From assembly GCA_009889515.1 (NCBI GenBank), contig WUQR01000139.1, positions 248,001-312,000 of the forward strand: a DNA stretch of 64,000 nt, in the 5' to 3' direction. The notes below the pieces were generated by a model that saw only the letters and a program-made list of their open reading frames with translations, did no database searches and was not told the origin of the DNA. The DNA is from Nitrososphaerota archaeon. Its GTDB lineage: Archaea; Thermoproteota; Nitrososphaeria_A; Caldarchaeales; Calditenuaceae. Below are positions 1-64,000 of this stretch, in pieces (positions within the stretch are counted from its first letter, which is position 1; each line of letters opens with the position of its first letter). Made by a program: the position numbers and the translations under genes.

Positions 1-270
1 AACAGCGTAGTACTGGTCTGTAGAAAGTGTGGGTATGTGAAGAAGCCTACAGGCGACATCATCACCCACAAACAGAGGAAGCCGCGGAAAACAGTGATAG
101 TCGATGATGTTGAGAAGGAGGTGCTGCCGAAGACCGGCGACGTACAGTGCCCACAGTGTGGAAACCAGGAAGCCTACTGGTGGAGCGTCCAGACAAGATC
201 CGCCGACGAGCCCATGACACAGTTCTTCAGATGCACTAAGTGCGGCTACACTTGGCGGGAATACGCCTAA
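1..270 (+). CDS. tfs: Transcription factor S (TFIIS/RPB9-like), 5' end outside window
   Basis: This is the transcript-cleavage factor of archaeal RNA polymerase, which rescues backtracked complexes. The frame is open from base 1, so the start lies upstream. The first visible residues hold the second half of an N-terminal zinc ribbon (CRKCGY). A charged linker follows, then a C-terminal ribbon with CPQCGN and CTKCGY. Before the last Cys pair is the TRSADEPMT segment, whose Asp-Glu pair is the catalytic tip that TFIIS-family proteins insert into the polymerase pore. The gene ends 56 bases before tRNA-His. The family is clear; only the N-terminus is missing because of the window edge. Confidence 0.95.
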   Translation, partial: NSVVLVCRKCGYVKKPTGDIITHKQRKPRKTVIVDDVEKEVLPKTGDVQCPQCGNQEAYWWSVQTRSADEPMTQFFRCTKCGYTWREYA

Positions 271-291
271 ATCTAAGACCCGGCACCCTCA

Positions 292-299
292 AATATATT
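292..299 (+). promoter_or_regulatory. TATA box of tRNA-His
   Basis: The sequence aatatatt is centred about 31 bases before the 5' end of the tRNA, close to the expected archaeal TATA position. It lies downstream of the TFS stop codon. Confidence 0.55.
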
Positions 300-1458
300 A
301 CCTGAAATCTGCGAACTCGTAGCGGTGGCCGCGGTGGTGTAGCTGGTAACACTCCGGGCTGTGGACCCGGCGATCGTGGGTTCGAGTCCCACCCGCGGCC
401 ATTCCGGATATTCTATATTGTGAGTGGGAGGTTGAGATGGGAGTTGAGGATAGTGTTTGGGGGGAGGTTTGGCTGGGTGGCATGTTTAGGCGTCCTAGTC
501 TCCTCAGGTATTCTTCTAATCTTTGCTGCCTTTTCTTGATTGTGAAGCCTACTAGCTCGTAGAATTTTAGCCTGCTGCATGTCCTGATGTAGAGGCTATA
601 GGCGTCCTTTCTTGTCCGGTAGGTCTTGCCCCTCTTCTTGCTGAAGAATGGTGTTCCTCTCTTCATCTGAAGATGTGGCCCAGTTGTTTTGATGCCTAGA
701 TTATTTAGAAGCATCTTAACATAGTTGATGAGTCTTTCGTCAGTGTTGACGCATGTAATAGAGCCATAACTACTTACTGAGCCTTCGCTGTCGAAGAATC
801 CTCTCAAAAAGCTCTTCATACACTCTTCACAATGCTCCACGAATGGTCTTATCACCTCTATGTCGATAGGCTTCCGAAGCAGGTCGTAGAGAGCCTTTGA
901 TTGAACAATTACTCGGAAGAACCCGTTTCCTATTGGTGCAGGCTTCGGCGGATACCTATTAAGAACCTGTCCCAAGCATCTCGAGAATTCTTCTATGAAC
1001 TCCCTGTCTTTGACCATGCCCCCTATCCTAGCATCGCCTTTTCTTTTTCTAACAGCCCATCCGTCGCCAGAGACAACCCCTATAACGTATGCGAGTTCTG
1101 GGGTCTTCTCTAGGAAGTCTATGGACGGTATCCTACACCCATTGAATGGGTTATGTATCCCTCTCAACCACTCACTGACCTGCGACTTGCTTAGCCGGAC
1201 TCCGTACACCTCTTCTATCTCCCTTATGATCTTGTTGTACGAATGTCCCAATCCCCGCAGCCTTTTGACCTCGCCGAAAACCTTAATCCTAATAGACCTG
1301 TCGAGGCACGGCCCTCTCTTCCCCAACCTCTCAGGAAATCTCTTGTAGTAATATCTCCTGACAGTAGACCTCGATACTTCTACTCCACTACCACGCAGCA
1401 TCCTCCAGACATTATGATAGCTAAATCCGCTCCGGATCCCAATCTCCAGAGCTTCCAT
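298..1458 (-). CDS. Free-standing LAGLIDADG homing endonuclease with N-terminal HTH repeats
   Basis: This is a predicted DNA endonuclease of a mobile intron- or intein-type family, not embedded in a host gene. The protein has two helix-turn-helix-like segments (about residues 5-42 and 62-100), then two LAGLIDADG-type helices: YVIGVVSGDGW (about 125-134) and FLRGFFDSEGS (217-227), each ending in the acidic metal-binding residue. No native stop is seen. The last ~45 codons come from the antisense strand of tRNA-His, so the true C-terminus is probably near residue 340. Upstream of the first ATG the frame stays open to about 1614 with protein-like sequence but no ATG, GTG or TTG. The 5' end may therefore be decayed or use an unusual start. 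Confidence 0.75.
   Translation of the reverse strand: MEALEIGIRSGFSYHNVWRMLRGSGVEVSRSTVRRYYYKRFPERLGKRGPCLDRSIRIKVFGEVKRLRGLGHSYNKIIREIEEVYGVRLSKSQVSEWLRGIHNPFNGCRIPSIDFLEKTPELAYVIGVVSGDGWAVRKRKGDARIGGMVKDREFIEEFSRCLGQVLNRYPPKPAPIGNGFFRVIVQSKALYDLLRKPIDIEVIRPFVEHCEECMKSFLRGFFDSEGSVSSYGSITCVNTDERLINYVKMLLNNLGIKTTGPHLQMKRGTPFFSKKRGKTYRTRKDAYSLYIRTCSRLKFYELVGFTIKKRQQRLEEYLRRLGRLNMPPSQTSPQTLSSTPISTSHSQYRISGMAAGGTRTHDRRVHSPECYQLHHRGHRYEFADFR
327..400 (+). tRNA. tRNA-His (GTG)
   Basis: A full cloverleaf can be drawn. The acceptor gccgcgg (328-334) pairs with ccgcggc (393-399), and the T arm gtggg/cccac encloses ttcgagt. The anticodon loop reads ctgtgga, giving GTG. The histidine-specific extra G-1 (327) faces C73 (400). 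No intron is seen and CCA is not fully encoded. An antisense reading frame of a homing endonuclease runs right through this gene (see 298-1458). Confidence 0.95.
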
Positions 1459-1860
1459 AAGCTTATCCTTCAGCTCAGGTGATAGTCGTTGATCACTTCT
1501 TCCAACCTCTCTCGACAGCCCAGCAGCCTTGCCTGGTAGGGAGTACGGAATTCCACCATCTATTATGAGCCTAGCACCATATTCCCAAGTATTTATCTGC
1601 TCTATTGTCAGCTGTTAACACCTACCACACACTAATGTAACACGCTTTATACTCTCCCACGTATAAGCTTTGAGACACCTAAACTAATGTAAGGGTCTCG
1701 AAATTATACTATGGGTGGGGGAAGGTTTAGCAGTGGTGTCTCCAGCAACCTCGTTTCCAAGAGATTCTTCGAAGCCACATTTAGCTTAGACGTGTGGGTG
1801 TTGGGGGCTCCGCGGGTATAGGGCATAGGCACATATATAGTCCGGGGGTACATGTTAGCC

Positions 1861-2694
1861 ATGAGCGGCATAAGGAGGATCAAGGGTGAGATTCCTACAG
1901 TATATGCTTTGACTGTCTCAGTGGTGGCGATAGCTGCTGTCTTGGCTGCATCCCTCTACGCGATGAATATGCTAGGCAGTGCGAGTAGCGTTCCGTATAC
2001 ACTGCAGACTGGAGATGGTGGGGGAGATGGAGAGGTCGCCGGCGTTCGTGTTCCTATCAGGGGTATAGGAACTGTCAAGCTAAAGCCGGACAGGATGAGT
2101 TTCATGCTCGGAGTAGAGACCCGAGGCGCAACACCGTTGGAGGCCTCCAACCTGAACAGCGAGGTGGCTGGAAGGGTCGTCGCCTCACTTCTCGCGAACG
2201 GAGTTGATGAGAAGAACATCAAGACATCGTACGTAGCGATAAACCCCAACTGGATATGCGACAAAGACGGATGCCGCCAAGAGGGATACGTCGCCATCAA
2301 CCTAGTGACCGTGACGCTCGAGGACAGCCTGATATCGGAGGCCCCTAAAATCATTAACGACGCCATCCAGGCTGGAGCAACCAACTTCCAAGGTGCGTGG
2401 TTTGACCTGAAGGATGAGACAAGAAAGAATCTAAGAGACTCTGCTCTACAGATGGCGTTCGCCGACGCAACGGCCAAGGCCTCGAAGATTGCCGAGTACC
2501 TAAATATGAGAATTAAAGAAATCAGGCAGGTCCAGGTCTTGTTCTCTGAAGATGGGGGTGGAATCATACCTATGGCGAGGGCGGAGGTCGGGGTCGTAGC
2601 TGGGCAGGGTGCTGGCGGACCACCAATAATGAGTGGCGAGATAACATACACGGTGACGGTTGACATTACGTATGTATTCGAGCCGATAAGCTAA
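1861..2694 (+). CDS. SIMPL (DUF541) domain protein, membrane-anchored
   Basis: The protein has one N-terminal membrane helix (about residues 13-36) and then an extracytoplasmic domain of the SIMPL/DUF541 type. Hallmarks are the opening GIGTVKLKPD strand, TLEASNLNS-like helix, and a long central helix (DALRDSALQMAFADATAKA-type). The function of this family is not settled; members are secreted or periplasmic and some are linked to oxidative stress. A TATA box (1832-1839) sits about 26 bases before the ATG at 1861, so I prefer that start over the in-frame ATG at 1852. The gene is convergent with cimA. Confidence 0.85.
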   Translation: MSGIRRIKGEIPTVYALTVSVVAIAAVLAASLYAMNMLGSASSVPYTLQTGDGGGDGEVAGVRVPIRGIGTVKLKPDRMSFMLGVETRGATPLEASNLNSEVAGRVVASLLANGVDEKNIKTSYVAINPNWICDKDGCRQEGYVAINLVTVTLEDSLISEAPKIINDAIQAGATNFQGAWFDLKDETRKNLRDSALQMAFADATAKASKIAEYLNMRIKEIRQVQVLFSEDGGGIIPMARAEVGVVAGQGAGGPPIMSGEITYTVTVDITYVFEPIS

Positions 2695-2712
2695 AGCATC
2701 CCAACCACAAAG

Positions 2713-2729
2713 ACTTTTTTATTTTATTA
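2713..2729. terminator. T-rich termination region between SIMPL gene and cimA
   Basis: A run of T with few interruptions (ctttttta ttttatt) lies just after the SIMPL gene. This is the usual form of an archaeal terminator on the plus strand. It is also the narrow gap between the convergent genes. Confidence 0.5.
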
Positions 2730-4325
2730 TCTGTTGTTTAATAGTCCCGGCTCTAGAGCTAGTAGCAGATATCTATAGCCGTCGATTATTGCTGAGAGGC
2801 TTGCCTCGATTATGTTGTTGGAGACGCTGGTTGTTACCCAGCTTCTCTCCCTCCATGTAAACTCTGTGAAGACTCTGACATAGGCTGCTGTCCCCTCCTT
2901 GCTGTCGACTACGTGGACCTTGTAGTCGGTGAGGCTGACGTCCCTTAGGGCTGGAAACCTTGATGAGATTCCGCTCCTGACAGCCTCGTCCAGCGCGTGC
3001 ACAGGCCCTACCCCCTCGCCCATCGCCGTAACTATGTCGCCATTTACAGATATTGTTACTATGGCTCTGGATATCTTCCTGCCTATGTTGACTGACTCGA
3101 CCCACCAGTTCTTGACTTCGAAGAGCTCCCTGTACATGCCTATGTGCTTTAGGATGAGGAGGATTACGGTGGCCTCGGCCGGCTCCAAGTGGTATCCAAG
3201 CGACTCCATCCTCTTTACCTCCTCTGTCGCCGCCTTCAGCTCCTCCTTAGAGAGGTTCAGGCCTATGCGTCTGGCCAGGTCCATGAGCGCTGACCTCCCG
3301 GCCTGCTCCGAGATGGAGAGGACCCTCTCGTTTCCGACGAGCGAGGGGTCGATGTGCTCGTATGTTCTCGGGTGCTTGATTATGGCGTCTATGTGGACTC
3401 CCCCTTTATGGGCGAAGGCGTTTCTCCCGACGTAGGGGTGGTTGGGTGCTAGGTGGAATCCGGTCACACCGGCTATGAACCTTGCAACCTCGGTGAGCTT
3501 CTTCAACCTCTCCACGTCTCCGTCCTTGAGCACCTTGAACCCCATCTTGAGCCTTAGAGCCGGTATAATCTGGGCCAAGTCTGCGTTGCCACACCTCTCC
3601 CCCAGCCCGATGAATGTGCCTTGGACATGTCGCACACCAGCCTCCACTGCTGCTAGACTGTTTGCGGTTGCGCAGCCCGCATCGTTATGGGCGTGTATCC
3701 CGAGGCGGGCGTTAATCTCGGACCTCACCTTCTTGACGATGCCTAGTAGCTCGGATGGTAGGGTGCCGCCGTTCGTGTCGCATAGCACCAGCGTCTCCGC
3801 CCCAGCCTCGCTGGCCACCTTCAGGACCGAGAGGGCGTAGTCGGGCGAGTCCTTCCACCCGTCGAAGAAGTGCTCTGCGTCGAAGATCACCCTCATCCCA
3901 TGGGCCTTGAGATAGCTTATCGTCTCCTCGATCATCTCCAGATTCTCTTCTGGCGTGGCCCTCAGGACCTCCCTAACGTGGAGTAGCCAGCTCTTACCGA
4001 ACACGACGGCGTAGGGGACATCTGCCTCGACTAGGCTTTTGAGCATAGGGTCTTGGTCAACCCTCGAGTTCTTGTGTTTGGTGCTCCCGAAGACGGCGAG
4101 CTTACTGTGCGTGAATGACACGTTCTTAACGGCCTTATAAAACTCTGAGTCCTTTGGATTCGCACCCGGCCAGCCGGCCTCTATAATGTCTATACCGAGT
4201 TCGTCAAGCTTCTCAGCTATTCTCAGCTTGTCCCTTAGGCTTAGAGAGACGCCTCTAGTCTGGGCGCCGTCCCGAAGCGTCGTATCGAGAAGCTCGACGT
4301 AATCGATTGAGACACCCCTTGCCAC
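2727..4325 (-). CDS. cimA: (R)-citramalate synthase
   Basis: The enzyme condenses pyruvate and acetyl-CoA to citramalate, the entry to the threonine-independent isoleucine route. It belongs to the DRE-TIM metallolyases with LeuA and homocitrate synthase. The N-terminus shows LLDTTLRDGAQT; HAHNDAGCATANSLAA provides metal-binding histidines; the C-terminus carries the LeuA-type regulatory domain. The length (532 aa) and the FDAEHFFDG segment fit the CimA branch better than LeuA. A TATA box at 4342-4350 puts transcription near 4320-4325, so I place the start at the GTG at 4325 and not at the TTG at 4343, which would lie on the promoter. It is divergent from gap. Confidence 0.88.
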   Translation of the reverse strand: MARGVSIDYVELLDTTLRDGAQTRGVSLSLRDKLRIAEKLDELGIDIIEAGWPGANPKDSEFYKAVKNVSFTHSKLAVFGSTKHKNSRVDQDPMLKSLVEADVPYAVVFGKSWLLHVREVLRATPEENLEMIEETISYLKAHGMRVIFDAEHFFDGWKDSPDYALSVLKVASEAGAETLVLCDTNGGTLPSELLGIVKKVRSEINARLGIHAHNDAGCATANSLAAVEAGVRHVQGTFIGLGERCGNADLAQIIPALRLKMGFKVLKDGDVERLKKLTEVARFIAGVTGFHLAPNHPYVGRNAFAHKGGVHIDAIIKHPRTYEHIDPSLVGNERVLSISEQAGRSALMDLARRIGLNLSKEELKAATEEVKRMESLGYHLEPAEATVILLILKHIGMYRELFEVKNWWVESVNIGRKISRAIVTISVNGDIVTAMGEGVGPVHALDEAVRSGISSRFPALRDVSLTDYKVHVVDSKEGTAAYVRVFTEFTWRERSWVTTSVSNNIIEASLSAIIDGYRYLLLALEPGLLNNR

Positions 4326-4341
4326 ATGCTGAAGGCCAGCC

Positions 4342-4350
4342 AATATTTAA
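4342..4350 (-). promoter_or_regulatory. TATA box of cimA
   Basis: On the minus strand ttaaatatt is centred about 22-25 bases before the GTG at 4325. This decides the cimA start and implies a leaderless transcript. Confidence 0.55.
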
Positions 4351-4429
4351 GTTATTCTCCCCGCCCTCCAATGCGCAGCACGCCCAACATACAAGTCCAC
4401 GCAGATATATTCACTCAGCCCCCCACATA

Positions 4430-4437
4430 CTTATATT
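4430..4437 (+). promoter_or_regulatory. TATA box of gap-pgk
   Basis: The sequence cttatatt is centred about 25 bases before the GTG at 4458, supporting that start and a leaderless gap-pgk transcript. Confidence 0.55.
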
Positions 4438-4457
4438 ACAACCCATATTGTATAGGC

Positions 4458-5495
4458 GTGGCTCCTGTTAGAGTCGGAATAAACGGTATGGGGCGTATTG
4501 GAAGGCTATTCCTCCGCGCCGCCCTCAAAGACTCGCTCTATGGAAAGGCTTTCGAGGTTGTGGCTTTTAACGATATTGCGGACGCTAAAACCACCGCCCA
4601 CCTGATCAAGTACGACTCTGTTCACGGCCGGCTGGGTGAGGAGGTAAAGGTAACCGAGAGTGGAGGTATCAGGATTGGGAATCGGGAGTTCGCCTACTTC
4701 TCTGTCTCTAAGCCGTCAGAAATACCGTGGGATAAGGTGGGAGTAGACGTGGTTGTAGAGTCGACCGGTCTATTCACTAAGAGGAAGGACGCCGCAGGCC
4801 ACCTCGAGCATGGTGTTAAGAAGGTCATCATCTCGGCCCCCTCCAGCGATGCGGACGTAACGATAGTGCCGGGTGTGAATGACCAAGCCCTAGACCTGTC
4901 GAAGCACGTCGTCATCTCGGGTGCCTCCTGCACCACAAACTGCCTAGCACCAATGGTGAAGATATTGCTCGACAACTTCGGACTGGTTAAAGGCTTCATG
5001 ACAACCATCCACGCGTACACGAACGACCAGCGGCTCCTAGACCTCTACCACAGAGACCTGAGAAGGGCTAGGGCAGCAGCCACATCGATAATCCCCACCA
5101 CTACAGGAGCAGCCTCCGCCCTCCACCAAGTCATACCCGAAGTAAAGGGCAAGCTTCACGGAATTGCCATGAGGGTTCCAGTACCGAACGGGTCGCTCAC
5201 AGACCTCTCAGCCGTTCTCGAGAGGCAAGTAACGGTCGAGGAGGTCAACCAAGTGTTCAAGGAGGAGGCCATGGGTAGGATGAAGGGCATCGTTGAATAC
5301 ACAGAGGACCCCATAGTATCCGTCGATATTATAGGTAACCCGCACTCATGCATCTTCGACGCCACCCAGACACTTGTCTTGGGCGATAAGAGCGACTTCG
5401 TCAAGGTCTTTGGATGGTATGATAACGAGTGGGGCTACAGCAACAGGCTCGTTGACCTAGTCCTGATGGTGTCGGGGCGTGGCAGGGCAAGGTGA
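4458..5495 (+). CDS. gap: Glyceraldehyde-3-phosphate dehydrogenase, bacterial type (class I)
   Basis: The enzyme interconverts glyceraldehyde 3-phosphate and 1,3-bisphosphoglycerate. The protein (345 aa) has a Rossmann start VGINGMGRIGR, cofactor-loop FNDIAD (Asp suggests NAD use), and the active-site ASCTTNCLAP with catalytic Cys158. It ends with the class I signature DNEWGYSNR. Archaeal class II enzymes instead have SCNT-type active sites and a different C-terminus, so this is the bacterial/eukaryotic form. The GTG start at 4458 is set by the TATA box and by homology; the longer frame from 4326 would overlap cimA. Its last 17 bases overlap pgk, implying coupled translation. Confidence 0.93.
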   Translation: MAPVRVGINGMGRIGRLFLRAALKDSLYGKAFEVVAFNDIADAKTTAHLIKYDSVHGRLGEEVKVTESGGIRIGNREFAYFSVSKPSEIPWDKVGVDVVVESTGLFTKRKDAAGHLEHGVKKVIISAPSSDADVTIVPGVNDQALDLSKHVVISGASCTTNCLAPMVKILLDNFGLVKGFMTTIHAYTNDQRLLDLYHRDLRRARAAATSIIPTTTGAASALHQVIPEVKGKLHGIAMRVPVPNGSLTDLSAVLERQVTVEEVNQVFKEEAMGRMKGIVEYTEDPIVSVDIIGNPHSCIFDATQTLVLGDKSDFVKVFGWYDNEWGYSNRLVDLVLMVSGRGRAR

Positions 5496-6726
5496 AATTA
5501 AGTACAGGACACTAGACCAAGTGGACGTAGTTGGAAAGCGCGTAGCCCTCAGAGTGGACCTCAACTCCACCATCGACCCCCAGACAGGGAAGATACAGCT
5601 CAACGAGCGTTTCAGGGCCCACTCGCTAACAGTCAAGGAGCTGATGGAGAGAGGTGCGAAACTGGTAATACTCGCCCACCAGGGCAGGCGCGGAGACCCA
5701 GACTTCACAGACCTGAGACAGCACGCCGAGATACTCTCAAGCCTTGTGGGTAAGGAAGTAAGGTTTATCCCCGATGTCGTTGGGGCCGAGGCGATAAACG
5801 CGATTAAGGGTCTCTCTAAGGGCGAGGCCATACTACTGGACAACGTGAGGCGGCTAGAGGACGAGGACGTTGAGAAGACCCCCGAGGAGCATGCTAATAG
5901 CACGCTTCCGCGGACGCTGGCCCCCCACCTGGACATCTTCGTCCTAGACGCGTTTTCCGTAGCCCACCGCTCCCACTCCTCCATCGTCGGTCTCGCGGCA
6001 CTTCTTCCAACCTACGCGGGAAGGGTTATGGAGAGGGAGCTCTCCGCCCTCAACAAGATGGTCGCCCTAACCAGTAAGATCGTCTTCACCTTAGGAGGTA
6101 ACAAGCCAGTAGAGTGTGTAAAGGTGCTTCAGCGCTTCTTGAAAGAGAGGCCAGAGAGCATCCATGCAGTATTGACTGGAGGGATCCTTGGGCAGCTCTT
6201 CGCAAAGGCGCGTGGATACAACCTAGGCGGCCCAAGCGAGGAGTTCTTGGTAAAGAAGAAACACATGGAGCTCTTCGGAGCAGTTTCCGAGATCGACCAG
6301 AAGCTTAGAGACCGGGTAATCACCCCGCTCGACTTCGCCTATGCAGGCAAGGATGGCTCGAGGATGGAGGTTCTGCGAGAAGGACTCCCATGCCCCGGGG
6401 AGATTCAGGATATAGGCTCAAAAACCATCCAGTACTACCGTGAAATAATAGAGGGGCTTGAGCCTGACGCATCAGTGATAGTGAAGGGGCCCATGGGTGT
6501 GTATGAGAAACCTGAGTTCAGGAAAGGAACTCAGACAGTCTACATGGCGCTCGCAAAATCCCGCGCCTCAACCCTCATAGGTGGAGGAGACTCCGTAACC
6601 GCCATAGAGATCCTCGGCCTAAGGCCTAGCGATTTCACCTACGTGAGCCTCGGAGGAGGAGCCCTCATATCATTCCTCTCAGGCGAGCCGATGCCGGGAA
6701 TACAGGTCCTATCCAGACAGAAATAA
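5479..6726 (+). CDS. pgk: Phosphoglycerate kinase
   Basis: The enzyme transfers phosphate between 1,3-bisphosphoglycerate and ADP, the step next to GAPDH. Length is 415 aa, usual for archaeal PGK. Visible family features are VALRVDLNS near the N-terminus, LAHQGRRGDPD (substrate-binding), DAFSVAHRSHSS, and the C-terminal nucleotide site GGGDSVTAI with SLGGGALISFLSG. It starts with GTG inside the 3' end of gap, so the two are one transcription unit. The divergent form of the VDLN and HQGR motifs suggests an archaeal-type PGK paired with a bacterial-type GAPDH. Confidence 0.93.
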   Translation: MAGQGEIKYRTLDQVDVVGKRVALRVDLNSTIDPQTGKIQLNERFRAHSLTVKELMERGAKLVILAHQGRRGDPDFTDLRQHAEILSSLVGKEVRFIPDVVGAEAINAIKGLSKGEAILLDNVRRLEDEDVEKTPEEHANSTLPRTLAPHLDIFVLDAFSVAHRSHSSIVGLAALLPTYAGRVMERELSALNKMVALTSKIVFTLGGNKPVECVKVLQRFLKERPESIHAVLTGGILGQLFAKARGYNLGGPSEEFLVKKKHMELFGAVSEIDQKLRDRVITPLDFAYAGKDGSRMEVLREGLPCPGEIQDIGSKTIQYYREIIEGLEPDASVIVKGPMGVYEKPEFRKGTQTVYMALAKSRASTLIGGGDSVTAIEILGLRPSDFTYVSLGGGALISFLSGEPMPGIQVLSRQK

Positions 6727-6780
6727 TTAGAGGGCCTAAAACACCACATATTTATCTGCGAAGATTCCACTTCAAAACCT

Positions 6781-6856
6781 GGGGCCGTGGTCGAGCATGG
6801 TCTAAGATGCCTGGCTTGGGCCCAGGAGGTCGTGGGTTCAAATCCCACCGGCCCCA
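6781..6856 (+). tRNA. tRNA-Pro (TGG)
   Basis: The acceptor ggggccg pairs with cggcccc, with A73 at 6856. The anticodon stem cctgg/ccagg encloses cttgggc, giving TGG. The T arm is gtggg/cccac around ttcaaat. A T/A-rich promoter-like stretch (catatttatc) lies about 30 bases upstream. No intron. Confidence 0.95.
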
Positions 6857-6950
6857 AACTCTAAACCGAATTCATAGGGTCTATCGGTTGCACTCCAACT
6901 GCAAGTCAGAATGCACTCTAAATTCTTCTGCCCCACTCACCATGTGAAAA

Positions 6951-7025
6951 CGGGCCCGGAGGGATTCGAACCCTCGGCCTCTGGCTCCGAAGGCCAGCGC
7001 TCTATCCAAGCTGAGCTACGGGCCC
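6951..7025 (-). tRNA. tRNA-Arg (TCG)
   Basis: On the minus strand the acceptor gggcccg pairs with cgggccc, with G73 at 6951. The anticodon stem ctggc/gccag encloses cttcgga, giving TCG. The T arm encloses ttcgaat. No intron. Confidence 0.95.
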
Positions 7026-7140
7026 AATTTGCCCTGCTCTGTCGGGTTATTTAGCTTCTCGCCACCGCGTATCCTCGTCCTTACTTGGGAGAGGTGGGTT
7101 AAATTGTGGCCTTGTGCTTGTTGGGACTTGTGGTTTAGGG

Positions 7141-7938
7141 ATGGTCGCGGATAAGGGGTTTTTGGAGCATCTCAGGGCCGGTGAGACTGTCTTAGGGACC
7201 TTCGTCTACCTTAACTCAGGGGATGTTGTAGAGATTCTGGGGGAGGCTGGGCTGGATTTCGTAATCATCGACATGGAGCACGGCCCATTCAGCTTCGCGG
7301 ATGCTGAAGAGCTTGTCCGAGCAGCCGAGGCCGTTGGGATTACACCCATCATCCGGACGCCATCGAGTGAGGAGACATACATCTTGAGGGCCCTAGAGTG
7401 TGGGGCCCACGGCATCCAAGTGCCTCATGTCGATGACCCAGAGACCGCGAAGAAGGTGGTTGAGGCTGCACATTATTATCCCGAGGGTATGAGGGGGTTC
7501 TCGCCCTACACTAGGGCTGGGAGGTATGGTGCCAGAGATCCGAAGGAGCATGTCCAAGTCTCCAACAGGGAAGTGGCAGTCATCATACACATAGAGAGTG
7601 CTGAAGGTGTCAAGAGGCTCCCAGAGATTCTAGAGAGGGGTGGAGTAGATGTAGTCTTCCTAGGGCCCTACGACTTATCCCAATCCCTCGGCATACCAGG
7701 CCAAGTGAGAAGCCCGGAAGTTACCAGCCTCATCGAGAAAGCGGTAACAGAGGCAAGAAAGAGAGGGGTCGCGGCAGGCACCTTCATCGAGTCGCCTCAA
7801 GTCGCAGCAGAATGGGCTGCAAAGGGCATACAATACCTCGCCTACTCAGTAGACGTAGCAATACTATACAGAGCCACTTCAGAGATTGTGAAAAACACTC
7901 GGAGAGAAATAGAAGCCAGAAAAACCAGACAGGCTTAA
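7141..7938 (+). CDS. HpcH/HpaI family aldolase
   Basis: This is a class II pyruvate aldolase of the family that includes 4-hydroxy-2-oxoheptanedioate aldolase and 2-keto-3-deoxy-L-rhamnonate aldolase. Visible motifs are FVIIDMEHGPF (catalytic His), an Arg in PIIRTP for pyruvate binding, the metal-ligand Glu in IHIESAEG, and FLGPYDLSQSLG. The length (266 aa) is typical. A TATA-like ggttaaatt at 7098-7106 puts transcription near 7128, so the ATG at 7141 is preferred to the GTG at 7114. The gene stands alone between tRNA-Arg and tRNA-Ala, so its substrate cannot be read from context. Confidence 0.85.
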   Translation: MVADKGFLEHLRAGETVLGTFVYLNSGDVVEILGEAGLDFVIIDMEHGPFSFADAEELVRAAEAVGITPIIRTPSSEETYILRALECGAHGIQVPHVDDPETAKKVVEAAHYYPEGMRGFSPYTRAGRYGARDPKEHVQVSNREVAVIIHIESAEGVKRLPEILERGGVDVVFLGPYDLSQSLGIPGQVRSPEVTSLIEKAVTEARKRGVAAGTFIESPQVAAEWAAKGIQYLAYSVDVAILYRATSEIVKNTRREIEARKTRQA

Positions 7939-7964
7939 ATTCCACCAGAGCACAACAAGGATAC

Positions 7965-8036
7965 GGGCCGGTAGATCAGTGGTAGATCGCCCGCTTGGCG
8001 TGCGGGAGGCCGCGGGTTCGAATCCCGCCCGGTCCA
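7965..8036 (+). tRNA. tRNA-Ala (GGC)
   Basis: The acceptor gggccgg pairs with ccggtcc, including the G3-U70 wobble that marks alanine tRNA (g7967 with t8033). The anticodon stem cccgc/gcggg encloses ttggcgt, giving GGC. The T arm encloses ttcgaat; A73 is at 8036. Confidence 0.96.
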
Positions 8037-8120
8037 AAACCATCACATATAAGAACTATGGTTATACCAACTTTCAGCCTGTGGTACCATAATTAAATAT
8101 TACAGAATGGGTTAACATTC

Positions 8121-8315
8121 ATGGCAACACTGCGGGAACAACTTGAACATGTGAAACATCACATAAAATATCCTGCTAGCCGAAGCGAAGTGGTGGCAGC
8201 GTGCAACGCAATGGAGGACCTCCCCGAGGATAGGGAATGGATCTCCAAAAATCTGCCTGAAGGCCGATACGACAGTCCAGTCGAAGTGTTAAAGGCTCTT
8301 CTTAATAGAGTCTGA
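8121..8315 (+). CDS. DUF2795-like small protein
   Basis: A 64-residue acidic protein. The region from IKYPASRSEVVAACN through LPEGRYDSPVEVLKAL resembles DUF2795, a small alpha-helical domain of unknown function whose hallmark is a late L-P-x-x-x-Y-x-S-P-x-E-V motif. A TATA-like ttaaatatt at 8093-8101 lies just over 20 bases before the ATG, and there is no ribosome binding site, consistent with a leaderless gene. It follows tRNA-Ala on the same strand. Confidence 0.7.
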   Translation: MATLREQLEHVKHHIKYPASRSEVVAACNAMEDLPEDREWISKNLPEGRYDSPVEVLKALLNRV

Positions 8316-8577
8316 TGGCGGACACACCCTTCCTTCCTCCCATTTTTCCACCATAGACTTTTTATCAATCTATTAAGTAGAGTTAAGGATAGCAAGCCTC
8401 AGCCATGGGAGGATGCTGGCCTGAACCCTCCCCCATAATTTAGACTGCGAGTATAATGAACATAGCATAAAATAACGATCAGCAACACTGTCCTCTACCC
8501 GTTCACAAACGCCCAATCTACAACAAAGAAACGTTTTCCGAAAAGCTTTAAATTAACAGCAGGCTTAGAGGTTGGTC
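8316..8577. other. Intergenic region, promoter of the DUF2182 gene
   Basis: I find no convincing gene in these ~260 bases. A TATA box (tttaaatta, about 8547-8555) lies about 26 bases before the ATG at 8578. A short inverted repeat (gggagg...ccctccc) near 8408-8440 could be a hairpin but has no recognisable RNA family. Confidence 0.5.
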
Positions 8578-9387
8578 ATGAGTTATTTTTTGGCAGGTTC
8601 TACGGCTTCTGTCTTCTGGGGTCATGGTGGGCGTTTTGTGATAATTCTCTTAGGGGTTATGGCGGCTATTGCTGGGGTTGCGTGGGCGGCTCTTCTGTTT
8701 TCTGACCTGCACATGAAGTCTCCTATGATGGCGACAATGAGTGGCCCTGAGAGTTTGGGCTTCTTCTTGCTGAGTTGGGTGGTCATGATGGTTGCCATGA
8801 TGCTTCCAGCTGCTACGCCTATGGCACAGGCCTACGTGAACCTGAGTGTCGAGAAAGCTAGGGGGAGTAAATGGATCTCAGCACAGGCCGCCACGTTCCT
8901 CAGCTCGTATCTAGTGGTCTGGACTCTATTCGGTCTAGGCGTGGGAGGACTCTATCTACTTCTGTCAGGGGGCGTGGTTGGGGGCGTCAGCATCGGAACT
9001 TTGCAGCCGATAGTGGCGGGTGGCGCCTTGATTGTGGCGGGTGTCTATCAGTGCACTCCTCTTAAGAATGTCTGCCTAACAGCCTGCCATTCACCATTTT
9101 CCTTTCTATTCCTCAGGTGGCGGGCTGGGGTGTCCGGAGCAGCATACCTCGGATTCTACCACGCGGCCTACTGCATAGGCTGCTGTTGGGCCCTATTCTT
9201 GGTTTTATTCGCCGTCGGCGTAGCATCACTTCCTTGGATGGCCCTGCTCACCCTCATCATCTTCGCTGAGAGGACACTGCCTCACGGGTTAAGGGCCTCG
9301 TATGTAATTGGTGCTTTATTCATCGCCTTAGGCGCTTCATTCATATTTCTCCCCGAGTGGGGGATGCGCGCCCTAGGCCTTGGTTAA
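8578..9387 (+). CDS. DUF2182 integral membrane protein (predicted metal-binding)
   Basis: A polytopic protein (269 aa, about 6-7 helices) with the family signature SWVVMMVAMMLPAATPM, rich in Met, plus Cys-bearing segments CTPLKNVCLTAC and CIGCCWALF. DUF2182 is described as a predicted metal-binding membrane protein; its substrate is not known. The next gene, convergent, is DUF1326, a soluble Cys-rich partner commonly found next to DUF2182, so the pair probably works together. The ATG at 8578 follows a TATA box by about 26 bases; the TTG six bases upstream is less likely. Confidence 0.85.
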   Translation: MSYFLAGSTASVFWGHGGRFVIILLGVMAAIAGVAWAALLFSDLHMKSPMMATMSGPESLGFFLLSWVVMMVAMMLPAATPMAQAYVNLSVEKARGSKWISAQAATFLSSYLVVWTLFGLGVGGLYLLLSGGVVGGVSIGTLQPIVAGGALIVAGVYQCTPLKNVCLTACHSPFSFLFLRWRAGVSGAAYLGFYHAAYCIGCCWALFLVLFAVGVASLPWMALLTLIIFAERTLPHGLRASYVIGALFIALGASFIFLPEWGMRALGLG

Positions 9388-9463
9388 GGCCGGAACATTA
9401 ACGCGCTTAAAAGATGCTGCACTACCGTTTAAGAAGAGTAAAAAACGAGAGAGTAGTACCGTC

Positions 9464-10084
9464 TTACGGTCCTTGGTGCCGCACTTCTGCAACTGCGAGG
9501 TATTGTCCTGGGTGAGAGAAGTTGAGCTTTGGGTGTGAGGACTCTTTAACTGTGTGTATCTTATTAGAGAATAGAGAGCCCTTATTGAAGATTAAGTATG
9601 TGTGAATCACTACATCTGCATAAGCCTCATCTTTAGTTACTGGGTTGCGCATCGGCTCTGCTTGTACATCCACGTGGTTGTCTACCCTTAACACGGTGTC
9701 CTTTCCCCTAACCTCCATCTGGATCGGGGCGCGCTTAGGCGGTAGTAGAGTGGAAAAGGTCTTTGCCAGAATCGACCACGGTTTTCCACCTGCATTGCCG
9801 GACAAAATCTCTAGAATTGCTTTCTCTTGATCCTTTGACGCCTTATCATCGATATAGATCTGTGCCACACCGTTGCCTTGATGGATTGCACCTGGCCACC
9901 AGACAGCAATTACGACGTTGACGCCGTTTAGGCTCGTCTTACCATAATTACCCTCCTTGATTTTTAAAGCCACGACCCCCTCACAATGACCCTTCGTCGG
10001 CATGGAGTTGAAGTTGCATGGACAACCCCAGTCGCAGTTGCAGGATGTTACCCAATCTCCTGTGTAACTCCATTTTTCAGGCAT
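9464..10084 (-). CDS. DUF1326 domain protein (Cys-rich, partner of DUF2182)
   Basis: A soluble protein of 206 aa. Near the N-terminus is a dense Cys cluster, CNCDWGCPCNF, followed by a third region with CEGVVALKI; such clusters suggest metal binding. The remainder is beta-rich. DUF1326 proteins are usually encoded beside DUF2182 membrane proteins, as here, though in this window the two genes are convergent rather than in one operon. I start it at the ATG at 10084, which a TATA-like ttatact (about 10112-10118) precedes; the longer frame to 10174 would lie over this promoter. Confidence 0.82.
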   Translation of the reverse strand: MPEKWSYTGDWVTSCNCDWGCPCNFNSMPTKGHCEGVVALKIKEGNYGKTSLNGVNVVIAVWWPGAIHQGNGVAQIYIDDKASKDQEKAILEILSGNAGGKPWSILAKTFSTLLPPKRAPIQMEVRGKDTVLRVDNHVDVQAEPMRNPVTKDEAYADVVIHTYLIFNKGSLFSNKIHTVKESSHPKLNFSHPGQYLAVAEVRHQGP

Positions 10085-10427
10085 TTTATTTCTTCTGTGG
10101 TTTCGCTGAGAAGTATAAATGTCTGCCACATCAACACAAAAACGCCTTTCACGCCATTTATGGGTAGGCCACATGTCTAATTAGGGTGGATATGGGCTGG
10201 GAAAGCTCTAGTAAAAGGGACGCTCTTACAGAATTCCTCTATCGCGTTGATAAGCTATCGGTGATTAGCCGCGAGCCATTCCGCCTATCTGGGCACCAGT
10301 AGGCCAGCCGTATAAAATATTCGCGGATTGATGGTCGATAATACAGGAGTGCTAAAAATTATACGTCCACCGGCCGGCCAACCCATATATTTCAAAGTTG
10401 GGCATCAACGTATGATACGAGGGTGGG
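10085..10427. other. Intergenic region with two promoters
   Basis: The left part holds the promoter of the DUF1326 gene. The right part has a TATA-like catatattt (10383-10391) before the methyltransferase gene. A 36-codon plus-strand frame (10192-10302) is present but has no recognisable domain, so I do not call it a gene. Confidence 0.4.
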
Positions 10428-11291
10428 ATGACCTGGCATAAGATAGTAATCGGCGACAGTAGGAGTATGCGGGAGGTGGGAGACGAGAGTGTCCACCTGG
10501 TCGTGACTTCGCCTCCATATCCCATGATCGAGATGTGGGATTCATTCTTCAGCAGAGTTGGGTGTAGGAGCTATGATGAGATGCATGAGTATCTTGCAGA
10601 AGTGTGGAGGGAGTGCTATCGCGTACTAGTAAACGGTGGGATAGCGTGCATAAACATCGGCGACGCCGCTAGGACCGTTGACGGCGAGTTTAAGATATAC
10701 CCAAACCACGCGAGGGTGATTGAGCACTGCGAGAGGATAGGCTTCAAGACGCTCCCCTACATCCTATGGAAAAAGCCGACCACGAAGCCCAAGTACAAGG
10801 GGAAGGGGGTCTTCCTCGGCTCAGGCTTTCTCCCACCCAACGCATACGTCACGCTCGACTGCGAGTTCATACTCGTATTCAGGAAGGACGGGCTGAGGAG
10901 GTTCAAGCCTCGGGACAGCCTGAGATACGCGAGCAGTTTCACGAAGCAGGAGAGGGACAGCTGGTTCACCCAGATCTGGAGGGATGCGGGGGCGAGGCAG
11001 AGTCTCAGGGGTGTTGAGAGAAGGGCCGCCGCCTTCCCAGAGTCAATCCCCTACAAGCTCATAAGAATGTTCTCGATCATAGGCGACACCGTCCTAGACC
11101 CGTTCCTCGGCACAGGCACCACGACAAAAGTAGCAATGAGCCTCGGGAGGAATAGCATAGGCTACGAGATAGACCGCAGCCTCCTAAAAACCATAAAGAA
11201 GAAACTCGGGTTAAGAAGATTTGGCCCGCCCGGACCAAATGTAGAGATAATAGACCGAGGAGAGGAAGCAGCCTTCCAACGCCAGCCCTGA
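10428..11291 (+). CDS. DNA methyltransferase, beta class (probable N4-cytosine)
   Basis: The enzyme transfers a methyl group from S-adenosylmethionine to an exocyclic amino group in DNA. The catalytic motif IV TSPPYP (27-32) is near the N-terminus and the SAM-binding motif I DPFLGTGTT (224-232) near the C-terminus; this order defines the beta class. TSPPY favours N4-cytosine over N6-adenine but does not prove it. No restriction endonuclease is visible on either side, so it is solitary. Length 287 aa, normal. A weak purine stretch (gagggtggg) precedes the ATG. Confidence 0.88.
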   Translation: MTWHKIVIGDSRSMREVGDESVHLVVTSPPYPMIEMWDSFFSRVGCRSYDEMHEYLAEVWRECYRVLVNGGIACINIGDAARTVDGEFKIYPNHARVIEHCERIGFKTLPYILWKKPTTKPKYKGKGVFLGSGFLPPNAYVTLDCEFILVFRKDGLRRFKPRDSLRYASSFTKQERDSWFTQIWRDAGARQSLRGVERRAAAFPESIPYKLIRMFSIIGDTVLDPFLGTGTTTKVAMSLGRNSIGYEIDRSLLKTIKKKLGLRRFGPPGPNVEIIDRGEEAAFQRQP

Positions 11292-11381
11292 GCTTGATGT
11301 CTTAATCACAGCACTACTCTCTCGCCTGTTGAGTATTGTATATGGTCAAAGCTTAATAATGCCGAGGTGTTTACTAGCCGT

Positions 11382-12254
11382 ATGAGTAGGGCCTCGCTAT
11401 CCCTTTTAGGGGTGCTTCTCGTCCTCAGCCTAGCCCTAGGCTTTGTCTCCGCATCATCGGTAGGTGAGGGTTCCTACATCACCTACAGCTACTCACTCGA
11501 CTATGGTGACGGGTCTGCGATTGGTGCTATACGCGAGGAGGTCGTCAGAGATTATGGAAACGGCACAATCAGGCTGAGGCTGGAGGCGACCTTCAACGAT
11601 GGCGTTGCAACTATTGAGAAGAATGTCCCTGCGAGACTATTCATAATTCCCCGCCTTCCCAACCTCTTCGAGGGCCAGTTCACATACAGCAACTCCAACT
11701 ACTCCATCACCGTGAGCTCAACGCGGATAGGGTCGATGGAGGTCTCGGTCGGTGGCCGGAGCTACTTGGCAAACATCTACAGCATAGCCGGCGCCGCAAC
11801 CATTACACATAGAGACCGAGCCACAGGCGGTGTTCAGAGTACACAGGTGCAGTTGTCAGGCGTTCTAACCCTGATTAACGGCTCAAACATACTCTACAGT
11901 GCGGAAGGACAGGTCAAGGACTCAAGCGGCAGCTCTATCAGGTTCACAATCAACCTAGTGGACACGAACCTCAACCTCCAAGCGAGTCCCACAAACCTTT
12001 CACCTGCATCGTTGACAGAACTCGAGCCTGCAATAATGTCGCTACCCAGCAATGGTCTCATGCCCCTCGCATCGCTGTCGGATAGAGATGTGAGGGTGCA
12101 GGCAGCCCAAGTAGCAGATGACTACTCGGGGAGGGCTCTTGTGATTGTTGCGATAGGGCTTGTAGCGTTGGCCGTCGTTGCGGCTGTGCCATTGAGGCTT
12201 TGGAGGAGAATTGAGCGGGCGGAGAACCTAGAGAGGAAGCCACACTACGTTTAG
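11382..12254 (+). CDS. Exported membrane-anchored protein linked to an ABC exporter
   Basis: I recognise no family. The protein has an N-terminal signal sequence (about residues 5-25 of the ATG-start form), a beta-rich extracytoplasmic region with several N-x-S/T sites, and one C-terminal membrane helix followed by a basic tail (RLWRRIERAENLERK). It therefore sits outside the membrane with a short cytoplasmic end. It lies directly before an ATPase and a permease gene on the same strand (20-base gap), so it may be a substrate-binding or accessory subunit of that transporter. Start at ATG 11382, about 27 bases after a TATA-like ttaataat. Confidence 0.6.
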   Translation: MSRASLSLLGVLLVLSLALGFVSASSVGEGSYITYSYSLDYGDGSAIGAIREEVVRDYGNGTIRLRLEATFNDGVATIEKNVPARLFIIPRLPNLFEGQFTYSNSNYSITVSSTRIGSMEVSVGGRSYLANIYSIAGAATITHRDRATGGVQSTQVQLSGVLTLINGSNILYSAEGQVKDSSGSSIRFTINLVDTNLNLQASPTNLSPASLTELEPAIMSLPSNGLMPLASLSDRDVRVQAAQVADDYSGRALVIVAIGLVALAVVAAVPLRLWRRIERAENLERKPHYV

Positions 12255-12273
12255 GGCCGGAGCTGGTATTGAT

Positions 12274-13215
12274 TTGTCCGACATACTTATCGAGGTTGAG
12301 AAACTATACAAAAGGTATAGGGACGGAGTAGTTGTGGGGCCGATTACTCTCAGAACACCCCGCGGAGTAATCTACGGCTTGGTGGGGCCGAACGGCTCGG
12401 GCAAAACAACTACTATCAGATGCATGCTGGGGCTCCAAAGACCTTCCAGCGGCACAATAAGGATCGCAGACCTAGACCCTACCTCGCAGGCCAAAGAGCT
12501 GATGCGCATCACAGGCTACTCGCAGGAGCTCCCCTCGTTCCCACCATTCCTAACCGCCAGAGACATACTCAAGATAACCGGGAAGCTAAAGGGTTTCTCG
12601 GGTGAAGAGCTCCGCCGCGAGGTCTCCAGGGTCCTCGACCTCTCCGGCCTAGTCTCTCACGCCGATAGAAGCGTGGGCGGCTACAGTAAGGGGATGCTGC
12701 AGAGACTCGCAGTAGCCCAGGCGGTCATGGGAGACCCAGAGATACTCATACTCGACGAGCCGATGCTCGGAGTCGACCCTGCCGCCCGCGTCCAGATCCG
12801 CGAGATACTCTTGGAGCTTAAGAGGAGCGGCAAGACGATACTCTTCTCCTCCCACGAGCTCTACGAGCTTGAGAGGGTCGCCGACGTTGTCGGCATGATA
12901 TATCAGGGCAGGGTCATGGTTGAGGGCTGGGTGAGGGAGCTACTCTCTAATAATACTCAGGGAATGGTTGTCGAGGCTGAGGTCCTAAGGCCAAGCCTAG
13001 TCCCGTCCTCCACGATAAAGTCAATCGAAGGTGTTCAGAGCCTTGAGCTCGACGGCTCCAGAATCCGCGTCCAGTTCGCAGAGGGGGTTGACGGGCGGGA
13101 GAGGCTCGCGGAGGAGCTGGTGAAATTGGGGGCGGGGCTGGTCGGCCTACGCATCGTCAACAGGACGCTGGAGGACCTCTTCATGGAGATGGTGAGGAGG
13201 GGTGCTAATCTCTAG
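12274..13215 (+). CDS. ABC transporter ATP-binding protein
   Basis: The ATPase subunit of an ABC-2 type transporter. Walker A is GPNGSGKTT (about residues 38-46), the signature is YSKGM in GGYSKGMLQRLAV, and Walker B is ILILDEPMLGVDP. The C-terminal ~90 residues form the extra domain common in CcmA/NatA-like exporters. The gene starts with TTG and overlaps the permease gene by 14 bases, so they are translated together. Confidence 0.9.
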   Translation: MSDILIEVEKLYKRYRDGVVVGPITLRTPRGVIYGLVGPNGSGKTTTIRCMLGLQRPSSGTIRIADLDPTSQAKELMRITGYSQELPSFPPFLTARDILKITGKLKGFSGEELRREVSRVLDLSGLVSHADRSVGGYSKGMLQRLAVAQAVMGDPEILILDEPMLGVDPAARVQIREILLELKRSGKTILFSSHELYELERVADVVGMIYQGRVMVEGWVRELLSNNTQGMVVEAEVLRPSLVPSSTIKSIEGVQSLELDGSRIRVQFAEGVDGRERLAEELVKLGAGLVGLRIVNRTLEDLFMEMVRRGANL

Positions 13216-14044
13216 GGCGATATCAACCCTTACACTATACGAGCTTAGAAGGGCCATTGCCCGGAAGCGGATAATCCTACTCATCGCCCTCATCTTCCTG
13301 GCAGAGGCCGCAATCTACCTCATACTCACACTACTCCCCGCGGCGTTTATCCAGCCCTTCAAGACCTACGCCTGGATAATCGGCCTAACAGTCCCATCGA
13401 CAATCCTGCTACACATCCTAGCATTAACCATCGGCGCAGCAGCCTTCTCGGAGGAGTATGAGATGGGGACTGCAGACTTCTGGCTCACCCGCCCCATGAC
13501 CCGAATAGAATATTTCACCGGGAAAGTCGTCGGTAGCCTAGCCTTCACATCAGCCATAGTAGCGACATACACAGCCCTCAGCCTCCTATTATCCTGGTGG
13601 ATCTTCGGCCCCCAGTCGAGGCTCGACCTACTCCCCACAGCAGCCCTAGCCTCTGTCCTCTCAGCCCTAACCTTCCTCTCGATAGGGCTGGCTGCAGGTG
13701 AGCTTTTGAGACGGGGTATGCTGGCCACGATCCTTGCAGCCACAGCCCTCTTCACCTCGCTGATCGCCGAGACCTACCTAGCCTTCGTCGGGGCAGTCAC
13801 GGACAACCAGTCCCTCAGGGCCATCGCCGAGTACCTGCCATCATGGGCCGCCTCCAGGCTGACCGCCACAGTAATCTCGGCGGGCCTTGGGATACGGGGC
13901 TTAGAAGTCCCCCTCCTCGCCGCCGCACAGCCAGCAGAGACCCTACCACTCATCATCATAAACATCACACTATACTCCACAGCATTCCTAGCCGTCTCGC
14001 TCATAAGACTCGCCAAAACAGACATAACGAGAAAAATCCTATAG
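13202..14044 (+). CDS. ABC-2 type transporter permease
   Basis: A membrane protein (280 aa) with about six helices and the ABC-2 layout: a first helix (RIILLIALIFLAEAAIYLIL), a conserved stretch EEYEMGTADFWLTRPM typical of NosY/ABC-2 permeases, and a last helix before the C-terminus. It starts with GTG inside the ATPase gene. With the exported protein upstream it makes a three-gene unit. What it moves cannot be told from the sequence. Confidence 0.85.
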   Translation: MLISRAISTLTLYELRRAIARKRIILLIALIFLAEAAIYLILTLLPAAFIQPFKTYAWIIGLTVPSTILLHILALTIGAAAFSEEYEMGTADFWLTRPMTRIEYFTGKVVGSLAFTSAIVATYTALSLLLSWWIFGPQSRLDLLPTAALASVLSALTFLSIGLAAGELLRRGMLATILAATALFTSLIAETYLAFVGAVTDNQSLRAIAEYLPSWAASRLTATVISAGLGIRGLEVPLLAAAQPAETLPLIIINITLYSTAFLAVSLIRLAKTDITRKIL

Positions 14045-14140
14045 AGACCCCAGTCTTAATCTAGGACTTGGTTTATTGAAGAGGATAAACCCCAAAGCGT
14101 CTAGAACTAATATATCGCTGGTGACAACTGAATCGCGGCA

Positions 14141-15043
14141 TTGGCGAGCGTTTCATTCGTGGTTTTGACAAGGAACTCTAGTAGAACTATTAGGCATTGT
14201 CTTGAGGCGCTTACACATGTTTCAGAGCTCGTCGGCGAAGTTGTTGTGGTAGACGGCGGCTCGACAGATGATACCCTTAAGATTTTGAAAGAGTTTAGTG
14301 TAAGGCTTCCTACTAAGATTTTGAGTGATGAGGGTAGGGGTCTTGGATATGCGAGGGACATCGGTTGGCGAGAATCTACGAGCCCTTATGTAGTGATGCT
14401 TGATAGTGATGTGGTCTTAGAGCCTAAATTCGTGCATGAAGCGATAAAATTGTTAGAGTCGGACGAAGGTCTGGCTGCTGTGTCAGCGAAGCTCAGACCA
14501 GTAGTACAGGAGCGTGGCTGGTCTGCGCGCTTTCAGGCACACAATCTTGCTATTTATCTCCACTTATCGGAACCATGTTATCCACATACTGCTGTAGCAC
14601 TCCATACGGCATGCACCATGTTTAGACGGGCAGCCCTCGAACAAGTAGGTGGTTTTGATCACTATTTCAGACTTGCGAAGGAGGATAGTGATATTAGCTT
14701 CAGGCTGCGTAAAGCGGGGTATAGGCTCTCATATCTACCGATAGAGGTGACGCATATGGAGAGGTCGCGGTTCTGGAAAACCAATTTTAGATACGGGCGA
14801 AGTTATGTCCACATCTCTAAGAAGCACTGGGATATGTCGCCTCTCTGGACATTTAAGAACGTAGCACTTACTGTAGCTTTACTGTTCCCCCCACTCCAGT
14901 CTCTAATTTATCTCCATTATCTCCTTAAGTATAGTCGGCTTGATGGGCTCAGCTGGTTTGACAAGCTTGTTCTTCCTGGATTGGAGGTGCTGAGGCAGGC
15001 AGTTAGGACTTCAGGCATGCTCTACGAGTTGCTAAAAACCTAG
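14141..15043 (+). CDS. Glycosyltransferase family 2
   Basis: A GT-A fold enzyme that adds a sugar from a nucleotide donor to a growing surface glycan. The N-terminus shows FVVLTRNSSRTI and VVDGGSTDD; the metal site is LDSDVVLEP; the acceptor side is EDSDISFRLRKAGY. Two hydrophobic stretches near residues 240-262 suggest membrane attachment. A TATA box (about 14107-14114) lies about 30 bases before the TTG start. This is the first gene of the glycan cluster, and its 3' end overlaps the convergent next gene by 4 bases. Confidence 0.88.
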   Translation: MASVSFVVLTRNSSRTIRHCLEALTHVSELVGEVVVVDGGSTDDTLKILKEFSVRLPTKILSDEGRGLGYARDIGWRESTSPYVVMLDSDVVLEPKFVHEAIKLLESDEGLAAVSAKLRPVVQERGWSARFQAHNLAIYLHLSEPCYPHTAVALHTACTMFRRAALEQVGGFDHYFRLAKEDSDISFRLRKAGYRLSYLPIEVTHMERSRFWKTNFRYGRSYVHISKKHWDMSPLWTFKNVALTVALLFPPLQSLIYLHYLLKYSRLDGLSWFDKLVLPGLEVLRQAVRTSGMLYELLKT

Positions 15044-16074
15044 TATTCCCTCCTTTTTAGATATTTTGTGAATGAGTTGTATTTTTGGATGGTGAGTATG
15101 TGCTTCAAGATCGCGTCTTCCGGCACCCGACGAATCGCCTGCATCATGGATCTCTTTAAAACTATCCTGTCTAGGTTTCTTATGTTCCAGATTAGGGATT
15201 TGAGGACTGCGACGGCCATCCGCGGGTCTCGAATAATTGTAAGGCGGGTTATAATGAATGCGGTGTAGAATAGTGTTAAGGCTGCACTGTATCTTATGGC
15301 GTTGAGTAGGCTGTAGTTTTTTAATATAGTGTAGAGTTGATTCCTCCGTCTTAGATATACTGTGTTCGGTGTCGCTCCGCCTGTTGTACCACCTCCGAGA
15401 TGGTATATTCTCGCAGTGGGGACTGACGCAATTTTGTAGCCCAGTAGTCTCAGTCTCCAGCAGAGGTCTGTCTCCTCATAATAGATGAAGAAGTCCTCGT
15501 CAAACCCCCCAAGCATTCTGAACAGATCTGCACGAATTGCTATTGCCGCTCCACGAGCATAGAAGACTTCAAATGGCCGCTCAGGCCATCCTCTATCTGG
15601 CATTCCGTGGCCGAGGTCGTATGCTCTTCCAAGCCTATCAATGAGGCCGCCGAGGGAGTCGATTAGCTCCCTATTCCTTAATTGGAGGATCTTTGGCTGG
15701 GCGGCGGCTATGTTTTCGTCCGATACCATAACCTCTATTATCTTTTCCAGCCAGTCCTCCTCAACTTCCACGTCGTTATTTAGGAAAACGACGTATTTTG
15801 CGTCTTTTCCATACAACTCGAATCCTCGGTTGTTTCCGCCCGCATAGCCCAGATTCTTCTCAAGCCTGACCAGCTTTACATGTGGTTTATGTCTAGCCCA
15901 ATTCTCTATGACGGCGTAGCTGCCGTCGGTTGAGGCGTTGTCCACGATTACAATCTCTAGGTTGCGGTAGCGTGTCTTGGCTATGCTTTCAAAATATTCT
16001 AGCATTTTTTGGCCTAGCCTGGCTAGTGAGTTGTGGTTAAGTATTATCAGAATGGCTTTGGGTGAGCGGCGCAT
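15040..16074 (-). CDS. Glycosyltransferase family 2 (rhamnosyltransferase-like)
   Basis: The protein (344 aa) belongs to the large GT2 group often labelled rhamnosyltransferase. Motifs are VIVDNASTDGSY, the metal-site LNNDVEVEEDW, a Gly-rich DSLGGLIDRLG segment, and the acceptor motif YEETDLCWRLRLLGYK. A membrane helix occurs near residues 265-280. On the minus strand a TATA box at about 16095-16103 precedes the ATG by about 25 bases. The donor sugar cannot be deduced. Confidence 0.88.
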   Translation of the reverse strand: MRRSPKAILIILNHNSLARLGQKMLEYFESIAKTRYRNLEIVIVDNASTDGSYAVIENWARHKPHVKLVRLEKNLGYAGGNNRGFELYGKDAKYVVFLNNDVEVEEDWLEKIIEVMVSDENIAAAQPKILQLRNRELIDSLGGLIDRLGRAYDLGHGMPDRGWPERPFEVFYARGAAIAIRADLFRMLGGFDEDFFIYYEETDLCWRLRLLGYKIASVPTARIYHLGGGTTGGATPNTVYLRRRNQLYTILKNYSLLNAIRYSAALTLFYTAFIITRLTIIRDPRMAVAVLKSLIWNIRNLDRIVLKRSMMQAIRRVPEDAILKHILTIQKYNSFTKYLKRREY

Positions 16075-16179
16075 CCTGTCTAGGTTTCATAGGCTGAATT
16101 AATAAGTCTGAGGAGCATTTGTCTGAACTTTTCGGTAAGGGCTGTGGGCTTGGTGGGGGGTTGGTGGTGTTATTGCTTG

Positions 16180-17196
16180 TCATGTTGCGCGGGGCGTGTT
16201 GGTTTGGGCTCTCGGTTTTACGGTTAAGCCTCTAATGATGGAGACGGCCAATCCAGCCATTAGTCCTACAGCCCTGACGATTCTATAGGCTGGGGCGTAG
16301 AGGAATCGTAGAATAATCTTCTCTCTGAAGGATTCTGCGTTGACAATCTTCATTTTTGCTGTAAATAATGTGAAGATGAGTAGTTGAGCTATAGGTATAG
16401 CTTCTAGGAGCGGGGTTGAGGCATCTGTGGATCTGTAGATTAGCCATGAGGCTGTAAATGGTATGGCTGTGAGGTCTATAAATCTGATAATAGCGGTTCT
16501 CACCACATGAAAAAAGCCTTTTACACCATTTTCCCGCAGCGTCGTAGCAATGTATGTCCTTCCTATCCAGTAGTTCCTTCTCAGGATTTCCCGTGCCGTG
16601 TCAGGGTTGTTATGGAGGCAATATGCTTCGTGTACGACCAGGGCCTCGACACCGGTTTTATAGAATAATGTCCTGTCATCGTGGTAGTGGAGTTTGGGGT
16701 CAAAACCACCATACTTTAAAAAGAAGTCCTTTCTAACTGCTCTGGCAACACCCGCTCTCACTCTCCCAATTCTTAGGCTTTTCTTGACCTGCCCTTGTAC
16801 CTTCACCCATGGGTTGTCAAGGTTAGCTATAAGCTCTTCAGAGTGGGTTGCGGAGATAGCCATGTTCCTGATTATTGGCTCAGCTAGTTTCATTACGTAG
16901 TCTTCGGGAAAAACCATGTCTGCATCTAGGAAGAGCAGGACCTCACCATTAGCAATTTTGGCTCCGATGTTACGTGCTCCCCCCGGCCCATAGTTTTGAT
17001 CCAGCTTGATATAGCGTATCTTTCCGGAATGACTTTCACTGAAACTTTTGACTATTTCCCCAGTTCTATCTTTAGAATTGTTATCTAAAATAATTATCTC
17101 AATTGCTCTGTAATTTTGCTTCAGCAGCGATTCTATACAGCTTGTTATGTGTCTCTCCTCGTTATGTGCGGGAATTATTACTGAGACGAGGGTCAT
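16180..17196 (-). CDS. Glycosyltransferase family 2, membrane-associated
   Basis: A GT2 protein (338 aa) with VSVIIPAHNEERHI, ILDNNSKDRT, metal site LFLDADMVFPED, and a C-terminal half holding about three hydrophobic helices, so it probably works at the cytoplasmic membrane face. It is divergent from the GT4 gene that starts at 17241; the short gap (44 bases) must contain both promoters. Confidence 0.87.
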   Translation of the reverse strand: MTLVSVIIPAHNEERHITSCIESLLKQNYRAIEIIILDNNSKDRTGEIVKSFSESHSGKIRYIKLDQNYGPGGARNIGAKIANGEVLLFLDADMVFPEDYVMKLAEPIIRNMAISATHSEELIANLDNPWVKVQGQVKKSLRIGRVRAGVARAVRKDFFLKYGGFDPKLHYHDDRTLFYKTGVEALVVHEAYCLHNNPDTAREILRRNYWIGRTYIATTLRENGVKGFFHVVRTAIIRFIDLTAIPFTASWLIYRSTDASTPLLEAIPIAQLLIFTLFTAKMKIVNAESFREKIILRFLYAPAYRIVRAVGLMAGLAVSIIRGLTVKPRAQTNTPRAT

Positions 17197-17240
17197 TTAT
17201 TTGTTCAAGTTTTTTAAGTGGCGTGCATGATTTAAGTATT

Positions 17241-18392
17241 GTGCGTGTCGCTTTAATTCATCCGCACATCTTGGAGGATCTCAGTGGTATTGGTATTGAT
17301 ACAGAGGCTTATTCGTGTCACGTTGGTTATGAGCATCGCTATGCGCGCCTCTTAGAGAGGGATGGGTATGAAGTGGATTTAGTGGTCTTCTCCAGGAGCT
17401 ACAACGTAGTTCGCTGGATGAGACATATGTGGGGACATCACATCGTCATTGTTCCTATAGGTAGGGTGCGCTTCCTTAGATATTTTCAGCTCTTTAAGAG
17501 GCTTTTAGGTCTGGTGGCTGGGTATGATTTGGTTCACTGTTTTAGCTACTATAGTAATATTTATGATATTCTTGCTGTTTGTTGTTGGCTTGCTGGGGCT
17601 CCGCTTGTGGCGCAGTCACAGGGCATCTGGCCCAATATACCCTTCATCCCTTATTTGAGGAAGATGTTTACATTAAGGCTCGCTTCGCGTCTCGTTCCTC
17701 TGAGCAGAAGTGAGGCGGGATTCCTGATGGGAAAGTTCCGGATAAGCGGACGTCGTATAATCATTGTTCCTAATTTTATTGAGTCTGGGGATTATCGTGT
17801 GTTGTCTCGGTTGGAGGCGCGTAGGATGCTTGGTCTGGATGAAGACTCGTTCGTGGTTTTGACCGTGTGCAGGCTTGTTCCTGAGAAGGGTGTTCAGACA
17901 CTGTTGGAGGCTACTGCGATTATAAAAAATATAATCCCGAAGCTATCCGTTGTCGTGGTAGGTGAGGGCCCATATAGAAAGAAGCTGGAGGGGTTTGCAA
18001 GGAGTCTAGGCTTAGAGGGAGTTGTAAGATTTGAGGGATATGTACCTAATCAGGATATAGGCAAATATTATTCTGCAGCCAACTGCTTTGTGCTCGCCTC
18101 GTTTGAGGAGAGCTTCGGGATAGCCCTTCTCGAAGCCATGCTTTTTAGTCTGCCTGTGATCGCTAGTGCAACATGGGGGGCTAAAGATATAATCGGAGGC
18201 GATGGAGTTGGCTTGATGATCAGTCCGGGGGACCATATTGCTCTTTCTGAGCTAATAATGTATCTTCACGCCAACCCAGATAAGGTTACTGAGATTGGAA
18301 AGAAGGGGAGGGAGAGGGCGTTAAAAGCTTATAGTGCGGAGAATGTGAGAGATAGACTTAGCAAAGTATATATGGAGGTTGTTGGGAAATGA
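17241..18392 (+). CDS. Glycosyltransferase family 4
   Basis: A GT-B fold retaining glycosyltransferase. The C-terminal half has VCRLVPEKGVQTLLEA, VVGEGPYRKKLE, and the EX7E donor-site motif in EESFGIALLEAM. I place the start at the GTG at 17241 (VRVALIHPH), as the open frame before it overlaps the divergent gene and a TATA-like tttttaagt lies about 27 bases upstream. Its stop overlaps the ATG of the next gene (ATGA at 18389-18392). Confidence 0.87.
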   Translation: MRVALIHPHILEDLSGIGIDTEAYSCHVGYEHRYARLLERDGYEVDLVVFSRSYNVVRWMRHMWGHHIVIVPIGRVRFLRYFQLFKRLLGLVAGYDLVHCFSYYSNIYDILAVCCWLAGAPLVAQSQGIWPNIPFIPYLRKMFTLRLASRLVPLSRSEAGFLMGKFRISGRRIIIVPNFIESGDYRVLSRLEARRMLGLDEDSFVVLTVCRLVPEKGVQTLLEATAIIKNIIPKLSVVVVGEGPYRKKLEGFARSLGLEGVVRFEGYVPNQDIGKYYSAANCFVLASFEESFGIALLEAMLFSLPVIASATWGAKDIIGGDGVGLMISPGDHIALSELIMYLHANPDKVTEIGKKGRERALKAYSAENVRDRLSKVYMEVVGK

Positions 18393-19027
18393 GGCCCCAG
18401 TGTTCGATTATTATTCCGACTTTGGTAGAGATTCCTCCAACGCTCAACTCATTGCCCAGCGAGGATGAGTTGAGGAGGCAGGGCATAGAACTTATTATCG
18501 TTCATGACCGGTGAAACATGAGAAATGCCAGTAAAAGCAGAAATATAGGGGCCGCCGCATCGAAGGGGACCGTATTCTGTTTCATCGATGATGATGCGGA
18601 ACTTGATTTTGAGCAGCTTAAGCAAAAAATTCTTCAAGTTCACGACGCTGGTGATGCTGAATGTTATTGGAGTGATGCACCTCATATCTTGATTATTAGG
18701 AGTGACGTGTTCTTTAAAGTTGGTGGGTATGATGAACGTCATCTAGTCAGGGGGGCTGAGGCGGTTGAGATTCGGGAGAGGCTGCGGAATATGGGGGTAA
18801 ACGTAAATCTACTGGATATAAAACTGGTTCATCTCCGCGATACATGGGATAAAAAGCATTACTTTGCAACCGCCAAGAGTTTAATTTGGACTTACATTGA
18901 GTATCGCACATTTCCGTTGCGGCGTGTTTTATGGCGAAAGCATCCGATCAGGCTGGCTAGAATATGGTTTTATGCTCTTCAGTGGGTATTGTTCGCTAGG
19001 TGGAAGAAGAGGAGTATCTTAGGTTAA
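18389..19027 (+). pseudogene. Small glycosyltransferase family 2 gene interrupted by in-frame TGA
   Basis: Read from the ATG at 18389 the frame gives CSIIIPTL and ELIIVHDR, then TGA at 18512-18514 (codon 42), and continues in the same frame with NIGAAASKG, FIDDDAEL (metal site) and a full C-terminal part to 19027. The 217-aa relative at 20692-21345 aligns along its length and has Trp (TGG) exactly where the TGA lies, so one base change explains the interruption. Without the first 41 codons the 5' nucleotide-binding strand is lost. It may be a true pseudogene, a sequencing error, or a read-through site. It overlaps the upstream GT4 gene by 4 bases. Confidence 0.82.
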
Positions 19028-19067
19028 AATTTATTATTATGGGATCTGAATAGACTCAGAGAGTGGC

Positions 19068-19901
19068 TTGGCTGATCTCCGCGAAATGGGTATTATGGCA
19101 TGGGTTGGGCTGTTATGGATTGGATACGTCTTTCTGCGGGTAATATTGAGGATATTAATTGGTAAAGAGAGACGTAATTGGGTTCAGCAAAAGCTGGGTT
19201 TACACTATGGAGCCGGATGGCACCTGTTACATGGCATATTAAGTTTAAGAGCTAAGTATGAGCCTCATGTAGCCAGAGTTATTTCTAAGGTGCTGGAGAA
19301 GGGCGGATCCACTTTTATCGATCTTGGCGCATTTGTTGGAATCCATACTTTATATGCCTATAAAATTGTCAGTAAACGAAGCCCCTCACTTATAGTCGCC
19401 GTTGAACCCAGTCCTCGGAACTTCCAAGAGTTAGTAAATAGATTGCCGAAAACCGGTATTATCAAGGCGGTTAGACTGGCTGTTTGGACTGGGGATAACG
19501 AAGAGGTCGAATTCCATCTGGGGAGCGAATCACATGCCGCATCAGGAGGTATAACCCCAACTGAGTGGCATAGAAGAGATGGATTTTTAAGCGATGAAAC
19601 CATTAAGGTTAAGACTATTAGGCTTGACACGCTCGTGAAAAGGATGGGGCTCAGCGTGGTTGATTTGGTGAAGATGGATATTGAGGGTGCGGAATACCAT
19701 GTTCTGACAGACCCCACACTCGACCTCTCAGCTGTGAGAAACTTGGTGGTTGAAGTTCACTACAACATTCAGAGTAGGGAGAGCATGGAAATACACCGAT
19801 CCCTAAGAAAGAAAGGCTATAGCGTCTTTATACTACCGCCAGAGCTAGATGGTAGAAGATACCACCTTATTGCTACTAGAGATAGTGAGATTCCATGGTG
19901 A
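19068..19901 (+). CDS. FkbM family methyltransferase
   Basis: A SAM-dependent methyltransferase of the FkbM family, which O-methylates sugars or natural products. The SAM-binding strand is FIDLGAFVGIHT (about residues 86-97), and the family motif is DLVKMDIEGAEYHVL (about 203-217). An N-terminal hydrophobic helix (residues about 9-30) suggests membrane association. Its 3' end overlaps the next FkbM gene by 7 bases. The likely role here is methylation of a sugar in the surface glycan; the position of methylation is unknown. Confidence 0.85.
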   Translation: MADLREMGIMAWVGLLWIGYVFLRVILRILIGKERRNWVQQKLGLHYGAGWHLLHGILSLRAKYEPHVARVISKVLEKGGSTFIDLGAFVGIHTLYAYKIVSKRSPSLIVAVEPSPRNFQELVNRLPKTGIIKAVRLAVWTGDNEEVEFHLGSESHAASGGITPTEWHRRDGFLSDETIKVKTIRLDTLVKRMGLSVVDLVKMDIEGAEYHVLTDPTLDLSAVRNLVVEVHYNIQSRESMEIHRSLRKKGYSVFILPPELDGRRYHLIATRDSEIPW

Positions 19902-20695
19902 CGATGAAGGATTGGTCGAAAAAACGTCCTCCAAATCCATTGCTTACACTTTACAAGCTATTAGAGGATCCACGAATGGTACATTGGCACATCAGATGGT
20001 TTTTTCTGAGAAGGTTGACACATGTTCCTGTGCTTAGGGATGCTGCAATCATGATTCTGATTGAAGACAGTTATGATAAGTCTCCTGAAGGTGTTAAAGG
20101 TGAGAGCATTTTCAGACATATAATTAGTAGATGGGATGGAGTATTCATAGATGTCGGAGCCTACATAGGGGATACTATGATCATAGCGAGGAGGGCTAAG
20201 GCAATAATAGGTATTGAACCGGTGCAACAACATGTAAGAATACTGCAGCACTTATCAAGAAAAGATGGAAGGATAACTGTCATACCTGCCGCTGCTGGAG
20301 ATGGATCACAGCTAGAGTTTCTGCAATTGGATTCGTCAACAGATAGCATGTTTACCGAGGCTCGCTTATTTAAAAAGTGGGCCATTAAACGAAGAGTGGT
20401 TAACAAAGCTATTCTTAAAACTGTCCGTATAGACGACCTACACATTCCTGAAGGGGATTTGCTCATCAAGATTGACGTTGAGGATGGAGAGCTAAGAGTC
20501 TTAAGAGGTGCCGAGAAGACAATCAGTGAGAGAAGCCCCGTCTTGTTGATTGAATGTCACGGAACATACGACCAAGTGGCGGATTTCCTAGCCAGATACG
20601 GATATGAGTTCATGAAATACCCGGGAATTAAAGAATTCAAGGGCCACTGCTACCTAGTTGCAACTAGGAAAAATGAGGGGGTCAATGGTAGTTGA
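19895..20695 (+). CDS. FkbM family methyltransferase
   Basis: This is the second FkbM enzyme in tandem (266 aa) with FIDVGAYIGDTM for SAM binding and the family motif DLLIKIDVEDGELRVLRGA near the C-terminus. It lacks the N-terminal membrane helix of its neighbour. Sequence similarity between the two is limited to motifs, so a very recent duplication is unlikely. It overlaps the following GT2 gene by 4 bases, and all genes from 17241 to about 22465 are on one strand with overlaps or short gaps. Confidence 0.85.
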   Translation: MVTMKDWSKKRPPNPLLTLYKLLEDPRMVHWHIRWFFLRRLTHVPVLRDAAIMILIEDSYDKSPEGVKGESIFRHIISRWDGVFIDVGAYIGDTMIIARRAKAIIGIEPVQQHVRILQHLSRKDGRITVIPAAAGDGSQLEFLQLDSSTDSMFTEARLFKKWAIKRRVVNKAILKTVRIDDLHIPEGDLLIKIDVEDGELRVLRGAEKTISERSPVLLIECHGTYDQVADFLARYGYEFMKYPGIKEFKGHCYLVATRKNEGVNGS

Positions 20696-21345
20696 TATGG
20701 GCCTCTATTATTGTACCCACAACATATCTTCAACCAGACAACCTCCCGACAATAAGGAATATAAGAGAAAGTAGTTTGTTGCAAAAAGGAGTAGAACTTA
20801 TCGTGGTCAGGGACTTATGGAAGAACGCAAACATTGCAAGGAACACGGGCATTGCGGCTGCAAGTGGGGAAGTAATCTGTGTTATGGATGATGATATTAG
20901 TTTGAACACAGATGTTTTATACGAGCTGCTAACCACGCTAACAAGGATAAATGATGGGTTCTACATCAATTTAGATCCCCACTTTATAATTGCGCGGAGA
21001 GAGGCTTTTTTAAGAGTTGGAGGGTACGATGAAAGGTTTAAGCCTTGTATGGGGGATGATGTAGAGTTGATGTTGCGACTGCAGAGGACTGGATATAAAA
21101 AATTGAATCTTCCCATAGACGAACTGAAAGTGGTGCATCTACAGGCTCCGAGGGATCGACGAGATAGATATCTTTTAAATCAGAAACATCTCACATGGGC
21201 TTATCTAGAACATAGTACTTATCCATTCTGGCGTCTATTTGTTAGGAAAAACCCGGTTGAAGCAGCAAGAAGGTTAAAATGGATATTGGAGTGGCTACTA
21301 TATCGTAGATGGCAAAGAAGAAGTATATTCGAGCTTCGAGATTAA
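20692..21345 (+). CDS. Small glycosyltransferase family 2
   Basis: A short GT2 protein of 217 aa: SIIVPTTYLQPD, ELIVVRDLWKN, the metal site VMDDDISL, GGYDERF, and a basic C-terminus ending in WLLYRRWQRRS. It is an intact relative of the interrupted gene at 18389-19027. It starts with TTG overlapping the preceding stop (TTGA) and is followed 3 bases later by the next GT2 gene. Confidence 0.82.
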   Translation: MIWASIIVPTTYLQPDNLPTIRNIRESSLLQKGVELIVVRDLWKNANIARNTGIAAASGEVICVMDDDISLNTDVLYELLTTLTRINDGFYINLDPHFIIARREAFLRVGGYDERFKPCMGDDVELMLRLQRTGYKKLNLPIDELKVVHLQAPRDRRDRYLLNQKHLTWAYLEHSTYPFWRLFVRKNPVEAARRLKWILEWLLYRRWQRRSIFELRD

Positions 21346-21348
21346 AAT

Positions 21349-22465
21349 GTGGGGCTATTATCAACGAAAAGGTGTGAAATAGATTTGGGAGGAGGTAGGT
21401 CAGCGTTAATAGACTCGCCAGGTGACTGTCCACCTGTTTTTATAACTATGATCTATCATAGCATGGAGGGTGATGCTTTTCCACGCTCCCTCGAATCACT
21501 ATACAGCATCGATTATCCCAAAGACCGCATACTTCTCTGCCTCATTGACAACTACTCTAGGGACGGCGCATTTGACTTTTGCAAAAACTGGCTAAAAAAT
21601 CACGGCCAAAAATACGGTGGCATATTACACATCAGGGCAAAGGGGAGCCCTAGCCGACTACGAAACATCGCCCTCAAGACCGCCCAAGAGCTAGAATACA
21701 AATACTTCGCATTCATAGAATCCGACATAATAATCGACAAAGAATTCCTCAGAGTAGGGCTTGAGTTACTCACTAATGAACCATCTGTCGTCTCTGTTAG
21801 CACAGTATGGGACGTTGGCTATGAGAATTTAGACTTCCTTGAGAAACAATATGCAAAGTGGCTTAAAGCTAGGCGAGTAAAACCAGAACAGCAGGTAACT
21901 ATAGGAGAGGCATGTAATACGTCAGCATGTCTCATCAATCTTGAGGCAGCGAAAAATGTGGGATATTTTGACGAAGATATCAAATTCATCGAAGACCTAG
22001 ACTGGGGAAGACGGGCTACGCGAAAAGGTCTCAAATGTCTGTTTGACTCCCGAGTCATAGTAAAGCATCTAAGAAAATACAGTCTAAGCGAAATAAGAAA
22101 CTATTTCTTCGCAGGCGCCCGATCAGAGGCTAAGCTTCTCCTAAAAAAACAAGATAGCATCCAGAGCAGTAAAAAGCATCCTATACTGGAACGCCCTACT
22201 GGTAAGCATAATCCTATCCCCGCTAACCTCTACCCAGCTCCTCACACTACTATCCGTAGGCTTCCTAACGTATTTCCGAAAGGCCGTGGGATTGGGGCGC
22301 TTCACCCCCTACCCACTAACACTCCCAATCAGACTGGCAAAATCAGTAGCCCTCGCTATGGCGCTCATCTACTGGCTAACAAAAGGAGGATACGGCTCCG
22401 AAAAGGTTACAATAACAGGACAACCCGACTATGAAGTAGTAGAATATAGAAAAAGGAAGTTTTAA
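21349..22465 (+). pseudogene. Glycosyltransferase family 2 with +1 frameshift at an A7 run
   Basis: The first 264 codons give a normal GT2 catalytic domain: VFITMIYHSMEGD, CLIDNYSRD, metal site FIESDIIIDKE, and EDLDWGRRATRKG. At the run of seven A (22143-22149) the frame turns into Pro/His/Arg-rich nonsense up to a stop at 22432-22434. In the +1 frame the protein continues as KIASRAVKSILYWN and a hydrophobic helix pair, ending at 22465; this is the membrane tail seen in related GT2 enzymes. Reading the run as six A restores a 372-aa protein. It could be a true frameshift, an assembly error, or a gene corrected by polymerase slippage. Confidence 0.8.
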
Positions 22466-22588
22466 GAAAAGTACACCAAACCGAGCCCAACCTCAGCCCC
22501 CACTTTATCCCTCCATCACAGAATTGGACTCTCGCCCCCAATCAACATATTTAAAAACAACTAGCGTAGGAAGACAAGTGAGAGCGGC

Positions 22589-23527
22589 TTGAAGGAACAC
22601 GTACTCGTAACAGGTGGCGCCGGATTCATTGGATCCCATGTTGTCGAGCTTTTGCTAAAAAAGGGATACACCATCACAGTATTGGACGACCTTTCAGCTG
22701 GACGTGCTTCAAACGTTCCCGAAGACGCCGAGCTCGTACGAAAAGATGTTAAACAAATCGCTGCAGCAGATGTCCGAGACGCCGATGTCGTAATCCACTG
22801 TGCTGCGCAGGTTTCAACTTTCAAATCCGTTGATTACCCTGAGGAAGATTTTTCACGGAACGCTGAAAACACTTTCAGAATTCTTGAAATGTTAAGAAAG
22901 CATAATCCCAAGGCATTGTTCATATACACGAGCAGTCGAAGCGTCCACGGGGACATCCCTCCACCACACATAGCTGATGAAGACTGGCCCTACAACCCCT
23001 CAACCTTTTACAACGTTCACAAAATATACGGCGAAATGCTCTGCAAAATATATAACGGATTATACGGGCTTAAATACGTCATACTCCGGCCAAGCAACGT
23101 TTACGGCCCACGCCAGCCCTACTGGGCGGGAGGCTGGTACAACTTCATAGCATACTGGTTCGAACTCGCCATACGAGGAAAACCACTACCAATATACGGG
23201 ACCGGCGAACAAGTGAGAGACTACACATACGTAACCGACACCGCGAAGGCATATCTACTAGCAATCCAGAACCAAGAAGCAATAGGGGAAACATTCCTAC
23301 TCCCAACAGGCATAGGAACAACACTAAACCAGCTCGCAAAAAAGATACTAGAAATAACCGGAAGCAAGGCAGGAGTAGAATACCACCCACCCAGAAAAGG
23401 AGACATACAAAGATTCATAGGAAGCTACAGGAAAGCAGAAGAAAAGCTCGGATGGAGACCCGAGACAAAACTAGACGAAGGACTAAGAAAAGAATACGAA
23501 TGGATCAGAAAAGAAATCCAACCATGA
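22589..23527 (+). CDS. NAD-dependent sugar epimerase/dehydratase (GalE-like extended SDR)
   Basis: An extended short-chain dehydrogenase acting on nucleotide sugars. The NAD-binding motif is VTGGAGFIGSH, the catalytic Tyr-Lys is in YNVHK (YxxxK), with TSSRSVHGD before it and LRPSNVYGPRQ after. Length 312 aa matches UDP-glucose 4-epimerase-like enzymes. The product cannot be told from sequence. A TATA-like atatttaaa about 35 bases upstream precedes the TTG start. Its stop overlaps the next ATG. Confidence 0.87.
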   Translation: MKEHVLVTGGAGFIGSHVVELLLKKGYTITVLDDLSAGRASNVPEDAELVRKDVKQIAAADVRDADVVIHCAAQVSTFKSVDYPEEDFSRNAENTFRILEMLRKHNPKALFIYTSSRSVHGDIPPPHIADEDWPYNPSTFYNVHKIYGEMLCKIYNGLYGLKYVILRPSNVYGPRQPYWAGGWYNFIAYWFELAIRGKPLPIYGTGEQVRDYTYVTDTAKAYLLAIQNQEAIGETFLLPTGIGTTLNQLAKKILEITGSKAGVEYHPPRKGDIQRFIGSYRKAEEKLGWRPETKLDEGLRKEYEWIRKEIQP

Positions 23528-24690
23528 GTGATAAACACGCAATATACCTAACATCCTTCCCACCACTCAGATACAGAAGACCGCTCCTCGCCTCCCAAGC
23601 CCTAAAACTCCTAGGGGTCAAAACAAAAATATACCTGGGCTGGGATCTAGTCAACAAATATAAGACTCTGAAAGCCGCCACATCCCTATCAAACCTACTG
23701 CCACCACCAATAAACTGGTTGTGCAAAGACACCGTATACGACGCCGCCATATACACTACATTACCAAAAAACCACGCTGCCCTCTGCATCAACATGAATA
23801 CCATAGGAGTCCTCGCCCTCAAAGCCCTATTCCGCGAGAAGGTCCCACTAATTATAGACTGTCAAGACGTCACCATTCAAGACGACGGCTCAATCCCATT
23901 CTATGATCAAAGAATGATAGAACTCGCAGATCTCGTCATATTCGCAAGCAGAGCCATAAAAACACTAGCCGAGAAAAACCACCCCAAACTATTAAAAAGA
24001 GCAACCTACGTACCATTCGGCATAGAACTGCAACAATTCGACAAGCACTATATGGGGGCCGACCCTCAGCTTTTCAGGTCACTATACGGACTTAAGGAGA
24101 ATAGAATAATAACATACAGTGGCGCAGCGTATTTATGGGGTCGGCGGGAGGGCCAGGGTCTTGAACTGTTACTAGATTCTGTACAGGCATTGGCAAAAAG
24201 CACCAGTAGCTTTAAACTAATAATTCAAGGGGCGGCCGCGCCAAGCACACCAATGTGGAAATGGGTGGAAGTACAAGTGAGAAAACGCGGATTAGAAAAT
24301 CACACCATTCTTCTCCCGCCCATGGCCCCCTATGAGCCTGTAAGGATGAGCCTTTTCAAGGCGAGTAATGCCCTAGTCCTGCCAATTGGTGATATCCTCG
24401 GCACGTACTATGCTGAACAGCAAAAGTTGTTTGAATACATGGCGGCCCAACGCCCCATAGTCATGGTTGCCACACCTGCAAGGCTTAATGTTCTCGACCC
24501 AGACTCTGCATTTATCGCAAGGCGCCGTGATCCTGAAGAGTTCGCACTAGAAATACTCAGAGCCTTAAATGAAAAAGAAGACGCTGAGACCAAGGCCCAA
24601 AGAGCAAGACGCATTGTCGAACAATACTATGATTGGCAGAAGCTAATACCCAAATACGCCAAAGCAGTAGCCCCCCTAATAGATCAATAG
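23524..24690 (+). CDS. Glycosyltransferase family 4/1
   Basis: A GT-B fold protein of 388 aa. The N-terminus (IYLTSFPPLRYRRP) and the C-terminal donor half (TYSGAAYLWGR, LVLPIGDILGTYY, QQKLFEYMAAQRPIVMV) fit family GT4-like enzymes. The EX7E motif is weak; the FEYMAAQRP segment occupies that place. I start it at ATG 23524, which overlaps the epimerase stop (ATGA), rather than the in-frame ATG at 23452 that would lie within the epimerase gene. The coding strand of this and the preceding gene is unusually rich in A. Confidence 0.82.
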   Translation: MSDKHAIYLTSFPPLRYRRPLLASQALKLLGVKTKIYLGWDLVNKYKTLKAATSLSNLLPPPINWLCKDTVYDAAIYTTLPKNHAALCINMNTIGVLALKALFREKVPLIIDCQDVTIQDDGSIPFYDQRMIELADLVIFASRAIKTLAEKNHPKLLKRATYVPFGIELQQFDKHYMGADPQLFRSLYGLKENRIITYSGAAYLWGRREGQGLELLLDSVQALAKSTSSFKLIIQGAAAPSTPMWKWVEVQVRKRGLENHTILLPPMAPYEPVRMSLFKASNALVLPIGDILGTYYAEQQKLFEYMAAQRPIVMVATPARLNVLDPDSAFIARRRDPEEFALEILRALNEKEDAETKAQRARRIVEQYYDWQKLIPKYAKAVAPLIDQ

Positions 24691-24769
24691 GGATATATCA
24701 TCCGTCTCTCTGGTTAATTAGGACCCTCATCAACTTGATTGTTACATGAAAATTAACGGGGAGTGAGAG

Positions 24770-26251
24770 GTGGCCAGCATCAGACTCAGATACACAGGCC
24801 TAACAGCATATACGGCATATCTAGTCACAATGCTCACTGGCCTCGCCTTCACACTAGTTATAACCCGCCGCCTAACTCCGGAAGAGCTGGGAGTTTGGCG
24901 ATACATCGGTACCCTAATAAACTATTTCGTAACACCCTCAGCCTTCATAGGGTTCTGGACAACGAGAATGATTGCCCAAGGAAAAACCATCCTCGGAACA
25001 ACAACAGCAATGGCTGCCCTCCTCTCCATCCTTGCCACACTACTCTTCATCACATTCTCAAACACATTTGCAAGCTCTGTAGATTTCCCCACAACAGTCT
25101 TCATAATAGCAGCCCTCGAGATACCCACAATCTACCTCTACACAGTCTTAGAATCAGCAGGAACGGCAATAAGACCACACATGAACTACTATGCAAGCAT
25201 AATACAAGAGGTCGTAAAATTACCTATAGGAGTCATGTTAGTCATAGTTCTAAGGCTCGGGCTCACGGGCGCAATACTTGCGGCAGTGATGGGATTCACC
25301 AGCCGATGCGCGGCGATGGCATTATTCCTAAGAGACATAAAATGGGGGTCACCGGATAAATCCTATGCTATAAAAATCTTCTCCAGAGCATGGCTCCCAC
25401 TCTACTCATCCATCCCTCCAAACATCTTAGCTTTAGACACCATCATCATAGTACTTCTCTACGGGTCAGCAGAACCTCTTGGATACTTTTCAGCCGTCTA
25501 TCTAATCGCAAGCATGGTAACAGCATCTGGCTATTTGGCCTCCGGCCTCTACCCCAAGATGCTACAAGTTCCTTCAGAGAAGGATGTTGAGGTATCTCTC
25601 AAGCTCGTTTTGATGTTGGCCATCCCTTCCTCCATAGGCGCACTAATACTCTCTCAGAACCTCCTAAATCTCTTGAGGCCAGATTACGTTAGTGCAGCGG
25701 CCATCATGCCGCTAGTCCTAGTCCAATCCATTTTCTTTATCATGAATAATATATTTGATTCCGTCATTATTGGAGAGGAGCGAGCAGATTTTGAAGAAGG
25801 TGTCACTATGAGGAGACTTATAAAGAGCAGGCTCTTTCTACTCCCTACGATAAACTACTTCTACTCAGCTCTCTATATAACTGTGCTCGTCACAGTACTT
25901 TACATCGCATCTCCTACCACTGTTCTGGAGACTCTATTCCTGTGGGTCTTCGTGAGCGCCTTTTTGACGGTAGCTCTGACAGTCTATAAGTTGAGAATAG
26001 CTAGACATAATTTGAAGTTCAACTTACCACTCCACTCCATCGCAAGATACTTAATAGCATCATCCTTGATGGCTTTAGCTCTGCTAGTTATGCGCCCATC
26101 ACATCTCCCAGCTGAGATCCTTCAAGCCCTTCCCCAGACACTTATCCCCGTTGGAGTGAGTGCAACAATATATTTTGTCTCACTCTACTGTCTCGACAAG
26201 GAATTCCGGGAAATGGCGAAGAGTATAATGAGAAGGCTAGGCGTTCTCTGA
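24770..26251 (+). CDS. Wzx-like oligosaccharide flippase (MATE/MOP superfamily)
   Basis: A membrane protein of 493 aa with about 12-14 helices. The start RYTGLTAYTAYLVTMLTGLAFTLVITRRLTPEELGVW is typical of polysaccharide exporters of the MOP superfamily. Its role would be to move lipid-linked glycan across the cytoplasmic membrane, completing the pathway of the surrounding glycosyltransferases. GTG start. The 3' end overlaps the convergent GT4 gene by 15 bases. Confidence 0.85.
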   Translation: MASIRLRYTGLTAYTAYLVTMLTGLAFTLVITRRLTPEELGVWRYIGTLINYFVTPSAFIGFWTTRMIAQGKTILGTTTAMAALLSILATLLFITFSNTFASSVDFPTTVFIIAALEIPTIYLYTVLESAGTAIRPHMNYYASIIQEVVKLPIGVMLVIVLRLGLTGAILAAVMGFTSRCAAMALFLRDIKWGSPDKSYAIKIFSRAWLPLYSSIPPNILALDTIIIVLLYGSAEPLGYFSAVYLIASMVTASGYLASGLYPKMLQVPSEKDVEVSLKLVLMLAIPSSIGALILSQNLLNLLRPDYVSAAAIMPLVLVQSIFFIMNNIFDSVIIGEERADFEEGVTMRRLIKSRLFLLPTINYFYSALYITVLVTVLYIASPTTVLETLFLWVFVSAFLTVALTVYKLRIARHNLKFNLPLHSIARYLIASSLMALALLVMRPSHLPAEILQALPQTLIPVGVSATIYFVSLYCLDKEFREMAKSIMRRLGVL

Positions 26252-27298
26252 CGAAGCATCCTCATATACTTCGTGGAGGACTTTATTTCTATAGGATATG
26301 TGGAATGGAGGATTGTTCATTCTAGCCAGCGCTCTTTCTGAAAGCTTTACCCACTCACCATCATCGCTTAGTAGTCTATGTAGAGCGTCAGCTATTCGCT
26401 CAGAAAGCTCGCTAAATGGACCGTTGTCTAGCTGTTGGTGAAAAGATATGTTTGGGGTCCCGTCGTTTAGCCAGAGGCCTGTAGGGGTTCGCAGAATGAT
26501 GCCAGCATCGCCGACCAGTTCCGGCATAGCGAAATGGTCGCTGACGATAGGAGGGATACCGAAATTCATTGCCTCTATCACACTATAACCAACAGTATCC
26601 ATCATGGATGGAAGTAATATTACTCGCGCCCGTGGATACAACTCGGTCAGGAGCTTCTCACGTGGCATGGGTCCTATCTCAACACCCATACCCCTCAACT
26701 TCTCCGCCAAACTGGGAGGGGGTGTGGAGAGCATGAAAAACTTGTAATTTTTAAAATCTCTATGAATGTTCATCCAAGCAATAGACACTTCTCTCCCCCC
26801 CTTAGCCTCGAATGACTTATCAAAATAGGAGCCCCCTATGAATAGGATTAAATCCCGAGGCCCCTCATGCTTTGGCTTCAAATTGGTGTAGAATGTGGGA
26901 TACAATACCCTGACCTGGAAGCCTTTAAGCCGTAAGAATCGTGTGAGGGTCTTTTTCGCCGCCTCTGTTAGTGGGAGGATATATCTGCACTCGCCCGTCT
27001 CTATCCTATTCTGTGCATCATTCCGTGCGTCGTTGTTGAACATAGATCTATAGTCCTTGAACAAGACCTTGACGGATTCCATGTCTGCCACCCATCTTCT
27101 ACGCGGGGCTAGCTTTATGCCGTTACAGAAGTGTATCAATTTGCGGTCTCCGATTAGGGAGCTAAATGCGAGGTAGGCTCTCCCACTCAGGCCTCTACGG
27201 ATTAAGTATCTAACTCCCTCGGGCGGTTTCTCTAGAATAGTACTCCATAGTGGGTGAGGGGATGGGAAGATGTCTATAAGCAGGTGTTTGTCGCTCAT
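26237..27298 (-). CDS. Glycosyltransferase family 4
   Basis: A GT-B protein of 353 aa. The donor-binding half shows LFIGGSYFDKS, RVILLPSMMDT, and the EX7E-type segment YSVIEAMNFGIPPIVSD. The N-terminal half is short. Translation starts at an ATG overlapping the stop of the upstream epimerase gene (27295-27298), so the two form an operon on the minus strand. Confidence 0.85.
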   Translation of the reverse strand: MSDKHLLIDIFPSPHPLWSTILEKPPEGVRYLIRRGLSGRAYLAFSSLIGDRKLIHFCNGIKLAPRRRWVADMESVKVLFKDYRSMFNNDARNDAQNRIETGECRYILPLTEAAKKTLTRFLRLKGFQVRVLYPTFYTNLKPKHEGPRDLILFIGGSYFDKSFEAKGGREVSIAWMNIHRDFKNYKFFMLSTPPPSLAEKLRGMGVEIGPMPREKLLTELYPRARVILLPSMMDTVGYSVIEAMNFGIPPIVSDHFAMPELVGDAGIILRTPTGLWLNDGTPNISFHQQLDNGPFSELSERIADALHRLLSDDGEWVKLSERALARMNNPPFHISYRNKVLHEVYEDASSENA

Positions 27299-28335
27299 CT
27301 CCTCATCATGTTACTCATCCATTTATGCATTCTCTTAATACCTTCTCTCCATCCAACCTCCGGTCTCCAGTCAAGCATCTTCATGGCTTTCCGTATATCG
27401 CTGACATACACTTTCTGATCGGCAGGCCTCCATTCTTTAAAGTAGAGTTGTGGTCGGAATCCCTCCAGACCAGAAATATAGTCTATAGCCTCAAGCAGTG
27501 ATAATGAGTTTTCCGGGCCGCCGCCAATATTGAATACCTCGCCTGTGAGCTTGGACGCGAGCGTATAGGCCCTATCAATAGCTCTCACAAGGTCCCCAAC
27601 ATAGAGTACATCTCTTACCTGTTTACCGTCCCCGTAGATGGTTATAGGCTCTCGATAAATTATAAGCCTGGCAAAATGGGCTAGCCAGCCTTGGTCTTCA
27701 ACCCCGAACTGTCTCTCTCCATAGATACAGCTCATCCTAAATACCGCGGACTTGAGGCCGTATACCCTGCCATAGTCCTGCACATATATGTCGGCTGCAA
27801 GTTTTGAGCAGCCGTAGGGGGTATGAGTGCTTCCGTCAATGGGAAAGTCTTCAGGTATTCCTTGGAGATATTCGCGCTGGTCATACCAGTATCTTGTCCC
27901 TTCGTCTTTTAGTGGGATCTCATTCACCCTGTCGCCGTAGACCTTGTTAGTGGATAGAAAGATTATGGCCGAGTCATGTCTCCTCGCAGCTTCGAGAACA
28001 TTAATTGTCCCTTGAGCATTTATCATGAAGTCTGTCAGAGGATCGTTTAGTGACGTAGTAACTGCAACCTGCGCAGCTGCATGGACTATGAGATCTGTCC
28101 CCGCCGCCGCATCCACCACCTGTTTATAGTCCCTGATATCAGCTTCCACCAATTCGACATTTTGGAACCTAGACCTAAGGTAATCCCAGTTATACCTCGA
28201 CCACTCTGCACCCTTCCCAAGTAATTTGCTCCGTGCAAAGTTATCCAATACAACAACTTCGAACCCATTAGCCGCATAGTGTTCTACTATGTGTGAACCG
28301 ATAAACCCTGCCCCTCCCGTAACAAGCACCCTCAT
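27295..28335 (-). CDS. Nucleotide-sugar epimerase, CDP-paratose 2-epimerase-like extended SDR
   Basis: An extended SDR of 346 aa with VTGGAGFIGSH (NAD site), FLSTNKVYGD, the catalytic YGCSK, and FRMSCIYGERQFG. The STNKVYGD and HTPYGCSK context plus GVEDQGWLAHF resembles CDP-paratose 2-epimerase (tyvelose epimerase) relatives more than plain GalE, but this is by eye. It would supply an activated sugar for the glycan cluster. It is the first gene of a two-gene minus-strand operon with the GT4 gene. Confidence 0.82.
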   Translation of the reverse strand: MRVLVTGGAGFIGSHIVEHYAANGFEVVVLDNFARSKLLGKGAEWSRYNWDYLRSRFQNVELVEADIRDYKQVVDAAAGTDLIVHAAAQVAVTTSLNDPLTDFMINAQGTINVLEAARRHDSAIIFLSTNKVYGDRVNEIPLKDEGTRYWYDQREYLQGIPEDFPIDGSTHTPYGCSKLAADIYVQDYGRVYGLKSAVFRMSCIYGERQFGVEDQGWLAHFARLIIYREPITIYGDGKQVRDVLYVGDLVRAIDRAYTLASKLTGEVFNIGGGPENSLSLLEAIDYISGLEGFRPQLYFKEWRPADQKVYVSDIRKAMKMLDWRPEVGWREGIKRMHKWMSNMMRR

Positions 28336-28584
28336 ATCCTAACTGAGGATAGCGCGTATCTAAAAAATGTTACAGCTAACATGTGGCTTTAACAAAGGAT
28401 TATCCCTTCTAAATGCTAGCGGCGCGTCATATCTCCCGAATGGTAGCATGGGATCTATAGATAATATCCTAAATTAGTACTAATGTTGTAGGCGGCTTCG
28501 TCTTGGCTACTATATCTTATCCTGCATTCTTGTCGGTTTGTTTAAATGGATTAATTGGGTCGGTGTGTGATTTAGGTTTAGGGG

Positions 28585-29295
28585 GTGGATTTGTTGGAGG
28601 TTTTTGTGGGGACCTCGGGCTGGATGTATGACTGGAATTCTGATGGGTCGTTGGACTGGTATCTCGTAAACTCTGGGCTTAACGCAGTCGAGCTTAATGC
28701 CTCCTTCTACAGGTTCCCGTTTCCCTCTCAAGTATTGGGCTGGTCGAGGAAGACTACTGCGATTAAGTGGGCTGTCAAGGTCCATAGGTCTATAACTCAT
28801 TTGAGGAAGCTCTCTGACCCTGCCCTCGAGACTTGGAGGAGGTTTCGCAAGCTCTTTCAGCCGCTTGACGGGCGTGTGGATTTTTATCTCTTCCAGATGC
28901 CTCCTAATTTCTCAGCTAGTGAGGCGAATCTCGCGAGGGTTCGAAGGTTTTTCACCGAGTCTGGGCTTGGTAGGAGGTTCGCGATAGAGTTTAGGCATGA
29001 AAGCTGGTTCAGCCGCGAGCTAGCCGAAGAGATATCGGGTATTGGGGCTACCTACGTCTCCATCGACTCGCCGGTGAAAACCTTCATCCACTCAAGTGGG
29101 GGTGTGGTATATCTGAGGATGCATGGAAGGTCCGGCTGGTATGCTCATGACTACTCGTTAGATGAGCTTTCCGAGCTCGCGGATACGATACTATCGCTCG
29201 GGCCTAGGGCCGTCTATGTCTTCTTCAATAATGATCACTGGATGTTGGATAATGCTAGGCTCATGCTGGATATATTGAGGCGGAGGTCCAGCTAA
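28585..29295 (+). CDS. DUF72 (YecE-like) protein
   Basis: A TIM-barrel-like protein of 236 aa of unknown function. DUF72 hallmarks are VGTSGWMYDW at the N-terminus, LNAVELNASFYRFP, FAIEFRHESWF, and a C-terminal VYVFFNNDHW (family form VYFNND). It stands between the glycan cluster and the alcohol dehydrogenase gene. A TATA-like gtttaaatg at about 28538-28546 precedes the GTG start. Confidence 0.88.
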   Translation: MDLLEVFVGTSGWMYDWNSDGSLDWYLVNSGLNAVELNASFYRFPFPSQVLGWSRKTTAIKWAVKVHRSITHLRKLSDPALETWRRFRKLFQPLDGRVDFYLFQMPPNFSASEANLARVRRFFTESGLGRRFAIEFRHESWFSRELAEEISGIGATYVSIDSPVKTFIHSSGGVVYLRMHGRSGWYAHDYSLDELSELADTILSLGPRAVYVFFNNDHWMLDNARLMLDILRRRSS

Positions 29296-29329
29296 ACGGA
29301 TATTATCCTCCATTTGATATATGTCTTGT

Positions 29330-29413
29330 ATGATCAAGGTGGTTAAAAGAGATGGTAGTGAGGAGGAGTTTATTCCGGAGAAGGTTGTCGTCAGCTGCTT
29401 GAAGTCTGGGTAG
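29330..29413 (+). pseudogene. Remnant of an ATP-cone domain gene
   Basis: A 27-codon frame, MIKVVKRDGSEEEF followed by IPEKVVVSCLKSG, matches the opening strand and helix of an ATP-cone domain (as in NrdR and ribonucleotide reductases) and then meets a stop. The +2 frame just after the stop gives VAVSRALKIF, which could be the continuation after a small indel. The normal domain is about 90 residues, so this is a broken copy or a decayed gene end. Confidence 0.55.
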
Positions 29414-29455
29414 CAGTAAGCCGCGCCCTCAAGATTTTCCATCTTCTTTGCCCGG

Positions 29456-30475
29456 CTATGGTGTTATCACTATTTTTATTCCCGCGCCTTTTTTGAATGT
29501 TTTGAGGGCTTCTCCGAACTCGTCTATCCTATATCTATGTGTTACCATGCCCTCCGCGTCCACAATTTTTCTCGAGATCAGGTCCAGTGCCTCTCTCATT
29601 TCCTGGTCTGTTGCGGCGTTGCTGGATATGATTGAGACTTCTCTCACTAGTAGGTCGCTTATGTCGTGTGGGAGGGTTGAGCCGTGGGGTGGGACTGCGA
29701 AGAGTAGGACTTGGCCACCCCTCCTAGTGAGTTTAATAGCTGTTGAGAGGGCTTGTGGGGGGCCTGCGGCGACTACCGCTACGTCAACGCCCCTGCCGTC
29801 GGTCAGGTCTTTCACCACCTCGACAACATCGCCTTCTGTTGAGTTGAGGGCCTCCGCCCCATATCTCTCAGCTACTGCTAGGCGAGTGGGGTTTATGTCG
29901 AGGCCTATGATGCTCTTCGCCCCCATCCACTTTAACACTTGGATGAATGTGAGTCCCACCGCGCCCAGACCCACAACGGCGTAGGATTCGGGGTTCTTGG
30001 CTGTTATTCTCTTGACAGCCCTTATGACGCAGGCGGTAGGCTCTGTGAGACACGCCTGTATCGGCGACATGCCTGGTGGCGGCTTGTGTATTCCTCCCCT
30101 CTCTACTATCCATCGGGGCACGATGAAGTATTCTGAGAAGCCGCCGGGCGTGAAGTTGTACTCCCTATAGTATGGGCACATGGTTGGGCTATCTTTGAGG
30201 CAGTAGTAGCATTGGCCGCAGTTGACGTGGTGGTGTGGCACGACCAATTCTCCCTGTTCGAGCCCTGCTACGCCTTCTCCTACTGCCTCTACGATGCCGG
30301 CCGCCTCATGGCCTATCACCGGCTTGGAGCCCCGGTACCTGCCCTCGAGCTTCTCAACATCGGTGCCGCAGAGCCCGCATGCTAGCATCCTGACTAGGAC
30401 CTCTCCCGGCCCAGGCCGAGGGGTCTCTATTTCAACGACCTCAAACCCCTCGGAGCCGACTAGGACCGACTTCAC
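29456..30475 (-). CDS. Zinc-dependent alcohol dehydrogenase (MDR superfamily)
   Basis: A medium-chain dehydrogenase of 339 aa. The catalytic zinc ligands are in CGLCGTD (Cys) and GHEAAG (His-Glu); the structural zinc site has four Cys within CGQCYYCLKDSPTMC. The cofactor fold is VVGLGAVGLTFIQ. This matches threonine dehydrogenase/sorbitol dehydrogenase-like enzymes; the substrate is not clear. The start is 6 bases from the divergent reading frame of the next gene, so the promoter lies inside its 5' region. Confidence 0.88.
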   Translation of the reverse strand: MKSVLVGSEGFEVVEIETPRPGPGEVLVRMLACGLCGTDVEKLEGRYRGSKPVIGHEAAGIVEAVGEGVAGLEQGELVVPHHHVNCGQCYYCLKDSPTMCPYYREYNFTPGGFSEYFIVPRWIVERGGIHKPPPGMSPIQACLTEPTACVIRAVKRITAKNPESYAVVGLGAVGLTFIQVLKWMGAKSIIGLDINPTRLAVAERYGAEALNSTEGDVVEVVKDLTDGRGVDVAVVAAGPPQALSTAIKLTRRGGQVLLFAVPPHGSTLPHDISDLLVREVSIISSNAATDQEMREALDLISRKIVDAEGMVTHRYRIDEFGEALKTFKKGAGIKIVITP

Positions 30476-30556
30476 GTATAGTTGTCTTGTGGTATGATGG
30501 ATTTAAGCGTCAACTCTCCGTTCATGTTTATTATGCCGGGGTTGGTGTTTTCTGGT

Positions 30557-31945
30557 ATGCGTGTTAATGCGGCTCTGCTCGCGTTCCTCTTGTGCCTGTT
30601 GGCTGTGATTCCTGTTGTGGGGGTGAGGTATACTGGGGTTATTGATTATCCTCCGCTGAGTTATCCGCCGAGCGATATGGTGGTGGATGATGCTGGGCGT
30701 ATCTGGTTTGCTCTTCCACTGGGCCGCTCCGTGGCCTTGTATGTCCCGGATGTCGGCTTGAATAATATTGAGCTTGGGTTTAGCGTCTCTGACTTGGTGT
30801 ATGGGTATGGGGTTGTTGTGGCCTATGAGGCCGGGTCCTCGGAGCTGGTTTTTATCGACTCTTCGACTGGCAAGGTTTTGTGGAAGTCTGTGGAGGCTGG
30901 GCTCATAGACGCTGTTGTAACAGTGGATGGGGGCTTCGTACTGGTGAAGAACTTCCCTACCATGACCGTGTTGACCCACCTCTCGCCCGAGGGTAATGTG
31001 CTGTGGGAGGGTAGAATCACTGATAGGCAGCTGGAGCGTTTCAGGCCGGCAGCCGCCTCAGGCCGCTATGTCTGGCTCAAGACGGTGGATGGTAACCTCC
31101 TCATGGTTGAGCTTGGACGCGAGGGCTATAGGGAGTTTAAGCTGGATAAGAAGCCCGTGGTCTTAGCCTCTCGCGACGGGAAGGTCTGGGCTGTAGACTC
31201 TGATGGAGGGGTTGCTCGCCTCTCGATACGCGGTGTTGAGCTGCGCCTAAATACAGAGTTCAGGGCCCGGGTCGGCGATATCGGTTTCGCACTACCCGGG
31301 GACAGGCTGGTAATACTCTCGAGGCTCGAAGGATTTATCAGAGATATTAGTGGTGGCCAAGTTTCGAGCGAGCAGCTCCAAGCCTCTTTCACCCTCGCGG
31401 CACTTAAGGGCCCCACGTTGATCTACTTGCTAGACTCATCGGAGAAGAGGATCGTGATTGCCTCGGTCTCGAGGCCCCCCGCTATCTCCGACACTTCAGC
31501 CACCCCAGTTGAGAACGGCGTGCGGGTTAAGGTGGTTGCGAGGGTTACGGATCCGGACGGTGATTTGGCTGAGGGTTATCCGAGGGTGGTGGGTGTGCTT
31601 GGGTCGGAGGTTGCTACGCAGCAGATGAGCCTGAGTGGCGGCGTATACTCGGCCGAGCTGGTGGTTCCGGAGGGTGATGGAGTCTTGAGGGTCTATGTCC
31701 AAGCATTGGATGTAGGGGGTAATGAGGCTCGCCTAGAAGTAGCCAACTACCAGGTGGAGGGAGGGAGGATATCTGGCTCAGGGCCCACACCGACTGTGAC
31801 AACCACTCCGACAGCTACAACCCCCACAGACCTATCAAGCCTCTTCCCCATCGCCGTCGAGATGGCTTTCTTCCTAGTACTCGTGACGGCCCTCGTCGTG
31901 ATATTGTTGGGTAGGCCGAGGCGTGCTAGGCGGAGAAGAAGGTGA
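30557..31945 (+). CDS. Large secreted, C-terminally anchored protein (beta-propeller-like)
   Basis: The protein (462 aa from the ATG at 30557) begins with a signal sequence (MRVNAALLAFLLCLLAVIPVVG). A repeated beta-rich region follows with phrases such as DMVVDDAGRIWFALPLG and SRDGKVWAVDSDGG, which recall the blades of streptogramin lyase/SMP-30-like propellers. A region resembling an Ig-like fold, a Thr/Pro-rich linker (PTPTVTTTPTATTPT), a membrane helix and a basic tail end it. It is therefore a surface protein. No catalytic residue can be named. The start at 30557 fits the TATA-like ttattatg about 30 bases upstream. Confidence 0.65.
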   Translation: MRVNAALLAFLLCLLAVIPVVGVRYTGVIDYPPLSYPPSDMVVDDAGRIWFALPLGRSVALYVPDVGLNNIELGFSVSDLVYGYGVVVAYEAGSSELVFIDSSTGKVLWKSVEAGLIDAVVTVDGGFVLVKNFPTMTVLTHLSPEGNVLWEGRITDRQLERFRPAAASGRYVWLKTVDGNLLMVELGREGYREFKLDKKPVVLASRDGKVWAVDSDGGVARLSIRGVELRLNTEFRARVGDIGFALPGDRLVILSRLEGFIRDISGGQVSSEQLQASFTLAALKGPTLIYLLDSSEKRIVIASVSRPPAISDTSATPVENGVRVKVVARVTDPDGDLAEGYPRVVGVLGSEVATQQMSLSGGVYSAELVVPEGDGVLRVYVQALDVGGNEARLEVANYQVEGGRISGSGPTPTVTTTPTATTPTDLSSLFPIAVEMAFFLVLVTALVVILLGRPRRARRRRR

Positions 31946-31953
31946 ATTCCCTT

Positions 31954-32226
31954 CTACTCGCTTGTCCTAGACATGGCCTCGACGTTAAACTCTCCGACGC
32001 CGTTGATGGATGTCAGATAGGACTCTAGCTTCTCCGTGACACCCTCTTCCTCAGGTACAGAGAACCATGCGACGAGGCTCTCGAGGCCGAAGGCCACTGC
32101 CTCCCTGCTAATCGAGAGTAGCTTGAATCCTTGGGGGAGTTTCTCCCTCAGCTCGTTGCTCAGGGCATCTAAGTCGGTGTCTGGGTCCTGTGCTAGGATC
32201 CTTACGGCTAGCAGGACGCGCGCCAT
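31954..32226 (-). CDS. ef1b: Translation elongation factor aEF-1 beta
   Basis: The nucleotide-exchange factor for EF-1 alpha. At 90 aa it equals the archaeal protein, with VLLAVRILAQDPDTDLD at the N-terminus, a central AFGLESLVAWFSVPEEEG, and a terminal EFNVEAMSR. It is preceded by the zinc-ribbon gene with a one-base gap; this pair is conserved in archaea. Confidence 0.93.
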   Translation of the reverse strand: MARVLLAVRILAQDPDTDLDALSNELREKLPQGFKLLSISREAVAFGLESLVAWFSVPEEEGVTEKLESYLTSINGVGEFNVEAMSRTSE

Positions 32227-32227
32227 G

Positions 32228-32410
32228 TTAGGGTCCCTCGAAACCGCATGCGGGGCAGGTGTAGAGCCTAACCAGCTCCCTGCAGACCTCGCAGCGCCAG
32301 ATGGTCACCTTTGCACAGTTGGGGCATGGGAAACGGACCGCCCTCATGTCCGGCGTTATTGGCCTGTTGCAGCTGGTGCAGCGTGGAAATACGACCGTTT
32401 TAACCGCCAT
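32228..32410 (-). CDS. Small zinc-ribbon protein (HVO_2753 type)
   Basis: A 60-residue protein with four zinc knuckles: CTSCNRPI, CPNCAK, CEVCREL and CPACGFEGP. This is the small archaeal zinc-finger family encoded beside aEF-1beta (HVO_2753 in Haloferax). It is thought to bind RNA, but its precise role is not known to me. Confidence 0.9.
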   Translation of the reverse strand: MAVKTVVFPRCTSCNRPITPDMRAVRFPCPNCAKVTIWRCEVCRELVRLYTCPACGFEGP

Positions 32411-32500
32411 TCTCCATCAAGAACTAGCCCCCTCTATATAAGTGTCAGTAATTCCCAAAGTAAGAAAAACTTGGCAAGAAAATAATGGTGGTTGGAGGCT

Positions 32501-33838
32501 TTAGCCGCGTGGGAATGGTGACTCGATGTATTCGACGAAGAAGTTCATGGTCTTGTCGCTCCAGAGGAACTCTCTGTCAGCCCTTTCTCCCTTGCCAATC
32601 CTTATGTTCCCGTCCTGGTCTCTTATCGGCTCTCCGAGGTTGCCCTCTGGTGAGAAGGGCTCAAATAGGAGCTCCTTCATCTCCTCGTATCTCTGCTTGA
32701 TCTCGCGGACAGCCTCTTCGGGGATTGCCGGGTTCAGTGGTGCTAGGTAGACCGTGCCTTCTGGCTTTCCTGCGAGGCTCTGCTCAATCGGCCTCCTCCA
32801 CCTCCACGGAGTCATGTCACCCAGCCTCGTCCAGATGTCTACTGGCTCCCAGCTATTGGTCGCAACCATTCTGTAGAAGTAGGCGTATATGGGCCCCCAG
32901 TTCACGATCTGTCCTGTTAAGTGTGCGTTGGGCCCGAACTTTGTCATGTCGCTGTAGTGGCTGAAGCTCCACACGCGCTTTCCCTTCTGTGTCGTGTATT
33001 CCTCAGCTACTTGGAGGACTGTTGGCGTGTCCTCGGTGTAGGCTATAACGTCGGCGTTCTGGTCCTCGATAAGCGCTATTGCGGCCTCCCTCGCCTTTGG
33101 CGGGTCGACCCAAGAGTTTATCCAGACAACATAGGCTTTGATGTTCTTCCCGGTCCTCCTCTTGTAGGTTGCGTTGGCGCCGAGGACGAAGGCGTTTATG
33201 TGCCTAACAACCTCGGGTATTGGGAATGCCCCTACGTATCCGACGACGCCTGTCTGGGTGACCGCGCCTGCTGCGAGGCCGTTGAGGTAGTATAGCTGGT
33301 AGAACTCGGCGAAAGCTGTGCTCATGTTTGGCGTTGTAGTGTTGGGTGGCGGTGCTGCTCCGCTCTTGTATCCCGAGATGTGGACGAAGTATTTGTCAGG
33401 GTTGTTGCGCGCGGCCTCCACCATCGCCTCCATGAACCCGAAGCTGCATGCAAATACTATGTCAACCCCTTGGTCCAGGAGTGTCTTGATGGCTGACGAG
33501 GCCTCAGGGTCTGGAACCAGCTCTATGTAGGTGCTGCTGCTCCCCGGGACTGATGCGTCGGCGAACTTTCTCCCCAAGTCGTGGGCGTAGGACCAGCCAT
33601 AGTCCTTTGCGGGGCCTGGATAGAAGTAGCCGGCCTTGACTCCCTTCCTCTCCGCAGTAACCGTCTTGGTCTGGGTTATGGCCATGGTCTGGGTCCTAGT
33701 CAGTACCGGGGCGGTGGATTGTCCGGCAAAATACCCTGCGACACCGCCTACCACTAGGCCCGCTGCTGCTCCGCCAACCACCACAGCTCTAGAAGCCCCG
33801 GATAGGAACTTTCTCCTAGAAACCCTTTCCGAGCTCAT
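32501..33838 (-). CDS. BMP family ABC transporter substrate-binding protein
   Basis: The extracellular solute receptor of a nucleoside-type ABC importer (basic membrane protein family, like NupN/PnrA). The N-terminus has the twin-arginine motif SRRKFLSG followed by a hydrophobic stretch, so Tat export and membrane anchoring are likely. The mature part shows KAGYFYPGPAKDYGWSYAHDLG and later VGYVGAFPIPEVVRHINAF, both typical of BMP. I choose the ATG at 33838 because a TATA box (tttttaaatg, about 33862-33872) lies about 27 bases before it. The transport genes follow on the opposite strand. Confidence 0.9.
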   Translation of the reverse strand: MSSERVSRRKFLSGASRAVVVGGAAAGLVVGGVAGYFAGQSTAPVLTRTQTMAITQTKTVTAERKGVKAGYFYPGPAKDYGWSYAHDLGRKFADASVPGSSSTYIELVPDPEASSAIKTLLDQGVDIVFACSFGFMEAMVEAARNNPDKYFVHISGYKSGAAPPPNTTTPNMSTAFAEFYQLYYLNGLAAGAVTQTGVVGYVGAFPIPEVVRHINAFVLGANATYKRRTGKNIKAYVVWINSWVDPPKAREAAIALIEDQNADVIAYTEDTPTVLQVAEEYTTQKGKRVWSFSHYSDMTKFGPNAHLTGQIVNWGPIYAYFYRMVATNSWEPVDIWTRLGDMTPWRWRRPIEQSLAGKPEGTVYLAPLNPAIPEEAVREIKQRYEEMKELLFEPFSPEGNLGEPIRDQDGNIRIGKGERADREFLWSDKTMNFFVEYIESPFPRG

Positions 33839-33991
33839 CGCGGCCCACCCTGTCATCGACATTTAAAAAGATGCATTTCAAATCTGGCTAAATTGTGCAT
33901 GGATGTGTAATTTTTCACGTTTATGCAAATTTGACTGGTGCTGGGAAATCTCCATTTATGAGCTGGACAAGCATAGATTATCTTGGAGCCG

Positions 33992-35569
33992 ATGTCTGAG
34001 GATTTGTTGGCTAGCCCCGGACCAGCCCCAACACTCACCCCTAAGGTCGAGATGCGCGGCATAGTGAAGCGCTTTCCCGGAGTCGTGGCCAACGACAGGG
34101 TAGACTTCACAATCTATGCCGGCGAGATTCACGCCCTGCTCGGTGAGAATGGGGCTGGGAAGACAACCCTGATGAATATTCTATACGGCATCTACACGCC
34201 CGACGCCGGTGTCATAAGGGTCCGGGGGGTCCCGGTTAGGCTGAGGAGTCCCCGCGACGCCATCAGGCTCGGGATAGGTATGGTCCACCAAGACTTCCGG
34301 CTCATAGAGGCCCACACGGTCGTGGAGAATGTTTTTCTCAACTATGATGGCCTGGGCTTTATTCCGAAGTGGTCGGCCCTCGAGTCTCGGCTTGAGGAGA
34401 TAGCGTCGAACTATGGCTGGCGGCTGAATCCTAGGGCTAGGGTGGGCGACCTCTCACCCGGTGAGAAGCAGCAGGTCGAGCTACTCAAACTCCTCGTCAG
34501 GGGAGCGGACATCCTCCTCCTCGATGAGCCTACCAGCGTCCTAACACCAATTGAGACAAAGGTCCTCTTTAAGACCATGAGGAGGATGGCCGAAGAGGGG
34601 AAGAGCATCGTCCTCATAACTCATAAGCTGAGCGAGGCGATGAGTGTTAGCGACAGGGTCACTGTGATGCGGCGCGGTAGAATTGTCCTCTCCAAGCCGA
34701 CTAGGGAGGCCACCATCGAGGAGTTGTCGGCAGCGATGGTTGGGGGGCAGCTTATTGGGAATGCGGGCTTAGAGGAGAGGCCCACCTATCCTGCTGTTGA
34801 TGCGCCTACACTACAGGTCTCAGGCCTCTCAGTAATGGGTGATGAGGGAGTCCTAGCGGTGAGAGATGCTGACCTGACAGTGAATCGGGGAGAGATTGTC
34901 GGCATTGCCGGCGTGAGCGGTAATGGACAGATAGAGCTTGTCGAGGCGATAGCAGGTCTCAGGAAGCCAGTCCGCGGCAAGATTATGCTCAACGGTCTAG
35001 ACGTGACAGGTGCCTCTCCTAGGAGGCTGATGGAGCTCGGCCTAACCTACATCCCACCGGAAGGTAAGAAGTGGGGGATCGTTCCGGAGCTAAGCATCTA
35101 TGAGAATGTGGCGCTACGTGTTGCGAGGTATAAGCCCTATTCGAGGATGGGTGTGATAAATTGGAGGAAGGTCGCTGAGGTGGCGGGAAAAGTCGTCTCG
35201 GAGTTCAGGGTCGATACTTCCTCCATAAAGAGTAGGGCAGGGTCGCTCTCAGGTGGGAATGTCCAGAGACTTATACTTGGCAGAGAACTCACAACCTCAA
35301 AGCCCTCACTACTGGTGGCCGCCTACCCAACAAAGGGGCTGGACATAGCTGCCTCCGAACAGGTTAGGCGGATACTTTCAAGATTGAGGTCAGAGGGTGT
35401 TGGGGTTCTAGTGCTGAGTGAGGACTTGGACGAGATTCTTGAGCTGAGCGACAGAATTGTTGTAATGTATGGTGGCAGGGTTGTGGGTGTGGTTAGGCGG
35501 GGTGAGGCCACCCCGGAGCTTCTCGGAATTATGATGTCAAGGGGTGTGGCTGCCAGTGCTTCGGCGTAG
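33992..35569 (+). CDS. BMP-type ABC importer ATPase with two ABC domains
   Basis: The protein (525 aa) has two nucleotide-binding domains, as in NupO/RbsA-like sugar and nucleoside importers. The first has Walker A GENGAGKTT, signature LSPGEKQQ and Walker B DILLLDEPTSVL. The second has a degenerate Walker A (GVSGNGQIE), signature LSGGNVQR and a degenerate Walker B (LLVAAYPTKGLD), the usual asymmetry in this family. I take the ATG at 33992. It overlaps the first permease gene. Confidence 0.9.
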   Translation: MSEDLLASPGPAPTLTPKVEMRGIVKRFPGVVANDRVDFTIYAGEIHALLGENGAGKTTLMNILYGIYTPDAGVIRVRGVPVRLRSPRDAIRLGIGMVHQDFRLIEAHTVVENVFLNYDGLGFIPKWSALESRLEEIASNYGWRLNPRARVGDLSPGEKQQVELLKLLVRGADILLLDEPTSVLTPIETKVLFKTMRRMAEEGKSIVLITHKLSEAMSVSDRVTVMRRGRIVLSKPTREATIEELSAAMVGGQLIGNAGLEERPTYPAVDAPTLQVSGLSVMGDEGVLAVRDADLTVNRGEIVGIAGVSGNGQIELVEAIAGLRKPVRGKIMLNGLDVTGASPRRLMELGLTYIPPEGKKWGIVPELSIYENVALRVARYKPYSRMGVINWRKVAEVAGKVVSEFRVDTSSIKSRAGSLSGGNVQRLILGRELTTSKPSLLVAAYPTKGLDIAASEQVRRILSRLRSEGVGVLVLSEDLDEILELSDRIVVMYGGRVVGVVRRGEATPELLGIMMSRGVAASASA

Positions 35570-36671
35570 CCTCCCCGGCGGCCTCAGGCTATCCGTGAGG
35601 GTTGAGAGGAGGCCTGAAGTAACCCCGCGCTACTCGATAATCGTCTCTCTCGGGATGCTGCTCTTCGCCTTCCTAGCCTCGGGGATCATCTTCCAGTTCC
35701 TAGGCTTCAGCGCGCTCCACATCTACAGGTCCTTCTTCACAACCCTCCTGAGCCCCATAATGCTCGAGGAGGTCTTCAGGAGGTCTGCCCCCATAATCTT
35801 GGCGGCCATAGGCCTATGCTACTCGTATAGGATGGGTTTCTGGAACATAGGAGCCGAGGGGCAGCTATACATGGGGATGATAGCCGCTACCGGTGTCATC
35901 GTCCTACACAGTGCCGGATATGGTCCCGGAGAGCAGCTCTTGCTGCCCGCGGTGGTCGCGGCCTCCATGATGGCTGGAGGCGCGTGGGGCCTAATCCCGG
36001 CAGTCCTAAAGGTCAGGTTCGGCGCCAACGAGATAATAACAACCCTAATGCTTAACTACACAGCCATTCTACTCGCGGACTTTCTAGTACATGGTGCTTG
36101 GAAGGACCCGGCCGGGTACGGATTTGCACAGACGGTCCAGTTCCCAGCAGCCGCCAAGATATCAATCCCAGGCGTCCCAGACGCGGTGGCATACCTAGCC
36201 ATAGCCTTGGCCGCGACAGTCCTAACGTTCTTGGTCTTCAAGTACACAGTCTTTGGGTTTGAGTCCAAAATTGTGGGCCTCAACATATATGCCTCGAGGT
36301 ATGCTGGGCTCAGCATAAGCTCCATCTTGGTTAGAGGTGTCCTCATCAGCGGGGCCTTGGCGGGCTTGGCAGGGCTTATCGTGGTCAGCGGCCTGATAGG
36401 TAGGCTTAGACCGGGAGCCTCCCCGGGCTACGGCTACCACGCAATAATCGCCTCCATGCTGGGCGGCCTCTACCCACCCGCGGTATTCTTCTCATCAATC
36501 CTCTTCGGAATGCTCGTGACTGGCGGCGACCTCCTCCAGGCAGGCCTCCAGATGCCCAAGTCGGGGGTGGAGATCATAATGGCTATGATCTTCTTGGCCA
36601 CTATTGTCGCGGAGTTTGTGAAGAGGCATCGCCTCACCATCGTGGTTGGGCGTGGTGAAGGGGTGGCATGA
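35544..36671 (+). CDS. BMP-type ABC importer permease
   Basis: A membrane protein (375 aa) of the BPD_transp_2 family, about 8-10 helices, with GFWNIGAEGQLYMG and FGANEIITTLMLNY, both hallmarks of nucleoside-importer permeases (NupP). The start may be GTG 35544 or GTG 35595; both lie close to the ATPase stop at 35569. The ATGA overlap at 36668-36671 couples it to the second permease. Confidence 0.9.
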   Translation: MWLPVLRRSLPGGLRLSVRVERRPEVTPRYSIIVSLGMLLFAFLASGIIFQFLGFSALHIYRSFFTTLLSPIMLEEVFRRSAPIILAAIGLCYSYRMGFWNIGAEGQLYMGMIAATGVIVLHSAGYGPGEQLLLPAVVAASMMAGGAWGLIPAVLKVRFGANEIITTLMLNYTAILLADFLVHGAWKDPAGYGFAQTVQFPAAAKISIPGVPDAVAYLAIALAATVLTFLVFKYTVFGFESKIVGLNIYASRYAGLSISSILVRGVLISGALAGLAGLIVVSGLIGRLRPGASPGYGYHAIIASMLGGLYPPAVFFSSILFGMLVTGGDLLQAGLQMPKSGVEIIMAMIFLATIVAEFVKRHRLTIVVGRGEGVA

Positions 36672-37654
36672 CCCTAGAGTCTCTATCCTTCATAGAGGCG
36701 ATATTGACTAGCGCCGTGTCAGCAGGTACAATCTATCTCATAGCGTCTGTGGGTGAGTGCGTAACTGAGAGGTCTGGGGTGATAAACCTTGGCCTCGAGG
36801 GCATAATGGCGATGGGAGCGATAACATCCTTCATCATCACACTCGCCTACGGCCACTTGGCGGCAATCCTAGCGGCAGCCCTGGTGGGAGCAGTCTTCGG
36901 ACTACTCCACGCCTTCCTCTCGGTCTCACTCAGGCTGAACCAGATAGTGGTGGGCCTGGCGATAACCTGGCTCGGACTAGGGCTGAGCGCCTTCATGGGT
37001 GCGCCTGAAGTGGCTAGGGAGCTGCTGAAGGCTCTGAACCCCTCTGTGCCCGAGTTTCTGGCGGAGCTTAAGCAAGCTCCCAGGCTGCCTGAGGTCAGGG
37101 TGGAATTCCTAGCAGGCATCCCGATTATTGGCAGGGCCCTCTTCTCACAGAACGCCCTCGTCTACGCCGGCCTCGCCTCAGCCGTCCTGCTCTGGTTCAT
37201 CCTCTTCAGGACCAAGTGGGGGTTGTCGCTGCGGAGCGTGGGTGAGAACCCGGCCCTAGCAGATACCGCCGGAGTAAACGTCTTCGCCATCAGATACCTC
37301 GCAGTGGTAATAGGCTCGGCGCTTGCTGGCGTGGCTGGCGCATACCTGTTCATAGGCTACCAGCCCTTCTGGGTCGAGAACCTGACACGGAGCCGCGGAT
37401 TCATAGCCCTCAGCCTCGTAATCCTCTCCTCATGGAGCCCCCTCAGAGCCATAGCCGCCTCCTTCCTCTTCGGCGGTGTCGAGAGCCTCCAGTTCCGCAT
37501 ACCGCTTCGTGGCTTCGGTGCTGAGACTCCTCAGCTCATAATGATGCTCCCCTACATCATAACAATTGTGACACTAGTACTGATCTCGCTGGCCAGCAAG
37601 GGGCGGATTCCGGCTCCAGCAGCCCTGGGAAAACCCTACTCTAGGGAGGAATAG
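36668..37654 (+). CDS. BMP-type ABC importer permease
   Basis: The second permease (328 aa; NupQ-like) with GVINLGLEGIMAMG, LRLNQIVVGLAITWLG and the cytoplasmic loop RSVGENPALADTAGV that contacts the ATPase. With the preceding genes it completes the importer. Its 3' end overlaps the convergent MFS gene by 14 bases. Confidence 0.9.
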   Translation: MTLESLSFIEAILTSAVSAGTIYLIASVGECVTERSGVINLGLEGIMAMGAITSFIITLAYGHLAAILAAALVGAVFGLLHAFLSVSLRLNQIVVGLAITWLGLGLSAFMGAPEVARELLKALNPSVPEFLAELKQAPRLPEVRVEFLAGIPIIGRALFSQNALVYAGLASAVLLWFILFRTKWGLSLRSVGENPALADTAGVNVFAIRYLAVVIGSALAGVAGAYLFIGYQPFWVENLTRSRGFIALSLVILSSWSPLRAIAASFLFGGVESLQFRIPLRGFGAETPQLIMMLPYIITIVTLVLISLASKGRIPAPAALGKPYSREE

Positions 37655-38813
37655 GGCTAACCCCTCTTCTTAGCCGCCACACGGCCGCCAGCGGCATCAG
37701 TGAGAGCAGGCCGATTACCGATAGGACCGTGTATCCAGTAGTGAAGCCGCCCACATCTATCATGTAACCTATCACGGGTGTCAGGAGTCCACCACCACCC
37801 AGTGCAACCCCGTATATCACACTGGTGGCCAGGCCCTTGTGCTCCGGCATAATCTCGTGCATAATCAGGATTAAGAGGGTGTGGAGTGATATGAAGCAGG
37901 CGCCTAGGACTGCAGAGGCGAGGACCATGCCGCTTGGGTCGAGGAGGGGGAGGGGCATGAGGAGGAGGGAGGCCACACCCAGCAAAAATATCGAGACTAC
38001 ATACCTGCCCTTAAGGTCGGATAAGTAGCTGGTCAAGGGAACACCAATTATCGCTCCAACGAAATGAACCGTCAGGAGTAGGCCGCCGAACCCCTGTCCA
38101 AGCCCCTTTGCAACTGCCAAGAATGAGATGAAACTGACGACACCATTAGCTGCTATCTGTGCGCCTATGCCCGTAAGCCCGACGAGCGCTGTGAGGATTA
38201 GAAGCTTGCCCCTCGCTAGTAACCTTGTCTCATGCCTACCGCCCTCTACGAATGCTCCATTAGGCCTAGTCCCCTCATACTCCCCAATCCTGATGGTGAA
38301 GTATAGGATGAGTAGTGCGGGTATAGCAAACACTGCCAAGCCGTAGAGACCCCACTCATCCGTGGCCCTCAGAGCGAGGAAGGGAGCCACGGCCGCGCCG
38401 ATCCTGCCAGCTATCATGAACACGGAGAAGAGGAGGCCTCGTCTAGCGGAGCTGTAGGAGGAGTAGGCCGAGGCTACTGGATGGAATATTGCTGAGCCTG
38501 TCCCAGCAACTGCGACGAATAGAAGCGAGGCTTCAAACCCCGCGGCCAACCCTACCGCACCTATACCGACGGCGCCGAGGACAAGTGAGAGGGGAAGCAT
38601 GAACCACCACCTATACTTGTCGAAGACGTATCCGAATATGGGCTGGAGGAGGGCGCTGGAGAAGAGGTAGGCCGCGGTGTAGAGTCCTGCAGACGCATAG
38701 GTGAGGCTGTAGATACTAGCCAGTAATGGGTAGAGCGGTGGGAGGACACTGCCGTACAGGTCGTTGACGAAGTGGCTCAGAGAGAGTATAGTGAGCTGCC
38801 TAGCCCTACTCAT
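37641..38813 (-). CDS. MFS transporter
   Basis: A 12-helix major facilitator protein (390 aa). It starts LTILSLSHFVNDLYGSVLPPLYPLL, with the segment FGYVFDKYRWWFMLPLS between helices 2 and 3, and LSDLKGRY between helices 8 and 9. The N-terminal SHFVNDLYG phrase is like fosmidomycin-resistance-type exporters (Fsr). The substrate is unknown. Confidence 0.85.
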   Translation of the reverse strand: MSRARQLTILSLSHFVNDLYGSVLPPLYPLLASIYSLTYASAGLYTAAYLFSSALLQPIFGYVFDKYRWWFMLPLSLVLGAVGIGAVGLAAGFEASLLFVAVAGTGSAIFHPVASAYSSYSSARRGLLFSVFMIAGRIGAAVAPFLALRATDEWGLYGLAVFAIPALLILYFTIRIGEYEGTRPNGAFVEGGRHETRLLARGKLLILTALVGLTGIGAQIAANGVVSFISFLAVAKGLGQGFGGLLLTVHFVGAIIGVPLTSYLSDLKGRYVVSIFLLGVASLLLMPLPLLDPSGMVLASAVLGACFISLHTLLILIMHEIMPEHKGLATSVIYGVALGGGGLLTPVIGYMIDVGGFTTGYTVLSVIGLLSLMPLAAVWRLRRGVSPIPP

Positions 38814-38887
38814 GTTAGTTAGCCGCTAGACAATAAAATTCACATTTAAACATTAGTCCACAGGGTGTCGCGAACCAGCTGGCATGT

Positions 38888-39241
38888 CTAGCTGCTCCTA
38901 AACGGGCCTCGAATCTTAGTAAAACTAGCTGCGGCGCGGGACCTATGAATCAAGAGAGCGAACATCCAGAGAGTGGATATCGACGCGGTTATAAGACCGC
39001 CGGTAAACAGCACCTCCTCGAGGAGAGGATATAGGCCAGCCGCCGGGTTCCAGCCTGTCAGGAATGGCGGCCGAGGAGCCAGCTCCCCATTTACGACATG
39101 GTCTGCCATAAGACCAACTGCTCCACCCCACATCAGTAGACTGAGGGGCCCAAGCCGCCTCCCCCAGCTCGGAGCAGCCCTTCCAACCATGCTCAACAGA
39201 ATTGCTACAACCAGAGGTGTGATGAAGCATGCCAAGGCCAC
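38888..39241 (-). CDS. Small membrane protein, unknown
   Basis: A 117-residue protein with about four hydrophobic stretches: the N-terminal ACFITPLVVAILLSM, then LSLLMWGGAVGLM, GLYPLLEEVLFTGGLI and ISTLWMFALLI. I know no family. The GTG start at 39241 has a TATA-like gtttaatac (about 39268-39277) about 30 bases upstream, which supports expression. Confidence 0.5.
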   Translation of the reverse strand: MALACFITPLVVAILLSMVGRAAPSWGRRLGPLSLLMWGGAVGLMADHVVNGELAPRPPFLTGWNPAAGLYPLLEEVLFTGGLITASISTLWMFALLIHRSRAAASFTKIRGPFRSS

Positions 39242-39442
39242 TCACCAAGCCCACATCCCCTAAGACGGTATTAAACTGGAAGACAATCATGCACACCTTT
39301 TCACGGCAATGCATGAACCGTGAATAGGGTATAATTCGATTAAATTCTCAGAATGCGAATCAATCCGGGTTATGACCAGCGTAGCCTCTCCTAGCCTTGA
39401 GTTGTGAACTCCTTATAGCCTCCCCGAGCGTGGTTGATATTC

Positions 39443-40156
39443 ATGCCGCGGAGGCCGGCCTCCCCTTTCAAGAGGTCCTACAGGCTCCGAATAGGCTACG
39501 AGGGCGAATACTATCTGATGAAGAAGTTCACTACCCTCAACAAGCCCGGCTACTATGCGGTGAGGACACCCGGGAGTGGGACAGGTAAGACATACAAGCC
39601 CGACCTACTAGTAGTCGAGGATGGGGAGCTCTACGCAATAGAGGTGAAGTCGACGAACAGGGCCTCTATATACGTCAGGCCCGACCAGCTTGAGAGGCTG
39701 CTCAGGTTCACAGAGCTCTTTAGGATCAGGTGCCCTCATTGCGGCGGTGAGTTCAACCCCAAGCCAGTCCTCGCAGTGAGGTTTCTGGGGAGGGGCTGGA
39801 TATTCCGCGAAGTAGGCGCTGAGGATACTGTCCATGTCTCGCTGGAAAGTGCCGAGGCATCTGGCCATGATAAAGCTATACGAGACCCGGCTGAAGTAGA
39901 TGGTTATGCTCCTAGAAGGGAGGCGGGCGCTCGTAGCGGGGGCGACGAGCGAGATAGGGCAGGAGACAGCGAGGGTCTTCGCAGAACACGGGGCGAGGCT
40001 CGCACTGGTGGCGAGGCGCGCAAGCCTGTTGAGGGGTCTGGCGTCAGAGATAAAGTCGCGGGGAGGAGAGGCGATACCTATCCCGGCAGACCTAACCAGG
40101 CCGGGCGAAGCGGCCAAGGTGGTGAAGGCCGCGGCCCAAAAACTAGGCGGGCTTGA
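39443..40156 (+). CDS. hjc: Holliday junction resolvase Hjc-like, reading into next gene
   Basis: The protein resolves four-way DNA junctions. The PD-(D/E)XK nuclease core is seen: a Glu in GYEGEYYLMKKF, then Asp in YKPDLLVV, and Glu-x-Lys in AIEVKSTN, followed by VRPDQLERLLRF. A CPHCGG pair after it is an unusual insertion. The normal length of Hjc is 130-145 aa, and here the recognisable part ends near residue 138. The frame runs on with an Arg/Gly-rich tail that overlaps the SDR gene by about 250 bases. In the +1 frame near 39830 the stop TAG at 39896-39898, next to the SDR start, would give a normal C-terminus, so a 1-base indel is possible. Confidence 0.78.
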   Translation: MPRRPASPFKRSYRLRIGYEGEYYLMKKFTTLNKPGYYAVRTPGSGTGKTYKPDLLVVEDGELYAIEVKSTNRASIYVRPDQLERLLRFTELFRIRCPHCGGEFNPKPVLAVRFLGRGWIFREVGAEDTVHVSLESAEASGHDKAIRDPAEVDGYAPRREAGARSGGDERDRAGDSEGLRRTRGEARTGGEARKPVEGSGVRDKVAGRRGDTYPGRPNQAGRSGQGGEGRGPKTRRA

Positions 40157-40667
40157 CATAATAGTCAGCTACGTAGGAGCCAGACTCAAACCATCAACAT
40201 GGTATAAAAGCATAGACAAGCTAGACATCAACACCATAAGAGACATAATGGCCGCAGACTTCTACACAGCCCTAAGCCTAGCCCAGGCAGCCATACCGAT
40301 AATGAGTAGGCGAGGAGGAGTAATGATCTTCACATCCTCCACACCAGCCCTCACATGGTACAGGTATGGAGCCGCCTACTCTCTAGCCAAGCTCACACTG
40401 ATCGGGCTTATGAAGTTGATAGCTGCGGAATACGACAGGCTCAGAATACGGACATACGCCCTAGCGCTTGGAAACATCAGAACCAGCGCGACCTATAGAC
40501 GCCTCAAACCCGCAGAGAGGAGGAGGCTCGCCCAAGAGTCTCCGATGAAGAGGTGGGGGGAGCCGCGGGAAGTCGCTACCGTGGCCCTCGCACTGGCCTC
40601 AGACCTATTCAGCTACGTGAACGGGCAGGTGATAGTGGTGGACGGCGGAACCGTAATGCTCAGCTAA
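39906..40667 (+). CDS. Short-chain dehydrogenase/reductase
   Basis: A classical SDR of about 253 aa. The cofactor motif is [13 protein letters not shown] (a variant of TGxxxGIG), the catalytic residues are Ser in TSSTPAL, and Tyr-Lys in YSLAK. The end [13 protein letters not shown] matches the usual C-terminus of FabG-like enzymes. Start may be ATG 39900 or 39906. It overlaps the open frame of the resolvase and the convergent peroxiredoxin gene (8 bases). Confidence 0.88.
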
Positions 40668-41133
40668 TCTTCTCGAGAGCCGCCGCTACCTCCCTGTAGT
40701 CCGGCTCCTTACCAGCGTCCTCAGAAATCCAAGCATACCTCACGACACCATCCCTATCGATTATGAAGACTGATCTCTTAGCCACCGAGTATCCCTTCAA
40801 CCCGAGGAAATCCTCATAGAGCCCTGCATATTTCTTGGCAACTTCCCTCGAATAGTCCGAGAGCAGCGTGAAGCCGAGCTTGTTATGCTCAGCAAAGGCC
40901 TTCAGCGTGACGGGGTCGTTAACACTTATTCCGATGACCTCTGCGTTCAGCTTTGAGAACTGGGAGAGGCTGTCCCGGAAGGTGCACATCTCCTTCGTGC
41001 ATACAGAGGTGAAGGCGCCTGGGAAGAAGACCAATACAACCTTTTTGCCGCGATAGTCGGATAGCCTCCTCAGATTCCTGTCTTGGTCGGGCAGCGAGAA
41101 ATCCGGAGCCTTGTCCCCAACTTTGACAGGCAT
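40660..41133 (-). CDS. Peroxiredoxin (AhpC/TSA family, Bcp/AhpE-like)
   Basis: A thiol peroxidase that removes peroxides. The start at ATG 41133 gives 157 aa. The peroxidatic Cys is in PGAFTSVC (C45), and a second Cys lies five residues later (C50), as in atypical 2-Cys enzymes. The remainder ([28 protein letters not shown]) is typical. A purine-rich stretch (ggagggg) precedes the start. Confidence 0.9.
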
Positions 41134-41269
41134 ACCGCCCCCCCTCCTCTGCGACGCATAATTTCTATTTTTCCACACTACTCGCCTGCTACAAAAGAGG
41201 CGCGGGGGCGCCGGGATAGCCTGTGCCTACGGTATATATGTGAGTACCTATCTTTAGAGCCGAAGCACC

Positions 41270-41566
41270 TTGAATACGAGAATACACATAATCAATGGTG
41301 CGCTACTGGCCATGTCGCTGCTACCGGCTGTCTTCGCTGTTGAGGCTACGTCCGACATCTTCAGCAAGGTCTTCGCCGCCGCCATAGCCTTCAGCGCAGC
41401 AGTCCTCGCATCCGGCTTCGCCATATCCCGAGCAGGATCGGCCGGGCTCGCAGCATCAGCCGAGAGGCCCGAAGTCAGGACGGTGGCAATAATCATCGCC
41501 GCTTTCGGAGAGGCCCTAGCCATCTACGGAATAGCCATCGCATTCTTCATACTCGGAGCCTCCTAA
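41270..41566 (+). CDS. atpK: A-type ATP synthase subunit K (proteolipid)
   Basis: A 98-residue protein with an N-terminal hydrophobic stretch and two core helices. The second core helix carries the ion-binding Glu in AAFGEALAIYGIAIAFF; the loop between has SRAGSAGLAASAERPE, typical of the c/K ring subunit. No other ATPase subunit is near, so the gene is separate from the main operon. TTG start; a TATA box (tatatat, about 41232-41238) lies about 35 bases upstream. Confidence 0.85.
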   Translation: MNTRIHIINGALLAMSLLPAVFAVEATSDIFSKVFAAAIAFSAAVLASGFAISRAGSAGLAASAERPEVRTVAIIIAAFGEALAIYGIAIAFFILGAS

Positions 41567-41785
41567 ATCCTACCCTACCATCCCGACAGTATAATCGATA
41601 CACAATTTTTCGAGGCATCTAAAAACCAATAACAACCAAAAATAGAGGGCTCTATCCAACACCCCAAAACGCTATGATGTCTGGAGTGTAGTCTTGAGCA
41701 ATTAAATAAACATGAATATGTCTAAATTTTAATTTGTAAAACAGAGGTAAAATGTTAATGTGTATTAGCATCACTCTCGCTGTAT
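41567..41785. other. Intergenic region before the bd oxidase genes
   Basis: AT-rich sequence of about 220 bases with no gene seen. The tracts near 41745-41758 (aaaatgttaatg) could be the promoter of the oxidase genes. I see no clear operator repeat. Confidence 0.4.
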
Positions 41786-43360
41786 GTGGCAGCCTATGAT
41801 AACGTTTCTGCTCTGATGCCCGTAAGCATCCTAGGAATCTATCTACACGCGGTCTTCGTATCCGTGACGCTGGGTTTTCCCTTCGTCATTTCAGCGTTTC
41901 TATACAAATGGGCTAGGACTAAGGATAATGACTACTATGTGGCTGCGCGGATTGCGACAGGTGTTTTAGCCGTCAACTTCGCCCTCGGGGCCATAACAGG
42001 CACACTGGTTGAGTTTGGGCTTGTTCAGGCATGGCCTGGCTCCATCTATGCAATATCAACCGTAGCCTTTACACCCCTAGTACTAGAGTTGGCTGCCTTC
42101 ATCGGAGAAATCGTTTTCCTCATAGCCTTTATCGTGACCCTGAGATGGGTGAGGATGTGGGTCAGCATCGGCTTAATGGCTGGGTATTTCGTCTTTGCAG
42201 CCTTTTCCGGGATGCTGATAACAATGGTTAACAGCTGGCTGAACGTACCGTGGGGGACTGGTCCGCTGGCCTCCGTCCTCTACCCCTTCCTCCCTGAATA
42301 CGGTCCAGCCGCATTCCAAATACCCGTTCTTGTAACTGTCAAGCTAGCCCTAGTTGATAGCCTCCTCACAGTTGGCACAGCGTCACAGATACTGCAGAAC
42401 CCTGAGATAGCCAAGGCAGTCGGCCTATCGCTAAGCGACCCATATATCGCCCTCTCGTCCCCATATGCTCTAGCGAGCGTGCTCCACAACGTAACAGCAG
42501 CCGTCATCATTGGCATAGCACTAGCAGCCGCCGCATTTTCGTACAAACACTTCAGGACAGGGGACCAGAAATACGTAAAACTCCTCAAGTCTTTCCTACC
42601 CATTCTGCTAGTACTACTCATTATACAGCCGATCGTCTTCGGTGACAACATGGGGAAAGCCGTCGCAGCCTTCATGCCCACTAAGTTTGCCATGATGGAG
42701 GGAGCCGAAACAACCATCCAAAACCCCTTACTAGCCTTCCTCGCCTATGGAGACCCGTCTAGACCGATTCAAGGATTTGATGAGCTCCGGCGAGCATGCG
42801 GAAAGCACGGGGACGAGACTATTGCGGATATAGCCTACGAAGTTGTTCCAGATTATAGACCAGGCCCCTCCGGAAGCATCAGGCTCTCAGACCTCTGCCT
42901 CCAAGACCTCTCCAAGGCTGAGAAACGGCTACCTACAATACACGCGGCGTACTACACAAAAATAGCCGCAGGCGTCATAGCTCTCGTCTCGGTTGTGGCA
43001 CTATCTGGCTCCGTCCACAACTTGGGGCTTATTTCTAGTGTTGTACGAATTATAGAGAAGCGCTTGGGTGGGAAGAACCTGTTATTCCTTTTAGCCCTGC
43101 TGACTCTGCTGGGTTCTATTCTAGCCTCGGCCCTTGGGTGGTATGTTCGCGAGGTTGGCAGAAAGCCGTGGACGGTCTACGGGCTCCTATATCCTGAAGA
43201 GCTTGTAACGCCGGTATCTTTTTCCACCCCTGTTATCATTGCTTTTACGCTTCTTTTCGCAGCCATGGCCTTGGGTGGCCTCTATGGGATGTACCTCGTC
43301 GCAGTTAAGCCGCTCGAATTTGTTAAACTACTGAGAAGAGGGGCGGGTGTTGAGGAGTGA
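41786..43360 (+). CDS. cydA: Cytochrome bd-type oxidase subunit I
   Basis: The heme-bearing subunit of a quinol oxidase. H21 in GIYLHAVFVSVTLG matches the N-terminal heme-ligand His. E101 and E108 (VLELAAFIGEIVF) match the conserved acidic pair of helix 3. The late motif GWYVREVGRKPWTVYG corresponds to GWxxxExGRQPW. Length is 524 aa. The following gene is not CydB but a second CydA-like protein, overlapping by 4 bases, so the pair resembles the CydA-A' enzymes known from some archaea. Confidence 0.88.
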   Translation: MAAYDNVSALMPVSILGIYLHAVFVSVTLGFPFVISAFLYKWARTKDNDYYVAARIATGVLAVNFALGAITGTLVEFGLVQAWPGSIYAISTVAFTPLVLELAAFIGEIVFLIAFIVTLRWVRMWVSIGLMAGYFVFAAFSGMLITMVNSWLNVPWGTGPLASVLYPFLPEYGPAAFQIPVLVTVKLALVDSLLTVGTASQILQNPEIAKAVGLSLSDPYIALSSPYALASVLHNVTAAVIIGIALAAAAFSYKHFRTGDQKYVKLLKSFLPILLVLLIIQPIVFGDNMGKAVAAFMPTKFAMMEGAETTIQNPLLAFLAYGDPSRPIQGFDELRRACGKHGDETIADIAYEVVPDYRPGPSGSIRLSDLCLQDLSKAEKRLPTIHAAYYTKIAAGVIALVSVVALSGSVHNLGLISSVVRIIEKRLGGKNLLFLLALLTLLGSILASALGWYVREVGRKPWTVYGLLYPEELVTPVSFSTPVIIAFTLLFAAMALGGLYGMYLVAVKPLEFVKLLRRGAGVEE

Positions 43361-44490
43361 ACACGTCAGAGCTTTTCAGCTTTAATCTCCTAGGATTGGC
43401 TACACTCGTTCACATAGCCTTCGTCAACATTACAATAGGCACGGGCTGGATATCTGCGATGGCCCGTTATCTGGCGTGGCGTCGAAGTGACCCCTCACTC
43501 GAAATCATGGCGAGACGTGTATTCAAAATCCTTATCGTGCATGAACTTTTCAGCGGTGTATGGGGGACAATCATTACCGTCATCCTTGCAGGGCTATTCC
43601 CAACCCTCCTAGCCATCGCCACAGACACTCTCTTCTACCCAATCCTCATCGCACTCTCTGCGATAATAATCCGGATACCTAGCATAGCCCTGTTCTGGTA
43701 TACATGGGGCAAAGTCAAGCCCAGTATTCACGTAGTTATTGGGTTCATAATGGCGGTTTCAGGCTTCGCGGTTCCCATGGGCTTCAGATACATCTTCGCC
43801 GAAATAACATCTCCGTATGGAATCGCTGCGGCGCTAGAGGGTTCACGAGACTTGGCGCGGCTCCAAGTTTTCCTCAACCCGATCTACCCGCCCCTAATAC
43901 TCCACACGGTGGCTGGGGCCATGTCTGTTGGAGGATTCATAACTGCATCGTTCTTCGCTATCAGGGGTAACACCTCGCCGAAATTCCTGTGGATTGGCCT
44001 TTGGCACGGAGTTCTATTCCTCGCACTACAGCCTATCCTCGGACTCTGGTACCTATTATCCCTCAGCGAGAAAGCCCCCTTACTCTACAATAACATCCTC
44101 GGAGGGGTGCAAGCTACATATAACCTTCTACCAATGTTCACCGGTAAACTGGTGGTCATAGCGTCACTAGCAGCATTGTCTCTTGTCATCTGGAGGAGAG
44201 TCAAGCGGGGACTTGGTGAGGTCACACGACTCGCCCTCGGCCTCGGACCACTAGCAATTCTGGTGGTGATACTCGGCGAATACATCAACGACGCCGGACG
44301 ATTTCCCTACCTCGTATTGCTCGGAGATAAAGGATTACCTCCACTCGTCTTCTCAAACCTCTACATAGAGATACCATACATGCTAGTCATCGCAGTCCTA
44401 GGAGTCCTGATAATATTCATCGTAGGCTTCATGACAACGGCCTACTATGCATTGAACAAGCGTTTCCTAGCTGACCTGCCGGAAATCTAA
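43357..44490 (+). CDS. CydA-like second subunit (CydA'-type)
   Basis: A membrane protein of 377 aa whose N-terminus (LGLATLVHIAFVNITIGTGWIS) matches the heme-ligand helix of CydA, and whose central HTVAGAMSVGGFITASFF also resembles CydA. It lacks the GRxPW motif and the acidic pair of helix 3. It takes the place of CydB in this operon. In the CydA-A' family the second subunit came from duplication of CydA; I infer this relation from motifs and order. Confidence 0.7.
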   Translation: MNTSELFSFNLLGLATLVHIAFVNITIGTGWISAMARYLAWRRSDPSLEIMARRVFKILIVHELFSGVWGTIITVILAGLFPTLLAIATDTLFYPILIALSAIIIRIPSIALFWYTWGKVKPSIHVVIGFIMAVSGFAVPMGFRYIFAEITSPYGIAAALEGSRDLARLQVFLNPIYPPLILHTVAGAMSVGGFITASFFAIRGNTSPKFLWIGLWHGVLFLALQPILGLWYLLSLSEKAPLLYNNILGGVQATYNLLPMFTGKLVVIASLAALSLVIWRRVKRGLGEVTRLALGLGPLAILVVILGEYINDAGRFPYLVLLGDKGLPPLVFSNLYIEIPYMLVIAVLGVLIIFIVGFMTTAYYALNKRFLADLPEI

Positions 44491-44599
44491 CGAACCCTCC
44501 ACTGGCAAAGAGATACACGGCCAACCTGCAAACCCAAATAAACACCACTCACCATGGGACACCCCATCTAGTCGAATTAACAATTCACTAGCAAGGCAG

Positions 44600-44684
44600 T
44601 GCGGGGGGTGGGATTTGAACCCACGAACCCCTACGGGACAGGGGCCTCAGCCCTGCGCCTTTGACCAGACTTGGCGACCCCCGC
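44600..44684 (-). tRNA. tRNA-Leu (GAG)
   Basis: On the minus strand the acceptor gcggggg pairs with cccccgc, with A73. The anticodon stem caggg/ccctg encloses ctgaggc, giving GAG. A long variable arm (about tcccgtagggg) is present, as expected for class II tRNA-Leu. The T arm encloses ttcaaat. Confidence 0.95.
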
Positions 44685-44821
44685 CTCTCCAAGCTCTATT
44701 TTTGAGGGGGATAAATATTACGATATCCCCTCCAAAGGGCGTGTTTAGACGGCTCCTTCAGTGTCTTGTAGTCTGGGGAAGTCTTTTTTAGTTGGGGTGG
44801 GGTGATTTAGTTGGTGTATCG

Positions 44822-45307
44822 GTGTTGGGTAAGACAGGTCGTTCTATAGTTAAGGCAGATATTAACGAGGTCTTGTCAGACCTGCTGAAGGCCTATGCCG
44901 ATGAGTGGCTGGCGCATTACCAGTACTGGGTTGCCGCCCAGTGGATCAGGGGGATTGACGCGGATACGCTGAGGCCTATTCTCCTCAAACAGTCTGAAGA
45001 CGAGCTGAAGCATGCCGAGAAGCTGGCTCAGAGGATAATCCAGCTAGGAGGCGAGCCGGTTCTAGACTTCGCGAAGCTCCTCGCAACCTCTGGCTGCGGA
45101 TACATACCTCCACCCAAAGACCCCACCAACATCAAGCAACTGGTCGAAGACGTTTTGAAGAGTGAGGCCTGCGCCATCAAGTTCTACAACGAGATGGTCA
45201 GGAAGTATAGGGACACGGACTATGTTACTCACGAGCTCTTTGAGGAACTCCTCGAGGATGAGGTTGAGGACGAGGAAGAGTGGGACAAGATCTATTCCAA
45301 GCTCTAG
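44822..45307 (+). CDS. Dps-like ferritin family protein (DPSL)
   Basis: A four-helix ferritin-like protein of about 161 aa that should oxidise and store iron or consume peroxide. Ligand positions are Glu/His in ADEWLAHYQYW, Glu/His in SEDELKHAEKL, Glu in SEACAIKFYNEM and the acidic last helix ELLEDEVEDEEEW. Two Cys (CGYIPPP and EACAIKF) may form the cysteine pair that marks archaeal Dps-like proteins. The start is unsure; in-frame GTG or TTG codons lie between 44792 and 44825. Confidence 0.83.
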   Translation: MLGKTGRSIVKADINEVLSDLLKAYADEWLAHYQYWVAAQWIRGIDADTLRPILLKQSEDELKHAEKLAQRIIQLGGEPVLDFAKLLATSGCGYIPPPKDPTNIKQLVEDVLKSEACAIKFYNEMVRKYRDTDYVTHELFEELLEDEVEDEEEWDKIYSKL

Positions 45308-45495
45308 AAGAAGAGTTTCTGCTCCTCAGATAGTTTAGATGTTTTTATCAGTTTGGCGGTCTCTGGCTTAGCCTTCCTCAGGACTGGGAAGCCGCAGAAG
45401 GGGCATCTAATGCCTGTCCCCTTGAAGACCCGCTCCCTCTCGAAGACTTTCCCACACTTTACGCATTGGTATAGGACTCGCTGGCCTGTACTCAC
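45304..45495 (-). CDS. rpo12: RNA polymerase subunit Rpo12 (RpoP)
   Basis: A 63-residue zinc-ribbon subunit with YQCVKCGKVF and IRCPFCGFPVLRKAKPE, the form of archaeal subunit P (eukaryotic Rpb12). It is a little longer than usual at the C-terminus. Convergent with the ferritin-like gene with a 4-base overlap and divergent from the HAD gene. Confidence 0.9.
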   Translation of the reverse strand: MSTGQRVLYQCVKCGKVFERERVFKGTGIRCPFCGFPVLRKAKPETAKLIKTSKLSEEQKLFF

Positions 45496-45568
45496 AAGGT
45501 ATACGTGGTGGTGGTCTTTTATATGCTTATGTCGCCGAATCCTCTGGCTCTAGAGGAGGTCTGGCCGG

Positions 45569-46240
45569 GTGGGTCGGAGGAGGTTTAGGCTCCTAGCTCT
45601 GGACATGGATGGGACGCTCTACTCCTCCCGCAGCTATGTGGAGGAGCTGGAGAAGGCTATTGTCGCCTTGGTCGCTGAGATGCTTGGCGTGAGCTCTGAG
45701 GCAGCTGCTAGGAGGCTGGCGGAGGCGAAGAGCCGCGTCCTCACCACCAGCGCGAGCCTCGACCTTCTCGGGATTCCACGCTCAGAGTTCTATGAGAGGC
45801 TTTCCCGCATGGTGGAGCCGGCCAGCCACATAAAGCCTCGTATAGGAGTTGAAGATGTGTTAAGAAGGATTAAGGCCCGCGGAGTCAAGATCGCCCTACA
45901 CACCAACGCTGGAAGGGCTTTGACCAAGAAGGTCCTCTCCGCCCTCGGCCTAAAACCAGACCTCTTCGACATCATAGTGACCAGCGAGGACGCGGCGCCG
46001 AAGCCCTCCCCACAGGGCTACGAGCTTCTCCTACTGTCCGCCGGCTGTAGGGCTGAGGAGTGCATATATGTGGGAGATAGGGCGATAGCGGAGCTGCGGA
46101 CGGCGAAGATTATGGGGATGTTTACTGTTAAGGTGGGGGGTAGGCCAAGTATTTGGGCAGATGTCCACGCGGGGGACATTCTGGAGGCGTTGGAGCAGGT
46201 TGAGAAGCTCGTAGAGGGCTCGGAAACAGGCGGAGTGTGA
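45569..46240 (+). CDS. HAD superfamily hydrolase
   Basis: A phosphatase-like protein of 223 aa. Motif I is DMDGTLY (nucleophile Asp), motif II is LHTNAG, motif III is the Lys in APKPSPQGYE, and motif IV is YVGDRAIAELRTA. The helical cap lies between motifs I and II. This pattern matches phosphoglycolate phosphatase-like HADs; substrate not deducible. GTG start. Confidence 0.85.
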   Translation: MGRRRFRLLALDMDGTLYSSRSYVEELEKAIVALVAEMLGVSSEAAARRLAEAKSRVLTTSASLDLLGIPRSEFYERLSRMVEPASHIKPRIGVEDVLRRIKARGVKIALHTNAGRALTKKVLSALGLKPDLFDIIVTSEDAAPKPSPQGYELLLLSAGCRAEECIYVGDRAIAELRTAKIMGMFTVKVGGRPSIWADVHAGDILEALEQVEKLVEGSETGGV

Positions 46241-46274
46241 ATATCGTGTTTATATCCTCCGCGCCCAAGGCTAG

Positions 46275-46655
46275 GTGAGGGTGGTGGCTCTGAGCAGGGA
46301 CGACGTTGTAAAGAGGATGAGCGAGGTGCTGAAGGCCGGGGGGAAGATGCTTGCACAGACATGCCCTGCCTGCGGCAACCCGCTCTTCGAGATAAGAGGG
46401 GAGCTTAGATGCGTTGCCTGTGATAAGCCAGTAGTGGTTGTGAGGGATCAGGCAGAGTCTGGGAGAGCCCTCCTACCCATCGTCCTAACCAGCCTCGAGG
46501 GTGTTGTAGTCGGGAAGATAGACGAGCTGACTGGCAGGCTTGCCGAGTCTGTGGACCTGAGCGAGATAGAGGAGACCGCGAGGACTATAGACTCCCTTCT
46601 AAGCGTCTTGAGGAAGAGCGAGGAGATTAGGCTGGCTATTAAGCAGACTGGGTAG
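46275..46655 (+). CDS. UPF0148 (Sjogren's autoantigen 1 domain) protein
   Basis: A 126-residue protein with a zinc ribbon, KMLAQTCPACGNPLFE and ELRCVACDK, in the form of the archaeal UPF0148 family. A helical C-terminal half follows. The function is not known. GTG start, 34 bases after the HAD gene, so likely the same transcript. Its end overlaps the convergent thpR by 17 bases. Confidence 0.85.
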   Translation: MRVVALSRDDVVKRMSEVLKAGGKMLAQTCPACGNPLFEIRGELRCVACDKPVVVVRDQAESGRALLPIVLTSLEGVVVGKIDELTGRLAESVDLSEIEETARTIDSLLSVLRKSEEIRLAIKQTG

Positions 46656-47214
46656 GCCCATAGACGTGTAGGTCCTCGTATATCGGGCCTTCAGGCCTGA
46701 GTGTGCTCTTCTTAAGCTTGACCCTATCTACTACGATCTCTCCCACAGTGTGGGTGGAGAGCCGGGATAGCTTTGATAGGACCTCCGACTTGTTTCTGAC
46801 GCCCTTGACCCTTAGGATTGTTATGTGGGGCTTGAAGTCCTTGTCGGGTGTGAATCCCAGCTCGGAGAGCCTCGAAACCACTTCACGCTGGACCGCCGTA
46901 AGCTGAGAATCAACATCCTCGACGCCTATCCAGATGACGTTTACCCTAGAACCGCCCGGGAAGTATCCAACACCCTTCAACAATAGGCGCATCGGCCTAA
47001 CCTCAATCCCTAATAAACGCTCCTTAACCCTCTCAACAACCGGAGGCTCCAGCTCGCCCAAGAAGATGAGAGTTATGTGGAGGCTCTCAGGGTCCACCGG
47101 CTTACCCAAGACCCCGGCCTCTATCAGCTCCTGCTGAATAGCCCTAACTCCTCTGACAATCTCCGGCGAGAATACGTCAACTGCCACGAAACTCCGTATG
47201 AGATGCGACGACAT
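46639..47214 (-). CDS. thpR: RNA 2',3'-cyclic phosphodiesterase (2H family)
   Basis: A 2H phosphoesterase of 191 aa. The two catalytic HxT/S motifs are visible as LHITLIFLGEL and PHITILRVKG. The start IRSFVAVDVFSPE is typical. It opens 2',3'-cyclic phosphate and may act on tRNA halves. It lies downstream of the thymidylate kinase-like gene on the same strand (43-base gap). Confidence 0.9.
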   Translation of the reverse strand: MSSHLIRSFVAVDVFSPEIVRGVRAIQQELIEAGVLGKPVDPESLHITLIFLGELEPPVVERVKERLLGIEVRPMRLLLKGVGYFPGGSRVNVIWIGVEDVDSQLTAVQREVVSRLSELGFTPDKDFKPHITILRVKGVRNKSEVLSKLSRLSTHTVGEIVVDRVKLKKSTLRPEGPIYEDLHVYGPTQSA

Positions 47215-47257
47215 GCGGATTACACTCTTCGGGAAGAGGAGTTGACTGGCTTTAAGA

Positions 47258-47944
47258 TTAAGGTTTTTGCGCCTGTTGCGCCGATAATGCCTGTGCCCTC
47301 AGCTCAGCCAGCTTACTTGCGGTTGAATCTGCGAGCTCCTCGAGCCTATTTGGCTCGTTTAGAAGTTTGATTACTTGGCCGGGCCTAGACTTGCTGAACT
47401 CGTCGTATATCTCCCTCACCATGTTCTGGAAGACGGTATCCCTCTCGAGCACGCCTTCACGGCCCCGCTTGCCTCGAAGCCGCCTAAGCCTCTCCTCCTC
47501 ACCCACATCCACTATCAAATAGACATCGGGAGCCAAGTAGTCGGACCTACCAAGCCTCTCCAAGAGACCAACCAGCTCAACTATAGATGGCAGGTCTTGG
47601 AGCCCCCGCCGATGCCTTATCAGTGCGAGACCATAGACAGCGGAGCAGAGATAGTACCTGTCTATGAAGAGGAAGTCCGGCTTCGACCGCATGACCTTTC
47701 TGACCATCGCGCCTGTCTCGTCGACCGTGTTGGCGAGAAAGAGCATCATCCTGCTCAGGGGTGAGATTCTTGGGCTGTTGCCGTATGAGACCGCGAATCT
47801 TCCGCTCTGCATGGCTCCCGGCGTCTTGTGTGTGACTACCTTGAAGCCGCGCCTAGAGAGTACTCGTGCTACACGCTTCATCAGCGTTGTCTTCCCTGAC
47901 CCGTCCGTCCCCTCCCAAACCGCGATAAATGTGGAGTTTCTCAA
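47258..47944 (-). CDS. Thymidylate kinase-like P-loop kinase
   Basis: A P-loop kinase of 228 aa with EGTDGSGKTTLMKR (about residues 11-24), an Asp-Arg motif FIDRYYLCSAVY, and a lid RGREGVLERDT. This matches dTMP kinase (Tmk), although the substrate loop differs from the usual form, so a related nucleotide kinase is possible. C-terminal Ala/Gln-rich tail of about 20 residues. Confidence 0.82.
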   Translation of the reverse strand: MRNSTFIAVWEGTDGSGKTTLMKRVARVLSRRGFKVVTHKTPGAMQSGRFAVSYGNSPRISPLSRMMLFLANTVDETGAMVRKVMRSKPDFLFIDRYYLCSAVYGLALIRHRRGLQDLPSIVELVGLLERLGRSDYLAPDVYLIVDVGEEERLRRLRGKRGREGVLERDTVFQNMVREIYDEFSKSRPGQVIKLLNEPNRLEELADSTASKLAELRAQALSAQQAQKP

Positions 47945-48056
47945 CCGTCAAAGGATATACACAGGCTGCCTGTTAATAACTGAGAGCGCTCCCGGCAAGG
48001 ACGAGGGAGCCCCTCAGGATTTAATTCGTAGGATGCCCTTCTGGATTGGCGGGAAT

Positions 48057-48446
48057 ATGTATGTGAGGGTGAGCGTTAGGGCGGAGGTTTTTCCGACGGA
48101 GGATGTGGAGCGTGTATTGAGGGCTGTTCGGAAGATTTTCCCAACCCTCGAGTTCAGGGTCTCGGAGGAGGGTGGGAGGACCTTCGTAGAGGCCGAGTCG
48201 ACGGAGCTCTCAGCACTGAAGTATCTCAAGGAGAATTGGAGGATGAGGAGGGTGAGGGCCGCCGCCGGGAGGCTCCTACGCTCAGGATCGAGCGGGGGAG
48301 TGGTTAGGGCCCGGCTAAGCAAACACGCCGCCTACGTCGGAGTGGCGTCTATTCTCGACGAGGATGAGAGGCCCGGCCTAGGCGACATCAGCTTGGAGAT
48401 TGAGACTGACGATGTGGAGGGTCTCATAAAGTGGCTGACGAGCTAG
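48057..48446 (+). CDS. UPF0201 family protein
   Basis: A 129-residue archaeal protein of the UPF0201 family with VSVRAEVFPTEDVERVLRAVRKIFP at the N-terminus and IRWL-like C-terminal part. Some members are described as RNA-binding. I start it at ATG 48057, about 33 bases after a TATA-like tttaatt (48020-48026). Its end overlaps the convergent NTF2-like gene by 23 bases. Confidence 0.8.
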   Translation: MYVRVSVRAEVFPTEDVERVLRAVRKIFPTLEFRVSEEGGRTFVEAESTELSALKYLKENWRMRRVRAAAGRLLRSGSSGGVVRARLSKHAAYVGVASILDEDERPGLGDISLEIETDDVEGLIKWLTS

Positions 48447-48861
48447 GCCCTATGGGTGAGAAATGCTCGTGTACAATTTTCCACGAACCCTCCTCGCGCA
48501 CCATTATCGTCGTGCACCGCGCCCTTCTCACCCACCTCTGCCCCTCAAACCTGTACTGGTAGACAAGTATGCCGCTCATCTCGAGCTCATACGCGGCGTA
48601 AGCCACATCGCCGTAGATGTTGAGGTGTAGGTCCCGCAGCTGGTATGAGATGTCCTGGACTTGGTTCAGTAGGCTGAGCTTCAGTCTGAGGGCCATCTCA
48701 TCCTCTAATAGCTGGTATGGAGGGGCGTCGTTGTAGAGTGTGTAACCTTTGCTTGAGTGGAGGTCCAGTAGCCTGGTGTGGTCCTTATTTTTGATGGCTT
48801 CGAGGACGGCGGTAAGTGTCTGCACTGCCTCGTTCTCTAGGGTGCTCACGGGACTGCGCAT
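48424..48861 (-). CDS. NTF2-like (SnoaL/DUF4440-type) protein
   Basis: A 145-residue protein. The pattern (LEAIKNKDHTRLLDLHSSKG helix, then beta strands with YGDVAYAAYELEMSG and RCTTIMVREEGSWKIVHEHFS) is that of the NTF2-like fold. Catalytic or binding role unknown. It is the last of a three-gene minus-strand cluster with 49218-49829 and 48909-49208. Confidence 0.7.
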   Translation of the reverse strand: MRSPVSTLENEAVQTLTAVLEAIKNKDHTRLLDLHSSKGYTLYNDAPPYQLLEDEMALRLKLSLLNQVQDISYQLRDLHLNIYGDVAYAAYELEMSGILVYQYRFEGQRWVRRARCTTIMVREEGSWKIVHEHFSPIGPSSSATL

Positions 48862-48908
48862 CTACTCCTCGGATATAGCTTTAACATCCGTCCCCCATAT
48901 TCCACAGC

Positions 48909-49208
48909 CTATTCCTCGAGGAATCGGATATCTCCACTGACCCTGAAACTACCTTCTACGATGCGTCGCTGAACCTCTGCCAGAATGCTTTCAATCTGCT
49001 CCCTCGAAAAACCCTTGGAGAGAAGCTCAGCCTCCGTCTCGCTCGATAATGAGACACCCACTGTCGGGCCGCCGATTGTCATGACGGCTATGCCGTTGAA
49101 CCTGTATCTGTTGTCTCCGAGGAGGAAGCTGCCTGTGAAAGTACTGACCCTCCCCCTTGTCTCAGCAGAGTCTATCTCAATATCCTCGGGGTGCGGCTCA
49201 CTATTCAT
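48909..49208 (-). CDS. Unknown small protein
   Basis: I do not recognise this 99-residue protein. It is acidic at the N-terminus, then beta-rich (STFTGSFLLGDNRYRFNGIAVMTIGGPTVGVSL) and ends in an amphipathic helix. It follows the zinc-ribbon membrane protein gene by 9 bases and precedes the NTF2-like gene, so it is probably co-transcribed. Confidence 0.55.
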   Translation of the reverse strand: MNSEPHPEDIEIDSAETRGRVSTFTGSFLLGDNRYRFNGIAVMTIGGPTVGVSLSSETEAELLSKGFSREQIESILAEVQRRIVEGSFRVSGDIRFLEE

Positions 49209-49217
49209 GGTAACCGC

Positions 49218-49829
49218 CTAAACGAATATCCTCCGGGCCGTCTGCTCGTCAATCTCGAGCTCACTGAAGCAGATCCCGCACACGTAGACGTCTCCCCCCA
49301 TTTTTCGAGCACTCGCTAGGTCTCCGCCACATATTGGGCAAGCCCTAACTGGGTCGCTGCTCTGGGTGAACTTCTCCCCACAATTCCTGCATTTACTCTC
49401 ACCCAGGGGTGTCTCAAAACCGCATTTCGGGCATATGAGGGAGAGCCCCGCACTCTTCACTTTTATCCCCCTCCTCAGAGACTCTGCCTCGGAGGTGCGT
49501 GGGAGCTCCTCTAGCGTATTCACATTCCTCTCCCTTATCACACCTCTCTCCTCAAGGCTCTGGATAACAGACTCCCTGTCCAGCGAGATCATCCTCTCGG
49601 CTGAGAGCTCCTCCCTAACCCCCCTCCTGAAGAGGAAGAGACCTGACAGGGCAATTGGAACCCCAACTACCGAGAGGAGTAGGTGGAGTGGAAGTCCTGG
49701 CACAGTTTCAAGTGCTAAAAAACTCTCCACGCCGCTGGAGACTAGGGCTATATGTATGAGGGGCGCTGCCAACGAGATTATCATACCGGCGGCAGAGAGT
49801 ATAAGCCCCAATGTGATCTTTGATGGCAT
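49218..49829 (-). CDS. Membrane protein with two zinc ribbons
   Basis: A 203-residue protein: two N-terminal membrane helices (LGLILSAAGMIISLAAPL and LLLSVVGVPIALSGLFLF), a charged linker, then zinc ribbons CPKCGFETPLGESKCRNC and CPICGGDLASARK..CGICF. The ribbons should face the cytoplasm. A TATA (49854-49860) placed about 26 bases upstream supports the ATG at 49829. Role unknown. Confidence 0.7.
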   Translation of the reverse strand: MPSKITLGLILSAAGMIISLAAPLIHIALVSSGVESFLALETVPGLPLHLLLSVVGVPIALSGLFLFRRGVREELSAERMISLDRESVIQSLEERGVIRERNVNTLEELPRTSEAESLRRGIKVKSAGLSLICPKCGFETPLGESKCRNCGEKFTQSSDPVRACPICGGDLASARKMGGDVYVCGICFSELEIDEQTARRIFV

Positions 49830-49853
49830 CGCTGTCCCATGTCATCTCTCTCA

Positions 49854-49862
49854 GCATATAAA
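49854..49862. promoter_or_regulatory. Shared divergent TATA region
   Basis: The sequence gcatataaa can serve as TATA box for the minus-strand gene starting at 49829 and for the RNase P protein gene on the plus strand (transcription start near 49884), which would make the two genes compete for or share a promoter. Confidence 0.4.
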
Positions 49863-49940
49863 CCCTATACACACGGTGTCCACCCCAAAGCAGGAGCAAT
49901 ATCAAAAAATTCCGAGCTGTTCCTCGATAATGTAGTATCG

Positions 49941-50237
49941 TTGAGGCGGGATGTTCGCGGGGTTGCGGTGGGCGAAGTGCTTAGGCTCTTAGAGATAGCC
50001 CTCTCCACAACCGATGAAACGCTTAGGAGAGAGGCTATGGCCCACGCCGTGGAGCTCTCTAGGAGCTTCAGGGTAAGGATACCGAGGAGGCTCAGCCTAC
50101 TGATTTGTAGGAAGTGTATGACACCGTACAGGTTTGACGTGTCAAGGGTCAGGGTGAGGAGAGGGCGGGCGGGCTTAACAGTCACCGTGACCTGTGGCTC
50201 GTGCGGAGCTGTAAGACGGATACCTCTTAAGCCTTAG
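49941..50237 (+). CDS. rnp4: RNase P protein component 4 (Rpp21/Rpr2)
   Basis: A basic zinc-binding subunit of RNase P that supports the RNA in tRNA 5' maturation. The family pattern is a helix (EVLRLLEIALS), the phrase AVELSRSFRVRIPRR, then CRKCMTPYR and a late CGSCGAVRRIPL forming a four-Cys zinc site. TTG at 49941 gives 98 aa; the open frame reaches back to ATG 49839, but that codon lies upstream of the expected transcription start. The RNase P RNA itself is also in this window (about 60746-61056). Confidence 0.82.
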   Translation: MRRDVRGVAVGEVLRLLEIALSTTDETLRREAMAHAVELSRSFRVRIPRRLSLLICRKCMTPYRFDVSRVRVRRGRAGLTVTVTCGSCGAVRRIPLKP

Positions 50238-52722
50238 ACTCTATCGCCCCAGCAAGGATCGAGACTCTCTCCACGAGTCTTCTGTTCTCCTCCTTTATCC
50301 TCTCAAGCTCCTCCCTCAGCTCCTTATACTCGACACCCCTCTCCAAGCTCTTCCTAACCCTCTCCGCAGCGTCGCGGGCAGCTCTACGGTTCATCTCATA
50401 GACATCGTTCTGCGCAATATCCTCAAGAATCCCTATCGCCTCTGCGCTGAGCAACTCTCTGCAGGCCGCCACCACAGCCCGCCTAACCCTGTAGTTCGGG
50501 TCCCGCGCATAGTGCCGGAGAGCCTCCACCACCTCTCTCCGCCCCGGGAACTTGCCGAGCGACGCAACTGCCGCAGCCCTCACGGGCGACTGCTTATCAG
50601 CCTCCGCATACCTCAACAGTATCTTCAAAGCCTCCTCGCCGCCCAGCTCCGCAAGCCCCCTCAAAACCCCCACGGTTATCGCAGAAGCGTGGGATGGTGT
50701 GTCGATGTATCTGAGGAGGATATCGTAGACGCCCTCCTCCTTGGTTTTCCCAAGGCTCATGGCTGCGGCCTGTCTGACGTAGTAGCTCTCCTCATCGTTT
50801 GAGAGGACCTTTGAGAGGGCATCCACCACGTCTCGCCCCCTGAAGTTTCCCAGCGCCTCACAGATGGGCCTCCTCACCTTCGCGTTGGTGACAGTGGATA
50901 GTGCCTCCAGCAGCGCATTCTTGGCCTCTTCTGTCCTGAGTTCTCCCAAGGCTTTAGCCGCCTCGGCCGAGACACCCCAGAACCTATCCCCAATAACGCT
51001 CTTCTTCAACGCCTCGACCGCCTTAGCCCCGCCAAGCCTGCCAAGCGCCCGCGCCGCCAAAACCCTACAATAGACATGCTCATCCGACTCTAGGACCTTG
51101 ATGTGCTGCTCAACCCCCCGCGCTAATTCTAGAGTCTTAAAGACCTCAAAGCGTGGGTCTATGCAGACAAGCTCCGGCTGCTCGTCCAGACTTATTACGT
51201 GTGTAACCTCCCTCTCCCTAAGCTCCACGGTGAATAACTTCTCGGTGGTCTTTGTCTTGACCCTCACAGGTATGTCTAGGTGGTAGACTGGGAGGGAGTC
51301 GTCGCCCTGGGTCTGCTTAAACCTCAGCACCAGCTGCCTAGTCCCATCCCTCCACTCCTCCTCCACCCTGATCGCCGGGTGTCCCGCATTGTAGAAGAAC
51401 TGCTCGAAAAACTGTTCCAGACTCCTTCCCGAGACCTCCTCCATGACCTTCCTGAAGTCCTCCGTGTCAGCGACAGAGTAAGCATACCTCTTTAGAAATA
51501 GGTTCAACCCCTTTCTGAAAGTATCCTCGCCTAGGAGTGCTCGGAGCATATTGAGTATGACCCCACCCTTCGGATACGCATGTGCGTCGAAGAGCTCGGC
51601 AGCATACCTGTAGACGCGCGTCACTATAGGCCTCGCATAGTATTCTCTATACTCGCTTAGGTATGCGTCCATGTCCCTAATATTCTCGTAGACGAACTCG
51701 TCCTCACCCTTATCATACCTCACAAACAGGTTCTCTAGGAATGTGGCGAAGCTCTCGTTGAGCCAGATGTGGGGCCAGTCTCTACACGTGACGAGGTCTC
51801 CGAACCACTGGTGGGCCGCCTCATGAGCTACGAGTGGGTCGCTGGAGAAGTCGACGTGAGCCTTCTCATCATGCAGTGTGAGTTCGGTCAGGGTAGTTGC
51901 TGTTGTGTTTTCCATCCCTCCGAAAATAAACTCGTAGACGGCGACCTGCGCATACTTGCTATAGGGGTATGGATAGTCTAGGTACTTGGAGAAGAACTCG
52001 AGTATTTTCGGCGTCTTCTCGAAGCTGAGGCGGTAGTATTTTCCATAGCCGGGTGGGACATAGTAGCTCAACTTCACACCGTTAAACTCTTCGCCATACT
52101 CCTCGAAAACACCGGCGACAACGCTGATGAGGTATGGCGAGTGGGGCTTATCCATCCTCCAGTGCCAGTAGTCCCACCCCTCCCTCGAGCCCCTAGATAC
52201 CAAGTCTCCATTAGAGACTGCTATGAAGCCTGGTGGGACATAGACTATGATTTCAGAGGTGTGTTTATGTGAGGGGTGATCGACCAGTGGCAGCCAATAC
52301 CTGTTATACTCGGTCTCGCCCTGACTCCAGGCCTGGGGGGCTCTCCCCGGATTGGCCTTGTCAGGCTTTATGAAGTGGAAGCCCTTCCTCGGCTTAGCTC
52401 TATATGCAATCTCCACCCTGCCCTTCCCAGAGTCCAGCCGGACTCGTAGCTTCTCCCCATCATACCTCCACTCTGCCGCTTTCCCATCAACCTTGACACC
52501 GTCAATCCACATCTCACAAGCATCAAAAACAATCCATCCACCACCAGCGTTGTGCTCAACCTCAACCTCCTCCAAACCCCTAAGCGACTCCCCCTCAAAG
52601 TCTATCCAAAGCTCCAGCCTCAGATGACCCACCCGGAAATTGTTGACGGGTGGAAACCGGGAAACGTATTCAGGGTAGGCGAATCCGCGGCCCGGCTTAT
52701 AGTAGGGGTAGATGATGGTCAT
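50227..52722 (-). CDS. M1 family aminopeptidase with C-terminal HEAT repeats
   Basis: A zinc aminopeptidase of 831 aa. The zinc motif is HEAAHQWFG with the second-shell NESFA 18 residues later (H300, H304 and E323 of the ATG-52722 form). The exopeptidase motif is GGMEN (usual GAMEN). The C-terminal third is not the usual M1 helical domain but a row of about six HEAT/PBS-lyase-like repeats such as VRAAAVASLGKFPG. A coiled-coil-like tail (YKELREELERIKEENRRLVE) ends it. The start is fixed by a TATA box at 52746-52755. Confidence 0.92.
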   Translation of the reverse strand: MTIIYPYYKPGRGFAYPEYVSRFPPVNNFRVGHLRLELWIDFEGESLRGLEEVEVEHNAGGGWIVFDACEMWIDGVKVDGKAAEWRYDGEKLRVRLDSGKGRVEIAYRAKPRKGFHFIKPDKANPGRAPQAWSQGETEYNRYWLPLVDHPSHKHTSEIIVYVPPGFIAVSNGDLVSRGSREGWDYWHWRMDKPHSPYLISVVAGVFEEYGEEFNGVKLSYYVPPGYGKYYRLSFEKTPKILEFFSKYLDYPYPYSKYAQVAVYEFIFGGMENTTATTLTELTLHDEKAHVDFSSDPLVAHEAAHQWFGDLVTCRDWPHIWLNESFATFLENLFVRYDKGEDEFVYENIRDMDAYLSEYREYYARPIVTRVYRYAAELFDAHAYPKGGVILNMLRALLGEDTFRKGLNLFLKRYAYSVADTEDFRKVMEEVSGRSLEQFFEQFFYNAGHPAIRVEEEWRDGTRQLVLRFKQTQGDDSLPVYHLDIPVRVKTKTTEKLFTVELREREVTHVISLDEQPELVCIDPRFEVFKTLELARGVEQHIKVLESDEHVYCRVLAARALGRLGGAKAVEALKKSVIGDRFWGVSAEAAKALGELRTEEAKNALLEALSTVTNAKVRRPICEALGNFRGRDVVDALSKVLSNDEESYYVRQAAAMSLGKTKEEGVYDILLRYIDTPSHASAITVGVLRGLAELGGEEALKILLRYAEADKQSPVRAAAVASLGKFPGRREVVEALRHYARDPNYRVRRAVVAACRELLSAEAIGILEDIAQNDVYEMNRRAARDAAERVRKSLERGVEYKELREELERIKEENRRLVERVSILAGAIESKA

Positions 52723-52745
52723 GCTCAACAAAATCGAAGAGCGTG

Positions 52746-52755
52746 GATATATATC
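52746..52755 (-). promoter_or_regulatory. TATA box of the M1 aminopeptidase gene
   Basis: The palindromic gatatatatc is centred about 28 bases before the ATG at 52722 on the minus strand. It favours this ATG over the ATG at 52758, which would overlap the box. Confidence 0.55.
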
Positions 52756-52903
52756 CACACTTCCCCGGATATGGGCAGAGGGTCTGCTACGACTCCAGCC
52801 CCTAAACCCCGCAACTATGAGACCCTATCGTCCGAGTAATCTGACGCGGCGCGTGTTATTGATTGGGGTTTTTATCGTGCCTCAACCACCGTAGCTACCG
52901 GAG

Positions 52904-53653
52904 ATGGCTATATTGGAGCTGAGGGATCTCTGGGCTGGCATCGAGGGGAAGACGATACTGAAAGGTGTGAACCTAGTAGTAAAGGAGGGAGAGATAGCTG
53001 CTCTCATGGGTCCGAATGGAAGCGGGAAAAGCACGACCGCGCAGGTCATTATGGGTCACCCGAAATACACCGTCGAGAAGGGCGACATACTCCTTGACGG
53101 AGAGAGCATACTCGGCCTCTCACCCGACGCTAGGGCGAAGCGCGGATTGTTCCTAGCATTCCAGTATCCGGTGGAGATAAGCGGCGTCACTATGGCTAAC
53201 TTCCTCCGGCGCGCCTACCTCTCAATCCATGGCGAGAGCACAAAGAAGCTCTCGGTCTCGGAGTTCCACAAGCTGCTCGTCGAGAATTTCAAGCTACTAC
53301 AGATGGATGAGTCCTTCGCCAAGAGATACTTGAACGAGGGCTTCTCGGGTGGAGAGAAGAAGAGGAGCGAGATCGTCCAGCTCGCCACGCTCAACCCACG
53401 CATCGCGATACTAGACGAAACAGACTCAGGACTCGACATAGACAGTGTGAAGATTGTGGCCAACTCTATCAAGAAGATAAACGGAGAGAAGGGGACAGGA
53501 TTCCTCGTCATAACCCACTATGCGCGGATTCTAAACTATCTAAAACCCGATGTTGTGCATGTTATGTATGATGGGAGGATAATAGCGTCTGGGGGCTTTG
53601 AGCTGGCCGAGGAGCTTGAGAAGAAGGGTTACGCAGCGCTAAACACCACCTAA
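52904..53653 (+). CDS. sufC: Fe-S cluster assembly ATPase SufC
   Basis: The ATPase of the SUF scaffold. Walker A is GPNGSGKST, signature FSGGEKKRSE, and Walker B AILDETDSGLDID, which is the SufC form. The length (249 aa) and YPVEISGVTMANFLRRAY segment also fit. SufB and SufD are not next to it, at least within this window. The 3' end overlaps the convergent phosphoribosyltransferase gene by 4 bases. Confidence 0.92.
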   Translation: MAILELRDLWAGIEGKTILKGVNLVVKEGEIAALMGPNGSGKSTTAQVIMGHPKYTVEKGDILLDGESILGLSPDARAKRGLFLAFQYPVEISGVTMANFLRRAYLSIHGESTKKLSVSEFHKLLVENFKLLQMDESFAKRYLNEGFSGGEKKRSEIVQLATLNPRIAILDETDSGLDIDSVKIVANSIKKINGEKGTGFLVITHYARILNYLKPDVVHVMYDGRIIASGGFELAEELEKKGYAALNTT

Positions 53654-54312
53654 TAGAGACTCCCACCTTCTCTCAAATATCTAACAACCTCAGCGTCGGT
53701 TACTTGTGAGAAATTTTCATAAAACTCTCCTACAGCGTAGAACTCCTCCTCCACATAGGGGCATACTATCTTGTCCACAAGTGGTCTGAGCCTAGAGGCG
53801 GCAGTAGTGGAGGCCACTGGCGCCGAGGCTATCAGTTTTGAAGGGTTCATCTTCTTTATTGACTGGACAGCCGCCAGCATTGTTGTGCCTGTGGCGAGGC
53901 CGTCGTCTATGATGGCTACAGCCTTCCCCGCCGGGTCTATGAACCCTCTGCCACCTCTATAACTCGCCGCCCGCCTCTGGAGTTCGGGAAGATGCTCAGA
54001 TGCCCTCTTCATTATCGTCTCTCGCGAAATCCCATAGAAGGCCGCCACCTCATTCTCCACCTCCACATCTCCAAACTCGGTGACTGCTGCGGCTGCCAGC
54101 TCGGGGTTTAAGGGGGCGCCAATCTTCTTCGCGACTATGACGTCGAGGGCGCAGCCAATCTTTCGAGCCACAACACCCGCAACCACGACCCCGCCCCGCG
54201 CAATACCATAGACCACTGAGCCTGGCCCCAGATAGTCCTTCAACTCCTCCGCAAGCCTCAAACCCGCATCGACCCTGTCGCGGAAAAGAACCCTCAAGCC
54301 CCGTCCACCCAT
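53650..54312 (-). CDS. Phosphoribosyltransferase
   Basis: A type I PRTase of 220 aa with the PRPP loop AIIDDGLATGTTMLAA, an N-terminal YGIARGGVVVAGVVA segment (the pyrophosphate-binding loop) and a C-terminal VPVAS-like VASTTAASRLRP. This form is found in the stand-alone archaeal and bacterial PRTases whose base is not known. Divergent from the CuA subunit gene. Confidence 0.85.
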   Translation of the reverse strand: MGGRGLRVLFRDRVDAGLRLAEELKDYLGPGSVVYGIARGGVVVAGVVARKIGCALDVIVAKKIGAPLNPELAAAAVTEFGDVEVENEVAAFYGISRETIMKRASEHLPELQRRAASYRGGRGFIDPAGKAVAIIDDGLATGTTMLAAVQSIKKMNPSKLIASAPVASTTAASRLRPLVDKIVCPYVEEEFYAVGEFYENFSQVTDAEVVRYLREGGSLY

Positions 54313-54453
54313 CCATATGGCGTAGGCAGCATTTACACATTTATGGGGGCTTGCTCTATTTCGTCCAAACCTTTAATATGTCCAGACTAAGATGGCTATT
54401 GACGAGAACTAAGATAATACTAATATAATGGCCCCTCAACAGGCTGTCCTGTA

Positions 54454-55008
54454 ATGCTGGGCACGGGATGGGGTGCAATACTCCTCCTGCTCTACCTAAC
54501 AGCGCCATTCCTAGTCATCTTCACACTATTACTGCTCCTCGCCTTCAGGAGGGGTAGGAGCTTGTCTGGTGCGGTTCTGGGCGAGAAGGCAGCTCGGGGG
54601 ATGGAGGTAGCTTGGCTGATGGGGGTTGGCATAGCTTGGGCAGTGATTAACTTGGTCAGCATACCTTGGATTCCATGGCTCCAGCCACTAGCAGCCACAC
54701 CGGGTCAGACACCCTCAGAGCCCGTGCAGGCCGTAAACGTTGAAGCCTTCATGTGGGGTTACACGATCGACACCTACGAGGTCAAGGCCGGGACTGTGAA
54801 GTTTGTGGCGAGGGCACATGACACCATCCACAGTCTAACAATTTACTCGCCGCGCGGGGAGATACTAGCTACTGTGATGCTGTTGCCTGGCATGAGGGAG
54901 GAACTGGTCCTAAATCTAGTGGAGCCGGGCGAGTATGTCATCAGGTGCTTGGAGTTCTGCGGGGACGGGCACTCGGCGATGCTATCAAAGTTCAAGGTGG
55001 TGGGTTAA
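54454..55008 (+). CDS. Heme-copper reductase subunit II with CuA site
   Basis: The electron-entry subunit. It has two N-terminal helices, then a cupredoxin domain. All CuA ligands can be seen: H126 (DTIHS), C165, E167 (backbone carbonyl), C169, H173 and M176 in RCLEFCGDGHSAM. Length is 184 aa. A TATA-like taatataat (about 54419-54428) lies about 28 bases before the ATG. It is followed after a one-base gap by the catalytic subunit gene. With the NOR-like features of that subunit, this could be part of a CuA-containing nitric oxide reductase (like NorY) rather than an oxidase. Confidence 0.88.
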   Translation: MLGTGWGAILLLLYLTAPFLVIFTLLLLLAFRRGRSLSGAVLGEKAARGMEVAWLMGVGIAWAVINLVSIPWIPWLQPLAATPGQTPSEPVQAVNVEAFMWGYTIDTYEVKAGTVKFVARAHDTIHSLTIYSPRGEILATVMLLPGMREELVLNLVEPGEYVIRCLEFCGDGHSAMLSKFKVVG

Positions 55009-55009
55009 G

Positions 55010-56506
55010 ATGGCCTCGCAAATCAGGCTTGAGGACCTGACATATTATCCGAGACTGATGATTCTCTCCTCGATTGCCTGGTTCTTCGCTGGTGGAGCCG
55101 CAGGACTTGCAATGGTGCTCGCTCATCTAACAGGCGCTCTAAGAATAGCGGACTACAACATGCTCCTCACATTCCACGGAGTTGTGATGCCTTTCGGAGG
55201 ACTTTTCCAGCTCATGATGGGCCTATCCCTACTGAGGGTAGGATTCTGCTACGGTAAATCTGTAAAGGGGCCTCTCGTGAAAGCTTCATACTTCACCCTT
55301 AACGTTGGGCTTCTTCTAATACTCGCAGCAATATTCGTCTTCGGAGTAAGGACAAGCTATACGTTAATGTTCCCTCTTCCCGCTTCAGGTGCATTGAAGG
55401 GGCTCTGGTCCCTCGAGGGCCTCACTATATTTGTTTGGGGCATAATCCTAGTCCTTGCCGTTATCATTACATTATATCCTGCGTCGCTCGCGAGACTAAT
55501 GTTCGGTGGAAAGACCCAGGAAGCCTTCGTGCTAGAGCGGTTCGTGGGAACCCTCAATCCCGCGGGTATGGCGGGTATGCTCCCCTACATATTCATCATC
55601 CCCCCACTCGGCACCGCAATCGCCATTGGAGCAGTAACAATAGGACTCGCGCTCCTCGGCGCAATCCCCCTAAGCTCGGCGGGCTGGGTCTTACACCCCC
55701 TAAACTTCAACTATCCCTTCTGGATCTGGGCTCACAACTTGATGGAGGCGATGGGTATAATGGCGATAGGGACTGTCTATTGGCTAATCCCGCGGTATAC
55801 CGCGGTATTGAGAAGCTCTGAAGTTGTGGAGCCGAGGCTCTACAGTGAGAAGCTGGGAATCTTCGCAATAGTTTTCTACTCAACCGCGGCGGTAATAGCT
55901 TTTCCACACCACCTCTTCACCATGCCCACGTCACAGCCGGCAGGGCTTAGCTACACGGGCCAGATAGCCAGCTGGTTGACAGGCTTTGGGGCGGCCTTTT
56001 CCGTCTTTAACGTCCTTGCAACTGCGTATGCCTTTGGTCTGAGGCTCACTCCGGCCTCCCTAGCGGCCATGCTCGGTTTTGCCGTCTACATAGTCGATGG
56101 CTTCCTCGCGATGCAGCTGGGGACAATTGGCTGGGCCTACAGGCTCCACGGAACCTATGCGGTAACCGCCCACTTAATGACAATACTCCTCGCAGTATCC
56201 CTGATCTGGATAGGCGCCCTCTACCACAGCTACAGGCTCCTCTTTGGAACAGAAGTGAACAAGAAGCTGGCATACATCCACATAATATTGACGGCTGTGG
56301 CGGCGCTAGGCCTATTCTACTTCATGGCCTTCATGGGAGGTGCGGGAACACCCAGAAGAGCATACCCACTCCCAATACCCAGCGATACTGGTGTATTGGG
56401 CCTTGTAGGCTTCGGGGTACTCCTCGCAGCGGCTCAGGCCATATTCCTAGCCCAGCTCTTCAAGTCCCTGAGTAAGCCACATCACTACATAAGTGATACG
56501 GTCTAA
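55010..56506 (+). CDS. Heme-copper reductase subunit I, probable NO reductase type
   Basis: A 12-helix protein (498 aa) of the heme-copper superfamily closest to B-type (ba3-like) enzymes. H56 (FHGVVMPF) is a low-spin heme ligand. CuB ligands are H242, H300 and H301 (FPHHLFTMP). H388 (TAHLM) should bind the active-site heme. At the place of the cross-linked Tyr (HPxxY) there is E246 (AHNLMEAMG), as in nitric oxide reductases with HxxxE. The second low-spin heme ligand (HFH form) is M390. It could instead be a degenerate oxidase. The start is ATG 55010, one base after the subunit II stop. Confidence 0.85.
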   Translation: MASQIRLEDLTYYPRLMILSSIAWFFAGGAAGLAMVLAHLTGALRIADYNMLLTFHGVVMPFGGLFQLMMGLSLLRVGFCYGKSVKGPLVKASYFTLNVGLLLILAAIFVFGVRTSYTLMFPLPASGALKGLWSLEGLTIFVWGIILVLAVIITLYPASLARLMFGGKTQEAFVLERFVGTLNPAGMAGMLPYIFIIPPLGTAIAIGAVTIGLALLGAIPLSSAGWVLHPLNFNYPFWIWAHNLMEAMGIMAIGTVYWLIPRYTAVLRSSEVVEPRLYSEKLGIFAIVFYSTAAVIAFPHHLFTMPTSQPAGLSYTGQIASWLTGFGAAFSVFNVLATAYAFGLRLTPASLAAMLGFAVYIVDGFLAMQLGTIGWAYRLHGTYAVTAHLMTILLAVSLIWIGALYHSYRLLFGTEVNKKLAYIHIILTAVAALGLFYFMAFMGGAGTPRRAYPLPIPSDTGVLGLVGFGVLLAAAQAIFLAQLFKSLSKPHHYISDTV

Positions 56507-56513
56507 ACCCCCA

Positions 56514-57776
56514 CTATTCGCCCAGGCTATGCATCATATGGAGCGTCATTACTATGCTGCTCAGGTAGAGGGCCGAGGCCGCTATCGTTGCTAGTGGCAC
56601 GCCCGGCGACCCTGCTAGAAACCATGCAATCCTCAGCACGTTGCCAGAGTTGAGAAGGGCTGCAGGATAGAGTGTGAGACCAGTGTAGGGCATTCTCGCC
56701 GACATGAGGCCGGGCATCAGGATTGGCGCGTATGCGAGGATCATGTTGCCTACAAACCCGACGGCTAAGGAGTGTATGTATGCGTCTCTGAGGACATACC
56801 AGAATGGATGGGCCAGCAGCAGGCTGGCCGAGCCCACCGCCGCCAAGACACACCCTGCTAGGAGCCAGATTGAGGCAGCCCTATAGAGCGCCGAGAAGTA
56901 GAGGTACCTGACCCTGTCCCTCTCCCTCATCCTAGCATACTGCTCACCCGACTTGACCCGTCTGAGGGCGTCGACAGAAACCACCCAGACAACGGATGCC
57001 AGTAGGTATCCCAGGGATGCGGCCAGCTCCAGAGCCTCACTTCGGAGCGGCACAGCGGCAGAAGCCGCGGCGGAAGATGCGACATGAAGGGGCGTGAGAA
57101 GCCACCAAGCCCTCCTCCTCAACCTAATATCCACCCGGAAGTGGACCGTCTTTATCCCAACACCCATCACCATCCCAGCAGGCGTCCCAAGGAGGAGTAG
57201 CAACGGCAGACCGGGCCTGCCGAAGACGTGGCCACCATCGAGCTCCGCGAACATGGTTAGGGCTAGGGAGAGAGGCATAAGAATCATCGAGGACGATATT
57301 AGTGGGTCGGCTGCAGCCAGGGGGCCCGACGGCCTACCCAGCACCCTCACAGAGTAAAATGCCGCAGAGGAAGCGCCGGCCACTGAGGCCGCGTAGCTGA
57401 GGAGCCAGACAACAGTGCCCGGCTCAGCAAAGGCTGAGAGCAACACGCCTAAAGCTATAGCTATCGGTGAAGCGGCTCTGAGGCGGAGGTAGCTCGTGTG
57501 CTCCTCATTCCTGAAGCGCTGGACAAGGACCATAGCCACGGAGGCGATGAACACGTAGACGAATCCGAAGAGCATGAGTTTGGGGTGGGACAAGACTAGG
57601 GGTGTGAAGGGTAGGGCGCTCGAAAGCGAGAGAAGCCAAACCGCGCCCACAACAGCCCCCAGAACGCCGCTAACCGTCGCCAACGCCACACCCGGTATGA
57701 GTATGAGCCGGGCAGACCGGAGCCTCGCCTCCAAGACCGCCAACCAGACCTCAAGCGTCAAAATAAATCTCAGCAA
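56514..57776 (-). CDS. NnrS-like polytopic membrane protein
   Basis: A protein of 420 aa with about 12 helices. Histidines lie in SHPKLMLFGFVY (helix 2 region), KTVHFRVDIR and AYIHSLAVGFVGNMILAYAP; the last is like HALAVGAIG in NnrS, a heme- and copper-binding membrane protein linked to nitric oxide metabolism. The relation is by pattern and is not certain. The 3' end faces the heme-copper subunit I gene with 7 bases between, so a functional link is plausible. The TTG start is unsure. Confidence 0.55.
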   Translation of the reverse strand: MLRFILTLEVWLAVLEARLRSARLILIPGVALATVSGVLGAVVGAVWLLSLSSALPFTPLVLSHPKLMLFGFVYVFIASVAMVLVQRFRNEEHTSYLRLRAASPIAIALGVLLSAFAEPGTVVWLLSYAASVAGASSAAFYSVRVLGRPSGPLAAADPLISSSMILMPLSLALTMFAELDGGHVFGRPGLPLLLLLGTPAGMVMGVGIKTVHFRVDIRLRRRAWWLLTPLHVASSAAASAAVPLRSEALELAASLGYLLASVVWVVSVDALRRVKSGEQYARMRERDRVRYLYFSALYRAASIWLLAGCVLAAVGSASLLLAHPFWYVLRDAYIHSLAVGFVGNMILAYAPILMPGLMSARMPYTGLTLYPAALLNSGNVLRIAWFLAGSPGVPLATIAASALYLSSIVMTLHMMHSLGE

Positions 57777-57891
57777 TCCCTACACGATTCAACGCGTTCC
57801 ACGGAAATCTCAGCTAGGCATTGTTTAGCGTGGAAGAGTATGCCGGCTACTCTTATAAGCGCCTCTGCTCCTCTCACATAGAGGTGTCGCT

Positions 57892-59151
57892 ATGTGTGAC
57901 ATTCTCGTAGCAACACCGAGGGCGACTAGGGAGAAGGTAATGCTGTTCGCGAAAAACTCTGACAGGGATCCCAACGAGGCCCAAGTCTTGGAGCTCATCC
58001 CCCGGCAGAGGCATGAGGAGGGGGAGGTTAGGCTAACCTATGTAGAGTTCCCACAGGTGGGGGAGACTTATTCCATAATTGTCTCGCGCCCGTGGTGGAC
58101 CTGGGGTGCTGAGATGGGGGTGAACGAGTTCGGCCTAGCGGTGGGGAACACCGCCATCTTTTGTCGAGAGAAGCTACCTGGGAAGGGAATCCTCGGAATG
58201 GATATTGTGAGGCTGGCCTTGGAGCGTTCTAGAAACTCTGAAGAGGCTTTAAAACTCATAACAAATATAGTTGAGAATCAGGGCGGTAGTGGAAGCTACG
58301 AGCACAGGCTATTCTACAGCAACTCCTTCATAATCGCCGACCCGAGGGAGGCGTGGGTTTTGGAGACGGCAGGCAGACACTGGGCAGCCAAGAAGATCGA
58401 GAGTGTATACTCAATATCTAATGCGCTGACAATAGAGGATGAATGGGACCTAGCCTCCGACAGTGTCGAGAGCCTAGCGAGGAAGGGAGGCTTCAGCTTC
58501 GCCAGACACTTCTCAGACAGATTCTACACATACTTTGCCCATGGAAGGGATAGGCGAGCCTACACATACAGAAAGCTAAAGGAAAGGGAGGGCGACATAA
58601 CCCTCGAATACATGATGGATATAATGAGGTCCCACAGCTTCGAGCCCTACTCACCGAGTAGAGGCTCGATGAGGGATGTCTGTATGCACTATGGAGGCTT
58701 GACGAGGCCGAGCCAGACTGCCGCATCCCAAGTATCCGAACTCAGCGACACAAGCATCCACTGGTTCACCGGAACCTCGCTCCCATGCCTAAGCATCTTC
58801 AAGCCATTAACCTTTGAGACGGAGCTGCCACCCATGGGAGAGAAGCCCACCAACAAATACAACCCCAACAACTATTGGTGGAGTGTCGAGAGATTCCACC
58901 GCAAGTTCCAAGCCAACTACACCCACATACAACAGTTCTCACAGGAGAGGGACGACGTGCAGAGGATGGTGCTGGAGGCTGTCAAAGAATTTAGAGGAGG
59001 CGCCGACCTATCCACGCCGCTCAGACTAGCCTTTGAGAAGGAGAGGGAGCTGATAGAGAGGTGGGATAAATTGATAACCCCCACAAGACAGCCCTTCCTA
59101 TACAATATCCGGTGGCGGAAAGTTAACAAACAGGCCCAGATAGTGGTCTAG
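57892..59151 (+). CDS. Secernin-like C69 family peptidase
   Basis: An N-terminal nucleophile hydrolase (419 aa) in which Cys2 becomes the first residue: MCDILVATPRAT. Other features of the C69/secernin group are FAKNSDRDPNEAQVLE, WWTWGAEMGVNEFGLAVGN and IADPREAWVLETAGRHW. It is a predicted dipeptidase or acyl-amino amidase. A TATA-like cttataag (about 57851-57858) lies about 37 bases before the ATG. Confidence 0.88.
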   Translation: MCDILVATPRATREKVMLFAKNSDRDPNEAQVLELIPRQRHEEGEVRLTYVEFPQVGETYSIIVSRPWWTWGAEMGVNEFGLAVGNTAIFCREKLPGKGILGMDIVRLALERSRNSEEALKLITNIVENQGGSGSYEHRLFYSNSFIIADPREAWVLETAGRHWAAKKIESVYSISNALTIEDEWDLASDSVESLARKGGFSFARHFSDRFYTYFAHGRDRRAYTYRKLKEREGDITLEYMMDIMRSHSFEPYSPSRGSMRDVCMHYGGLTRPSQTAASQVSELSDTSIHWFTGTSLPCLSIFKPLTFETELPPMGEKPTNKYNPNNYWWSVERFHRKFQANYTHIQQFSQERDDVQRMVLEAVKEFRGGADLSTPLRLAFEKERELIERWDKLITPTRQPFLYNIRWRKVNKQAQIVV

Positions 59152-59222
59152 CCCCTAAACACCTCTCCCTTAAGATGGTGGAGAAAAGCCGGTACAGATG
59201 GTGCCACATGAACTGTGGCTTT

Positions 59223-60521
59223 TCAGTCGGGCCCTTCCTTGAGTTTCTCAGCCCTCTCCCTCATCAGCCTCCTCAACTCGCTGATATCCCTAGGTATAAC
59301 GAGTGCAAGCACCGTGAAGAAGATTCCACAGACAACCCATGTGGAGGCGGAGATGTAGAGTATTCCGAATCCTAGGCCGTATAGGTCGGCCAGATACCCA
59401 GCTATGAGCGGTGCTGTCGACGAGCCGGCAGACTCGAATATCGAGAGGAGAGAGAATGCGGAGCTCCTCGCCTCCGGCTGTGTCACGTCCGTGACTGATG
59501 CGGCCACGTTTGGACCGGCCATCGGCAGAATAAATGAGGTGACCGCTCCCAGAACTATGAACCCGTTGACATCTTCAACGGGCCACGTCAATGTGATGTA
59601 GATGGTCAGTGCGGACAGAAACACGACTACCGCACCCACTATTGCCCGTCCACGAGGTGTCTTTGAGAAAAGGGCGTCGCCAATAGCTCCTCCGGCGAAA
59701 TTACCGAGTATCATTATAACTAGCCAGATGAACATCGCATAGAGTGCCGTTATTTCATCGAACAGTCTCTCCCTCAACATATATGTGAAAATCCAGGCTT
59801 GGAGTGTTGTCCAAGGAAATACCCCGAAGAACCCCTGTAGGCTGAGGAATAGCATGGACGGCTTTTTCAGCGGGCCAAATATCTCCCTAAACCTTATCCT
59901 ATATAGCTCCTCCCTTATTCTCAGACCCGCTAGCTCAGGCTCCGAGCTTCCCCGCGGAACATCCTTTACAGCAAGGTATACAATTATTGCAGTCAATATA
60001 CCTAGACCCCCCGTAATCAGGAAAAGGAATCTCCAGCCATACGTGTAGCCTATCAGGACTCCAAGTATTGTCCCAACTAATGCGCCGGTTGCTCCCGTTG
60101 CTCCGATAAGCCCAAGGGGCTTACCCCTCTTCTTCGGTGGGAAGTAGTCGCCGATCAGACTCTCAATGCCGGATGGAGGTGTATTGTCTACCCCCGTCAA
60201 CGTCCTTGTTATAAAAAATTCTGTGAAGCTTCGTGGCAATGTATTAAGCCACGTGGTGAATCCCCATATGATGCCTGCGATGCTTATCAGGAGCCTCCTT
60301 GAATACCTGTCGAACAGATACCCCCAGACAGGGAAGAGAGACACAGACAAGACGGTGGTAGCTGTGATTAGCGCACCACCATAGACATAGGTGATCTGGA
60401 ACTCGTCCAAGATTTGGGGGAAGACGACCGAGATAACATAGATGTCGGCAACGTGGAGGGATTGGAAGAGGAATAAGATTATCGCTACAAACCAAGCATA
60501 TTTTAAAGAGTGTGGAGACAT
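59223..60521 (-). CDS. MFS transporter
   Basis: A 12-helix major facilitator protein (432 aa) with the loop GYLFDRYSRRLLIS after helix 2, RTLTGVDNTPPSG in helix 4, and FFPPKKRGKPLG-like YFPPKKRGKPLGLIGATG after it. The group contains sugar-phosphate and organic-acid carriers. Substrate unknown. A TATA-like cttatagg (about 60548-60555) precedes the start by about 30 bases. Confidence 0.85.
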   Translation of the reverse strand: MSPHSLKYAWFVAIILFLFQSLHVADIYVISVVFPQILDEFQITYVYGGALITATTVLSVSLFPVWGYLFDRYSRRLLISIAGIIWGFTTWLNTLPRSFTEFFITRTLTGVDNTPPSGIESLIGDYFPPKKRGKPLGLIGATGATGALVGTILGVLIGYTYGWRFLFLITGGLGILTAIIVYLAVKDVPRGSSEPELAGLRIREELYRIRFREIFGPLKKPSMLFLSLQGFFGVFPWTTLQAWIFTYMLRERLFDEITALYAMFIWLVIMILGNFAGGAIGDALFSKTPRGRAIVGAVVVFLSALTIYITLTWPVEDVNGFIVLGAVTSFILPMAGPNVAASVTDVTQPEARSSAFSLLSIFESAGSSTAPLIAGYLADLYGLGFGILYISASTWVVCGIFFTVLALVIPRDISELRRLMRERAEKLKEGPD

Positions 60522-60745
60522 GCGCGGCCATAAAGCGCCCCAAGTCCCCTATAAGACTTATCTCACAGCAATCAGCCAAAACCAATGGAGCAATAACATC
60601 CTTCGTGGACTGTTAGACAATATCACCTCTTAGCATATGTGATCCCACTATCATCTCCTCATGGACCTGAGCCTAGCGACCGTGCAGAAAACTCTCTAAA
60701 CAGGCGAGAAGCTGGTTTCAAGCTTGCGGAAAGGCTTACTGTCCA

Positions 60746-61056
60746 AAGGGGGCGTGCGGCCCATAGTCCTCCTTCTGTTTTAGGCGGGATTGGTCTTCTC
60801 GGCTCCACGCGGGCCTCGCCGGCGCGTCTCATTGGCCCGGCGCGCCTTTCCCCGTCAGGGTCGCCCGTTTCATCCATTCTCCACCACTTGTCGCCGCCTC
60901 GGGTTGGCGGGTCATACTCATCTGCGGTGGAGGGGTCTCGTTTCTGTGGCGTTGCCGCGGGTCTCCCCGCCCACCTCGCGGTGGCTGACTGCACCGGTTG
61001 GGGGGGAGGAACTTCCTCGGGAGTGCCCCGTGGCCCGCCCAGCCGCTCGCCCCCAA
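60746..61056 (-). ncRNA. rnpB: RNase P RNA
   Basis: The catalytic RNA of tRNA 5' maturation, about 310 nt. On the minus strand the 5' end gggggcg (61054-61048) pairs with cgccccc (60754-60748), forming P1. Inside are the conserved patches gaggaagttcctcc (CR-I region), cacagaaacgagacc (CR-II/III region), gatgaaacgggc, and acagaaggaggactatgg (CR-V region). The GC-rich stretch has no credible protein. A TATA box (61079-61086) lies about 26 bases before the 5' end. Its ends are set by the P1 helix and may shift by a few bases. Confidence 0.88.
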
Positions 61057-61078
61057 CTAATAGGATGGTTGGGGGAGG

Positions 61079-61086
61079 GTTTATCC
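61079..61086 (-). promoter_or_regulatory. TATA box of the RNase P RNA
   Basis: The minus-strand sequence gataaacc is centred about 26 bases before the RNA 5' end. It overlaps the stop codon (61081-61083) of the upstream xdhC-like gene. Confidence 0.6.
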
Positions 61087-62010
61087 CTTGTCCTTGAGGG
61101 TGGCGGCGGGGACGTCGCAGGACAGCCCTCTTAGAGATATTGATGTCCTAGCCTCTTGGGTTGTTTGGGGCTGGGCTGCGGTCTCGGCCTTCCTAGCCAC
61201 AGGTACGCCCCTGATTCTAGCCACGGCCTCGGCCATTATTGATAGAGCAATCTCCGCCGGCATCTTCGCGCCTATATCGATACCCGCGGGCGTGCTTATC
61301 CTTGCTATGAACTCTTCAGGCACTCCCCTCTCTCTGAGAAGCTCTAGGTTCCGCAGAGCCCTCTTCCTACTGGCCATAAGCCCCAAGTAGATGGGTGTCT
61401 TATCCGAGATGGCTTCAAGAACCTTAACATCCCTCTCTCCCTTAGTCAAGACCACGACACAGTCCCGGGGCCCTATATCGAGCTTGGAGAGGTCGAAGTC
61501 TATATCCGATATCAACTTGTCAGGCTCAGCCTCCAGCATAGGCATAGGGTCTATGACCCAGACCTCAAAGCCAAGGATCTTCCCAAACCTTACCAAGGCT
61601 TCCTCCACGTCGTCCTTCCCTCCCTGTCCTATGATGAATAGGCGCCTCGCCGGTGTGATGGGGTCTACGAAAATCTCCATAGTACCGCCGCAGAAGGTCT
61701 CGACAAATATCTCATCCCTGCTCCCCGATGTGGCCATGCCCTTTACCGCCTCCTCCGTGCTCTCGAGATGCACTTTAACCAACCTGGGCTCCTCCTCCCT
61801 TATACACTCTAGCGCTATAGAGATGATGGGGCCTTCCGGACAGACTCCCCCCAGAGTCCCATAGACGATCTCTCCCCGATCGTCAACAACCATTTTAAAC
61901 CCGGGCTTCCCTAGACTTGAGCCGGAAACCCGGACGACAGTAGCTACAGCGTAAGGGCGTCTCTCAGCCTCCAGCTTAGCAATTGCCTCAGCCAGAGACT
62001 TGTATGGCAT
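61081..62010 (-). CDS. XdhC/CoxI family protein
   Basis: A protein of 309 aa of the XdhC family, which handles the molybdenum cofactor for xanthine dehydrogenase-like enzymes. The N-terminal part shows YAVATVVRVSGSSLGKPGFKMVV and GTLGGVCPEG; the C-terminal Rossmann part shows LFIIGQGGKDDVEEALVRFG and YLGLMASRKRALRNLELL, then TPAGIDIGAKMPAEIALSIMAEAVA. No molybdoenzyme gene is visible nearby. The ATG at 62010 follows a TATA box (about 62037-62047); the longer frame to 62085 would include that box. Confidence 0.85.
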   Translation of the reverse strand: MPYKSLAEAIAKLEAERRPYAVATVVRVSGSSLGKPGFKMVVDDRGEIVYGTLGGVCPEGPIISIALECIREEEPRLVKVHLESTEEAVKGMATSGSRDEIFVETFCGGTMEIFVDPITPARRLFIIGQGGKDDVEEALVRFGKILGFEVWVIDPMPMLEAEPDKLISDIDFDLSKLDIGPRDCVVVLTKGERDVKVLEAISDKTPIYLGLMASRKRALRNLELLRERGVPEEFIARISTPAGIDIGAKMPAEIALSIMAEAVARIRGVPVARKAETAAQPQTTQEARTSISLRGLSCDVPAATLKDKG

Positions 62011-62154
62011 CTTTATCCATCCTCTAAAAAAGCCCGCGATATATATGAATTCCAGCCTCACAACAATTGTGTAGGGCCTTGACACATAGCCCTTTCACCG
62101 GTTAATTTCGGTGGATAAAGGTTATTTATCAGTAGATGCACTCGATTCCAGAAG

Positions 62155-63894
62155 ATGACGCAGGTAGTGCTAACATACGATCCCTCATTGGGACACATGT
62201 TTCACAATTTTCCGCTCCTCAGCTTTCTCCCCTGCGCGCCGGTCAGATACGTCCCACCACCGATATACAGGTATCTGAGCAAGCCGGATGTTCCCGCAGA
62301 CGAATATGGACGCGCCGTCCTAGCACCCTACGGGATCAGAAAGATTGAGGCATGTCTCAAGACGAAGTCGAAGTTACGGGCCGAGGTCATCCACCCCAAC
62401 CACTTGGATAGACACATCAGAGAAGATACCAAGATAATAGCTGTTAACACGATGGATCCGTTGGGTATCGGGCCCCTAACGATAATGTTTAACAACTGTG
62501 GGCGTGAGAAGTCTTGGGTCGCGCAGGAGTTTGAGTCCCTCATACATACTATAAATGTTCTGCGTAGGAATAGATGCCCCAAGGCCAAGCTTATAGTGGG
62601 TGGTGCGGGTGAATGGGAGTTTGAGATTAGGCCGGAGATGATAGATGCGTTCGGGATCGACCACGTAGTTCAGGGCGAGATGGACGATATAATACACATT
62701 CTCTTCGAGGGATTGATTGAGGACAGTATCGACAATTCTATATTCTTTCATGGTTTCAGAACAACAGTCTTCAACCAGCATGGACGCGCCACAGTAACTT
62801 ATGTGAAAGATCCGCGTGGACGCTTCATTACGCGTCACCCATTCTCTAGGTATAGGCTCCCCAAGATAGACGATATTCCAACCATAGTCGGTGGCACTAT
62901 TAGCGGCCAGGTCGAGATCATGAGAGGTTGCGGTCTTGACTGTGATTTCTGCGAGGTTACGACGCGTCCGCTCCGCTATTATCCACCGGAGAAGGTCCTA
63001 GAGGAGGTTAGGGTGAACTTGAGATATGGTGTGAGGAACGCTTGGTTTATTACAGATAATCAGTGGGCCTACATGTTGAGAGACCCTGACTACTGGCCGA
63101 ACAGGGAGGCGATCGAAAAACTCTACAGAACCGTCATGTCGCAGAACGGTGTGACACATGCAAACCCGATGCACGCGACGCTTGCTCCACCGGCTGCAGA
63201 CCCAGAGCTGCCCATGATGATCTCCAAGATAGTAGGTGCTGGTCCGGGGAAGCACGTCGGTGTTCAGATAGGCTTGGAGACAGGGAGTGACAAGCTGATT
63301 CTGCAACACATGTCTAGGAAGGCCCTACCCTTCCGGGTTGGCGTGGATGCGACTTGGTCTGAGATAGTTATTGAAGGGCAGAAGGCTCTAAACGCTGCAT
63401 ACTGGTTACCGGCCTACACAATAATACTTGGACTCGGAGGTGAGACGGATGACGACATCTGGGACACCATCGGCCTGATAAACTACATGGCCTCCCAAGG
63501 GCTCCTCTTCACAGTCACGCCTATGGCGCTAGTAAGCCTCGGCTCCCTCCGCGGAAACCAATCCCTCACCGATGTGTATGCCAGCCTAACCCCGGCGCAG
63601 GCAGCACTAATCTACGTCAGCTGGAGGAATACGCGGAGGATGGCCGAGCTTCTGGCGTGGAGGCTCGGGAGCGACAATCCGATACTTAAGCTTGTCACAG
63701 GTGGTATACTCACATTCGGCGCCAACTTCTGGGTAAACTCTATTGAGCGCTACTTCAGAAAGGTTAACCCCGAGGCGGGCAGGGCAATCGAGAAGGCTAA
63801 AAACTACACCACAGTCTACTCGAAAGGCACCGACTTCAACAAGCTAAGAGAGCGGTTCAAGGAGATCAAGAGCAGGCCCGCTATAATGAACTAA
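62155..63894 (+). CDS. Radical SAM protein with B12-binding-like N-terminal domain
   Basis: A protein of 579 aa. The cluster motif CGLDCDFC (C259, C263, C266) is the radical SAM CxxxCxxC. The first ~200 residues resemble the cobalamin-binding domain in this class (KLIVGGAGEWEF, HVVQGEMDD). The SAM-binding and barrel parts follow (GVQIGLETGSDKLI, YTIILGLGGETDDDI). Such enzymes methylate or crosslink unactivated carbons. The target is not known; membrane-lipid modification is one possibility since some archaeal Grs/Tes-type enzymes share this layout, but this is speculation. A TATA-like ttatttatc lies about 30 bases before the ATG. Confidence 0.82.
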   Translation: MTQVVLTYDPSLGHMFHNFPLLSFLPCAPVRYVPPPIYRYLSKPDVPADEYGRAVLAPYGIRKIEACLKTKSKLRAEVIHPNHLDRHIREDTKIIAVNTMDPLGIGPLTIMFNNCGREKSWVAQEFESLIHTINVLRRNRCPKAKLIVGGAGEWEFEIRPEMIDAFGIDHVVQGEMDDIIHILFEGLIEDSIDNSIFFHGFRTTVFNQHGRATVTYVKDPRGRFITRHPFSRYRLPKIDDIPTIVGGTISGQVEIMRGCGLDCDFCEVTTRPLRYYPPEKVLEEVRVNLRYGVRNAWFITDNQWAYMLRDPDYWPNREAIEKLYRTVMSQNGVTHANPMHATLAPPAADPELPMMISKIVGAGPGKHVGVQIGLETGSDKLILQHMSRKALPFRVGVDATWSEIVIEGQKALNAAYWLPAYTIILGLGGETDDDIWDTIGLINYMASQGLLFTVTPMALVSLGSLRGNQSLTDVYASLTPAQAALIYVSWRNTRRMAELLAWRLGSDNPILKLVTGGILTFGANFWVNSIERYFRKVNPEAGRAIEKAKNYTTVYSKGTDFNKLRERFKEIKSRPAIMN

Positions 63895-64000
63895 TCCCTT
63901 ACATGTGCAGCTCTATGCTTATGCTCAAAGACTGAAGTAATTATGCTCTCTCTCACCTGGCTTGGGAGAATTGATGACGAAAGCCACATACCAAACGCTC
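63895..64000. other. Terminal intergenic stretch
   Basis: About 106 bases after the radical SAM gene. No gene or RNA is seen up to the window end. Confidence 0.4.

Follow-up and report, generated by a model that had tools for sequence, protein, structure and literature searches.

A CuA-linked heme-copper gene pair of Caldarchaeales with glutamate at the cross-linked tyrosine position: a putative nitric oxide reductase

Does a heme-copper subunit I in which glutamate takes the place of the cross-linked tyrosine reduce NO rather than O2, and, if so, to which of the named nitric oxide reductase (NOR) families does it belong? The gene raising this question lies in the window, the whole stretch of 64,000 nucleotides analyzed here, which derives from the 2.1 Mb genome of a hot-spring archaeon of the order Caldarchaeales. 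In named records, its closest relatives are two uncultured Calditenuaceae, archaeon HR02 and Candidatus Calditenuis fumarioli.

Gene pair and conserved residues

The putative catalytic subunit of the NO reductase, subunit I, is encoded at 55010..56506 on the forward strand by an intact open reading frame of 498 aa with one terminal stop. The adjacent gene for subunit II (54454..55008, forward strand) ends one base before the ATG of subunit I. Subunit I matches Pfam COX1 at 1.3e-34 and scores 65 bits against TIGR02891, where the cut-off is 671; subunit II matches NCBIfam CoxB at 2.2e-13 and 50 bits (cut-off 148). The AF2 model of subunit I adopts an oxidase fold (pLDDT 86.6, pTM 0.90), its PDB matches being cytochrome oxidase subunit I chains with TM values of 0.75-0.85. 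Five of the six His of the heme-copper framework are kept, the sixth being M390.

A family alignment used to scan 84,980 genomes returned 73 loci. Identity amounts to 63-88% in Caldarchaeales, 39-45% in Chloroflexota and 35-40% in Proteobacteria, which contribute many members. The archaeal members belong to Calditenuaceae and Caldarchaeum, and the proteobacterial ones include Sedimenticola, Sulfuritalea, Rhodobacteraceae and MAGs from oxygen-deficient zones. Plasmid searches retrieved no family members, only distant oxidases. Shorter COX1-like sequences also occur: the own genome encodes a 181 aa protein resembling the C-terminal part only (L004, C139:1051516-1051725), and several other archaeal genomes hold short matches in frames of 155-207 aa.

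The N-terminus of subunit II contains two transmembrane segments by inspection, and its cupredoxin domain would be the point of electron entry. The set of CuA ligands (H, C, C, H, M) is complete, comprising the motif C165-LEF-C169-GDG-H173-SA-M176 at 54946..54981, found in CLEFCGDGHSAM, together with H126 in the translation (54829..54831; both forward strand). Each of the 70 subunit II proteins that adjoin a family subunit I shows the pattern CxxxCxxxHxxM.

The initial annotation had read the CuB helix of subunit I as A-H-N-L-M-E, with H242 and E246, and had listed the CuB pair H300/H301 and the heme ligand H388 as retained; all of these agree exactly with the translation of 55010-56506. H242 (55733..55735), the predicted first CuB ligand, and E246 (55745..55747), which replaces the cross-linked Tyr, are invariant in 74/74 sequences, partly by construction, because HNLMEAM was one of the two peptide patterns that drew the family scan. 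No such effect applies to the predicted low-spin heme ligand H56 in helix II (55175..55177; 71/71), the CuB pair H300-H301 (55907..55912, codons at 55907 and 55910; 74/74), the predicted high-spin heme ligand H388 (56171..56173; 73/73), M390 or the CuA ligands. Across archaea, Chloroflexota and Proteobacteria, metal-site residues, E246 and M390 are unchanged in the 71 to 74 sequences that cover them. All these codons, and those of Y257 and M390 below, lie on the forward strand.

Aligned against aa3-600 (6koc), caa3 (2yev) and mycobacterial aa3, a profile built from 32 family members places E246 on the column of the cross-linked Tyr of these solved oxidases. A chance substitution or sequencing error at this position is rejected, because Glu is invariant in the family and dN/dS against two close relatives is low, at about 0.08-0.09 (dN 0.070/dS 0.753 and 0.074/0.95). 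We also considered a Tyr supplied from another helix. In C-type oxidases, the cross-linked Tyr sits in helix VII, at position -6 relative to the HH pair. This position is Tyr in 7 of 8 C-family references, the eighth being a cNOR-like sequence, and Ala or Ser in all family members, which rules out such a replacement. The other invariant Tyr, Y257 and Y360, sit away along the helices. Y257 (55778..55780; 74/74) follows E246 by 11 residues, which equals what we take to be the spacing of Y237 and Y248 in the K-channel of ba3, and it may belong to a proton channel.

Since the pair is CuA-linked, carries HxxxE and has lost the cross-linked Tyr, its best reading is a membrane NO reductase that converts NO to N2O with electrons from CuA, to which we assign, from the sequences, a probability of about 0.7. 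Alternatively, it could be a terminal oxidase, O2-reducing or general, that does without the Tyr cofactor, or an oxidase retained to act on another small molecule. Its fold, its CuA site and its CtaB-like and Cu-ATPase neighbors are indeed typical of oxidases, and the presence of A-type or cbb3 genes in the bearers examined was counted for this alternative, not against it. Nevertheless, 34/34 Tyr-type A/B enzymes in the alignment retain Tyr at the E246 column, while the family has neither this Tyr nor any replacement, making the oxidase alternative unlikely.

A second substitution, absent from the initial annotation, is found in helix X, which reads LHGTYAVTAHLM in subunit I and LHDTYxVVAHFH in oxidases. 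M390 (56177..56179; invariant in 73/73) stands at the second His of the oxidase HxH, the low-spin heme ligand, changing the motif to HxM. In ungapped alignments, Met390 aligns on the oxidase His; its exact column is uncertain because the 82-sequence MAFFT alignment opens a one-residue gap there, and either way HxH becomes HxM. Judging from this position, M390 is probably an axial ligand of the low-spin heme together with H56. We know of no His/Met ligation of a low-spin heme in heme-copper enzymes. The loss of one low-spin heme His might instead suggest a heme protein of oxidase origin that acts as a sensor or is non-catalytic. Considering the invariance of the catalytic-site and CuA ligands and the strong purifying selection, we regard this as very improbable.

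COX1-like proteins missing the HH pair were encountered at four other loci (L121, L124, L125 and L126). They measure 465-540 aa and carry GGGHxLQF and PAHYHG; at three loci (L121, L124 and L125) they lie a few kb from eNOR-like genes.

Position among nitric oxide reductase families

In the 82-sequence tree, whose sampling left out bNOR, the family forms one clade with 100% bootstrap, and its archaeal, Chloroflexota and Proteobacteria subclades receive 100% each. This clade is separate from eNOR (Q), sNOR (N), gNOR (D/D) and the A-, B- and C-type enzymes. The phylogeny with B-type oxidases and NOR types that the initial annotation had proposed accordingly finds subunit I outside the ba3 oxidases; the relation to B-type oxidases implied there finds no backing in the tree, as the deep nodes are weak (58-66% support) and the clade could attach to either the A or the B side.

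According to the table in PMC8756737, oxidases have Y at the Tyr position, whereas cNOR and qNOR have E, sNOR and CuA-NOR N, eNOR Q and gNOR D; none of the CuA-linked families listed there carries E. HxxxE had been presented as a mark of the CuA lineages sNOR, eNOR and gNOR, a claim at odds with this table, which gives it to cNOR and qNOR. The broader suggestion of a CuA-carrying NO reductase fares better: CuA, HxxxE and the absence of the Tyr all hold, while the named lineages do not fit, sNOR having Asn, eNOR Gln, and gNOR the D/D site and no CuA.

With cNOR and qNOR, the family shares HxxxE (HNLME in the family) at the non-heme metal site and the proposed NO reduction. They differ in electron entry, as cNOR and qNOR have a cytochrome c subunit or a fused quinol domain, whereas the family has a CuA subunit (70/70), and in the helix-X Met. 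In the tree, the family lies far from the cNOR-like L117 and from the C-type enzymes. Owing to this placement, its HxxxE would most simply be convergent with that of cNOR and qNOR, subject to the weak deep nodes.

The CuA two-subunit plan is shared with sNOR. The nearest tree neighbors are L122 (L122_4, an sNOR-like HxxxN sequence) and L173, a Tyr-bearing archaeal oxidase, with a joint support of 60%; L122_4 is thereby the nearest NOR candidate, although weakly. sNOR enzymes have Asn and HxH where the family has Glu (E246) and HxM. A common clade with sNOR is not rejected by the AU test (p 0.34), and the same applies to joining the family to gNOR (0.35) or to the A-type enzymes (0.09).

An acidic residue at the Tyr position is common to the family and gNOR. 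Asp in place of one CuB His is known from certain NOR types (PMC3475470), and gNOR combines it with Asp at the Tyr position; the family has H242 and E246. The own genome contains such a gNOR-like subunit I (L002, C139:1230431-1231942, reverse strand), with the D/D site in FWWGLDLIADG. It differs from the family in having Asp for the first CuB His, Asp instead of Glu and both helix-X His. Its subunit II has no CuA cysteines (STEYSGPQHPWM), in contrast to the intact CuA of the family. Relatives of L002 occur in many Caldarchaeales genomes.

As published, eNOR is likewise a two-subunit NOR with a cupredoxin subunit. It differs by Gln at the Tyr position, and a common origin with the family is rejected (AU p 0.001); in the tree, the eNOR-like enzymes (H-x-x-x-Q) group with ba3-like oxidases in a separate clade. 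A CuA-fed NOR with biochemical proof is bNOR/qCuANOR (CbaA; PMC3475470). It resembles the family in its CuA feed and differs by Asn at the Tyr position, which is E246 here.

As the residues exclude eNOR, sNOR and gNOR, nNOR is left by elimination. This family was reportedly proposed by Murali et al. (2024, PNAS). In PMC11388526, it is cited beside sNOR and gNOR among the proposed B-family-related NORs, and PMC10359470 describes an nNOR HMM applied to metagenomes of oxygen-deficient zones, the environment of some of the MAGs that contain family members. We therefore consider it probable that the family is the already named nNOR, even though nNOR residues or sequences were not found in open papers. 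Family and assignment would then already be published, which is compatible with the NO reductase mechanism. More tentatively, and with less than even confidence, the family could be a distinct NOR family that combines CuA entry, an independent cNOR-like HxxxE and a His/Met heme and supplies the missing denitrification step of Caldarchaeales. The Met ligand would in that case give the heme a higher potential, with electron transfer tuned for NO.

Neighboring genes and denitrification context

At 43 bacterial family loci, the flanking sequence was long enough to show the neighbors. A heavy-metal P-type ATPase (Cu-ATPase) is encoded at 41 of them, a UbiA/CtaB-like prenyltransferase at 26 and a DsbD_2 membrane protein at 20, which suggests an enzyme with copper and, probably, farnesylated heme. 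At the archaeal paralogue L020, the next gene encodes a plastocyanin-like cupredoxin, a possible electron donor.

The class III alcohol dehydrogenase FrmA, which is also the S-nitrosoglutathione reductase, is encoded within about 6 kb at 13 of these 43 loci; Gfa and FrmB are each found at 12. The gammaproteobacterial family genes flanked by Gfa, FrmA or FrmB are L057, L063, L065-L068, L071, L072, L076 and L077. These neighbors fit the handling of S-nitrosoglutathione or formaldehyde, and hint at an enzyme with the same chemistry that detoxifies NO or S-nitrosothiols under stress instead of serving as a respiratory NOR. However, FrmA, FrmB and Gfa together point equally to formaldehyde, all three are absent beside the archaeal family loci, and the nosZ partners described below favor respiration. 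A primary role in detoxification thus appears improbable.

Two further features were recorded in the window. A gene at 56514-57776 on the reverse strand encodes a polytopic membrane protein of 420 aa with many conserved His; within the genus, it is oriented convergently to the putative NOR genes. This protein has no Pfam or NCBIfam hit; its resemblance to NnrS is weak (hhalign probability 7.6%), and its AF2 model has a pLDDT of 36. The Archaeal RNase P RNA (Rfam, 156 bits) lies at 60752-61050 on the reverse strand, overlapped by spurious ORFs.

Returning to the reading as a respiratory NO reductase, two organisms reported to have gaps in denitrification carry the family gene. The strongest circumstantial evidence comes from the C. 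fumarioli MAG, for which nirK and nosZ were reported and no NO reductase was identified (PMC10547907). This MAG (JANVYR, 98% complete, 3 contigs) carries the family gene L019, its other PF00115 matches being an A-type oxidase and one short weak stretch only. For Ca. Desulfobacillus denitrificans, expression of nirS and nosZ was observed and norBC was reported missing (PMC8402940); its complete genome carries the family gene L046 and the eNOR-like gene L124. We infer that in both organisms the family probably carries out the NO-reducing step that published genome studies had reported as absent from denitrification.

The 44 Caldarchaeales genomes include five with the family, six with nosZ and three with both. 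nosZ is present in 3/5 bearers vs 3/39 non-bearers (Fisher p 0.013, relatedness ignored), and in 6/14 genomes with a family or gNOR-like gene vs 0/30 others (p 0.0004, relatedness again ignored). Overall, 29/41 family-bearing genomes have nosZ. In one bacterial bearer family, the co-occurrence (5/6 bearers) is not significant because the matched background is high (82/151); in another bacterial order, nosZ is found in 60/198 genomes, which serves as a loose background only. Since a further NOR of eNOR-like or cNOR-like type is present in most bacterial bearers examined, the family gene could have another job.

A search of the window's own genome found no nosZ, and no denitrification genes were seen beside the family gene. 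The own genome does encode a NirK-like protein (L147, C139:720453-721235, reverse strand), a two-domain multicopper protein fused to a C-terminal cupredoxin, adjoined by a Sco-like gene. It scores 164 bits, below the curated cut-off of 296, and Ser occupies the position of the catalytic Asp.

Proposed function and significance

For the proposed NO reductase, electrons would pass from a reduced copper or heme carrier to the CuA of subunit II, from there to the low-spin heme (H56 and probably M390) and on to the high-spin heme (H388). At the adjoining CuB (or FeB) site, formed by H242, H300 and H301, two NO would be joined and reduced to N2O. As in the HxxxE of cNOR, E246 probably binds or neutralizes the non-heme metal and handles protons. 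Efficient splitting of O2 is not expected at this site, because the Tyr radical donor is gone.

The potential to produce N2O may be missed in genome surveys, because these proteins score far below the NCBI CtaD-type cut-offs. The family also raises the biochemical question of the role that a His/Met low-spin heme would play in a heme-copper enzyme, and whether HxxxE has arisen twice for NO chemistry. If the proposed function is true, at least two candidates for an NO reductase exist in an anammox-reactor bacterium described as having none, and the denitrification gap reported for Caldarchaeales in 2023 would be closed.
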